This document shows, piece by piece, positions 1 to 37,172 of a stretch of 37,172 nt of DNA. Positions within the stretch are counted from its first letter, which is position 1. Each line of letters begins with the position of its first letter. Source of the stretch: Vampirovibrionales bacterium (GTDB lineage Bacteria; Cyanobacteriota; Vampirovibrionia; Vampirovibrionales; JAJTHC01); assembly GCA_947458095.1 (NCBI GenBank), contig CANGYO010000007.1, forward strand, positions 1 to 37,172, written 5' to 3'. Position numbers and translations under genes: made by a program. A model generated the notes under the pieces. It saw only the letters and a list, made by a program, of their open reading frames with translations, made no database searches and had not been told where the DNA came from.

Positions 1-1014
1 GAAGTGTTTGACCAAAATACGCTTACGGTGTGGATGGTTTTGCTTACTTTCGCTTAACGCTTTTTCTAACCAGTACAGTTGAGCTTCTTTAATGTCGTTG
101 GCTTCTTGAGAGTAGTGGGTTGTTTTAAAACGTTTGTCTAGGTTGGTCATGTCTAATGCGGACATAACGGTTTCATCCACAAAGTAGAATTCGGCATCGC
201 CTGCCACGACTTTGAAGTATCGAGGTAAGCTCATAAAGTTGGCAAAGGCAGGAGCAATACCTAGATCATTATCATTATTGCCTATTGGGGGGAAAATCGG
301 CACTTTCTTTTTGATAAAGTCTTGATAAACCTCCCCGATATTGGACCACAATGAACGAATGTCGCCACTACTTCGTTTGGCATTATTTTTGTTGTATTCA
401 TTAGGGGCATACAACGCATCACCTGTTAAGAAAACCGCATCGAACTCATGCCCTTTGGCTTTCGCTAAGGCAATGGAACCGTCCACATTCATTTGCAAGG
501 TCGCATTATTAAATCCAGGATCCCCAAATATCGCCATACGGTGAACGCCGTCTTTACTCTTGGCTTTAGGCAACTCAAAGGTGGTAAAGTGAACAGGAAT
601 GGAACGTCCATTCACTTTAATGACCTTAAGATCATTTTGAGTTTTGAGTTCTTTGTGAATCCAGTCTTGAATACCAGGCATAAAACGGTTCATGATATAT
701 CGTTGATTGACACGAATGCCTCGAATCATACCCATTACATCGCTGCGTAAGCGAGTCCATAGGCTTTTCACCCAATACCCAAAACGCTCTAGTCGCGTTT
801 TCCAAGAAGGTTTATTTGTATACTTCAGAAGTCCCGCCGCTTTTCTAAACTCTTTTTCATAATTTTGCCAGTCTGATGTTTGGCGAAGTTTGGCGATTTC
901 TTTTTGAATGTCAGGATGCGACCAATCGGCTCCACTACGTTGAGACGCCAAATTTGCAGTCCTTTGCGGAGCTGTTGTATTGAGTTGAAACTTAGACGAC
1001 GAGAGAGGAAACAT
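1..1014 (-). CDS. Metallophosphoesterase (calcineurin-like), C-terminus beyond window
   Basis: The frame is open from an ATG at 1014 to the window edge, giving the first 338 residues. An in-frame TAA lies just upstream of the ATG, which limits the start. Motifs of the calcineurin-like phosphoesterase fold are visible in order: GDPG (164-167), LTGDALY (197-202), GNND (245-248) and a His at 337 after a hydrophobic strand (ILVKHF). The spacing resembles the small purple-acid-phosphatase type, with GD-x-G, GDN-x-Y and GNHD blocks. The third block reads GNND here rather than the usual GNHD. There is no signal peptide; residues 1-160 form an extra N-terminal region, basic around residues 70-110. 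The substrate cannot be told. Shine-Dalgarno match is weak. Confidence 0.75.
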   Translation of the reverse strand, partial: MFPLSSSKFQLNTTAPQRTANLASQRSGADWSHPDIQKEIAKLRQTSDWQNYEKEFRKAAGLLKYTNKPSWKTRLERFGYWVKSLWTRLRSDVMGMIRGIRVNQRYIMNRFMPGIQDWIHKELKTQNDLKVIKVNGRSIPVHFTTFELPKAKSKDGVHRMAIFGDPGFNNATLQMNVDGSIALAKAKGHEFDAVFLTGDALYAPNEYNKNNAKRSSGDIRSLWSNIGEVYQDFIKKKVPIFPPIGNNDNDLGIAPAFANFMSLPRYFKVVAGDAEFYFVDETVMSALDMTNLDKRFKTTHYSQEANDIKEAQLYWLEKALSESKQNHPHRKRILVKHF

Positions 1015-1225
1015 TATATTTTAGACATCTCATTGAGTGTTAAAGATTCCAAGAAAAGGAGAGCATCCTCCTTACTCTATCAAAAACCCGTCAAAAAAAA
1101 TAGATGCTTTACGAAGAACTGTTTTCAAAAAGCCATTCCTCCATTTCATTGAACTTAGCGTCTTTGCCTAAGCCAAAGAAAGGATTTCCCACCCTTTTTC
1201 AAGGAAGTACCCCAAAGCAAGTCTC

Positions 1226-1267
1226 TATAATTAAAGGGTATAACCTTCTCGAAATCCCTTAATTATA
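1226..1267 (+). promoter_or_regulatory. Inverted repeat containing a TATAAT box upstream of the TPR/barrel gene
   Basis: TATAATTAAAGGG (1226-1238) and CCCTTAATTATA (1256-1267) are complementary apart from one bulged A, with a 17-nt spacer. The left arm contains a perfect -10 hexamer (1226-1231), but no good -35 lies at the right distance. The arm could be an operator over the promoter, or a 5' UTR hairpin if transcription starts further upstream. The start codon is 12 nt after the right arm. Confidence 0.4.
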
Positions 1268-1279
1268 CGAGGTGTCTTT

Positions 1280-4200
1280 ATGTTCTTCAATCCACTACTT
1301 TCTAAAAAAACGGCTCAAGGGCTGGGGCTTGCCTTAGGTATGACAGCTATTTTAGTCGGTGGATTCGATCACGCTTGGGCAGAATCTAGCTTGCCTGCTT
1401 CCGCACAATCAGGCGTCAATCTCTATAATCGTGGACTTGTCTCACAATCCTTAAACGTCTTTAAATCCACCGTTAAACGCTACCCCAGCAATGCCTTAGC
1501 CTACACTTGGCTAGGCAAGGCTTATAAAAAACAAGGCGGAAAAGCCAATCAAGCCCTTGCAACTCAAGCCTTTGAAACGGCGTTGGAGTTAGACCCTAGC
1601 GAAACGAATGCTTTAAAAGAACTCGCCGAACTCTATAGTTGGAATCCTAGTAAACGAGCGGCTGCAACGGGCTTGTTTCAGCAATATGTGAGCCTAAAAC
1701 CTCAAGATCACAGTGCGAAAAAGCAATTGGCGATGCTCTATATTTGGCAAGGACAGTACGACAAAGCCACGCCCTATGTGCATGAGCTACAAGGTCACTA
1801 TCAAAACGACCTTCCTTTTCTGACCGCTTATGCTCAATATTTAACCTATAGCGGACGCCCTGCCGATGCCGTGGAACTCTACGAAGGCCCGTTGAAGGCT
1901 CATTCAGCGAATGCGTCGGTGAACTTGCGTCAAGCCTATGTCGCAGCCTTGGTGAAAAGCGGACAAAGCTCCCAAGCTCGCACGATTTACCGTGAAATGC
2001 TCTCTGTTTCCAAAACATCAGGACGCATGGACGACGCCGTTTTGAGTGCGTTGGCAGGCATGGCATTTGAGTTGGGAGATTTTGAAGAAGCCCTTTCGAT
2101 TGATGGTGAATTGCTTCAATCTGGTAAAATTGATGCCGTTGAAACCGCTTTGCGTATGGCTCGTTCTTACCAAAAGCTCGGGCATTATGAAAAATCCCTG
2201 ACTTTATTTAAAGAACTCAACCAACAAGGATGCCTAGACACACATCAAAAAATTGAATACGCCGATGTGCTGACCGCTGCCATGAAAGACGGCGTAAGTG
2301 GCGTGGATCCCTCTCATATTGAAGAGATTTATCGTGAAGCGTTAAAAAGCACGAACGACAAAGTCGGACTTTCTTTACGTTTGGCTCGTTTGTATGCGTC
2401 GCAAGCGGATGAATCCGCCAATGCGGTGAACTACTTTATTTACGCCGCTGAACGGGATTCTTCTGGTGAAGCGAAGGTTGAACTCATCGACTTTTTGAAG
2501 TCTTTGTCTGAAAATCCTGCAGCGAATACGCAAGAAGCCTATTCCAAAGCGCTCAACAGCTTTCCTAACGATCCTGACCTAACAGGCGTTTATGCGGAGT
2601 TTTTGTCGTGGAATGAAGCCACCCGTCCACAAGCGTTGGAACAGTTCTTGAAACTGGCTCAAAACCAACCTAAGGCATCCAAGGCGTATGCCGACAAGGT
2701 GGAACAAACCTTGGTGTGGCACCAAGCCAAGCGTGCCTATTTAAGCTGGTACGAACAACTCGGTGAAGCCTACCCCACGATTCAAGCCCACAAGCTGGCG
2801 ATGGCTCGTGCCTATTGGCAAGACAAATCCGCAACGCCGAATCTTGAAAAAGCCTACACGCTTTACAATGAATTGCTCCCTATTTACGGCAAGGATTCTC
2901 AATTTATCAGCGATTTTTCAGGCATGTTGAGCCAAAGCCCTGACAAAAAAATGAAGGCTCGTGGGCTGGCACTGGTGGAAGGCTTGTACACGCAAAACCC
3001 TGAAGATCTCGCCTTGACCTTGTCTTACGCCAAGCAGTTAAGTTATTCAGGCAAGCCAAGCCAAGCCATTAAATTATTCGACAAAGTCTTGAGCCAATCC
3101 CCCCAATCTCGTGATGCCTTGGTGAGCAAAGCAAATGCCTACTTGTGGAATGGTGAAAACTTTCAAGCCATTAAAGTGTTGAATGAAGCTCGTCACGCTT
3201 ACCCCAATGACATTGAGATTTTGAAGTCTTTAGCAGAAGCGTATAAAGCGATCGGTCGTTATGACAAGGCGTTGGATATTATTCAAGAAAGTAAGCAAAT
3301 TCGTCCTTCACTACCGTCTTCCTTGAGCTATGAAGCCCCTGTTAAAAAAAACACCGTTCAACGACAAGGGGAAAGTCCCACTTACGCCCCTAAAAAAGAA
3401 GGGTTTCGTCCTGGTTCGTTGAATTACAATGAATCAAAACTTAAATTGAACCATTCTCAATCCACAGAAATGGTCGAACCCGACTACACCGATGCTTACC
3501 CACTCATCGTGTGGGAAGATGCCCCTAGTGAAGAGGCTCCTCAAGCATCGGAACGTCCTCGTCAAGCAACACCATCGTCTGAAAACTTAGACGACACCCT
3601 TGCCACCTTGCAACGCTTGCAAGAACAGTCGAATCAACAGTTAGACAGATTGCATACGAAAATGAACGTTTTAAGTGATTTAGCTCCCGGTCAATCCGAA
3701 ATAAATGGTGTGCAGCTCAATGTACCCACACAATCCGCATTTTCCACAGGCTTTCGTGATTCCGTCACAGGTAACGAGCAAGCCAAGCGTCCAGCTTCTA
3801 ATTCTGTTTTAGGCGGTAACTATGCTAGCGAAGATGTCGAACTCGGCATAGGACAAAACATTATTTCGGATGAAGATCCCGCTGTTGGCAACCACGTCGG
3901 AGGTAGAGGCGACCTCTTCCAGCTCGACAAACTGGCAGGCTTGAATCGTGATATTAAAGATGCCATGCGTCCCACGTTTCGTACAGGCTTTTTGTACACG
4001 GCTCAAGACGGCGAAGACACCACCAACAAGTTACGTCACTGGATTGTACCTAACCAAGTGAGCTTCAATCTCACGTCTAACGTCCGTGTGCGTGCAGGCT
4101 ATGCCCTTCGTCATTTAATGATTCCTGCGATTTCAGATTTCAACATAAGCCCTCGTAGCACCACGGCTCATCAATACAGCTTAGGAACGACATTCGGTAT

Positions 4201-5065
4201 TACCGACAAACTAAGCTTTGACGGTGATGCTTCCCTTGAAAATTACACCCAAAGCAATAGCGTCAATGTCAACTATCAAGCTCGTTTGCAGTACCAAATG
4301 AACGACAGAGTCAAGTTTCAAGTCGGTTCACGGCGTTCACCCCTTGAAACCAGTTTCTTGTCTTACGCAGGTTTCAAACCCAACAATGGGAGCTTAGCAG
4401 GGCAGTTGATCGGACAAGCACGGGATACCTCCATTTTTGCGGAAGCGAATTTAGTCCCTTGGAAAAACTGGGACTTAAACATGGCGTATGAATTCGGCGT
4501 CGTCAACGGTAAAAATGTTCAACGCAATACGAAGAATCAAGCCTACGCCAGCTTAGGTTACAACTGGCAATACGCCAAAAACCATGCCGTTCGCTTGGCG
4601 TATGAATCCTTATTCTTTGGTTATGCGAAAAATGCGACCCTCGGCTATTACAACCAGTTTACGACCTTGCCTCAAATGGTGCAGGCTCAAGCCCCTTTGG
4701 AAGCGACACCCAAAGGATATATTTTGGGTGGTTATTATTCGCCTGATACGTTTTTCTTAAACAATATACGTGCGGATTTCAGAGGTAACTTCTTCAACAA
4801 GTTTGTGGAATACAAGCTAGGTGGAAGCATCGGTGTGCAGAATCAAAATCCTGGTATTCCTGGTGAACCCAACGCCACAGGTGCCGCCTATTCAGGCAAC
4901 GGTCAGCTGACCTTTAACTTAAACGATGCCGTTTCCCTTTACGGCGTGGTGGATTACTTAGACACGGGCGGGGTATTTTCTCGCTGGCGTTTAGGGGGTG
5001 GTTTAATTTACCGACCCGCCATTCGTGCGTTGATGCCTGTCATCGGTGCCAAAGTCGACGACTAA
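1280..5065 (+). CDS. Exported TPR protein with C-terminal outer-membrane barrel-like domain (BcsC/PgaA-type architecture)
   Basis: The 1261-residue product starts with a signal peptide (basic LLSKK, hydrophobic 12-28, AWA before residue 35). Residues ~40-690 are helical TPR-like repeats (for example the ALAYTWLGKAYKKQG, DALVSKANAYLWNG and EILKSLAEAYKAIGRYDKAL blocks). A Pro/Glu-rich linker and short coiled coil follow (~690-830). Residues ~870-1261 are rich in alternating Gly/aromatic strands (RTGFLYTAQ, YQARLQYQMND, WRLGGGLIYRP), as in outer-membrane barrels. Periplasmic TPRs plus a barrel are typical of exopolysaccharide export proteins such as BcsC and PgaA. No polysaccharide synthase is encoded nearby, so the exported polymer, if any, is unknown. 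SD GAGGTG lies 7 nt before the ATG. The last residue is not aromatic, unlike many barrels. Confidence 0.7.
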   Translation: MFFNPLLSKKTAQGLGLALGMTAILVGGFDHAWAESSLPASAQSGVNLYNRGLVSQSLNVFKSTVKRYPSNALAYTWLGKAYKKQGGKANQALATQAFETALELDPSETNALKELAELYSWNPSKRAAATGLFQQYVSLKPQDHSAKKQLAMLYIWQGQYDKATPYVHELQGHYQNDLPFLTAYAQYLTYSGRPADAVELYEGPLKAHSANASVNLRQAYVAALVKSGQSSQARTIYREMLSVSKTSGRMDDAVLSALAGMAFELGDFEEALSIDGELLQSGKIDAVETALRMARSYQKLGHYEKSLTLFKELNQQGCLDTHQKIEYADVLTAAMKDGVSGVDPSHIEEIYREALKSTNDKVGLSLRLARLYASQADESANAVNYFIYAAERDSSGEAKVELIDFLKSLSENPAANTQEAYSKALNSFPNDPDLTGVYAEFLSWNEATRPQALEQFLKLAQNQPKASKAYADKVEQTLVWHQAKRAYLSWYEQLGEAYPTIQAHKLAMARAYWQDKSATPNLEKAYTLYNELLPIYGKDSQFISDFSGMLSQSPDKKMKARGLALVEGLYTQNPEDLALTLSYAKQLSYSGKPSQAIKLFDKVLSQSPQSRDALVSKANAYLWNGENFQAIKVLNEARHAYPNDIEILKSLAEAYKAIGRYDKALDIIQESKQIRPSLPSSLSYEAPVKKNTVQRQGESPTYAPKKEGFRPGSLNYNESKLKLNHSQSTEMVEPDYTDAYPLIVWEDAPSEEAPQASERPRQATPSSENLDDTLATLQRLQEQSNQQLDRLHTKMNVLSDLAPGQSEINGVQLNVPTQSAFSTGFRDSVTGNEQAKRPASNSVLGGNYASEDVELGIGQNIISDEDPAVGNHVGGRGDLFQLDKLAGLNRDIKDAMRPTFRTGFLYTAQDGEDTTNKLRHWIVPNQVSFNLTSNVRVRAGYALRHLMIPAISDFNISPRSTTAHQYSLGTTFGITDKLSFDGDASLENYTQSNSVNVNYQARLQYQMNDRVKFQVGSRRSPLETSFLSYAGFKPNNGSLAGQLIGQARDTSIFAEANLVPWKNWDLNMAYEFGVVNGKNVQRNTKNQAYASLGYNWQYAKNHAVRLAYESLFFGYAKNATLGYYNQFTTLPQMVQAQAPLEATPKGYILGGYYSPDTFFLNNIRADFRGNFFNKFVEYKLGGSIGVQNQNPGIPGEPNATGAAYSGNGQLTFNLNDAVSLYGVVDYLDTGGVFSRWRLGGGLIYRPAIRALMPVIGAKVDD

Positions 5066-5072
5066 AGATTTA

Positions 5073-5096
5073 AAGGGAGGGTGTAAACCCTCCCTT
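5073..5096 (+). terminator. Rho-independent terminator after the TPR/barrel gene
   Basis: AAGGGAGGG (5073-5081) pairs perfectly with CCCTCCCTT (5088-5096) around a 6-nt loop, followed by CTTT. It begins 8 nt after the stop codon. Confidence 0.8.
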
Positions 5097-5162
5097 CTTT
5101 GCAGCTATAGCTACAAAGAAGCCACGCCGTCTCTGAAAAATCAGTTCAACCTGCGTGGCTTC
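5097..5162. other. Two abutting hairpins of unknown role
   Basis: Bases 5097-5118 form a near-palindrome (CTTTG, then AGCTATAGCT, then CAAAG). It is directly followed by GAAGCCACGC (5118-5127) paired with GCGTGGCTTC (5153-5162), a perfect 10-bp stem whose loop contains CTGA-AAAA-TCAG. Six A residues follow. Neither hairpin has a clear U-tract on either strand, so ordinary termination does not explain both. Further weak hairpins lie at 5228-5251 and 5265-5288. Confidence 0.5.
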
Positions 5163-5313
5163 AAAAAAGCGTTCGGACTTCTCTTTATTCGCACAAGACG
5201 ATAAAGTTCAAAGCACTCCTTAGCTAGATGGTGACATTGAAACATCACCATGTTATTATTCACGAATACTTACAAATAGTCAAGTATTGTTAAGAATAAT
5301 TAAAGGATATTTA

Positions 5314-5379
5314 ATGAACTCAGACGATTGCTTTAAACCTTTATCTACTGAATTTCAGAAACTTATGGTTTTTGACTAG
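5314..5379 (+). CDS. Possible 21-residue small ORF
   Basis: An ATG at 5314 is preceded by AAAGGA at a 6-7 nt spacing and opens a 21-codon frame (MNSDDCFKPLSTEFQKLMVFD) ending at TAG 5377-5379. It runs into the 3' end of the opposite-strand gene at 5363, overlapping by 17 nt. No homology is recognisable and such short frames occur by chance; the ribosome-binding site is the only positive evidence. Confidence 0.2.
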   Translation: MNSDDCFKPLSTEFQKLMVFD

Positions 5380-6514
5380 CTGTTTCAGGCTTAGCGTTTT
5401 TATTGGAAGTATTTTCTTCTTCGATAGATTTTTTACTGCTCTTCTCATCTACAGGGTTGTTTAAGGATACAGTGAGGTCGTCTTTTTTCTTTTTATCTTT
5501 TGTTTGATCAACATCTTCGAGTTCAGGCTTCGTTTCTTGCCCTTTTGCTTGATAAGGAATGCCTTTTAAATCGGCTTCTTTTCGTTTATAGGATTCAGGA
5601 CTCATATAACGTTCACCAAAGGCACCTACATCTCCATATTTTCGAAGATCCATTTCTTTTTCTATAATTTCATTCTGGTCTTCAAAAAAAGGTACCATCG
5701 GCTGTAGGTTGCTTTGGTTTAGCGTTGCTATTGTACTTTTATTTTCTTTTTTTTCTCGTTCTAATTGTTGATCCGACGCTAGATTCACGGGTGTCACTTC
5801 ATTGATATTATCCATTTTAATATCCACACGTTGGTTGATTTCATCAATGACTTTATTAAGCCGTTCCAATGCTTTTTCCATTGCACCAGGGGTAACTCTT
5901 ATTCCTAGTGAATGTACTGCCCTAATGCCATAAATTGAAAAAAGTTCACCTAACCGCTTAATGGGTAACGTTTTTAAATCGGCAGGGAATTCACCGAGTT
6001 CTTTGTCTAAGTAAAGATCTACAGGTGTTTTTACAACTTTCTTGGCTTCTTCGGCTTTTTTAGCTTCAGGGATTTGAATACCTTGAGCAGACATTGTGCT
6101 TTTAAGAGATTCTAAACGTTCATCTACCTTGGCTAGTAATTGTGCTTGGTATGATTTAGGGTAACTTCTTAGAACGAAACTACTTATTCCTTCTGAATAT
6201 AAGTTATAAAGTTCTAAAAGCCTCGATGATGATTCAGATTTTAAATCCTTAGGAAACTTAGCCAGTTCATTATCCACAATTTGATCCACTAAAGTGGTTG
6301 TAGTGGTTGAATTTTTGTCGTTATTGGTTTTTTCTGTCGATTCGGAAGGTGATATGAATGCTTCAAAATGAATCGTTCCTGAAAGTGACAATCCCGTTCC
6401 TTGACTGGTTTTTTTTAATAAGTTTACTGGAGTTTCTAACGGAGCGGTGTTTTTTGGGGAAATATTGGCTTGACTGTCATTAGTATTAGATGTTTGAATA
6501 TTGCCTATATTCAT
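5363..6514 (-). CDS. Unknown protein with two copies of a ~62-residue repeat
   Basis: I do not recognise this 383-residue protein. Two segments align without gaps: residues 76-137 and 165-226. Both follow VD-x3-D-x-EL-x2-FP-x-DLK, then RL-x-EL-x3-Y, then a Leu-rich amphipathic helix, so an internal duplication is likely. The N-terminus is Asn/Ser/Thr-rich, with its first charged residue at position 13. The C-terminus (~330-383) is Lys/Glu/Ser-rich and probably disordered. There is no signal peptide or membrane segment. GAGGAA lies about 10 nt before the ATG. Base composition is visibly more AT-rich than in der or malQ, which may mean recent acquisition or relaxed selection. Confidence 0.65.
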   Translation of the reverse strand: MNIGNIQTSNTNDSQANISPKNTAPLETPVNLLKKTSQGTGLSLSGTIHFEAFISPSESTEKTNNDKNSTTTTTLVDQIVDNELAKFPKDLKSESSSRLLELYNLYSEGISSFVLRSYPKSYQAQLLAKVDERLESLKSTMSAQGIQIPEAKKAEEAKKVVKTPVDLYLDKELGEFPADLKTLPIKRLGELFSIYGIRAVHSLGIRVTPGAMEKALERLNKVIDEINQRVDIKMDNINEVTPVNLASDQQLEREKKENKSTIATLNQSNLQPMVPFFEDQNEIIEKEMDLRKYGDVGAFGERYMSPESYKRKEADLKGIPYQAKGQETKPELEDVDQTKDKKKKDDLTVSLNNPVDEKSSKKSIEEENTSNKNAKPETASQKP

Positions 6515-6655
6515 AAATTTTAATTCCTCAAATTTTGAAATCTAGTCAAATGATATGCAAAGCAATAAAAAATAAAGACGAAGCCAAATTGCCAAACTGT
6601 AACAAAGCGAAATAAATTAAAAACTTTCCAATAAAAAGCCTCTAATGAAAGCTCA

Positions 6656-6677
6656 TACGCTCGCAATGACGGAACCC
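6656..6677 (-). repeat. REP-like repeat, left copy flanking the SIMPL gene
   Basis: This 22-nt stretch is the exact reverse complement of 7529-7550. Its core (minus strand CGTCATTGCGAGCG) belongs to a short palindromic repeat type seen between genes in many bacteria. It lies about 100 nt upstream of the SIMPL gene. Confidence 0.7.
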
Positions 6678-6780
6678 ACTTTCACAGAGCTTACCTATAA
6701 TGCCCCCTCGACAATTCCGCAGAAATAGGGTAGACTAAGGCTAGATGATTGTTTATATTTGCTTTTGAGGGACTGCTTAC

Positions 6781-7524
6781 ATGTCAAATTGGATTGAAAC
6801 ACATGGTAAAACGGCTTTGGTCGGTGTTATTTTGGCTTCCGTGATTATAGGCACCAGCATTTTGGCTGGGGGCTTGGTTAAGTTTAAAGAACTCGAACAG
6901 TCTAAACTCGCCGTCACAGGCTACGCCGAAACCCTTGTTAAATCAGATGTCGCCGAATGGACGCTCACCATCACCGCCTTTAACAAGGTCAAACCCAACG
7001 CCTATAAAAAGTTGAATCAAGATCTCAACACACTCAAAAAAGTGTTGACCAGCAACGGTATCGACACCAAAGACATCAACGAAAATACGTTGTACGTCAC
7101 CACCAATTACAAGAAAAACTACAACGGTTACGACACCGCCGATATTGACGGTTACACCCTAAGCAAAGCCCTTGTGGTACGTACCCCTAAAATTGATGCC
7201 GTCGATGCCGTAGCCAAAAAGCTAGAAGGCTTGGTGGGTAATGGCTTGGGTGTGGATATTGCTGCACCGCAGTATTTGTATAGTAAGTTGGACGACTTAA
7301 AACTCAACCTGATTGCCCAAGCCACCAAAAACGCCAAGGATCGTGCCAAGACGATGGCAAATGTTACAGGCAACCAAGTGGGCAGTCTACTAACGGCGTC
7401 TAGCGGTGTGTTTCAAATTACGCCCCCCAACAGCACGGATGTCAGCGACTACGGTCAGTACGACACCACGACTCGGGAAAAGAAAGTCACCAGCGTGGTG
7501 AATGTGACTTTTTCCATTAACTAG
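6781..7524 (+). CDS. SIMPL (DUF541) domain protein, membrane-anchored
   Basis: The 247-residue product has one N-terminal membrane segment (~13-31, ALVGVILASVIIGTSILAGG) and then a full SIMPL domain. Recognisable elements are VTGYAETLVKSDVAEW near residue 45, the DIDGYTLSKALVVRT strand mid-domain, and the C-terminal block with GSLLTASSGVFQITP followed by KKVTSVVNVTFSIN. SIMPL proteins are usually periplasmic or surface-exposed and of poorly defined function; E. coli YggE is a relative linked to oxidative stress. GAGGGA lies about 9 nt before the ATG. The gene stands alone between inverted copies of a REP-like repeat. Confidence 0.88.
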   Translation: MSNWIETHGKTALVGVILASVIIGTSILAGGLVKFKELEQSKLAVTGYAETLVKSDVAEWTLTITAFNKVKPNAYKKLNQDLNTLKKVLTSNGIDTKDINENTLYVTTNYKKNYNGYDTADIDGYTLSKALVVRTPKIDAVDAVAKKLEGLVGNGLGVDIAAPQYLYSKLDDLKLNLIAQATKNAKDRAKTMANVTGNQVGSLLTASSGVFQITPPNSTDVSDYGQYDTTTREKKVTSVVNVTFSIN

Positions 7525-7528
7525 GGTA

Positions 7529-7550
7529 GGGTTCCGTCATTGCGAGCGTA
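7529..7550 (+). repeat. REP-like repeat, right copy flanking the SIMPL gene
   Basis: This is the exact inverted partner of 6656-6677, starting 5 nt after the SIMPL stop codon. On this side the repeat continues as GCGTGGCAAC, the form usual for this repeat family. The pair could form a large stem in a read-through transcript or help terminate it. Confidence 0.7.
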
Positions 7551-7654
7551 GCGTGGCAACTTGCCTAGTGCTTGCTTGTTATAGCTACGCCTCACACATC
7601 TGCGAGTCTAGGCTAAGTCTGCTTAATTATTTAAAACACGATAACAAGATATTT

Positions 7655-7711
7655 TTGATTGAAACCCGCATGAAAATTATGTTTCTGTTAAGGTATAAAA
7701 AATACCATAAC
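7655..7711 (+). promoter_or_regulatory. Putative der promoter and 5' UTR hairpin
   Basis: TTGATT (7655-7660) and TATGTT (7678-7683) are 17 nt apart, a fair sigma-70 match. A hairpin follows at 7687-7711 (GTTA-x-GGTAT, A-rich loop, ATACC-x-TAAC), ending just before the AAAGGAAG ribosome-binding site. Confidence 0.4.
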
Positions 7712-7725
7712 AAAAGGAAGTCCCC

Positions 7726-9135
7726 ATGGCAAAAACAGATTTTCAAAAACAACAAGAAAAGGGCTTTACGCTCGATTATTATGACACCTCTAAACTGCCT
7801 GTTTTAGCGGTGGTCGGTCGGCCTAACGTGGGTAAATCCACCTTGATTAACCGTCTACTCGGCGGAAGAAAAACCATCGTCGACGATCAACCCGGTGTGA
7901 CCCGAGATCGCTCCTATCACCCTGTGGAATGGTGTGGCACGCCCTTTTTGCTGATGGACACAGGCGGTGTTCACATCGATGCCAATGACCCCTTCCATGC
8001 CTACATCAACAGCCAAGTCAAAGTCGCCATTGAAGAAGCGGATGTCATTATTTTCTTGACCGACGGGCAGACAGGCATCACGGATGACGACACACGCCTC
8101 GCCAAATGGATCCGCCAAGCAGGCAAGCCTTGCATCGTCACCGTCAATAAAATTGACAGCATTGAGCAAAAGTCCCTCACCTTTGATTTTTATCAGTTGG
8201 GCATGGGCGAACCCTTGGGGATTTCTGCGATTCAAGGTTCCACCACCGTCGGCGATTTGCTCGACGAGTGCATTAAAAAGTTCCCCCTACACAAGGGGCA
8301 GTATCTGATGGAAACGACGGAACAACCCTTGCGACTAGCGTTAATCGGACGCCCCAACGTGGGCAAAAGTAGCCTCTTAAATGCGATTGTGGGGCATAAC
8401 CGCACGATTGTCAGCGAAATTTCAGGCACGACTCGAGATGCCATTGATATTCCTTTTGATTTTCACGGCAAGCCCTTTATTTTGGTGGATACCGCAGGCA
8501 TTCGTCGTAAAACGAAGGTGGATTATGGCGTGGAACTCTTTAGTGTGGACAGATCTGTGGACACCATCCGCAACGCCGATGTCGGCGTCTTGCTCTTGGA
8601 TGCCGATGAAGGCATCACGGAACAGGACAAACGCATCATGCAAAAAGTGGTTGAAGCAGGCAAGGGCTTGGTGATTGCCATTAACAAGTGGGATTTAGTG
8701 CCTGACAAAACCCCCAGTTCCACACAGAAATACAAAAAAATGATTTTGGCGGATGTCCCCAGCATCGCCTTTGCCCCGATGGTCTTTATTTCAGCGACTG
8801 AACAGCAACGGGTGCATAAGGTCTTGGAGCTGGCTCAAGAATGCTTCACCAACGCACAACGACGCATCAGCACAGGCACCTTGAACCAAGTCTTGCAAGA
8901 TGCGATGCGTCAAAACTTGCCGCCGACGGTGAAGAACAAGAAATTGCGAGTGCTTTATGCGACGCAAGTCTCGACCTGTCCGCCGACCTTTGTCTTGTTT
9001 TGTAACGATCCGTCGTTGATGAAGGAAACGTATAAGCGATACATCGAACGCAAGTTGCGTGAAGCCATTGAGCTAACAGGCACGCCGATCCGTATTTTCT
9101 TGCGGGAGAGGAGTGAAAAACGCACACGTCGCTAA
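7726..9135 (+). CDS. der: Ribosome assembly GTPase Der (EngA)
   Basis: The 469-residue product has the two tandem G domains unique to Der/EngA, a GTPase needed for maturation of the large ribosomal subunit. Domain 1 has GRPNVGKST (31-39), DTGG (78-81) and NKID (141-144). Domain 2 has GRPNVGKSS (208-216), DTAG (255-258) and NKWD (320-323). The C-terminal ~110 residues match the KH-like domain and end in a basic tail (RERSEKRTRR). About 22 residues precede the usual start of the first G domain. The ATG at 7726 is kept because AAAGGAAG lies 5-6 nt upstream. It appears monocistronic. Confidence 0.97.
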   Translation: MAKTDFQKQQEKGFTLDYYDTSKLPVLAVVGRPNVGKSTLINRLLGGRKTIVDDQPGVTRDRSYHPVEWCGTPFLLMDTGGVHIDANDPFHAYINSQVKVAIEEADVIIFLTDGQTGITDDDTRLAKWIRQAGKPCIVTVNKIDSIEQKSLTFDFYQLGMGEPLGISAIQGSTTVGDLLDECIKKFPLHKGQYLMETTEQPLRLALIGRPNVGKSSLLNAIVGHNRTIVSEISGTTRDAIDIPFDFHGKPFILVDTAGIRRKTKVDYGVELFSVDRSVDTIRNADVGVLLLDADEGITEQDKRIMQKVVEAGKGLVIAINKWDLVPDKTPSSTQKYKKMILADVPSIAFAPMVFISATEQQRVHKVLELAQECFTNAQRRISTGTLNQVLQDAMRQNLPPTVKNKKLRVLYATQVSTCPPTFVLFCNDPSLMKETYKRYIERKLREAIELTGTPIRIFLRERSEKRTRR

Positions 9136-9204
9136 TTACGCACACAATAAAAATTTCCTGTTTTTAAGCCCTTAAATCTCTCGAACGAATAAGGAAATGT
9201 GCCT

Positions 9205-10413
9205 ATGGGCATGATCTTACCTCCCAATTTACCAGGCTGGGTATCGACCGTCGCCAGCTTTCAGAATGTCGGTTTTTTCAGTAAAGCCTTATTAGATGCC
9301 GCTGCATTTGATATACCCTATGCGGTCAATGCAAAAAACGAGCAAGAGCGTCGTGAACGTATTGTTCAAGGCGGTTTGATTATGACGTTTGCTTATGGAT
9401 TTTCACCCGTTCACTCAACGCTCATCGCAAAATTATTTCGTCAGGGCATTAAAACAGCTCCTACAAAAGACCGTAAAGACTTGTTTCGTTTGCATTATAA
9501 AGACATCGAAAATCCTGCGGTCTTTGCGGAAGCTCTTCAAAAAACATTCCCCCATTTAGATTTAAACAAAGAAGCACAAGCTCTTTTACGGAAACAGATT
9601 TTTCATGCCAAGACGTCGCACCTTATTGTGGATCTCGCCATGGAAGGCTTGCTCTTGACCAGTGTGCCGTTTTTAGCCAAAATGTCGACACAATTACTCA
9701 CAGGCGATACCCATTTTATTGGCGAACGCAATTTAGCTAAAAAAGAAGACTTAAACGCCCTGTACAAGAAGGAAGACCAAGAAAAAACAGGGAACAAGTG
9801 GTTTAACATGATGGCGACCCTCGCTTTAGGAGCAGGACTCCCTGCTGGGGTAGGCTTTGCGATTCGTCATGCCCTTGAAGACAAAAGCAAGTCGTCCAAT
9901 GTTATCGTATCTTTTTTTAAAAAGGTGGCTCCTAAATTTGAATATGATTACCTTAAACTTGAAAAGCCGAAATGGCTAAAACCAATCCTTAAAGATGTCC
10001 CTCTCTTGCCAGTCGCCGCCTTAGTTCCCGTGTTTTTAGCCTTTGATTTAGGGTCACTTATGTCCAGTCGAAGTAAGCGTGAGTTTAAAGAAACCGCCAT
10101 ACAAAAACCCTTCCTGTTTAGTTGCTTCTTTTTTGTGACCCCCGCCATTTTTAGGCTACTTAATAAAGGCTTCCCTAGTATTGCGGATCGCTTGCAGAAC
10201 CTAGTGAATGCTAAGGCGTCTCAACAAGAAATCAATCGTGTAGGACGTTATTCTGCCTTGAGTTTCTTGGGGGCTTATCTGTCCACTATCCTCATCACCA
10301 TTGGGGTGGTGAATTGGACGAATCAAATGACACGACAAGGTATTCAAGACGATGTAAACGCCTTGCACCAAAAGAAAAAAGCCAAGCCTTCTTTTGTTAA
10401 TAAAAATGTCTAA
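9205..10413 (+). CDS. Unknown multi-pass membrane protein
   Basis: I do not recognise this protein (402 residues from ATG 9205). A GTG at 9199 is possible, but AAGGA at 9191-9195 is only 3 nt from it and 9 nt from the ATG, which favours 9205. Hydrophobic stretches include LIVDLAMEGLLLTSVPFLA, MMATLALGAGLPAGVGFAI, LLPVAALVPVFLAFDLGSL, FLFSCFFFVTPAIF and SALSFLGAYLSTILITIGVV. That suggests about five membrane or membrane-associated helices. Charged linkers between them are Lys-rich, and the C-terminus is basic. It follows der by about 70 nt with no terminator, so it may be cotranscribed. Its overall style resembles the 583-residue membrane protein at 24465-26216, but I could not align them. Confidence 0.65.
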   Translation: MGMILPPNLPGWVSTVASFQNVGFFSKALLDAAAFDIPYAVNAKNEQERRERIVQGGLIMTFAYGFSPVHSTLIAKLFRQGIKTAPTKDRKDLFRLHYKDIENPAVFAEALQKTFPHLDLNKEAQALLRKQIFHAKTSHLIVDLAMEGLLLTSVPFLAKMSTQLLTGDTHFIGERNLAKKEDLNALYKKEDQEKTGNKWFNMMATLALGAGLPAGVGFAIRHALEDKSKSSNVIVSFFKKVAPKFEYDYLKLEKPKWLKPILKDVPLLPVAALVPVFLAFDLGSLMSSRSKREFKETAIQKPFLFSCFFFVTPAIFRLLNKGFPSIADRLQNLVNAKASQQEINRVGRYSALSFLGAYLSTILITIGVVNWTNQMTRQGIQDDVNALHQKKKAKPSFVNKNV

Positions 10414-10429
10414 GTCCGCCAAATTAGTC

Positions 10430-10458
10430 TAGTCATGTGACTTTTTTTCTGTTAGAAT
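10430..10458 (+). promoter_or_regulatory. Putative promoter of the DUF3352 lipoprotein/trpF pair
   Basis: TAGTCA (10430-10435) and TAGAAT (10453-10458) are separated by 17 nt. The -35 lies within a short imperfect palindrome AGTCA-TG-TGACT (10431-10442). The start codon is 38 nt downstream. Confidence 0.4.
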
Positions 10459-10495
10459 AAATCTAATTTCTGAACAAATCGACGAGGGTTGCTAG

Positions 10496-12346
10496 ATGAT
10501 ACCATTTAACAAAGGTTTCTTTTCACAATCGATGGCTTGTGCCTTGCTTGGCTTAATGAGCATACCTCTCTTGCTAAGCGGATGCAACGAAACCGTAAAC
10601 ACATCTAAACCCCTCAGTGCAGGGCTGGTCAAATGGGTGGGTAGTGAAGCCACGGCTCAAAAACTCCTAGATTTTCGCTTGCCGAGCGAACCCATGGGAC
10701 TCGCCCTCTACAAGCAGAACCCCGACAGCTACGCCAGCGAACTCAAAATCCCCGATGCATTAGGTGATGAACTCGCCTTATTTGGCTTCACCTATAAAGG
10801 CGATGTGGCAGCGTCTGGCAATGCCGTCCCTTGGCTATGGATGCCCAACGCCACCGCTGAAGACGTCAAAGGGTTGCCTCCCATAGATTGGGACGCCTTT
10901 CAAGCCAGTGCCACTCAAGGACAAAAACACTTACTCGAATTGCCTGAACTCTTTAAGCTCAGTCATCAAGGACTGTTTAATACCAAGTCTGCGTCTTCTT
11001 TTTATAGCATCCCTACTTTAAAAGAAACGCTCGTTTATTCCCCCAAATGGGGAGCCTTCTTGTTCCCCAACACCGAACATGAAGCCATTTTGCCCTATCT
11101 CAATGAATTGCTCCAGGTGAATCAAGGTGGGTGGAACACGAGCAAAAATAGCTGGAAACTCTCCGAGCATCTCTTACCTGTTTTAAAAGACACCTTCACC
11201 GAGTTCCCCAATACCGATGCCACGGCGGAAAGCGTCACGTTTCTTAATCTAAGTGGGATTGCCAACCTTAAGCTAAAGGGCATTATGACGCTAAAACCCA
11301 CGTGGATCGTCAAAACCAGCTCGCCCCAAACGCCACTCGCCAACGGTTTGATGCAAGAATCGTCGGGCATTTTGGTGCAACTGCCCCAAGCCGACGATGC
11401 AACTCGTCCCCCATTAGATTTAAACACCCTAGAATACTTGCTTAAAGGCAGTGAACGCCCTGTGCTAAGCTCGGCTTCCACCATTAGTTATTTGAGTATT
11501 CAACATGTGGACAGGCTCATTAAAAAGGGCTTCATCGAACGCTTGCCTGAAGAAAAACAGAATCAAATCAAGATGTTAAACCCCATTTTATCCCTCTTTC
11601 ATTTGAATCTCGAAAAAGATATTTTGGGACTTTTCTCTAAGCGTAGCTTTATTGTCGTCAACGCCGAAGGGCATCGTGCAATTGTGCTGGAGCCGACGAG
11701 CGACAAACAAAAAACGATTAAAGCTTTGGTGAAACACCTTGGGCAAGGCGGAAGCCTCAATGAAGTGGTGTTAAAAGGCAAGGGATCCAAAAGCAAGCAG
11801 GTCATTGATGTCTTGGCGTGGAAGGACAATGCTAAACTACTCAAAATCAACGACGGCTTGGGTTTGCCCGCCTTCTTAAATACATGGAGAGCCTACTCGT
11901 CCAGCAACGGGATTTACTTGGCAGGGCAAGACTTTTTTGAAAAAAGCTCGCCTCAAACGCTGGCGGACTACTTGCAATTTGACGCCAAAACCGTGCAAGT
12001 GGCGCCTTGGTTGTCGTATAAGTATCCTGATTTAGTGCATAGTTTGGCGGTTTTGATGCCGCCTGCCTTGCGTGAAAAAAATAAGGATGTCGCTCGTCTT
12101 TTTGAGAAGATTGAAGCGTCGGGCATTCGTTCTGCTGAAGGGGGCTTGAACTTGTCGAACCGTACGCAATACGCCTTGTCGGGTCGTTTCACCGTCAACC
12201 GTAGCCCCAAGAACGCTAAAAATGGCGTGGCGATGATGAACCCTAAAGCTGATTTAGCCCTGTATACGGCATCGATCGCCTTATGGGGAAAAGCCTTAGC
12301 GAAAGAAGAAGCCGTGTTCGACAAAATGCAGGTGGCGAAAAAATAG
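10496..12346 (+). CDS. DUF3352-type lipoprotein
   Basis: The 616-residue product has a lipoprotein signal: basic start, hydrophobic 14-28 and lipobox LLSGC with the lipidated Cys at residue 30. The mature protein resembles the DUF3352 family, common in Cyanobacteria and relatives. Matching features are an early block on parameters of a protein (LPSEPMGLALYKQNP, then DELALFGFTYKGD), repeated aliphatic strands, and a long C-terminal part. Function of the family is not established. GAGGG lies 7 nt before the ATG. Its stop is 1 nt from the start of trpF, so the two are probably cotranscribed, although no functional link is obvious. Family assignment is by eye; the lipobox is clear. Confidence 0.65.
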   Translation: MIPFNKGFFSQSMACALLGLMSIPLLLSGCNETVNTSKPLSAGLVKWVGSEATAQKLLDFRLPSEPMGLALYKQNPDSYASELKIPDALGDELALFGFTYKGDVAASGNAVPWLWMPNATAEDVKGLPPIDWDAFQASATQGQKHLLELPELFKLSHQGLFNTKSASSFYSIPTLKETLVYSPKWGAFLFPNTEHEAILPYLNELLQVNQGGWNTSKNSWKLSEHLLPVLKDTFTEFPNTDATAESVTFLNLSGIANLKLKGIMTLKPTWIVKTSSPQTPLANGLMQESSGILVQLPQADDATRPPLDLNTLEYLLKGSERPVLSSASTISYLSIQHVDRLIKKGFIERLPEEKQNQIKMLNPILSLFHLNLEKDILGLFSKRSFIVVNAEGHRAIVLEPTSDKQKTIKALVKHLGQGGSLNEVVLKGKGSKSKQVIDVLAWKDNAKLLKINDGLGLPAFLNTWRAYSSSNGIYLAGQDFFEKSSPQTLADYLQFDAKTVQVAPWLSYKYPDLVHSLAVLMPPALREKNKDVARLFEKIEASGIRSAEGGLNLSNRTQYALSGRFTVNRSPKNAKNGVAMMNPKADLALYTASIALWGKALAKEEAVFDKMQVAKK

Positions 12347-12347
12347 T

Positions 12348-13016
12348 ATGGTTCCTGTGAAATGTTGTGGACTGACACGAATTCAAGATGCGATCATGTG
12401 CATCGAAGCAGGGGCGGATTTCTTGGGCGTGATTCGTGTGGAAGGCACGCCTCGTTTTCAGTCGCTTGATTTTTTAGAGCAAGTGGTCTTGTTAAGCGAA
12501 AAATACGAAACGGCTCGGGTGGTGGCGGTGTATCAAAACGCCCCGATTGATATGATTGTGAACGATGTCATCCAATCCGACGTGGATTTTGTGCAGTTGC
12601 ATGGCGATGAAGATCTCGCCTATGTGAAAGCCCTTGATGAGGCGTTGGGCAATAGAGCCTTTATTTGGAAGGTCTTTAATGTGCTGGACTTACCTTCGAT
12701 TGAAACATTAGAAGCGTTTAACCCGTATATTTTAGGGGCTGTCTTTGATGCCCCTAAATCCCACAAAGAGCCGATCGATTGGGAAAGCATTCCGTTTCAA
12801 TCGATACTTGATGCCGCAGTAGACATGAACTTTGTTTGTGTGTTGGCGGGCAAATTAACCGCCGAAAATCTGCCTGAGGTCTTGACCCGTTTTTGGTTGT
12901 CAGTGGTGGATGTCGCCAGTGGGATTGAAAATCCCGAAACAGGCTTTAAGGACAAGAAAAAAACAAAGGCGTTTATTAAAGTCGCTCATACGAGACGTTT
13001 ACACCCTCCGTATTAG
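12348..13016 (+). CDS. trpF: Phosphoribosylanthranilate isomerase
   Basis: The enzyme carries out the Amadori rearrangement of N-(5-phosphoribosyl)anthranilate in tryptophan synthesis. The 222-residue product keeps the general-base Cys (KCCGLT, C7), VQLHGDED (82-89), the general-acid Asp (AVFDAPKS, D134) and the phosphate-binding VDVASGIENPETGFKD (187-202). Two loops depart from the usual form: AGKL (167-170) in place of AGGL, and TPRF in place of SPR. Catalytic residues remain, so activity is likely. No other trp gene is in the window. It starts 1 nt after the lipoprotein gene and its last 18 nt overlap the 3' end of pdxA on the other strand. Confidence 0.88.
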   Translation: MVPVKCCGLTRIQDAIMCIEAGADFLGVIRVEGTPRFQSLDFLEQVVLLSEKYETARVVAVYQNAPIDMIVNDVIQSDVDFVQLHGDEDLAYVKALDEALGNRAFIWKVFNVLDLPSIETLEAFNPYILGAVFDAPKSHKEPIDWESIPFQSILDAAVDMNFVCVLAGKLTAENLPEVLTRFWLSVVDVASGIENPETGFKDKKKTKAFIKVAHTRRLHPPY

Positions 13017-14024
13017 GCACTTTGACGTCGTCTTTTGTACATTCCACACATCCTCAATCGCCGCCTGCAAACTGCGTGGATTCGCCACCCCTTGCCCCAC
13101 AATATCGCTTGCCATACCATGACTCACGCTCGTTCGCAAGAACGGCAAACCGATCGTCACATTCACCGCCTCAAAACCAGCCAGCATCTTCATGGGAATA
13201 AGCCCCTGATCGTGATACGGACTCACCACGGCATCAAAGCCTTTGGCAGTTTGAGCGTCAAAGCCTCTAAAGAAGGCATCGGCAGGTTGGGGTAGACTCA
13301 TGGTGACGTGGGGGAATTGTTCATGCACCCACGCTTGCAAGGGCAAGAGTATCTCGGCTTCTTCCACACCACCGATTTCCCCTGCATGCGGATTCACCCC
13401 CAACAACGCAATGCGATACGTCGCTTTGGCGAGCGTTTCTTCAAGCGTGTGAATTAACGCTTTTACAGACGCTTTGGCTTGATTGAGGTCTAAACAAGTC
13501 GACACCGCCTGTAACGGCACATGACGGGTCAATAAAAGCAGGCGAAAGTTCTGAAACGCAAAGAACATATCGGCTTGCCACGGGGAATCGACACGAGGGG
13601 CTTCCCGATTCGCCAGCATTTCAAGGGCTTCGGTATGCCCCGAATACGGCACGCCAGCCTTCCACCAATTCGCCTTTGAAATAGGATTCGTCACCACGCC
13701 GATAACCTTACCTGCTAGGGCATCCAAGACGGCGGATTCGAGTGCTAAATAGGCGGCTTTTCCGCTGGATTCGGCAGGCGTCTGCAGCCAAGAAATCAAA
13801 TGCGGATGCGATCGTGCGAGGGCTTGAAGAGACTTGAGAGACAAGACTTGGGCTTCAGCGTCACACGTGATGACATCCCCATAAAAGCGGAGCTGATAGC
13901 GAGCTTGCTTGTCTTGCACCAAGGCTTGAGCCACTTTCAAGGAAAGCTCACCACCGATGCCGTATAGGTCGCCGAGTGTGACGGCGATAATCGGTAAGTT
14001 TTTCAGGACTTGAGTTTGAGACAT
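12999..14024 (-). CDS. pdxA: 4-hydroxythreonine-4-phosphate dehydrogenase
   Basis: PdxA oxidises 4-phosphohydroxy-L-threonine in the DXP-dependent vitamin B6 route. The 341-residue product has GIGGE (22-26) in the N-terminal block, TNPISK (112-117), SGHTEAL (128-134), RHVPL (167-171), NPHAGE (211-216), and SPYHDQGLIPMKM (268-280) followed by TSVSHG. The three metal-binding histidines of the family map to H168, H213 and H271. The first block reads GDLYGIGGE instead of the common GDPAGIGPE. The start is supported by AAGGATGCTCTGCC before the ATG. It converges on trpF with an 18-nt overlap, so antisense interference between the transcripts is possible. Confidence 0.95.
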   Translation of the reverse strand: MSQTQVLKNLPIIAVTLGDLYGIGGELSLKVAQALVQDKQARYQLRFYGDVITCDAEAQVLSLKSLQALARSHPHLISWLQTPAESSGKAAYLALESAVLDALAGKVIGVVTNPISKANWWKAGVPYSGHTEALEMLANREAPRVDSPWQADMFFAFQNFRLLLLTRHVPLQAVSTCLDLNQAKASVKALIHTLEETLAKATYRIALLGVNPHAGEIGGVEEAEILLPLQAWVHEQFPHVTMSLPQPADAFFRGFDAQTAKGFDAVVSPYHDQGLIPMKMLAGFEAVNVTIGLPFLRTSVSHGMASDIVGQGVANPRSLQAAIEDVWNVQKTTSKCLIRRV

Positions 14025-14086
14025 GGCAGAGCATCCTTGAGAAGAAGAGGGCTTCCCACAAAGTATAGCTCAAACACAACTCAACA

Positions 14087-14485
14087 TTAAGACGAATGCT
14101 TGACGTGCTGTTCTAAAAAAATCTTCAAACGGGTATTGCTCGTCCTAATCTTCGTCAAATGCCACGGAATCTCACAAAACGCCACCACATAAAGAAAGGC
14201 AAACCACGCAATGCCTGCCGTAATGGCGATCGGCTCTTCACTCATGAATAATGCAGGGGCGACCACAGGGTAAAAAACGCAAAACGGACTCATCAAACCG
14301 TTCATCACGTCACTATTGGCGTAATACCGATGCACCCCCAACCAGCCCAAAAACAGCACCAGTAGCATGTACGTCATACGTTTTTTGCCGTAATTTTTGT
14401 ACATCAAGCGAATGGTGAGCTGTTGGCGTTTGCTGAGGCTCTCATCTCGCAGGAGTTCTCGTAAGTTTTGACGGCTAGACGGCAT
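14087..14485 (-). CDS. TM2-domain membrane protein
   Basis: The chosen start (ATG 14483-14485) gives 132 residues and has AAGGATGCGAGCCC immediately upstream. A longer frame from 14530 lacks a ribosome-binding site. After a basic N-terminal region (SLSKRQQLTIRLMYKNYGKKR) comes a typical TM2 unit: helix MTYMLLVLFLGWLGVHRYY, a short turn, and a second hydrophobic stretch (FCVFYPVVAPALF). A third helix (AITAGIAWFAFLYVVAF) follows. TM2 domains occur in small inner-membrane proteins of mostly unknown role. It lies about 60 nt downstream of the divergently placed 14642 gene's promoter region and upstream of pdxA on the same strand, so the two may be cotranscribed. Confidence 0.7.
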   Translation of the reverse strand: MPSSRQNLRELLRDESLSKRQQLTIRLMYKNYGKKRMTYMLLVLFLGWLGVHRYYANSDVMNGLMSPFCVFYPVVAPALFMSEEPIAITAGIAWFAFLYVVAFCEIPWHLTKIRTSNTRLKIFLEQHVKHSS

Positions 14486-14579
14486 GGGCTCGCATCCTTT
14501 TAGAGGGTTTTCTATACAATCCTTCGGCAATTATTAAACCTTTCCTAAAAAAGCGATACAAATCGTTACAAAGTAGCAA

Positions 14580-14608
14580 TTGCTTTTTGCTCAGCGTTTT
14601 TATATAAT
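14580..14608 (+). promoter_or_regulatory. Sigma-70-type promoter for the small gene at 14642
   Basis: TTGCTT (14580-14585), a 17-nt spacer and a perfect TATAAT (14603-14608) precede the ATG at 14642 by about 33 nt. This is one of the best promoter matches in the window. Confidence 0.65.
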
Positions 14609-14641
14609 TATGAAGCTTAATCTCAGAAAGGATTTTTACAA

Positions 14642-14944
14642 ATGGGTCTGCTTGGCGTAAATGCAAATGCGTTCGTTCCTACACAGGATACGTTATTCAA
14701 TGGTTACGGTTCCCCTCCGAGTGCTTTGTCGATTCCTGAATTAAGAAACCCTTCGCCTGCGGTAGCAAAAGCCCCTGCTCCTTTGATGCCCTCTTACTTA
14801 GGTTCTGGTTATAGCAATGTTGGCAAAAACTATAACCTTAATGCTTTTAAGAATATTACTTCTACACAACTAACTCCTACGTTAAACACAGCTCTTAATC
14901 GTGAAACAGGACGTCCTGGTGCAACATTAAATATCTTGGTTTAG
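14642..14944 (+). CDS. Unknown 100-residue Pro/Ser/Asn-rich protein
   Basis: I do not recognise this protein. Support for a real gene is strong for its size: consensus promoter upstream, AAAGGA 9-10 nt before the ATG, and a terminator about 30 nt after the stop. The product is low in charge (first acidic residue at 16, next at 33) and rich in Ala, Pro, Ser, Asn and Leu. It has no membrane helix, and the start MGLLGVNANAF is too short for a signal peptide. Its composition resembles the N-termini of several other unknown proteins here, notably 30238. It may be a stand-alone member of that group. Confidence 0.65.
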   Translation: MGLLGVNANAFVPTQDTLFNGYGSPPSALSIPELRNPSPAVAKAPAPLMPSYLGSGYSNVGKNYNLNAFKNITSTQLTPTLNTALNRETGRPGATLNILV

Positions 14945-14974
14945 TTTAAGCCAGATGCTTCAATAAGATTTACC

Positions 14975-15003
14975 AAAACCCTTCTTTATCAGAGGGGTTT
15001 TTT
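14975..15003 (+). terminator. Rho-independent terminator
   Basis: AAAACCCTTC (14975-14984) pairs with GAGGGGTTTT (14992-15001) with one G-U pair, followed by more T. It serves the gene at 14642. Its U-tract touches the stop codon of the opposite-strand gene (15002-15004). Confidence 0.75.
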
Positions 15004-16036
15004 AGTAGGTTACGGTAATCTGAAAACGACGAGGCGACCGAGGCTCCTGCTTTTGGGCGACTTTTTTGTGAGGATCTTTGGCGACCAAGTGGCTCCATAA
15101 CAGGGCGACATCTAAAAATAAGTTCCAACGTTGAACATACTCTACATCCAGTTGAGCCACCGCACGAAGCGATGCGTTTGGGTAAAATTTCGTCAAGACT
15201 TGAGCCAAGCCAAAAAGTCCAGGTAAGACTTGAAAGCGTTCCAAATACTTAATAGGCAAGTTGTGAACATCCGCTTCACGCATCAAGGCAGGCCCGACAA
15301 GGGAAAGCGTGCCTTCATACAGACTTAACAAGTACGGTAAATGAGCCAAACCCACCGCACGACTGGCACGCACCAAGAAGGTCGAAGGCGTGTAACTGTC
15401 GTCAAAAACAGCAAAACGAGGCACGGTAATACGTTGTTGAAACTGCCCTAAATAGTCATCATGCACCAAAACAGGACGATCGGCATCCTGCGACTTAGAG
15501 AGAAAAGCCACCCACGCAAACAAAGGGGCCGTAAGCCCTAAGCCGACGATGGCAAAGATAATTTCAGCAACACGCTTGATTAAGGCATGTTCAGGGTGAC
15601 GTTCTTGAGGGGTCAAGGCGTCTAACGCCTCTTCCGCAAAGCCAAGGCTCACCACTTGTGGACGTTCTTGTATAACAGGAATATCTACAGAAATTGCTTC
15701 AAATGCTGGGGCTTCACCAGAAGGCACATCAACGTTTTCTATGATTTCTGGCGTTTTAGAAGGTTCATTTTGAAGAATCGTCTCGTTTGGATTAAATTGT
15801 GCGAGTTCTTCATCTAAAGATGAAGGGACGGGCGAAAGAATAGGGGTTGTGATGCCAAGTGGTGAATGAATGCCGACGGCTTTCTGCCCCATAATGCTTT
15901 GAGCGATCGATTTTTTACCAAGTGACTTTTTCACCACAGAAGTAGGGGCTTCTGTATGCAACAAATCTGCTTTCCCTAAAGACGCATGGGCTTCAAAGGG
16001 GGTCAACAAGTCGTCTAGTGTGGCGATGTTCGTCAT
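15002..16036 (-). CDS. Degenerate bacterial sugar-transferase-like protein (probable pseudoenzyme)
   Basis: The C-terminal half follows the small polyprenyl-phosphate phosphoglycosyltransferase family. It has a single membrane helix (158-179), a PVLVHDDYLGQFQ block (188-200), GTLSLVGPAL (242-251, family GDMSLVGPRP), PGLFGLAQV (272-280, family PGITGLAQV) and LDVEYVQRWNLFLDVALLW (296-314). The family's catalytic Asp-Glu in LDELPQL is replaced: the matching stretch reads LAHLPYL (230-236), so Asp is A231 and Glu is H232. The Lys-Phe-Arg of KFRTM is also lost (VPRFAVF). Residues 1-150 are an unrelated, probably disordered, acidic and Pro-rich extension. AAAGGAATCCCTGCC precedes the ATG. A binding or scaffolding role is more likely than catalysis. 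Confidence 0.7.
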   Translation of the reverse strand: MTNIATLDDLLTPFEAHASLGKADLLHTEAPTSVVKKSLGKKSIAQSIMGQKAVGIHSPLGITTPILSPVPSSLDEELAQFNPNETILQNEPSKTPEIIENVDVPSGEAPAFEAISVDIPVIQERPQVVSLGFAEEALDALTPQERHPEHALIKRVAEIIFAIVGLGLTAPLFAWVAFLSKSQDADRPVLVHDDYLGQFQQRITVPRFAVFDDSYTPSTFLVRASRAVGLAHLPYLLSLYEGTLSLVGPALMREADVHNLPIKYLERFQVLPGLFGLAQVLTKFYPNASLRAVAQLDVEYVQRWNLFLDVALLWSHLVAKDPHKKVAQKQEPRSPRRFQITVTY

Positions 16037-16264
16037 GGCAGGGATTCCTTTAACACTGTGAATCGAGCAATTTTTTGTAGTGTTTTTTATAGTATGACGT
16101 TTGGCATTCTTAAACCGCCTCCACTATTTAAGGGAAGAATCCCCTTCATAGAAAAAGTCCCATAAGTAGATGAAATAACGCTTTATACACTCATGTAAAC
16201 AGGCGTTTTATGCTTTACTTGACTAATCTGTTAGATGAAGTCCCCAAGCAGAAAGGATGCCCCC

Positions 16265-16408
16265 ATGAGCGAGTATGTATTTAAATTGAAAAAAGGTGAT
16301 TTAGAACTTGAACTCCAAAGTGATGATCCTCAATTTATTGAAGCCCAGCTTGAAAATTGGCGTGAAGCTTTACTGAATACCTCTCAACATATAGTATCCG
16401 ATAGATAA
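16265..16408 (+). CDS. Unknown 47-residue protein
   Basis: The short frame begins with ATG 16265 after AAAGGATGCCCCC, the same ribosome-binding pattern used by pgk and pdxA here. The product (starts MSEYVFKLKKGDLELELQSD) has two probable strands and an amphipathic helix. It aligns without gaps over 31 residues to residues 61-91 of the next gene product (16612). Shared positions include K, EL, S, D, F, Q and AL. It therefore looks like a stand-alone copy of a small domain. Its stop codon lies inside the left arm of the structured repeat at 16399-16530. Confidence 0.6.
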   Translation: MSEYVFKLKKGDLELELQSDDPQFIEAQLENWREALLNTSQHIVSDR

Positions 16409-16530
16409 AACGGTCTATGGTCTCTTCGTTGTCGCTACGATTTTTTTGTTTGGTTATGTAGGTCAATCTACACGCCCGCACAAAAAAATCTAGGCTCCTA
16501 GAATAGCCTCATAGCCTGTTTCATCTATCG
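16399..16530 (+). repeat. Structured intergenic element, copy A
   Basis: Outer arms 16399-16420 and 16509-16530 are inverted repeats (18 of 22 positions). The 81-nt core (16429-16509) aligns without gaps to the reverse complement of 21916-21996, with 10 differences. Inside are a perfect 10-bp stem (16439-16448 with 16480-16489), a TGTAG/CTACA hairpin and an AGGCT/AGCCT hairpin. The element lies between the 47-residue gene and the TTG start at 16612, in the same orientation as the latter. It could be a leader RNA or a small palindromic mobile element. Confidence 0.75.
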
Positions 16531-16611
16531 AACACTATAATCCACAAAATATCCCTATTTTTCGCTAAAACCATTACTTGACTTTGCTTCATACGAGAAG
16601 GAAAAAATCTC

Positions 16612-17667
16612 TTGAAAGATGCGACTAAACCGCCTGCGAAGAAAAAGGCGTCCACCAAAACAACGCTTAAAAACACGGCTCCCACCCGTAAAGTCATGCC
16701 GAAGTCTAAAACGGTGGATGCCTTTGTGGAAACGCCTCAAGCCCCAGCAAGCCTAAGTTCCCCTGTGGATACGTCACCCTTTCCCTACCATTTAAAGTGG
16801 CATGAAGCGGGCATCGATTTTGAACTTCATTCGTCGGATGCTCCCTTTATGAGCCAGCAAGCGTGGAAGGTTCAACAGGCCTTGGCAGGCTTACTACCTT
16901 TAAAAAAGACACCTTATACATCCTATACACCTAAAACACCTGAACAGCCTCCTCAAATCACCCCGCCAACAATGCCTCTTCAAAGCCCCGTTTCACCAAG
17001 CTTTCAAAGACAAGCCTCCCCTAGTGCGACAAGTTCCAGACCATCAGAAGATGTCGACTTGGATGAATTAAAAGCGTGGGTGCAAGCCTCTTCCGCACGG
17101 CATAACGCAAAAGAAGCCTTACCCCCTCAGTATTCTAACCCCTTGTCAGCCCCCCCTACCGTTTCCGCCGCAGTGGAAGCCCTGATTCAACAAACACAAC
17201 AAGCTTTTCAAGCCCCTATTGATGCTGTTGAACATCGTCAAAGCCCTCCTGAGCATGAAACGCGTCCCATTTTTTCGACCTTATTGCAGGATTTACAAGC
17301 CCCCACACGCACGGAGCTTATACCTTTGACGCCTGATTTTAAAGGCTATCTGAGCCAAGCCCGTTTCAACGACATCACCGAAGTTCTTTTACTGGCAGGG
17401 GAATATCTCCGAACGCACTTGCATCAGTCGACCTTTGGCTCGTCTCAACTCAAACATTTGGTTGAAAGTGCGGAGGCGGGGCATCTCAACCATGCCGTGC
17501 TAGAGCGTGCGTTGGCTCAGCGATACATTGAAGTCGTGCCTGATTTAACAGGCAACGCCACGAGCATGGAATATCGCTTGACCCACGTGGGGAAGACTTA
17601 CGTCCAGCAATTGAAGGGGTTGTTTCCGACACAAGCCCCCCACCTTCAAAATCTAAAAGAGTTTTAA
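16612..17667 (+). CDS. Unknown protein: basic N-terminus, short shared domain, Pro-rich linker, winged-helix-like C-terminus
   Basis: A TTG start is chosen because AAGGA lies 9-12 nt upstream and no ATG fits; the product is 351 residues. Residues 1-34 are strongly basic (KKKASTKTTLK). Residues ~57-95 match the 47-residue protein upstream. Residues ~97-250 are Pro/Gln/Ser-rich and probably disordered. Residues ~255-340 look helical with a strand pair (SSQLKHLVESAEAGHLNHAV, RYIEVVPDLTGNATSMEYRLT), compatible with a winged-helix fold. Function is unknown; nucleic-acid binding is a guess from the basic tail and this fold. Its last 4 nt overlap the end of pgk on the other strand. Confidence 0.6.
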   Translation: MKDATKPPAKKKASTKTTLKNTAPTRKVMPKSKTVDAFVETPQAPASLSSPVDTSPFPYHLKWHEAGIDFELHSSDAPFMSQQAWKVQQALAGLLPLKKTPYTSYTPKTPEQPPQITPPTMPLQSPVSPSFQRQASPSATSSRPSEDVDLDELKAWVQASSARHNAKEALPPQYSNPLSAPPTVSAAVEALIQQTQQAFQAPIDAVEHRQSPPEHETRPIFSTLLQDLQAPTRTELIPLTPDFKGYLSQARFNDITEVLLLAGEYLRTHLHQSTFGSSQLKHLVESAEAGHLNHAVLERALAQRYIEVVPDLTGNATSMEYRLTHVGKTYVQQLKGLFPTQAPHLQNLKEF

Positions 17668-18887
17668 ACAGACACCGTTCGAGCGTTTAAAGCTTCAATA
17701 CCAGGTAAGGGCTTGCCTTCAATAAACTCTAGGCTGGCTCCACCGCCTGTGGAAACATGCGTAAACGCGGATTTAGGATACTTGAACTTTTCCACCGCAG
17801 AAACGGTGTCGCCTCCGCCTAAAACGGTTTGGGCGCCGTTTTGAGTGGCTTGAGCCACCGCAACCGCCAAGGCTTTGGTGCCTTCAGCAAAGGCATCCCA
17901 TTCAAAAACGCCGACAGGGCCGTTCCACAAAATAGAAGCACTGTTTAAAATCACTTCTGCAAAGGCTTGACGGGTTTTAGGCCCAATATCCATGCCTTCC
18001 CAACCATCGGGAATAGCGGTGGCATCGACGATTTGCGTGTTGGCTGTGGCACTGAAGTCATCCGCCACCACAATGTCTTGAGACAAGTAAAGATTGACGC
18101 CGTTGGCTTTCGCTTTGGCGATGATTTCTTTGGCGGTGTCGACGAAACTCGGTTCAGAAAGTGAGTTGCCGACGCTATAGCCTTCAGCCAATAAGAACGT
18201 ATATGCCATGCCTCCACCAATGATGATATTGTCGACTTTGTCGAGCAAGTTCGTCAAGACCGCAATTTTGGTGGATACTTTAGAACCACCGACAATGGCG
18301 GTGACGGGTTTTTTCGCATTGCTTAAAATACCACCTAAGGCTTCGATTTCAGCACTCATCAACAAACCAGCAACCGCTAAAGGCACGATGTGAGCCACGC
18401 CTTCGGTGGACGCATGCGCTCGGTGAGAGGTACCAAAGGCATCATTCACATAAACATCTGCCAAATTGGCGAGGGCTTTCGCAAAGGTCGGATCGTTCTG
18501 CTCTTCACCTGCTTCAAAACGTACGTTTTCAAGCACCAAGACTTGCCCATTTTCTAAGGCAGCGACTTTATCTTGGGCATCTGCACCGACGACATCGCTA
18601 GCTTGAATGACAGTTGTGCCGTTTAACAAGGTCGCCAAATGGCGAGAAATCGGGGCTAAGCTTAAGGTTATGCGGTCGGCTTCAGTTTTGGGGCGTCCAA
18701 AATGGCTCACCACAATCACTTTGGCTCCTGCTTGAAGGAGGTAGTTCAACGTGGGTAAGGCCGCCACAATACGGCTGTCGTCATCGATTTGACCATTGCT
18801 AATCGGTACGTTTAAGTCTTCACGCACCAAGACACGTTTGCCTTCTAATTGACTGGGGTTTAAATCTTGCAGACGAATAAAACTCAT
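17664..18887 (-). CDS. pgk: Phosphoglycerate kinase
   Basis: Pgk transfers a phosphate from 1,3-bisphosphoglycerate to ADP in glycolysis. The 407-residue length is normal. Signature blocks are REDLNVP (22-28), SHFGRP (61-66, usually SHLGRP), VNDAFGTSHRAHAS, GGSKVSTKI, NGPVGVFEWDAF and the nucleotide-binding GGGDTVSAVEKF with THVSTGGGASLEFIEG near the end. AAGGATGCTTCCCC precedes the ATG. A TATACT -10-like box lies at 18919-18924 on the minus strand. It is not next to gap or tpi, so it is probably transcribed alone. Confidence 0.97.
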   Translation of the reverse strand: MSFIRLQDLNPSQLEGKRVLVREDLNVPISNGQIDDDSRIVAALPTLNYLLQAGAKVIVVSHFGRPKTEADRITLSLAPISRHLATLLNGTTVIQASDVVGADAQDKVAALENGQVLVLENVRFEAGEEQNDPTFAKALANLADVYVNDAFGTSHRAHASTEGVAHIVPLAVAGLLMSAEIEALGGILSNAKKPVTAIVGGSKVSTKIAVLTNLLDKVDNIIIGGGMAYTFLLAEGYSVGNSLSEPSFVDTAKEIIAKAKANGVNLYLSQDIVVADDFSATANTQIVDATAIPDGWEGMDIGPKTRQAFAEVILNSASILWNGPVGVFEWDAFAEGTKALAVAVAQATQNGAQTVLGGGDTVSAVEKFKYPKSAFTHVSTGGGASLEFIEGKPLPGIEALNARTVSV

Positions 18888-18948
18888 GGGGAAGCATCCT
18901 TTTTAAAAATAGGGAAATAGTATAGAAAGCTTTGTGAAGGTGGGAGTT

Positions 18949-19018
18949 GTCATCCTGAGCGTAGCGAAGGATCTGCTAAGACAGTGGGGAGAGGATGTTT
19001 CGTTGCACTCAACATGAC
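18949..19018. repeat. Paired REP-like repeats (inverted)
   Basis: Left unit GTCATCCTGAGCGTAGCGAA (18949-18968) continues to GATC. The right unit ends at 19018 and in reverse complement begins GTCATGTTGAGTGCAACGAA. The two match at 18 of 25 positions in inverted orientation, so the block can form one long stem. Both units belong to a short repeat type found between genes in many bacteria. It separates the pgk promoter from the gene at 19173. Confidence 0.7.
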
Positions 19019-19172
19019 GTATTTCTTGGCACTAACGCAGGGCTTTCTACAGATAAATTATACCACAAAAGCCCAAACGCACAAAATAGGAGCCATTTTG
19101 TTTTTATCCTTATAGCGTTAAAAGGACTCAATCACTCAATCACTCAATTACTACTGACAAGGATGCAACGCC

Positions 19173-19466
19173 ATGATGTCTTACTATCCATTACCACCCG
19201 TTGGGGCATATACAGGGTACATCCCTGGAGCTTCGCCCTATGTAGCTGGCGGTGGGTACAGCACAGGCGAACCCGCAGGCTATTCTATGCCACTGCCACC
19301 ACGATTCCATGATTCGCCGAATTCCGATTGGCTCACGCCTTCAGAAAGTCAGTTTGAACGCCGTCATTTGGATCACAGCGTTCGCTTAGGCGTCACGGAT
19401 TGGGCGACGATTTTAGCCACCACCGCAGTGGGGGCTGGTTTACTGTGGTTAATGGTCCTCATCTAA
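19173..19466 (+). CDS. Small unknown protein, Tyr/Pro/Gly-rich with C-terminal membrane helix
   Basis: The 97-residue product is preceded by AAGGATGCAACGCC. Residues 1-45 are rich in Tyr, Pro, Gly and Ser, with the first charged residue at position 33. A charged middle (FERRHLDHSVR) precedes one C-terminal helix (ATILATTAVGAGLLWLMVLI, 78-97) that ends the protein, as in tail-anchored proteins. The next gene is 40 nt downstream on the same strand and also starts with a Gly/Tyr/Pro/Met-rich segment followed by a membrane helix, so the two probably act together. No family recognised. Confidence 0.6.
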   Translation: MMSYYPLPPVGAYTGYIPGASPYVAGGGYSTGEPAGYSMPLPPRFHDSPNSDWLTPSESQFERRHLDHSVRLGVTDWATILATTAVGAGLLWLMVLI

Positions 19467-19506
19467 AGTATTTTTCAGTTAAAACGGAACAAGAAAGAAC
19501 ACATTT

Positions 19507-20916
19507 ATGTCAGGTTACGGAAGCAATCCCTATTACGGATCCATGCCCCTTCAGCCCATGGGTATGGATCCCTATGGTATGATGAATCCTTACATGGGTA
19601 TGCCCATGGATCTTCCTTCACCCTACATCAATACAATGCCTGCTTTAATTGCCGCTGCCGCAGAAGAACCTTCACCACAGGCACAAGCCCCTCAAACACC
19701 ACCCACCGCTCCGCCTATGGGTCGTGACAATTTCTTCACGAATGCCCTTAAGGTAGGCGTTGGGGCTTTAGGGATTGCGGCATTATTGACCTTAATTGTG
19801 AACCATAAAGTCGAGCCAAAAGCAACGGCGTGGGATGGCTTTTTGAAGTGGTTAAAAAATCCACTGGCTAAGCGTTTTACGGACGATCAACGCATACTCA
19901 CCGCCAAATGGATGCAAGGTCTTCATGGACCAGACGGCAAAACCAAGCAAGCCAATCTGTCCAAGCGTATGACCGCAGAAGGCGGAACAGGCTTTGTGCA
20001 ACAAGCCATCAATTACTTAAGTGACGATTACGGTAAAACGGCCTTTCATCGTATTCGCAATGCCCATGCCTTAGACGCCAAACGTGAACAAGCACTTGAT
20101 GTGATGTTATTGCACCGTGAATTGTTGCGTGACCCTTCGGATAAGCTCTATAAAAAAGACTTTTATAAAGCCTATGGCTTTAAAACGCATGCTGAAGCCG
20201 TGCATCAGACGCAAAGCGTCTTGCGTGCCTTGATTGAAAATTACCGCCGTTCAGGGTCTAGGCATAATGAAAAAGTGCAGACGATTACGAATATCAGCGA
20301 AAACTTTTTGAATATGTACATCGAGCGTCATAAGGTGGATCCGACCAATTACCCCATGGGTGAAGGTACGGCGTTATTGTCTCGCTTGGTGCATTTACCC
20401 AAAATTGAGCACTTAATCCAAAAGGGCTGGTTTGGTAAAGCAGGTCGTGAACTTGAAGCCGAAAGAGGCTTACGCCAGTTCTTGTACATTGCGTCGAATC
20501 AAACGCATGATTATTCGGGCAATACCGCCACCAATCCAGTACGACTCTTTAAAGCGGATGAGTGGAAGCTTTTTATTCAGCAATATAGAAAGATTATGGA
20601 ACATACGTTGCCAAAGAATGCGGAAACCAAAAAGCTTCTTCATGCCTTAAATGAGTTGGCAGAACAGGGTTCAAGGGCCTTGAATCAACAAGGTACAGAC
20701 CCTAAACAAGTGGCGATTAGAAAGAAGCTGACTCAAGCGTTGGATGAACTCATGCGTCAAACCAGAAATCCAAGCCCTCCTTTTAATCAGGCTGATATTT
20801 TGAAAGAAATCGAAGGGCGTTCCAAACCCAATGTGGACGGCGGTGTGTTCGCCTTACTAGATTCTTTATTGCGTGAGCATCATCAGAAAATGGATACCTT
20901 ACACACCATGGCGTAA
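19507..20916 (+). CDS. Unknown membrane-anchored protein with Met/Pro/Gly/Tyr-rich N-terminus
   Basis: The 469-residue product has an unusual N-terminus (1-45) with repeated PYG, GMP and MNPYMG units and first charge at position 21. A Pro/Gln/Ala linker (50-70) and one membrane helix (~80-98, LKVGVGALGIAALLTLIV) follow. The remaining ~370 residues are soluble, helical and basic, with no motif I recognise. The upstream ribosome-binding site is weak, which fits translation coupled to the gene ending at 19466. A terminator lies at 21054-21089. Confidence 0.6.
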   Translation: MSGYGSNPYYGSMPLQPMGMDPYGMMNPYMGMPMDLPSPYINTMPALIAAAAEEPSPQAQAPQTPPTAPPMGRDNFFTNALKVGVGALGIAALLTLIVNHKVEPKATAWDGFLKWLKNPLAKRFTDDQRILTAKWMQGLHGPDGKTKQANLSKRMTAEGGTGFVQQAINYLSDDYGKTAFHRIRNAHALDAKREQALDVMLLHRELLRDPSDKLYKKDFYKAYGFKTHAEAVHQTQSVLRALIENYRRSGSRHNEKVQTITNISENFLNMYIERHKVDPTNYPMGEGTALLSRLVHLPKIEHLIQKGWFGKAGRELEAERGLRQFLYIASNQTHDYSGNTATNPVRLFKADEWKLFIQQYRKIMEHTLPKNAETKKLLHALNELAEQGSRALNQQGTDPKQVAIRKKLTQALDELMRQTRNPSPPFNQADILKEIEGRSKPNVDGGVFALLDSLLREHHQKMDTLHTMA

Positions 20917-21011
20917 GACTTATCGAAAATAATGTCATCTACATGAAGGGGCTTGCCCAAGTCCTTGCTATAGGTGCCGATACCTTAATCAACAGTTCAA
21001 CAGAACAACGA

Positions 21012-21042
21012 TTTTCTTTCTCTCTCTCTCTCTTTCTTTCCC
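21012..21042 (+). repeat. Pyrimidine tract with (TC)n microsatellite
   Basis: Thirty-one consecutive pyrimidines include a run of seven TC dinucleotides. It lies between the end of the 19507 gene and its terminator and is not near a start codon, so phase variation of a gene is unlikely. Confidence 0.6.
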
Positions 21043-21053
21043 GATAGAAAGGT

Positions 21054-21089
21054 GGTGTTTATTCTCAAAGAATAGACACCCTTTTTTTT
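21054..21089 (+). terminator. Rho-independent terminator
   Basis: GGTGTTTATTCT (21054-21065) pairs with AGAATAGACACC (21069-21080) with one non-Watson-Crick pair and a 3-nt loop, followed by C and eight T. Orientation suits the 19507 gene; it also separates it from convergent pyrH. Confidence 0.8.
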
Positions 21090-21112
21090 GTCTTGTTATA
21101 CCAATGAAACGA

Positions 21113-21853
21113 TTAACCCTGCCAATCTTCAGAAGCAATAATCGTGCCGAGCGTTTGCCCTTGCAATAAGCCTGAAATCGCATTTTCGGCATTGAAATCA
21201 AAGCAAATAATCGGCAATTTCGTTTCTTTACACAAAGAAATAGCCGTTTGATCCATCACTTTCAGGTTGCGACGCAAGACTTCGTCATAGGTCAGACGGT
21301 CAAACTTGACCGCATCGGGGTTGGTTTTGGGGTCTTTGTCGTAAACGCCATCGACGCCGTTTTTCGCCATTAGAATAACTTCAGCGTTGATTTCAGCGGC
21401 TCTTAGGGCAGAGGTGGTGTCGGTTGAGAAAAAGGGATTGCCTGTGCCTCCTCCAAATACCACGACACGTCCTTTTTCCAAGTGACGAATGGCACGCTTG
21501 CGGATATAGGGTTCCGCCACACGATCCATGCCAATGGCGGTCATCATACGATTTTCGACTTTTTTGTTTTGCAAAACACCTTGCAAGACAAGGGCATTCA
21601 TAATGGTGGCGGTCATCCCGACGTAATCGGCGGCGGCTCTGTCCATGCCGAGCTTGGTGCTGTTTTGCACGCCTCTGAAGATGTTGCCCCCCCCGACGAC
21701 GATGGCGATATCGACGCCAAGTCCGTGGGCTTGCTTGATTTCTTCGCAGATTTTGCCGACCACTTCAGGCTTAATGCCAAAGCCTTGGTCGCCCATCAGG
21801 GCTTCACCGCTAATTTTCAGTAAGATTCGTTTAAAGCGTGGGGGGGGTGTCAT
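21113..21853 (-). CDS. pyrH: UMP kinase
   Basis: PyrH phosphorylates UMP to UDP in pyrimidine nucleotide synthesis and belongs to the amino-acid-kinase family. The 246-residue product has KRILLKISGEAL (8-19), VGGGNIFRG, the RAAADYVGMTATIMNAL substrate block, GGGTGNPFFSTDT and the ATP-site GVDGVYDKDPKTNPDA. AAAGGATGATAAACC precedes the ATG. In most bacteria pyrH sits between tsf and frr; here neither is adjacent. Instead there is a convergent terminator downstream and a structured repeat (copy B) upstream. That repeat is in the same orientation as pyrH and ends 33 nt from the start codon. Confidence 0.96.
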   Translation of the reverse strand: MTPPPRFKRILLKISGEALMGDQGFGIKPEVVGKICEEIKQAHGLGVDIAIVVGGGNIFRGVQNSTKLGMDRAAADYVGMTATIMNALVLQGVLQNKKVENRMMTAIGMDRVAEPYIRKRAIRHLEKGRVVVFGGGTGNPFFSTDTTSALRAAEINAEVILMAKNGVDGVYDKDPKTNPDAVKFDRLTYDEVLRRNLKVMDQTAISLCKETKLPIICFDFNAENAISGLLQGQTLGTIIASEDWQG

Positions 21854-21886
21854 GGTTTATCATCCTTTAAGCAAAACTATTTTAGT

Positions 21887-22035
21887 TATAGCTGAATTTA
21901 GAGCTTTCTGTACTTAGGCTACACGAGGAGCCTAGATTATTTTGTGAGGGCGTGTAGAGCGACCTACATAACGGAACAAAATAATCGTAGCGACAAAGTA
22001 TAGACACGGTACAGGAAATTATCAATTTAGCTATA
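21887..22035 (-). repeat. Structured intergenic element, copy B
   Basis: Outer arms 21887-21913 and 22009-22035 are inverted repeats (21 of 27 positions) but are unlike the outer arms of copy A. The core (21916-21996) matches the reverse complement of copy A over 81 nt without gaps. Its 10-bp stem reads ATTATTTTGT/ACAAAATAAT, against ATTTTTTTGT/ACAAAAAAAT in copy A, so both strands of the pair changed together. It fills most of the 332-nt gap between pyrH and malQ. Confidence 0.75.
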
Positions 22036-22112
22036 GCATACCATAAACAGAATGATGCAAACCCTTGAAAACGGAAAAGTCCGCAATCCTTTTAAATGGT
22101 ATAAGCAGACGA

Positions 22113-22142
22113 TTGCGAGAAGGCTTCCTTAAATCCTATAAT
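22113..22142 (+). promoter_or_regulatory. Putative malQ promoter
   Basis: TTGCGA (22113-22118) and a perfect TATAAT (22137-22142) are 18 nt apart. The predicted transcript start (~22149) lies downstream of an in-frame ATG at 22141, arguing that malQ starts at ATG 22186. Confidence 0.55.
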
Positions 22143-22185
22143 GCTTGTATACTATCGTTATGTGGAAAGAAAGAAGATTAAACCC

Positions 22186-24369
22186 ATGACCTCTGCCGTT
22201 CAAATTCGCCTAACCCCCTTGCAAACCTTGGCTCAAGCCTACGGTATTTCCCTTGAGTTTACCGATGCCTTCAACAAAGTTCAGAACACGTCGCCTTATG
22301 CGTTAGAAAAAGTCTTAAACGCCCTAGGCGTCAGCCCTTGCGATACGGATTCGGCAGCCAAGCAACGCTTGGCTGAATGGGAAGAAGCCCAGTGGAAGCC
22401 TGTCTTGGCACCTTTGACGGTGTGGCGTCAAGGGGATGTTCAACCCCTTCGCATTCAATTGAACTTCATGCCAAAATCTCCTGTGGACTGGAAAATTACC
22501 GACGAATATGGCAAGGTCTATACAGGGCAAGTGGCGTTGAACCCCCTCAACAAGGTGGATGAAAAAAGCTTTGAACGCCGTGGCTTGATTTTTTCAAGCA
22601 AGGAATTGCGTTTTGCGTGGCACTGGCACATTGAAGCCGAACTGCCCCAAGGGTATCACCAAATTGAATTGACCTATCGTGGGGAGCGTTTGGTGCAAAG
22701 CAAGTTGGCTGTGACCCCTCGCCATGCCTACATTCCTAGTGCGATGCAACAGCATCAAGTGTGGGGCGTTTCGTCTCAGTTGTATAGCTTTAAAAGTTCA
22801 GAGAATTACGGCATTGGCGATGTCAACGACCTTCACCGCCTCGTGGATACCTTGGCAGAAGTGGGGGCATCAGCCATTGGCTTAAACCCCTTGCACCAAG
22901 TCTTTCCCCATGACGCTTCGGCGATTAGCCCCTATTCGCCTTCGAGCCGTTTATTTTTGAACTGGTTGTACATTCATCCACAAAACAGCGTCGACTTTCA
23001 TCAGTCGGATGTGGCACAGTTGCTTTATAATCAGAACAAAAACGTGATTGAATCCGCTCGCAATACGGAATTGGTGGATTATGAAACGGTGGCTGATTTA
23101 AAGCGTCCGATTTTAGAAGCCATGTTCCAAACCTTTAGCGAGCATCACTTGGCGAAAGATACGGAACGAGCGAAAGCCTATGTGGCGTTTACCCAGCGTG
23201 AAGGCGATGCCTTGCATAAATTGGCGTTGTACGAAGCCCTTTCAGAAGATTTTTACAATAAAGATAGCAGTCTGTGGGGATGGCCTGTCTGGCCTGAAGC
23301 TTTTAGAAGTCCCGATTCCCCTGAAGTGAAAACCGCTGCCGTGCGGTTGAATCAACGGGTGCAGTTCTTTGCTTACTTGCAGTTTTTAATGGATGAACAG
23401 CTCACCGCCGTGGCTCATCACTGCGACGAACGCCACTTGGATGTCGGCTTGTACATGGATTTAGCCGTGGGTTCAGGCATTGGTGGTGCCGATGTGTGGA
23501 TGAACCGCTCGCTTTACAGCACAAGTGCTTCGGTCGGTTGCCCCCCCGATTTATTCAACCAGTTGGGTCAAAATTGGGGCTTGCCTCCGATTCGTCCTGA
23601 AGCGTTGAAGGCTCAACAATTTGAACCGTTTATCGAACTCTTGCGTGCAAATATGAAATACGCAGGAGCCTTACGCATTGATCACGCCCTCGCTATTTTC
23701 AGAGCCTATTGGATTCCTTCGGGGGAAACAGGTCAGAACGGGGCGTATGTGAACTATCCATCGCATGAATTGTTGGGCTTGATTGCGCTTGAAAGTCAGC
23801 GTGCCAAGTGCTTGGTGATCGGTGAAGACTTAGGCACCGTGCCGAATTGGGTGCGTGACACCTTCATGGACTGGAATATTTTTAGTTACCGCATTTTTTA
23901 CTTTGAACGTGGAGAAGGCAATCAATATATTGCTCCACAGGACTATCCTGAAAATGCGTTGGTCACCATTTCAACCCACGATTTACCCACCTTGCAAAGT
24001 TACTGGCAGGGTAAGGATATTACCTTGAGAAATGAGTTAAAACTCTTTCCCACCCAAGAAAAGTTTGAAGAAGAATGGACAGCTCGCCCCTTTGAGCGTC
24101 AAGCCTTGTTGGATGCCTTGATCCACAATAATGTGATGCCTGAAGACTATAGCCACAATCAAGCCGACTATCCTGAAGCGTTGCCACAAGCGATCGCTCA
24201 TGCGGTGGATGCCTTTTTGGCTCACACGCCGAGCAAGCTTCGTATGTTACAACTTGAAGATGCCTTTGGACTGACCACGCAAGTGAATATGCCAGGGACG
24301 GTGAATGAGCATCCCAACTGGCGACGCAAGCACCCGCTGAATGTGGATGATTTGAAAAACATTTTGTAG
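22186..24369 (+). CDS. malQ: 4-alpha-glucanotransferase (amylomaltase)
   Basis: MalQ moves alpha-1,4-glucan segments between maltodextrins and belongs to glycoside hydrolase family 77. The product is 727 residues from ATG 22186. A further in-frame ATG at 22141 overlaps the likely -10 box and is less probable. Motifs (numbered from 22186) include GASAIGLNPLH (227-237), SPYSPSSR (248-255), GADVWMNRSLY and GCPPDLFNQLGQNWGLPP. The catalytic set is Asp499 (nucleophile, LRIDHA), Glu547 (acid/base, GEDLGTVP) and Asp599 (STHDLPT). About 180 residues precede the barrel, as in the long E. coli-type enzyme. It is transcribed alone, suggesting glycogen or maltodextrin use. Confidence 0.95.
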   Translation: MTSAVQIRLTPLQTLAQAYGISLEFTDAFNKVQNTSPYALEKVLNALGVSPCDTDSAAKQRLAEWEEAQWKPVLAPLTVWRQGDVQPLRIQLNFMPKSPVDWKITDEYGKVYTGQVALNPLNKVDEKSFERRGLIFSSKELRFAWHWHIEAELPQGYHQIELTYRGERLVQSKLAVTPRHAYIPSAMQQHQVWGVSSQLYSFKSSENYGIGDVNDLHRLVDTLAEVGASAIGLNPLHQVFPHDASAISPYSPSSRLFLNWLYIHPQNSVDFHQSDVAQLLYNQNKNVIESARNTELVDYETVADLKRPILEAMFQTFSEHHLAKDTERAKAYVAFTQREGDALHKLALYEALSEDFYNKDSSLWGWPVWPEAFRSPDSPEVKTAAVRLNQRVQFFAYLQFLMDEQLTAVAHHCDERHLDVGLYMDLAVGSGIGGADVWMNRSLYSTSASVGCPPDLFNQLGQNWGLPPIRPEALKAQQFEPFIELLRANMKYAGALRIDHALAIFRAYWIPSGETGQNGAYVNYPSHELLGLIALESQRAKCLVIGEDLGTVPNWVRDTFMDWNIFSYRIFYFERGEGNQYIAPQDYPENALVTISTHDLPTLQSYWQGKDITLRNELKLFPTQEKFEEEWTARPFERQALLDALIHNNVMPEDYSHNQADYPEALPQAIAHAVDAFLAHTPSKLRMLQLEDAFGLTTQVNMPGTVNEHPNWRRKHPLNVDDLKNIL

Positions 24370-24402
24370 AAGGTTTTCAAAACGGCTATACATAAGCAGA
24401 TT

Positions 24403-24426
24403 AAAAAATCGTAGCGACAACGAAGA
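24403..24426 (-). repeat. Partial copy C of the structured intergenic element
   Basis: These 24 nt are the exact reverse complement of positions 16423-16446 in copy A. Beyond it, the sequence jumps to a degenerate match of the far end of the core (GGCTAT near 24384). It looks as if the central stem-loop was deleted. Confidence 0.6.
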
Positions 24427-24464
24427 TTTACTTGGTGACAGGGATATTAAGGCTTCTTCTTGGG

Positions 24465-26216
24465 CTAGGCGTCATTTGCTTCTCTCTCTAATTGATCCAA
24501 TGGCGTATGTTGAGGCAGGCGTCCCTTGGCGATATGTGTATCCCAGCCTTTAAAGCGTGCTTCCGCGACCTGGCGAGCATGTTCAATGGCGTTGGGCGTT
24601 TGGAACCAATGCGTTGTCTGTTTGTTATTGAAGCTCTCTTCAAAAGACTTACGTGCCAGTCCTGCTGTGGTGACTCCTGAAAATGCCATAAAGGCAATAT
24701 TCGCCAAATACGCCACATAACGAGGGGTAAGACTTAAATCACTACCGACCGCCGTTAAAGCACTCAATAACGCCCCAAGACTACCCGTTCCCACCAAGGC
24801 GGCATTGAGGCGAGGTGTAATGGCATGATCCAACTTTAAGCCTGTCGGATGAATATTTAAAGGGTTACCATTCCCTTCTTTCAAAAGAATAGGCAAGAAC
24901 ATAAGGTTCGCTAATTGAGGAATCACGGAAGACGCATTGGCGACGAGTTCCACGGTATTGGCGTGTGTTTTGGCAAAAGGATCTTCCGTTTTCGTAGAAG
25001 GGGGTTGATCGACGGATTCATTCGCCGTCATGCCTTGATCGTTTTTAGCGTGACTCTTCTTGTAAACTTGCTTGCCTCCTTCAGCGAGCATCGCTGCCGA
25101 AAGCATGACTAAGGGCAAGACAGAGCCTATCGCCAAAACGTAAGATGCCGAGTTCGGCATGCTGATTTCAGTACCTTTTAGGAACTCTCGACGGGTGGTA
25201 AACATCAAGGCATCGTGAGCAAAACGCCAGTCGGTCGCCATTTTGCCGACCATCCAGCCCAACTGTTTGGCTCCCGCAATGCTTGAAGCGGTGAACGAAG
25301 GCAATAGGTACTTAATGGATTCAGGCAAAGGCATCTTTTTAAAAGCAGGCGTCCACGCATCCATTAAAGGTAAATACGTTTCATAGTATTTATTGCGAGC
25401 CAAGCTTGCCATACTACCAGGGTGAGCCATGTGCATAAAACCCTTGTAGTCGGCTTTAGTGGCAACAGGCAAGATTTTGCTAGGCTGTTTTTTCGCTAAA
25501 TATTCAGCATAATGGGCTTTGGCTCGATTAGACAGGGGTCTTAAATAGGCAGGGTGCGGGAACTCGTCAAAACTATTCCACTTAGAGCCTTCGACTGCTT
25601 TGAAAAACTCTTTATTCGATTTAGACATTTGCGAGACGTTGACTTGATCCATATGCGATTGCGTTAAGGCAGAGCCTCCCATGTAGAGAGACGTCCCCGC
25701 CACAAACATGGGCAAACGAGCCACAGGTGGTACAAAACATGACGCCAAGTTCACCAAGCTTCCCAACACATTAAAGGGTTGCGGCACTTGATCTAAAACA
25801 GGCGCCCTGAGTACAGCCACCATATTCTGCGTAAAAATGCCCGCATTGGCTATTGCTAAGGCATAGCGTCCTAAGGTTCTAAACTGCTCTTCTTTTTTAG
25901 AATTGGCAGGTAAGGCTTGAATAGCGGATTCCTGCTTCTTTTTCTTTTCGTCTTTCTCTTTTTGGACTTTGGCAGGGGGCGGTGGAAGGGGCTGACGTTT
26001 TGTTTGTTTAGCCAAGTCTTCAGGACTTAGTTCCCAAAAGCTTTCAGGTGTGCTTTCCACAGGACGGGTTGGTTCAGACAAGCTACTGGCCGTATACTGA
26101 AACGCCGCAGGTTTTTTAGCGTTTAGAAAAGGAGTTTGTGGATTCACGGAAGGATTCGCAGAAGCACTTAAAGTTGATGGAGGTGCTAAGGTGGAGAATG
26201 AGAGGTTACTAGACAT
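24465..26216 (-). CDS. Unknown multi-pass membrane protein, second gene of the giant-protein pair
   Basis: The start is ATG 26216 (583 residues). AAGGAGGTGCTTT, the best ribosome-binding site in the window, precedes it, and the ATG overlaps the last 8 nt of the upstream gene. A longer frame to 26306 is rejected. Residues 1-33 have no charged residue and are Ser/Pro/Asn/Thr-rich. A Lys-rich segment (~85-120) follows. Hydrophobic stretches include FNVLGSLVNLASCFVPPV, YVLAIGSVLPLVMLSAAML, NLMFLPILL, LNAALVGTGSLGALLSAL and YVAYLANIAFMAFSGV, for about six membrane segments. I recognise no family. Coupling to the 1256-residue protein suggests a complex. Confidence 0.65.
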   Translation of the reverse strand: MSSNLSFSTLAPPSTLSASANPSVNPQTPFLNAKKPAAFQYTASSLSEPTRPVESTPESFWELSPEDLAKQTKRQPLPPPPAKVQKEKDEKKKKQESAIQALPANSKKEEQFRTLGRYALAIANAGIFTQNMVAVLRAPVLDQVPQPFNVLGSLVNLASCFVPPVARLPMFVAGTSLYMGGSALTQSHMDQVNVSQMSKSNKEFFKAVEGSKWNSFDEFPHPAYLRPLSNRAKAHYAEYLAKKQPSKILPVATKADYKGFMHMAHPGSMASLARNKYYETYLPLMDAWTPAFKKMPLPESIKYLLPSFTASSIAGAKQLGWMVGKMATDWRFAHDALMFTTRREFLKGTEISMPNSASYVLAIGSVLPLVMLSAAMLAEGGKQVYKKSHAKNDQGMTANESVDQPPSTKTEDPFAKTHANTVELVANASSVIPQLANLMFLPILLKEGNGNPLNIHPTGLKLDHAITPRLNAALVGTGSLGALLSALTAVGSDLSLTPRYVAYLANIAFMAFSGVTTAGLARKSFEESFNNKQTTHWFQTPNAIEHARQVAEARFKGWDTHIAKGRLPQHTPLDQLEREANDA

Positions 26217-29200
26217 AAAGCACCTCCTTCTTTTTAAGGGCTTCCGTATTTTCTGGCGTGGATGGCTTTTGAGGCGTTGATAAAGGATCCACCGTGTAAG
26301 TGTCATTCAATAAAGGATGCGATGCTTCTTTTTCTTCCGTTTCCACATCTGTTTTCGATTCGTTATTTCTTTCCCAATTGTTCAGTTTTTGGTAACGTGC
26401 ATGCTCATTCAGTTGGAAGTAGGTGACCCCTACCCCAATGGCTCCGCCCGCAGCTGCAAGTAAACCACCTGCTTCAGCGGACTTCATCGCAAAGGCGGGT
26501 AGACGAAGGAGGGCTTGGTGAATGGGGTGATACACGTTTCGTTTAATGGCTTTGCCTGTGCTGTCCATGACTTCATGTAATTTAGGGCGGAATTGATCTA
26601 AGGTGTAGCCCATATGGTAAGGCATCCCCATGGAAAACGCCCCACGATTTTCAAAACCAGGGATCCTATCTAAGAAAGCGGTGGCAAGATGGCTATTTTT
26701 CAAGAAGCGAAGTACGGGGTTAATTTCACCATGCACGAAGGCTTTAGCGAAGGCATCTCTCATGTGTTTATGCCCCACATCATCGGCGTAAAGAATGCTC
26801 GGTTTAATGGCATCGGTGAAAACTTTTTTCGCCAATTGACGATATTCGTCTTCCGTAAATAAGTGACCTGCTTCATAACCAAAGGCTTCTAAGACCTCTT
26901 TATTCCCTGTCCCAATCAGTTGTATACATTTTTCAGGCTTGGGCGTAGAGGCTTCAATTTCTTTAGTGATTCTTTTAAAGGCTTCTTCAATTTCTATTCG
27001 TTCAAGGTCTTCTGCACTTTTTTTACGAATGGCGGCGATCTGGTCTTTTGATTTATTCGTTTCTTTTAGCAAAGCCGCTTCGATCTTCTCTGCTCTATAT
27101 TGTTTTAAGTTTTGTAAATTGCCTTGTTCATTAGTGGTCACATAATGGTAGCGTAAGGGTTGTGCCAAGCATTGTTGTCTTACCGTAGCAATGGCTTCTT
27201 TGATATAGGCTTCATCAAAGCCATGTTGACGCAAGATGTTGCCTTCGCTGGCAATTTTTTTGGCAGAATCGTTGTCAAAGTTCAAGACCTCAATCATCAT
27301 GCTGAACATTTTGGTGTCGTCAATCATGCCTCGCACGACTTCACTGCTGTTATTGGCTCGCAACAAAGCTAAATCGATAATCGCTCGCATATCGCTACCA
27401 GAACTGTCGCCTGCCATGTGAGTACGGCGAGAGAAGTTGACTATATTATTGACGGCACCTTGTTTGTTAATCGCTGTACCAACAACCGCTTCCGTGTAAG
27501 ACCCTGTGGGGTCGTACAAGAAAGTAAAGCCATAATGTTCCGCAATCAGTTTAGCGGTTAGGGTTTTGTCATGTAAGTGCTTGAAGTCATCTTTTTTAGC
27601 AACGGATTCCATTAAATGGTCAAAGGCTTCGTAGGTCAAATCACCGCCCGAGTTATTCATCATATTGAATAACGCCAAACGAGGGTCTTCTAATTTATAG
27701 CGAAGTTCTGACGACGATGAATTGATTTTCATCATCAACATATTGAGTTTTTCAAGCTGAGCTTTGACTTCAGGCTTTTCAGCGGCTTGCAAGAAGCGGT
27801 TGTACATATCCGCCTTACCTGATTCCAGTGTCCCTGTTTTGGCGTCTGATTCAAAGCCATGAGGCACTTTATCTTGCTGTTTCGCAACGTTTTCCCATGT
27901 GTCATACACCCCTTGCAAGTGGGCTGTAATGGTATGCACCGTCAAACATCCGAAATCAACGGTGTTGATTTCTTTGAGCAGGTCTTCAATATCTGTTTTT
28001 TTAAGCTTGCCTTGTGCTTCTAGTCCTTGAAGTCTTTCTATTTCATCCATGAACTTTCTGCCCATGGGAATCACCCCTTCAGGTGTTATTCCGTCAGGCT
28101 TTTTACTCAAGGATTTATTCGTATAGGCTTCAACCTGCTTCGCCCGATCTTCATTGATCATGGTCTGCCCCTGTGAACCTTTCACCTTTTGCAAGTGAGG
28201 AAGTGCTAAAAATTTATGATCGGTTTCGTCTAAGTGACGGGTACGGTGAGCAATGATCGCCAATACTTTAGAAAAATCGCCATGATTCGGGTGCTTCTTA
28301 TTCACATCCAATTCATTGAGCATGTGTAACGCATCAATGGTGAGTCGATCCATTTCCAAAACCCAGGCATGAGGCATCGCCATGGCAGGCTTACCAAACT
28401 TTTCGCCTTTTTCATTAGGCATGTACATGTCCATTTGGTTGACCCATTTGGCACATTCATGGGGGTCTTTCGCATTCCATTTCTTGAGATCAAAACCGTC
28501 TTCTGGCTTATGGCTCTTAATCCAAGCCAGTTCTTGCGAACTTAACCGTTCTGATCGCCAGTTGAGGTGATCCGTAATCAGTTCTTTATCATAATGCTTA
28601 TAATTACCCTTAAACTCCACCACACGAGGCAAAATATCTTGCTTGGTGAGGTCATGAATCAACTTCTGAAGTTCACGCATTTCATAGGTATTCGAATAAC
28701 CTAGTTCAATCATTTGCTGCGGGTGGTAAATCTGTTTGTCTGCAACGACTCTCCCCGAATACCCATTTATATTAAACAGGTACTGCAAGGCTAGATCAGG
28801 GCGACGATCCAAACCCAGCATAGAGTAAAAGTCATGTTGGCCTTGTAAGTTAAACTTGTGGGGTTTGACGCCTAAGCCTAAGACGTCATTGGTAGGAATG
28901 GCTTCTGAAATTTCATTGACCGTGGCACCTGCACGAGCGGTGTTGGCACTTTCAATGGCAGAAAGCAGCATATATTTGATCTGTTCATCACTCATGTGAG
29001 GAAAGGCCTTGTCTGTATTGTCTGCCCACACATTGAGGTAAGCTTCTAACTGCGGTTCAGTCATTTCGGAATGCTTATAAAAGCCTAAGTCTAACAACTC
29101 TTTAATCATCGCCTTGGTGCTAAAGCGAGGATCATCTTTATGTTGATGCGAATAATTCAACGCTTCACGACTCTTCACATTAAACGCCATAGTCACATAA

Positions 29201-29979
29201 TGGGCTAAGCGGTCTTTCGCGGAGATATTGGGTTCCACACCACAGGTGGCCGTCGCAAAGTTTTTAAAGACTTGGGTGCCATCCATGTCTTGCAGACGGT
29301 GAGTTTCAAGTCCATACTTCAAGCACATCGCTTCCATGAGCACTTGTTGCTTCAAACGAGCAACGGCGACTTTTCTATTGGTTTTTGGATTAAAATGTTT
29401 GGTTAAAAAATATTGAACCGCAGGCAAGGCTTCAAACCACTTATCGCCTTCAGGGGTTTTAAACTTTGCCAAAATGCTTTCCGCATGTTTGACTTTTTGT
29501 GCATATTCTTCAGGCGTATATTTGGATTTTTCCAAATCCTTAATCATTAACTTGTCAACAAAGGCTCTGTCTGCTTCATTCATTTCACCTACCGCTAAAC
29601 GGTTTAACGCCCCTGGCAAATGCACCAAAGCATAAGCTGCTGGAATGGTGAGGTATCCAAACAAGCTAGGGGGAATATGAAGCAAGGGATTCTTTTGTTT
29701 CTCTTCATCGGTGGCTCGAACAGGGTAGCCTGAACCATTGTTAGGAATCGGTAAAAAAGGGTGCTGGCTTTCAGGGGCATCCATATCTAAAACACGTATG
29801 CAATTGTAATAAAGCGAAGCACTTTGAGCAAAACCACTGCGTTGAAGCTGAGGTATCCTATTTTGCGACACTAGCTCATTGAGCTTCGCCAAACGTTTTT
29901 TCTGCTCTTCAGCACTCACGCCAGCAGGCTTGAGTGTAAAGGGGTTTTGACTTGTAGAAGCAGAAGAATTAAGTGCCAT
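26209..29979 (-). CDS. Unknown 1256-residue protein, first gene of the giant-protein pair
   Basis: ATG 29979 is preferred: AAGGA lies 13 nt upstream and GGGG closer. A frame from 30057 has no ribosome-binding site and adds 26 basic/aromatic residues. The product starts with an uncharged Ser/Thr/Asn-rich stretch (first charge at 17). It then runs for over 1000 mostly helical, highly charged residues. One weak hydrophobic segment lies near 120-140 (LFGYLTIPAAYALVHLPGAL) and one near the C-terminus (GGLLAAAGGAIGVGVTYF). A long charged coiled-coil-like stretch is present around 985-1030 (KIEAALLKETNKSKDQIAAI region). No catalytic motif is evident. Its stop overlaps the start of the 583-residue gene by 8 nt, indicating coupled translation. 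Confidence 0.65.
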   Translation of the reverse strand: MALNSSASTSQNPFTLKPAGVSAEEQKKRLAKLNELVSQNRIPQLQRSGFAQSASLYYNCIRVLDMDAPESQHPFLPIPNNGSGYPVRATDEEKQKNPLLHIPPSLFGYLTIPAAYALVHLPGALNRLAVGEMNEADRAFVDKLMIKDLEKSKYTPEEYAQKVKHAESILAKFKTPEGDKWFEALPAVQYFLTKHFNPKTNRKVAVARLKQQVLMEAMCLKYGLETHRLQDMDGTQVFKNFATATCGVEPNISAKDRLAHYVTMAFNVKSREALNYSHQHKDDPRFSTKAMIKELLDLGFYKHSEMTEPQLEAYLNVWADNTDKAFPHMSDEQIKYMLLSAIESANTARAGATVNEISEAIPTNDVLGLGVKPHKFNLQGQHDFYSMLGLDRRPDLALQYLFNINGYSGRVVADKQIYHPQQMIELGYSNTYEMRELQKLIHDLTKQDILPRVVEFKGNYKHYDKELITDHLNWRSERLSSQELAWIKSHKPEDGFDLKKWNAKDPHECAKWVNQMDMYMPNEKGEKFGKPAMAMPHAWVLEMDRLTIDALHMLNELDVNKKHPNHGDFSKVLAIIAHRTRHLDETDHKFLALPHLQKVKGSQGQTMINEDRAKQVEAYTNKSLSKKPDGITPEGVIPMGRKFMDEIERLQGLEAQGKLKKTDIEDLLKEINTVDFGCLTVHTITAHLQGVYDTWENVAKQQDKVPHGFESDAKTGTLESGKADMYNRFLQAAEKPEVKAQLEKLNMLMMKINSSSSELRYKLEDPRLALFNMMNNSGGDLTYEAFDHLMESVAKKDDFKHLHDKTLTAKLIAEHYGFTFLYDPTGSYTEAVVGTAINKQGAVNNIVNFSRRTHMAGDSSGSDMRAIIDLALLRANNSSEVVRGMIDDTKMFSMMIEVLNFDNDSAKKIASEGNILRQHGFDEAYIKEAIATVRQQCLAQPLRYHYVTTNEQGNLQNLKQYRAEKIEAALLKETNKSKDQIAAIRKKSAEDLERIEIEEAFKRITKEIEASTPKPEKCIQLIGTGNKEVLEAFGYEAGHLFTEDEYRQLAKKVFTDAIKPSILYADDVGHKHMRDAFAKAFVHGEINPVLRFLKNSHLATAFLDRIPGFENRGAFSMGMPYHMGYTLDQFRPKLHEVMDSTGKAIKRNVYHPIHQALLRLPAFAMKSAEAGGLLAAAGGAIGVGVTYFQLNEHARYQKLNNWERNNESKTDVETEEKEASHPLLNDTYTVDPLSTPQKPSTPENTEALKKKEVLYV

Positions 29980-30155
29980 AACCCCAGTGGGTTCCTTGTT
30001 TTTTCTAAAAGAGCGAGAAAAGGCTTTTTCGTTGAAAAAAAGAGAAATGAAAGGCAACTGAAAAAAGCAGAAATAAGGCTCGTTTAGATCTATGTGTACA
30101 TGAAAACCAAAAGTAGAAATATGTGTTTAAGATGAAAGGATTCATCCATGCTTCA

Positions 30156-30183
30156 AGTATACCTATAAAACAAGAAGGGTCAA
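30156..30183 (-). promoter_or_regulatory. Sigma-70-type promoter of the giant-protein pair
   Basis: On the minus strand TTGACC (30178-30183) and TATACT (30156-30161) are 16 nt apart, each one mismatch from consensus. The predicted start (~30149) leaves a 5' UTR of about 170 nt to ATG 29979. Confidence 0.6.
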
Positions 30184-30237
30184 CCACTTTTTCACACTTT
30201 ATATACAGGGATTAAACCCTAAAAGAGAGAGAGAAAA

Positions 30238-31428
30238 ATGCCTATCCTTCCAACAACCCCTAATGTTACTATGCTTCCTAGCACAACCGCTAATGCAAGT
30301 GTTTCTTCTTCTGTACCTGCTTCTAACCAATTTGGTGTGAACAATTTAGGAATACCTTCAACGCAACCTTTCAACGGTAACTTAGGAAGCTTTAATGATC
30401 TACAATCTTTACAAACCTATTTGAATTCATTACCTAAACCTACTACAACAAATGGTTTTCCTTCATTCCCACCACCTACACCACCACCTGTCAAGCCTCC
30501 TGTAGTGCCAAGTGAAGAAGCCGTAAAAAGTATGACTTCTTCTGTTACAAGTTCAACAACGAGTCTTAATTCATTAAAAGCGCAATTACCCATTTTACAA
30601 CAAGCTTTCAATACGGCAAAAACCGCACTGACAAATGGCATACAAACCGTTAATAAAGATAACGCTTTAAAATCTGGCGGACTTGTACAAAATTATAACA
30701 AGGCTTATGATGCTTTACTCAAAATTAACGAAGACATCGCAAACCAAACCAGTGTGTTGAATGCAGTTACAACTAAACTCAATGAATTAAAAAGTAATCC
30801 TGATTTGGCTTCAAGATATTACGCCTACACCAATAAAACCAGTGCTTTAAAACCTTAAGATTATGCTAGATTTGATGCAGAATCTAGTAGAGATTTATTT
30901 GCTCGTAATTTAGAATCGGATAAAGCCGAAGTTGCTTTTATTCAAGGTCAGTCTGCTGAATCTACAAAACTTCGTAATTTGGCGAAGGCAAAAGGTTTGG
31001 ATTGGTTCTCAATCGCTGTTATGAATGGAAGTGAGTGGGAAGGTGACCTATCTCAAGCACAATCTTTCCAAACAAGTACAGCAAAAAACTTAAAGACTTA
31101 TACAGACAAGCTAACCGCTTATAAAACGAATCCTGCACTTGCCGTTTCTGACGCAAAAACAAAACAAGCCGATAGTCTTAATAGACTTTCAGGAGCTTTT
31201 AATAGCTTAGTGACAAGTACAAATGCAACAACTAAAGCAAAAGCCACGACCGATTTAGCAACAGTAAAAGGACTATTAAACAACCCCAACCGTAATTTTG
31301 GAGACACCGAAAAAGCGGTAAGTTCTTTATGGGCAAAATTGGATCAACGTTCCAGTTATACAGGAAATGGTCAAAGCACTACTATTTATAGTTATAGACC
31401 TGATTACGGTTATCAGTTTATGTCTTAA
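30238..31428 (+). pseudogene. Unknown protein gene interrupted by one in-frame TAA
   Basis: One reading frame runs from ATG 30238 to TAA 31426-31428 and is broken only by TAA at 30856-30858. Upstream the frame ends TSALKP; downstream it continues at once as DYARFDAESSRDLFARNL with the same composition and helical pattern. The two parts are therefore most simply one 396-codon gene with a nonsense change. Residues 1-53 have no charged residue and are Ser/Thr/Asn/Pro-rich. A Pro-rich segment (~80-95) and long amphipathic helices follow. The region is AT-rich relative to its neighbours. GAGAGAG precedes the ATG, and a strong terminator follows at 31461. No family recognised. Confidence 0.65.
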
Positions 31429-31460
31429 TACTTGCTTGATTTAAGTAATTAAGCAATTTA

Positions 31461-31488
31461 ACAAAAGGCTAGTTCGCTAGCCTTTTGT
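31461..31488 (+). terminator. UUCG-capped terminator hairpin
   Basis: ACAAAAGGCTAG (31461-31472) and CTAGCCTTTTGT (31477-31488) form a perfect 12-bp stem with a TTCG tetraloop. The T-run is inside the 3' arm. Confidence 0.8.
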
Positions 31489-31493
31489 GCGTC

Positions 31494-31521
31494 TTGCAGA
31501 AACGCCTGTTTCAGCTAGACT
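31494..31521 (+). promoter_or_regulatory. Putative promoter giving a leaderless radical SAM transcript
   Basis: TTGCAG (31494-31499) and TAGACT (31516-31521) are 16 nt apart. A start 7 nt after the -10 falls on the A of ATG 31528. No Shine-Dalgarno sequence lies before that ATG. Confidence 0.4.
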
Positions 31522-31527
31522 AAATGT

Positions 31528-33210
31528 ATGAAAATGCCCCCACCTTCCACCAGCGAAACCTACTTATATAAAGTCACCCAAGCCAAAAGCCCCGATGCCT
31601 TCAACATTGCGTGGTGCTACCCCGCCAGCTACGCCATTTCCATGGCAAGTTTGGGCTACTTGATGCTGTTTGCTCGATTAGACCAACACCCTGAAACATC
31701 CCCCCAACGCTTCACCACAGAAGATTACGGTAAAACCGCCCACCTTAAACAAGTGGACGTCATCGGTTTTTCCTTTTCCTTTGAACTCGATATTTTAGAG
31801 ATTCTGCGGTGTTTTCAAGCCGAAGGACTCCCCTTACGCAGTGAAGATCGTGGGGAAGACTTCCCCCTCGTCTTTGCAGGAGGGCCCGTGCCGTCGACCA
31901 ACCCCGAACCCTACGCCCCCTTTCTCGATTTCTTTTTAATCGGCGACGGCGAAGAACTGTTGTTGAAAACCATGCTTCACCTCAAAACGCATCGACACTT
32001 GCCCAAGCGTGAACGGCTTAAACGCTTGGCTCAAGAGGTGGAAGGCGTTTATGTGCCGTGTTTTTATGAGGTTAGCTACGGCGAAAAAGATGAGTCGGGT
32101 CACGCCCCCCTTTTAAGTATGACCCCGAATGAAGCAGGCATTCCACCAACAGTGAAGCGTCAAAGCTTTCAAGGCTTAGATTTTGATGTGGCAACCTTGC
32201 CGATTCTAAGCGAAGCCAGCGTCTTTGGTAAAAGCTTCTTGGTGGAAGTCATGCGAGGCTGTTCGCATCGATGCCGTTTTTGTTTGGCGAGCTATTCCAC
32301 CTTGCCTGCTCGACCCGCAGGCTTAGGTGCCTTAAAAGAAGCCGTTGAAAAAGGCTTACAATACACCAACGAACTTGGGCTGGTGGGAGCCTTAATTGCG
32401 GATCACCCTGATTTTGAAGATCTTTGCGACTTCATTCGCCACAAAGATGACCTGCGTGTCAGTTTTGGTGCCTTACGAGCCGACACCTTGACCCCTGCCA
32501 TTTGCGAAACGTTGGCTCGTAGTGGTAGCACGAATGTGACGCTTGCCATTGAAAGTGGATCCCCATGGTTGCGACGTCGCATCAATAAAAATCTCAAGCA
32601 GGAAACGATTTTTCATGCGGCGGAACTGGTGGCTCAATCGGGCTTGAAAGGCTTGAAATTGTATCACATGATTGGCTTGCCTGATGAAACAGACGCCCAC
32701 TTGGAAGAAAGCATTCAACTGGTGAAAGCCTTGCATAAGGCTCATCCACAACTCAAGCTTTCGCTGGGCTGTTCGACCTTTGTGCCTAAGGCGTGGACGC
32801 CCTTTCAGTGGATGCCTCGCTTGTCGACCGCCGACCTAAAAAAGCGTATGGCGATCTTGCAAAAAGGGGTCGTGCATAATGCCGAGTTCAGACCTTCCTC
32901 CCCGAAGTGGGACACCTTTCAAGCCATGGTGAGTCGTGGCGACAGGCGTTTGGCGCCTTTTTTAGAGCGGTTTACGGCGTTGGGCGGAACGCATGGCCAT
33001 GTGAACCGTGCGATGAAAGAGTTGGATCGTGAAGGGATTAATGTGCCATCCGCGGCGTGGTATGGGGAGCGTGAGCGTCCAGAACATGAGCTATTGCCGT
33101 GGGATGTGCTAGAACAATCGGTGAGTAAATCGATTCTATGGAAGGAAGGTTTGATGCCTCCTGCCTTGAAAAATCATACGTTTCACAACAATAATACGGC
33201 AGTATTTTAA
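31528..33210 (+). CDS. Radical SAM protein with B12-binding-like N-terminal domain
   Basis: The 560-residue product has an N-terminal region (~25-180) with GFSFSFELDILEIL, FPLVFAGGPVPSTNPEPYA, FLIGDGEE and GVYVPCFY. This is the pattern of the TIGR03960-type radical SAM family whose N-terminus resembles a cobalamin-binding fold. The core has the cluster motif C-x3-C-x2-C at C245, C249 and C252 (GCSHRCRFC), then VTLAIESGSPWLRRRINK and GLKLYHMIGLPDETD. The fused DUF2344 domain found in some relatives is absent. Substrate is unknown; some relatives act in tRNA or small-molecule modification. No Shine-Dalgarno is visible. It converges on the LCP gene, with a shared terminator between. Confidence 0.85.
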   Translation: MKMPPPSTSETYLYKVTQAKSPDAFNIAWCYPASYAISMASLGYLMLFARLDQHPETSPQRFTTEDYGKTAHLKQVDVIGFSFSFELDILEILRCFQAEGLPLRSEDRGEDFPLVFAGGPVPSTNPEPYAPFLDFFLIGDGEELLLKTMLHLKTHRHLPKRERLKRLAQEVEGVYVPCFYEVSYGEKDESGHAPLLSMTPNEAGIPPTVKRQSFQGLDFDVATLPILSEASVFGKSFLVEVMRGCSHRCRFCLASYSTLPARPAGLGALKEAVEKGLQYTNELGLVGALIADHPDFEDLCDFIRHKDDLRVSFGALRADTLTPAICETLARSGSTNVTLAIESGSPWLRRRINKNLKQETIFHAAELVAQSGLKGLKLYHMIGLPDETDAHLEESIQLVKALHKAHPQLKLSLGCSTFVPKAWTPFQWMPRLSTADLKKRMAILQKGVVHNAEFRPSSPKWDTFQAMVSRGDRRLAPFLERFTALGGTHGHVNRAMKELDREGINVPSAAWYGERERPEHELLPWDVLEQSVSKSILWKEGLMPPALKNHTFHNNNTAVF

Positions 33211-33220
33211 AGAGTTTTCC

Positions 33221-33252
33221 GTATACCCCCTCCTAAAATTAGGAAGGGGTAC
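33221..33252. terminator. Terminator hairpin between convergent genes
   Basis: GTATACCCCCTCCTAA and TTAGGAAGGGGTAC can pair with small mismatches around a 2-nt loop. It sits between the radical SAM gene and the LCP gene and could stop transcripts from both. U-tracts are poor. Confidence 0.5.
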
Positions 33253-33260
33253 AAAATCAA

Positions 33261-34778
33261 TTACTCAGCGGTTTTGGCGACCGAAACCACGTCCCCACCC
33301 AAATAAAGCGTGACTTGTTCAGATCCACACATCAAAGGCGTCAAGCTCGACGTACGAGGCACAAAGGTCACACGAGCCTTACTTAATAAAGGTGTTGAAC
33401 CTTGCAAACTTTCAATACCTGTTTGCGTCAAACGCAAGGAACTGTCCAAAATAGATGTTGCGGGGACGCTGGCTCTATGACGGCAAACGACCTTCCAACC
33501 CAAGGTTTCCAGTTGCGTTTCAATGGCGGTTAATTGTTCCGCAGGAAGACTACGAGCATACAAAATACCCACTTTTTTCACGTCGCTTAAGGGTTCGCCA
33601 TCTTCCGTTTCACTCACCAACGGCACGCCATAAATTAAACGACTCAACACTTGTTCCGTCTCATCTTTATCGATAATCCAGTAGCTGGTGCCTTCACGAG
33701 ACGACGTATGCCCTGGCAAAGTCGAAAATCGCATATCTTTAGAAGGGATTTTCTTTGCGTAATTGGCAAACTGCAACAATTCAGCAGGATTCATATTCGT
33801 ATGCACATATTTACTCATCACTTGAATGAGTTCAGGCAAGCGTAAGACCACATCAGGCGAGTTCAAACGCTCACGAATCGCCGTCATAAACTGTTGTTGA
33901 CGACGCACACGCCCAATATCGCCATACGCATCGTGACGAAAACGCAAGAAGCCTTCAGCCGTTTTGCCGTCCATGTGAGTCCAACCCACATCGAGCTTGA
34001 TCCGTAATTTGGCGGTATTGTCGGTGTATCGCATGCGTTGAGGTACATAAACATCAATGCCTCCAATGGCATCGACCATGGCACGCACGGCTTGGAAGTC
34101 TACGGCTAGGTATTTCTGCACAGGCACACCCAAGGAATCCGTAATAACACTACGGGTTTTGTCAGGCCCCCCCATGGCATGAGCGGCATTAAGCTTGCCC
34201 ACACGAGAATGCTCTTCATCCAAATACACCTTAGAATCACGAGGCAAAGAAACGATGTTCAAGCTTTGCTCTTTAGGATTGGGCTTGACCAGTAACATGG
34301 TGTCGGTGCGAGTGCCTAAATAAGTATCGCCCACACGATTATCGTTGCTATCAACCCCCATGACCAAAACGATTTGCGTGGGGTCTGCACCAGGGAGCAT
34401 GCCAAAGGTGGCGTCATCGACGGAAGACTTGTAGGCATCAGGCAAAACGAATTTCAAGGCGTAGAGAAAAATCATTAAAGCCGTTAAAGCACCTGCTAGT
34501 AGAATCCCAGAACGTACCAAAATATTGACCAACGAACGAGGGGCTTGTGGCTTTTGAGGAACGGATTCACCCGCTTGAATCGAAACGTTCGGGGACGTTT
34601 GAGAAGACTTTTTTAAACGCTGAAAAGACGCAGGCAATTGGATCTCTTGCCAATTGGTTTCAGTGTCTTCATTTGCATTGAACGACAAGGGAGGAAACGT
34701 GCCTGAAGAAGACGGCTCACGATGAGGATCTAAGGTTTCCGTGCCAGGGTTTTGTGGTGAAGCGTTCGTGTCGTTCAA
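33261..34778 (-). CDS. LytR-CpsA-Psr (LCP) family protein with LytR_C domain
   Basis: LCP enzymes transfer lipid-linked glycopolymers to peptidoglycan or other surface acceptors outside the inner membrane. The start is a TTG (34776-34778) with AGGAG 9 nt upstream, giving 505 residues. A cytoplasmic tail (1-85) and one membrane helix (~88-112) come first. The LCP domain has GTRTDTM (155-161), SLPRDS (177-182), KLNAAHAMGG (195-204) and FRHDAYGDIGRVRRQQ (280-295), including the conserved Arg/Asp residues of the pyrophosphate site. Residues ~395-500 match the LytR_C domain (VGILYARSLPAEQL). An adjacent small membrane protein may be cotranscribed. Its partner polymer is unknown. Confidence 0.93.
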   Translation of the reverse strand: MNDTNASPQNPGTETLDPHREPSSSGTFPPLSFNANEDTETNWQEIQLPASFQRLKKSSQTSPNVSIQAGESVPQKPQAPRSLVNILVRSGILLAGALTALMIFLYALKFVLPDAYKSSVDDATFGMLPGADPTQIVLVMGVDSNDNRVGDTYLGTRTDTMLLVKPNPKEQSLNIVSLPRDSKVYLDEEHSRVGKLNAAHAMGGPDKTRSVITDSLGVPVQKYLAVDFQAVRAMVDAIGGIDVYVPQRMRYTDNTAKLRIKLDVGWTHMDGKTAEGFLRFRHDAYGDIGRVRRQQQFMTAIRERLNSPDVVLRLPELIQVMSKYVHTNMNPAELLQFANYAKKIPSKDMRFSTLPGHTSSREGTSYWIIDKDETEQVLSRLIYGVPLVSETEDGEPLSDVKKVGILYARSLPAEQLTAIETQLETLGWKVVCRHRASVPATSILDSSLRLTQTGIESLQGSTPLLSKARVTFVPRTSSLTPLMCGSEQVTLYLGGDVVSVAKTAE

Positions 34779-34858
34779 GGGGGTAGACTCCTATCATTAT
34801 AAAGGGGGTAGAGAAAGAAATATGGAACTATTTATATTAAAATGGGAACATTTTTTTT

Positions 34859-34870
34859 GATGCTAGCATC
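34859..34870. promoter_or_regulatory. Perfect 12-nt palindrome upstream of the LCP gene
   Basis: GATGCTAGCATC is its own reverse complement, about 80 nt upstream of the LCP start. On the minus strand TACAAT (34902-34907) and TTGTGT (34923-34928) with a 15-nt spacer could be a promoter just upstream of it. The palindrome could be an operator or chance. Confidence 0.3.
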
Positions 34871-34958
34871 TACTTCACCAGTTAAAAATAGTCTAGCTTA
34901 AATTGTAGCACGAAAACACAAGACACAAGCCTTGTTTACTGTTTTAGCAGGCGTCTGT

Positions 34959-35204
34959 TTAAGGTCTGTATTGAGTGGTGTCCACATTAAAAAGGGAATC
35001 TTGAGCCACAACCACTTTTTGAGCCTTGATTTTTGCCACAATTAAATCATTTGGCGTGATCGACGCATGAGGAATTAAACTTGTTTCAAAAACAGTCATC
35101 ATCAGCATTAAAAACCCTGCCATCAAAAAAAGGACTTCTGTCAAGGAAGGACGAAGCAAGGGCTTAAAGGTGGTGTGAGTAAAGATAGACGACACGGGAA
35201 ACAT
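34959..35204 (-). CDS. Small single-pass membrane protein, unknown
   Basis: The preferred start is ATG 35204 (81 residues), with AGGAA about 11 nt upstream; a frame from 35246 has none. One membrane helix (~25-43, VLFLMAGFLMLMMTVF) is flanked by a short basic N-terminal side and a ~35-residue outer part (VAKIKAQKVVVAQDSLFNV). It is on the same strand as the LCP gene, 180 nt upstream, with a possible promoter between them. Size and topology resemble small divisome or envelope accessory proteins, but nothing specific can be shown. Confidence 0.5.
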   Translation of the reverse strand: MFPVSSIFTHTTFKPLLRPSLTEVLFLMAGFLMLMMTVFETSLIPHASITPNDLIVAKIKAQKVVVAQDSLFNVDTTQYRP

Positions 35205-35608
35205 GAAACAAAAATTCCTAGAAACAGGGTCATTAAAACAAAACAAGTTTCTACATCATATAGACGAGATTACTTGACTAGTCTCATTGTGTTACGAACA
35301 TTTTTTAAAACAAGTTTTTTTGAGATTCACTCCTGTTTTTGTAACGTAAGCGTAACATTTACACTTAGCCCGCTGAGCCATTTTTGTGTTCTCTATTTTC
35401 TGAAATCTCTACCTCAAAGGGTGTGTTCATCCCCCGAACTCCTTAAGTTTAAAGTAAGGCATCACTTTAAAGGGCAGCGGTCTATTATAATAAAACTAAA
35501 GTCTTTGTAAAGAATTATGGATGCGTTTAAAGCCTTTTAAGCAAGGTGCCGAAAAAGAAGAAGACGCTCCCCTGTATTTCCCCCTCCCCCTTAACAAGGA
35601 ACCACCCC
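35205..35608. other. 404-nt intergenic region upstream of pilT
   Basis: This holds divergent control regions for the small membrane protein and pilT. AT-rich throughout, it has a short direct repeat GTAACGTAAGCGTAAC near 35341-35356 and the pilT inverted repeat at 35448-35471. I see no RNA gene and no convincing ORF. Confidence 0.5.
35448..35491 (+). promoter_or_regulatory. Putative pilT promoter with overlapping operator-like inverted repeat
   Basis: TTTAAAGT (35448-35455) and ACTTTAAA (35464-35471) are perfect inverted arms with an 8-nt spacer. TATAAT follows at 35486-35491. The right arm covers the place where a -35 should be, and no TTGACA-like -35 is seen. That is what an activator- or repressor-controlled promoter often looks like. 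Confidence 0.4.
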
Positions 35609-36709
35609 ATGAATAGTAGCACCGCCACCAATACCACTCCGAGCTTAGATGGTTTACTAAGAGATGTCATCGACAACGGTGCCAGTGATTTACACTTGTC
35701 TGTGGGATCTGCCCCTATTATTCGTGTCAATGGGGGTCTCATTCGTACGTCTTACCCACCGCTCACGAAAGACGAATGCCAAACCCTTATTTTTACCATG
35801 CTCAACAACGAACAACGCCGTACATTAGAACAAAACTGGGAACTCGACTTTGCTTACGGTTTAAAAGGCATCGGACGCTTTCGAGTCAACGTGTATCGTG
35901 AAAAAGGCAATTACGCCACCGCTATTCGTACCATTAATTCCACCACGCCTTCGCTAGAAGTCCTCAATCTGCCTGATGTATGCCGTGAATTGTGCCACCG
36001 TACCAAAGGTTTGGTTTTGGTCACAGGCCCTACGGGTTCAGGAAAATCCACCACACTCGCCGCCATGATTGACTACATCAACGCAACCAAATCAGAACAT
36101 ATTTTAACCATTGAAGACCCTGTTGAATTCGTTCACCGTTCTAAAAAAAGTGTGGTGCATCAACGTGAATTGGGATCCGACACCAAAAGCTTTGCCAACG
36201 CTTTAAAATCCGCCCTTCGTGAAGACCCTGACGTTATTTTATTGGGAGAACTTCGAGATCTTGAAACCATGTCGCTGGCGATTTCGGCGGCAGAAACAGG
36301 TCACGTTGTGTTTGGAACGCTTCACACCAGCAGTGCCATGCAAACCGTTGACCGTATTGTGGACGCCTTCCCCGCAGGGCAACAACAGCAGATTCGTGTG
36401 CAGTTGTCGTCTTCGCTGGTTGCGGTTATGTCTCAAGTCTTACTACCCAAGACCAACGAGTTTGAGGAAGTCAAGGGTCGTACCTTGGCTCAAGAAATTA
36501 TGGTGGTGACCCCTGCGATTGCTAACTTGGTTCGTGAAGGAAAGACGGCTCAGATTTATTCGTCCATTCAAACAGGGGCTGAATTGGGTATGACCACGAT
36601 GGAAAACTCCTTGTTTCGTTTGATTGCATCCAACCAAATTACCTTTGAAGACGCCATGCGTAAGACGACTCGCCCTGATGAGTTGAAGCGTCTCTTGGGT
36701 CAACGCTAG
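35609..36709 (+). CDS. pilT: Type IV pilus retraction ATPase PilT
   Basis: PilT is the cytoplasmic hexameric ATPase that disassembles type IV pili and powers twitching motility. ATG 35609 is chosen because AAGGA lies 8 nt upstream; a longer frame to 35546 lacks one. The 366-residue product has the N-terminal ASDLHLSVG (25-33), Walker A GPTGSGKST (140-148), the Asp-box TIEDPVEFVH (167-176), Walker B DPDVILLGELRDLETM (206-221) and the His-box AAETGHVVFGTLHTSSA (227-243). GELRD corresponds to the GEMRD of typical PilT. No other pilus gene is in the window, so the rest of the machinery must be elsewhere. Confidence 0.95.
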   Translation: MNSSTATNTTPSLDGLLRDVIDNGASDLHLSVGSAPIIRVNGGLIRTSYPPLTKDECQTLIFTMLNNEQRRTLEQNWELDFAYGLKGIGRFRVNVYREKGNYATAIRTINSTTPSLEVLNLPDVCRELCHRTKGLVLVTGPTGSGKSTTLAAMIDYINATKSEHILTIEDPVEFVHRSKKSVVHQRELGSDTKSFANALKSALREDPDVILLGELRDLETMSLAISAAETGHVVFGTLHTSSAMQTVDRIVDAFPAGQQQQIRVQLSSSLVAVMSQVLLPKTNEFEEVKGRTLAQEIMVVTPAIANLVREGKTAQIYSSIQTGAELGMTTMENSLFRLIASNQITFEDAMRKTTRPDELKRLLGQR

Positions 36710-36784
36710 AGCTGGTATTTTTAAAAAATACTCCTGTCCCCTCTCCCCTATTTTGAGTGACCTTTTACATGCGTTAAGCATGAC

Positions 36785-36805
36785 GAAACAAAACAATCGT
36801 AGCAA
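36785..36805 (-). repeat. Degenerate half-copy D of the structured intergenic element
   Basis: About 20 nt (around ACAAAACAATCGTAGC) match the edge of the core of copies A and B with few differences, without the rest of the element. It lies in the otherwise featureless gap 36710-36836, next to a small palindrome ATGCGTTAAGCAT (36769-36781). Confidence 0.35.
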
Positions 36806-36836
36806 TTATACAGAGAATTAAAGAGATGGCTAAAAG

Positions 36837-37043
36837 TCATTCATATGTTGCTGGATCTTTGTTAAAAAGTGAGCTTAAATCAACTTCGTATACTGTCCAC
36901 CATTTATCAATTATTTCAGGCGTTAAAGCTGATCTGAATTTTTTTTCAAGCCATTTGTACTTTTCTCTCACACGATCATTTTCATGTTGCAAGCCCGAGT
37001 CAATAAGCTTTTTCATTTGATACAAGTAAGAACCCATCTTCAT
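36837..37043 (-). CDS. Unknown 68-residue protein, possibly a remnant
   Basis: The frame from ATG 37043 encodes a charged, helical, protein-like sequence (for example EKYKWLEKKF and EIIDKWWTVYEVDL). Candidate starts at residues 1, 3 and 9 lack a Shine-Dalgarno sequence. It abuts the IS5-type element that begins near 37070. It may therefore be a 5'-truncated gene cut by insertion, or a chance ORF. On the minus strand a perfect TTGACA (37078-37083) points outward from the IS end towards it, but no good -10 is seen at the right spacing. No family recognised. Confidence 0.35.
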   Translation of the reverse strand: MKMGSYLYQMKKLIDSGLQHENDRVREKYKWLEKKFRSALTPEIIDKWWTVYEVDLSSLFNKDPATYE

Positions 37044-37097
37044 GAAAATGGATAATGGTGTATAATTAGGTATTGTTTGTCAAGAGAGTCTTTTACA

Positions 37098-37172
37098 ATG
37101 CCTTATCCCAGCGATATTACCGAAGAGCAATACCAGCTTGTTTCAGATATTTTTAGTGTCGGTCTTTGGGGA
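37098..37172 (+). CDS. IS5-family transposase, N-terminal 25 codons (cut by window edge)
   Basis: ATG 37098 opens a frame that runs off the window. The first residues, MPYPSDITEEQYQLVSDIF, match the typical start of IS5-family (DUF4096-type) transposases, YPSDLTDEQW-x-LI. The IS left end should lie between about 37060 and 37097; TGTTTGTCAAGAGAGTC (37075-37091) is a candidate terminal repeat. A TATAAT box lies at 37061-37066. The catalytic DDE domain is outside the window, so intactness cannot be judged. Confidence 0.8.
   Translation, partial: MPYPSDITEEQYQLVSDIFSVGLWG

Follow-up and report, generated by a model that had tools for sequence, protein, structure and literature searches.

Every member of the monotopic phosphoglycosyl transferase superfamily is described as having an Asp-Glu dyad and a Mg cofactor (PMC10519829), and the locus considered here raises the question of what a member that lacks this dyad does for its cell. 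The gene lies on the minus strand of the window, by which we mean the whole stretch of 37,172 nucleotides analysed, and belongs to a bacterium of the Vampirovibrionales, a cyanobacterial group that does not photosynthesize.

Organization of the gene and its product

The product of the gene matches PF02397 (Bac_transf) over residues 154-316 and model positions 1-173 of 179 with 68.1 bits (cut-off 27), and is a distant member of the family because the other PF02397 proteins of the order Vampirovibrionales, its ortholog apart, score 128-231 bits in a genome search. The only ortholog found belongs to the same genus (genome G001; record L026, Vampirovibrionales bacterium isolate CoA8N_M69.1, holds the same sequence), is 77% identical and begins at the same Met. 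The parts of the gene are as follows.

15002..16036, (-) strand: phosphoglycosyl-transferase-like pseudoenzyme gene, 344 aa, ATG start, PF02397 match
15953..16036, (-) strand: residues 1-28, constrained N-terminal motif, 26/28 identical in the ortholog, dN/dS ~0.05; candidate docking motif
15665..15952, (-) strand: residues 29-124, acidic linker, mostly disordered and less constrained (dN/dS 0.41)
15581..15664, (-) strand: residues 125-152, second constrained stretch, 27/28 identical, dN/dS ~0.05, leading into the membrane helix
15089..15580, (-) strand: residues 153-316, phosphoglycosyl-transferase-like domain (Pfam match and predicted model)
15488..15595, (-) strand: residues 148-183, predicted helix, counterpart of the reentrant membrane helix, with Lys154-Arg155 and Pro171
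15398..15421, (-) strand: residues 206-213, PRFAVFDD, the KFR site; the mobile loop that follows is mostly missing
15341..15346, (-) strand: Ala231-His232, where the catalytic Asp-Glu is expected; codons GCT CAT
15284..15313, (-) strand: residues 242-251, GTLSLVGPAL, glycine/proline scaffold retained, Arg of PRP gone
15188..15190, (-) strand: Lys283, at the place of PglC Arg145
15005..15088, (-) strand: residues 317-344, basic tail, pI 10.6; last 11 residues (SPRRFQITVTY) identical in the ortholog

The N-terminal extension comprises 152 residues with a pI of 4.6 and a net charge of about -13, in agreement with the initial annotation, which had described an acidic addition of some 150 residues. 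A helix is predicted at residues 7-18, within the first constrained stretch (pLDDT about 67). No clear second copy of the first 29 residues turned up in their own genome, the best other match having an E-value of 0.056 and containing a stop, and a simple scan of positions 14900-16700 returned no sigma-70-type promoter.

Fold and membrane seating

The initial annotation held that the fold-defining parts of a transferase persist, and this is borne out by the presence of PGLFGLAQV and LDVEYV and by a predicted model that aligns with PglC at Z 21.3 (2.2 A over 172 residues, 23% identity) and with WbaP at Z 19.7 (4.0 A over 166 residues), the next structural match beyond these two reaching Z 2.9 in a second structural alignment. 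All four Foldseek matches at E-values up to 0.001 are likewise PglC or WbaP chains; Foldseek supports the catalytic-domain fold at E 1.6e-9. The AlphaFold2 input alignment consisted of the window protein, its ortholog and 25 transferases from IMG/VR, and the canonical rows in it help to impose the fold; the PF02397 match is independent of them. Confidence in the model is high over most of residues 150-320 (pLDDT >90) and low over most of residues 24-108, indicative of probable disorder.

Lys7, Arg8, Pro24 and Asp169 of PglC have been reported as membrane and fold determinants (PMC6133551). In a profile alignment, along which the PglC residue numbers were counted by hand, all four are matched, Lys7-Arg8 by Lys154-Arg155, Pro24 by Pro171 and Asp169 by Asp309; the position of Ser23 is taken by Ala170. 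The Lys-Arg pair and the helix-breaking Pro, together with the modelled helix at residues 148-183, suggest that the reentrant helix is retained.

Loss of active-site and donor-binding residues

The active-site motif of the protein reads GLAHLPYL...GTLSLVGPAL. Ala231-His232 aligns without gaps onto the Asp-Glu of LDELPQL in the profile alignment to Campylobacter concisus PglC, and this alignment and the codons confirm the loss of Asp-Glu that had been proposed from the reading LAHLPYL followed by GTLSLVGPAL. The ortholog has the same two residues where active monotopic phosphoglycosyl transferases carry the dyad.

The residues that contact the UDP-sugar have fared no better. The KFR motif, already recorded as lost, is RFA here (PglC itself has KFK), PRP has become PAL, and about 25 residues following the KFR site, amounting to most of the substrate-binding mobile loop, are absent relative to most relatives, so that KFR/KFK, most of the loop and the Arg of PRP are missing. 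The PglC mobile loop (residues 61-81), Met63 and Arg79 have been tied to UDP-sugar binding, the roles of the two residues coming from predicted poses (PMC12550135); the equivalents of Arg79 and Met63 are also gone. Among 24 canonical relatives, exclusive of L049 and L058, 36 alignment columns show hardly any variation; the window protein retains 16 of these, L058 30 and L049 29. Charged or amide columns were kept in 4 of 15 cases and other columns in 12 of 21, a trend in the expected direction that is not significant (Fisher p 0.096). The protein is, we consider, very probably a dead enzyme.

Conservation between the two orthologs

The Ala-His codons are identical in both orthologs and lie inside a stretch rich in synonymous changes. 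By the Nei-Gojobori method on one pair of sequences, the window gene and its sole known ortholog, dN/dS is 0.29 for the whole gene (0.21-0.39), 0.23 for residues 153-316 (bootstrap 0.12-0.39) and 0.52 for the tail, with an interval that includes 1. The gene divergently transcribed next to it also gives 0.23, meaning that the domain is held about as strongly as its neighbour. Residues 1-28 and 125-152 are more constrained than the domain. The search for orthologs retaining Ala-His yielded one, from the same genus, and none with an intact DE. Selection for a non-catalytic role, as suggested in the initial annotation, is supported by the absence of the dyad from both orthologs, the retained fold and the dN/dS of the domain, and we regard such a role as well supported.

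Distribution and the state of the dyad in relatives

Full-length relatives were found only within the genus, in 2 of the order's 18 genomes. When 386 genomes sampled from the phylum were searched with a profile, 12 of them gave matches at E-values up to 1e-9, self included; apart from the protein itself, these matches span the transferase domain but leave out the N-terminal extension, so that the only full-length relative in this sample is the protein itself. A scan of the genome collection with N-terminal patterns returned one record, the same-genus L026; as the patterns were drawn from the N-terminus only, a relative with a different N-terminus would be missed. No full-length relative was found in viral contigs, and tblastn against plasmids (15 records) and phages (4 records) gave only matches with less than 60% identity that in no case reached 80% query coverage. 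In the sister genus, whose two genomes are 93 and 94% complete, each genome encodes a canonical transferase and lacks the ortholog. In a phylogenetic tree the pair could not be placed with a supported sister; its stem measures 7.4 changes per column and its two tips about 0.1, the shape anticipated if rapid change came first and constraint set in afterwards.

PF02397 was found at 39 places in 16 of the 18 genomes of the order, and the motif was read in 34 of them (five unread). Judged from these motifs, the loss of Asp-Glu is not chance variation, because 30 of the 32 read besides the window protein and its ortholog carry DE; the remaining two have EE (L060) and EN (L058). The latter, a Vampirovibrionales protein encoded at 1501-2076 of L058 (G008), has SLENLPQL and GPIP (PIP for PRP) and keeps KFRTM.

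Outside the order, a large transferase from another cyanobacterial genus (L029, G313) reads LASLPQL, HFR and PQP, and a second one from that genus (L126, G411) reads LESLPQL with KFR and PRP kept; relatives of L029 at 42-48% identity have the pair intact. DE was present in 18 of the 20 loci read from the search in question (23 matches listed), in which L125 is L029 again. These two proteins represent an apparent second, graded loss of the dyad, and on the motifs the losses outside the window's genus look like separate events. In IMG/VR the motif was read in 33 of 37 loci (32 DE, one HE), a scan that under-counts losses because one of its patterns used DE. The HE protein, a viral-contig transferase (L114, IMGVR_UViG_3300027610_000002), has NFP for KFR.

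Genomic surroundings

The gene is paired with a neighbour on the opposite strand.

16612..17667, (+) strand: divergent neighbour, 351 aa, no Pfam family

Both genomes of the genus retain this divergent arrangement amid different outer genes, namely pdxA and pgk in the window, and in L026 a reductase at one end with fliP, fliQ and fliR (identified by eye only) on the far side of the neighbour. The C-terminal part of the neighbour has homologues in the order, 13 of the 18 genomes matching the protein; a model of it built on two sequences had a pLDDT of 36, too low to be of use.

Between the paired genes, a 47-aa open reading frame at 16265-16408 of the window (+), MSEYVFKLKKGDLELELQSDD..., has its first 41 residues identical in L026 and resembles by eye residues 59-94 of the divergent neighbour (YHLKWHEAGIDFELHSSD...). 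The DNA of this interval is nearly identical by eye in the two genomes, which makes coding and regulatory constraint indistinguishable. Elsewhere in the window, positions 1280-5065 (+) encode a 1261-aa TPR protein with a C-terminal match to BCSC_C (cellulose synthase operon protein C) of 39.7 bits, and positions 24465-30057 (-) hold two overlapping long open reading frames of 613 and 1282 aa without a Pfam match at the thresholds used.

Possible roles

Rather than catalysing a reaction, the protein probably serves, we suggest, as a scaffold bound to the membrane or as a lipid binder. It would descend from a small monotopic phosphoglycosyl transferase that lost its nucleophile, the neighbouring Glu, the KFR and PRP positions and most of the mobile loop, while the residues that anchor it in the membrane and hold its fold were retained under purifying selection. 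Anchored by its reentrant helix at the inner membrane, on the cytoplasmic side, this monotopic platform would present residues 1-28, carried on a flexible acidic linker, and residues 125-152 to a partner protein, and what was once the groove for the acceptor lipid may have kept the ability to bind polyprenyl phosphate or a different anionic lipid. For docking through these two stretches as the actual mechanism, we see the case as evenly poised. A more elaborate proposal, which we consider unlikely, is that the reentrant-helix fold and the old lipid groove form a platform responsive to polyprenyl phosphate that passes the state of the lipid to a partner at the N-terminal motif, a genus-specific arrangement in a cell perhaps without the Wzx-type glycan pathway from which the fold came.

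Binding of undecaprenyl phosphate (Und-P) had been suggested in the initial annotation, and the protein could instead use it to buffer or sense the lipid carrier while transferring no sugar, a possibility that we take seriously and nevertheless doubt. The LCP family is a class that uses lipid-linked glycans, and a gene of this family lies at 33261-34778 of the window; the retained residues of the reentrant helix also fit binding of the carrier. Arg88 and Arg145 of PglC are reported to bind Und-P (PMC10519829), and their positions are occupied by Arg226 and Lys283 in the window protein. However, the ortholog has His in place of Arg226, which leaves this position unconserved, and replacing Arg145 by Ala or Gln is reported to lower PglC activity 100-200-fold (PMC10519829).

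Regulation of an active transferase was also proposed in the initial annotation; this idea, in which the protein would act as a decoy partner or a false subunit, is weakened by the present analysis to the point that we find it quite unlikely. It draws on the sister genome, where a canonical transferase (L002) exists besides the ortholog, together with a glycosyltransferase and a PF01943 flippase on contig C182, and on a Myxococcus large transferase that is reported to be activated by a bound partner protein (PMC12802240). The same source describes small transferases as functional monomers, and the gene is away from glycan genes in both genomes, with no glycan cluster around it in the window or the sister genome. 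Moreover, the window protein is the sole PF02397 match in its own genome, where the search for an active paralog found no canonical transferase, PF01943 flippase or ortholog of the L002-cluster glycosyltransferase (two weak matches only), although one missing cluster in this 85% complete assembly would explain all three absences equally well.

Very unlikely, in our judgement, is continued catalysis with a different donor via His232 or Asp212/Asp213. Other enzymes can use His or Asp as carriers of phosphoryl groups, and His232 and the Asp212-Asp213 pair, located at the base of the lost mobile loop, are conserved in both orthologs. Against this, the absent KFR, PRP Arg, mobile loop and Arg79/Met63 equivalents comprise most of the known UDP-sugar contacts (PMC12550135). 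Finally, decay of a former transferase, to which the long branch in the tree might point, is so improbable that we reject it, given a reading frame open in both genomes with the same start and end, the dN/dS values of the gene and of its domain, the latter like that of the neighbour, an intact ortholog with the same Ala-His and the lack of any ortholog found with the dyad.

Comparison with known systems

PglC of C. concisus (PDB 8E37, 8G1N), a small monotopic phosphoglycosyl transferase, has in common with the window protein the fold, the Lys-Arg and Pro of the reentrant helix, the Asp169 equivalent and the glycine/proline scaffold of the active site. Unlike PglC, the window protein lacks Asp-Glu, KFK/KFR, the Arg of PRP and most of the mobile loop, and adds the acidic N-terminal extension and the basic tail. 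The similarity to WbaP of Salmonella enterica (PDB 8T53), a large-type enzyme, lies in the C-terminal catalytic-domain fold; the window protein has neither the four-helix bundle or DUF in front nor the catalytic dyad. L002 shares PF02397 and the genus with the window protein and is 25% identical to it over the aligned region, but has KFRSM, IDEFPQL and GPRP. L029 and L126 likewise lack the Asp-Glu pair, but are of the large type with an N-terminal membrane part. No paper about a dyad-less member was found by title or the start of the abstract in the open-licence literature. We therefore class the window protein as a pseudoenzyme within the monotopic phosphoglycosyl transferase superfamily.

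Implications

The dyad has been described as universal in the superfamily (PMC10519829), yet a copy without it is kept under selection here, which suggests a use of the monotopic fold apart from sugar transfer and cautions against annotating such genes as sugar transferases. This copy also provides a natural experiment for separating the residues needed for membrane seating and lipid binding from those needed for the chemistry. Since dyad loss also appears in a different lineage of cyanobacteria and in one more protein of the Vampirovibrionales, this becomes a small general question rather than one oddity.
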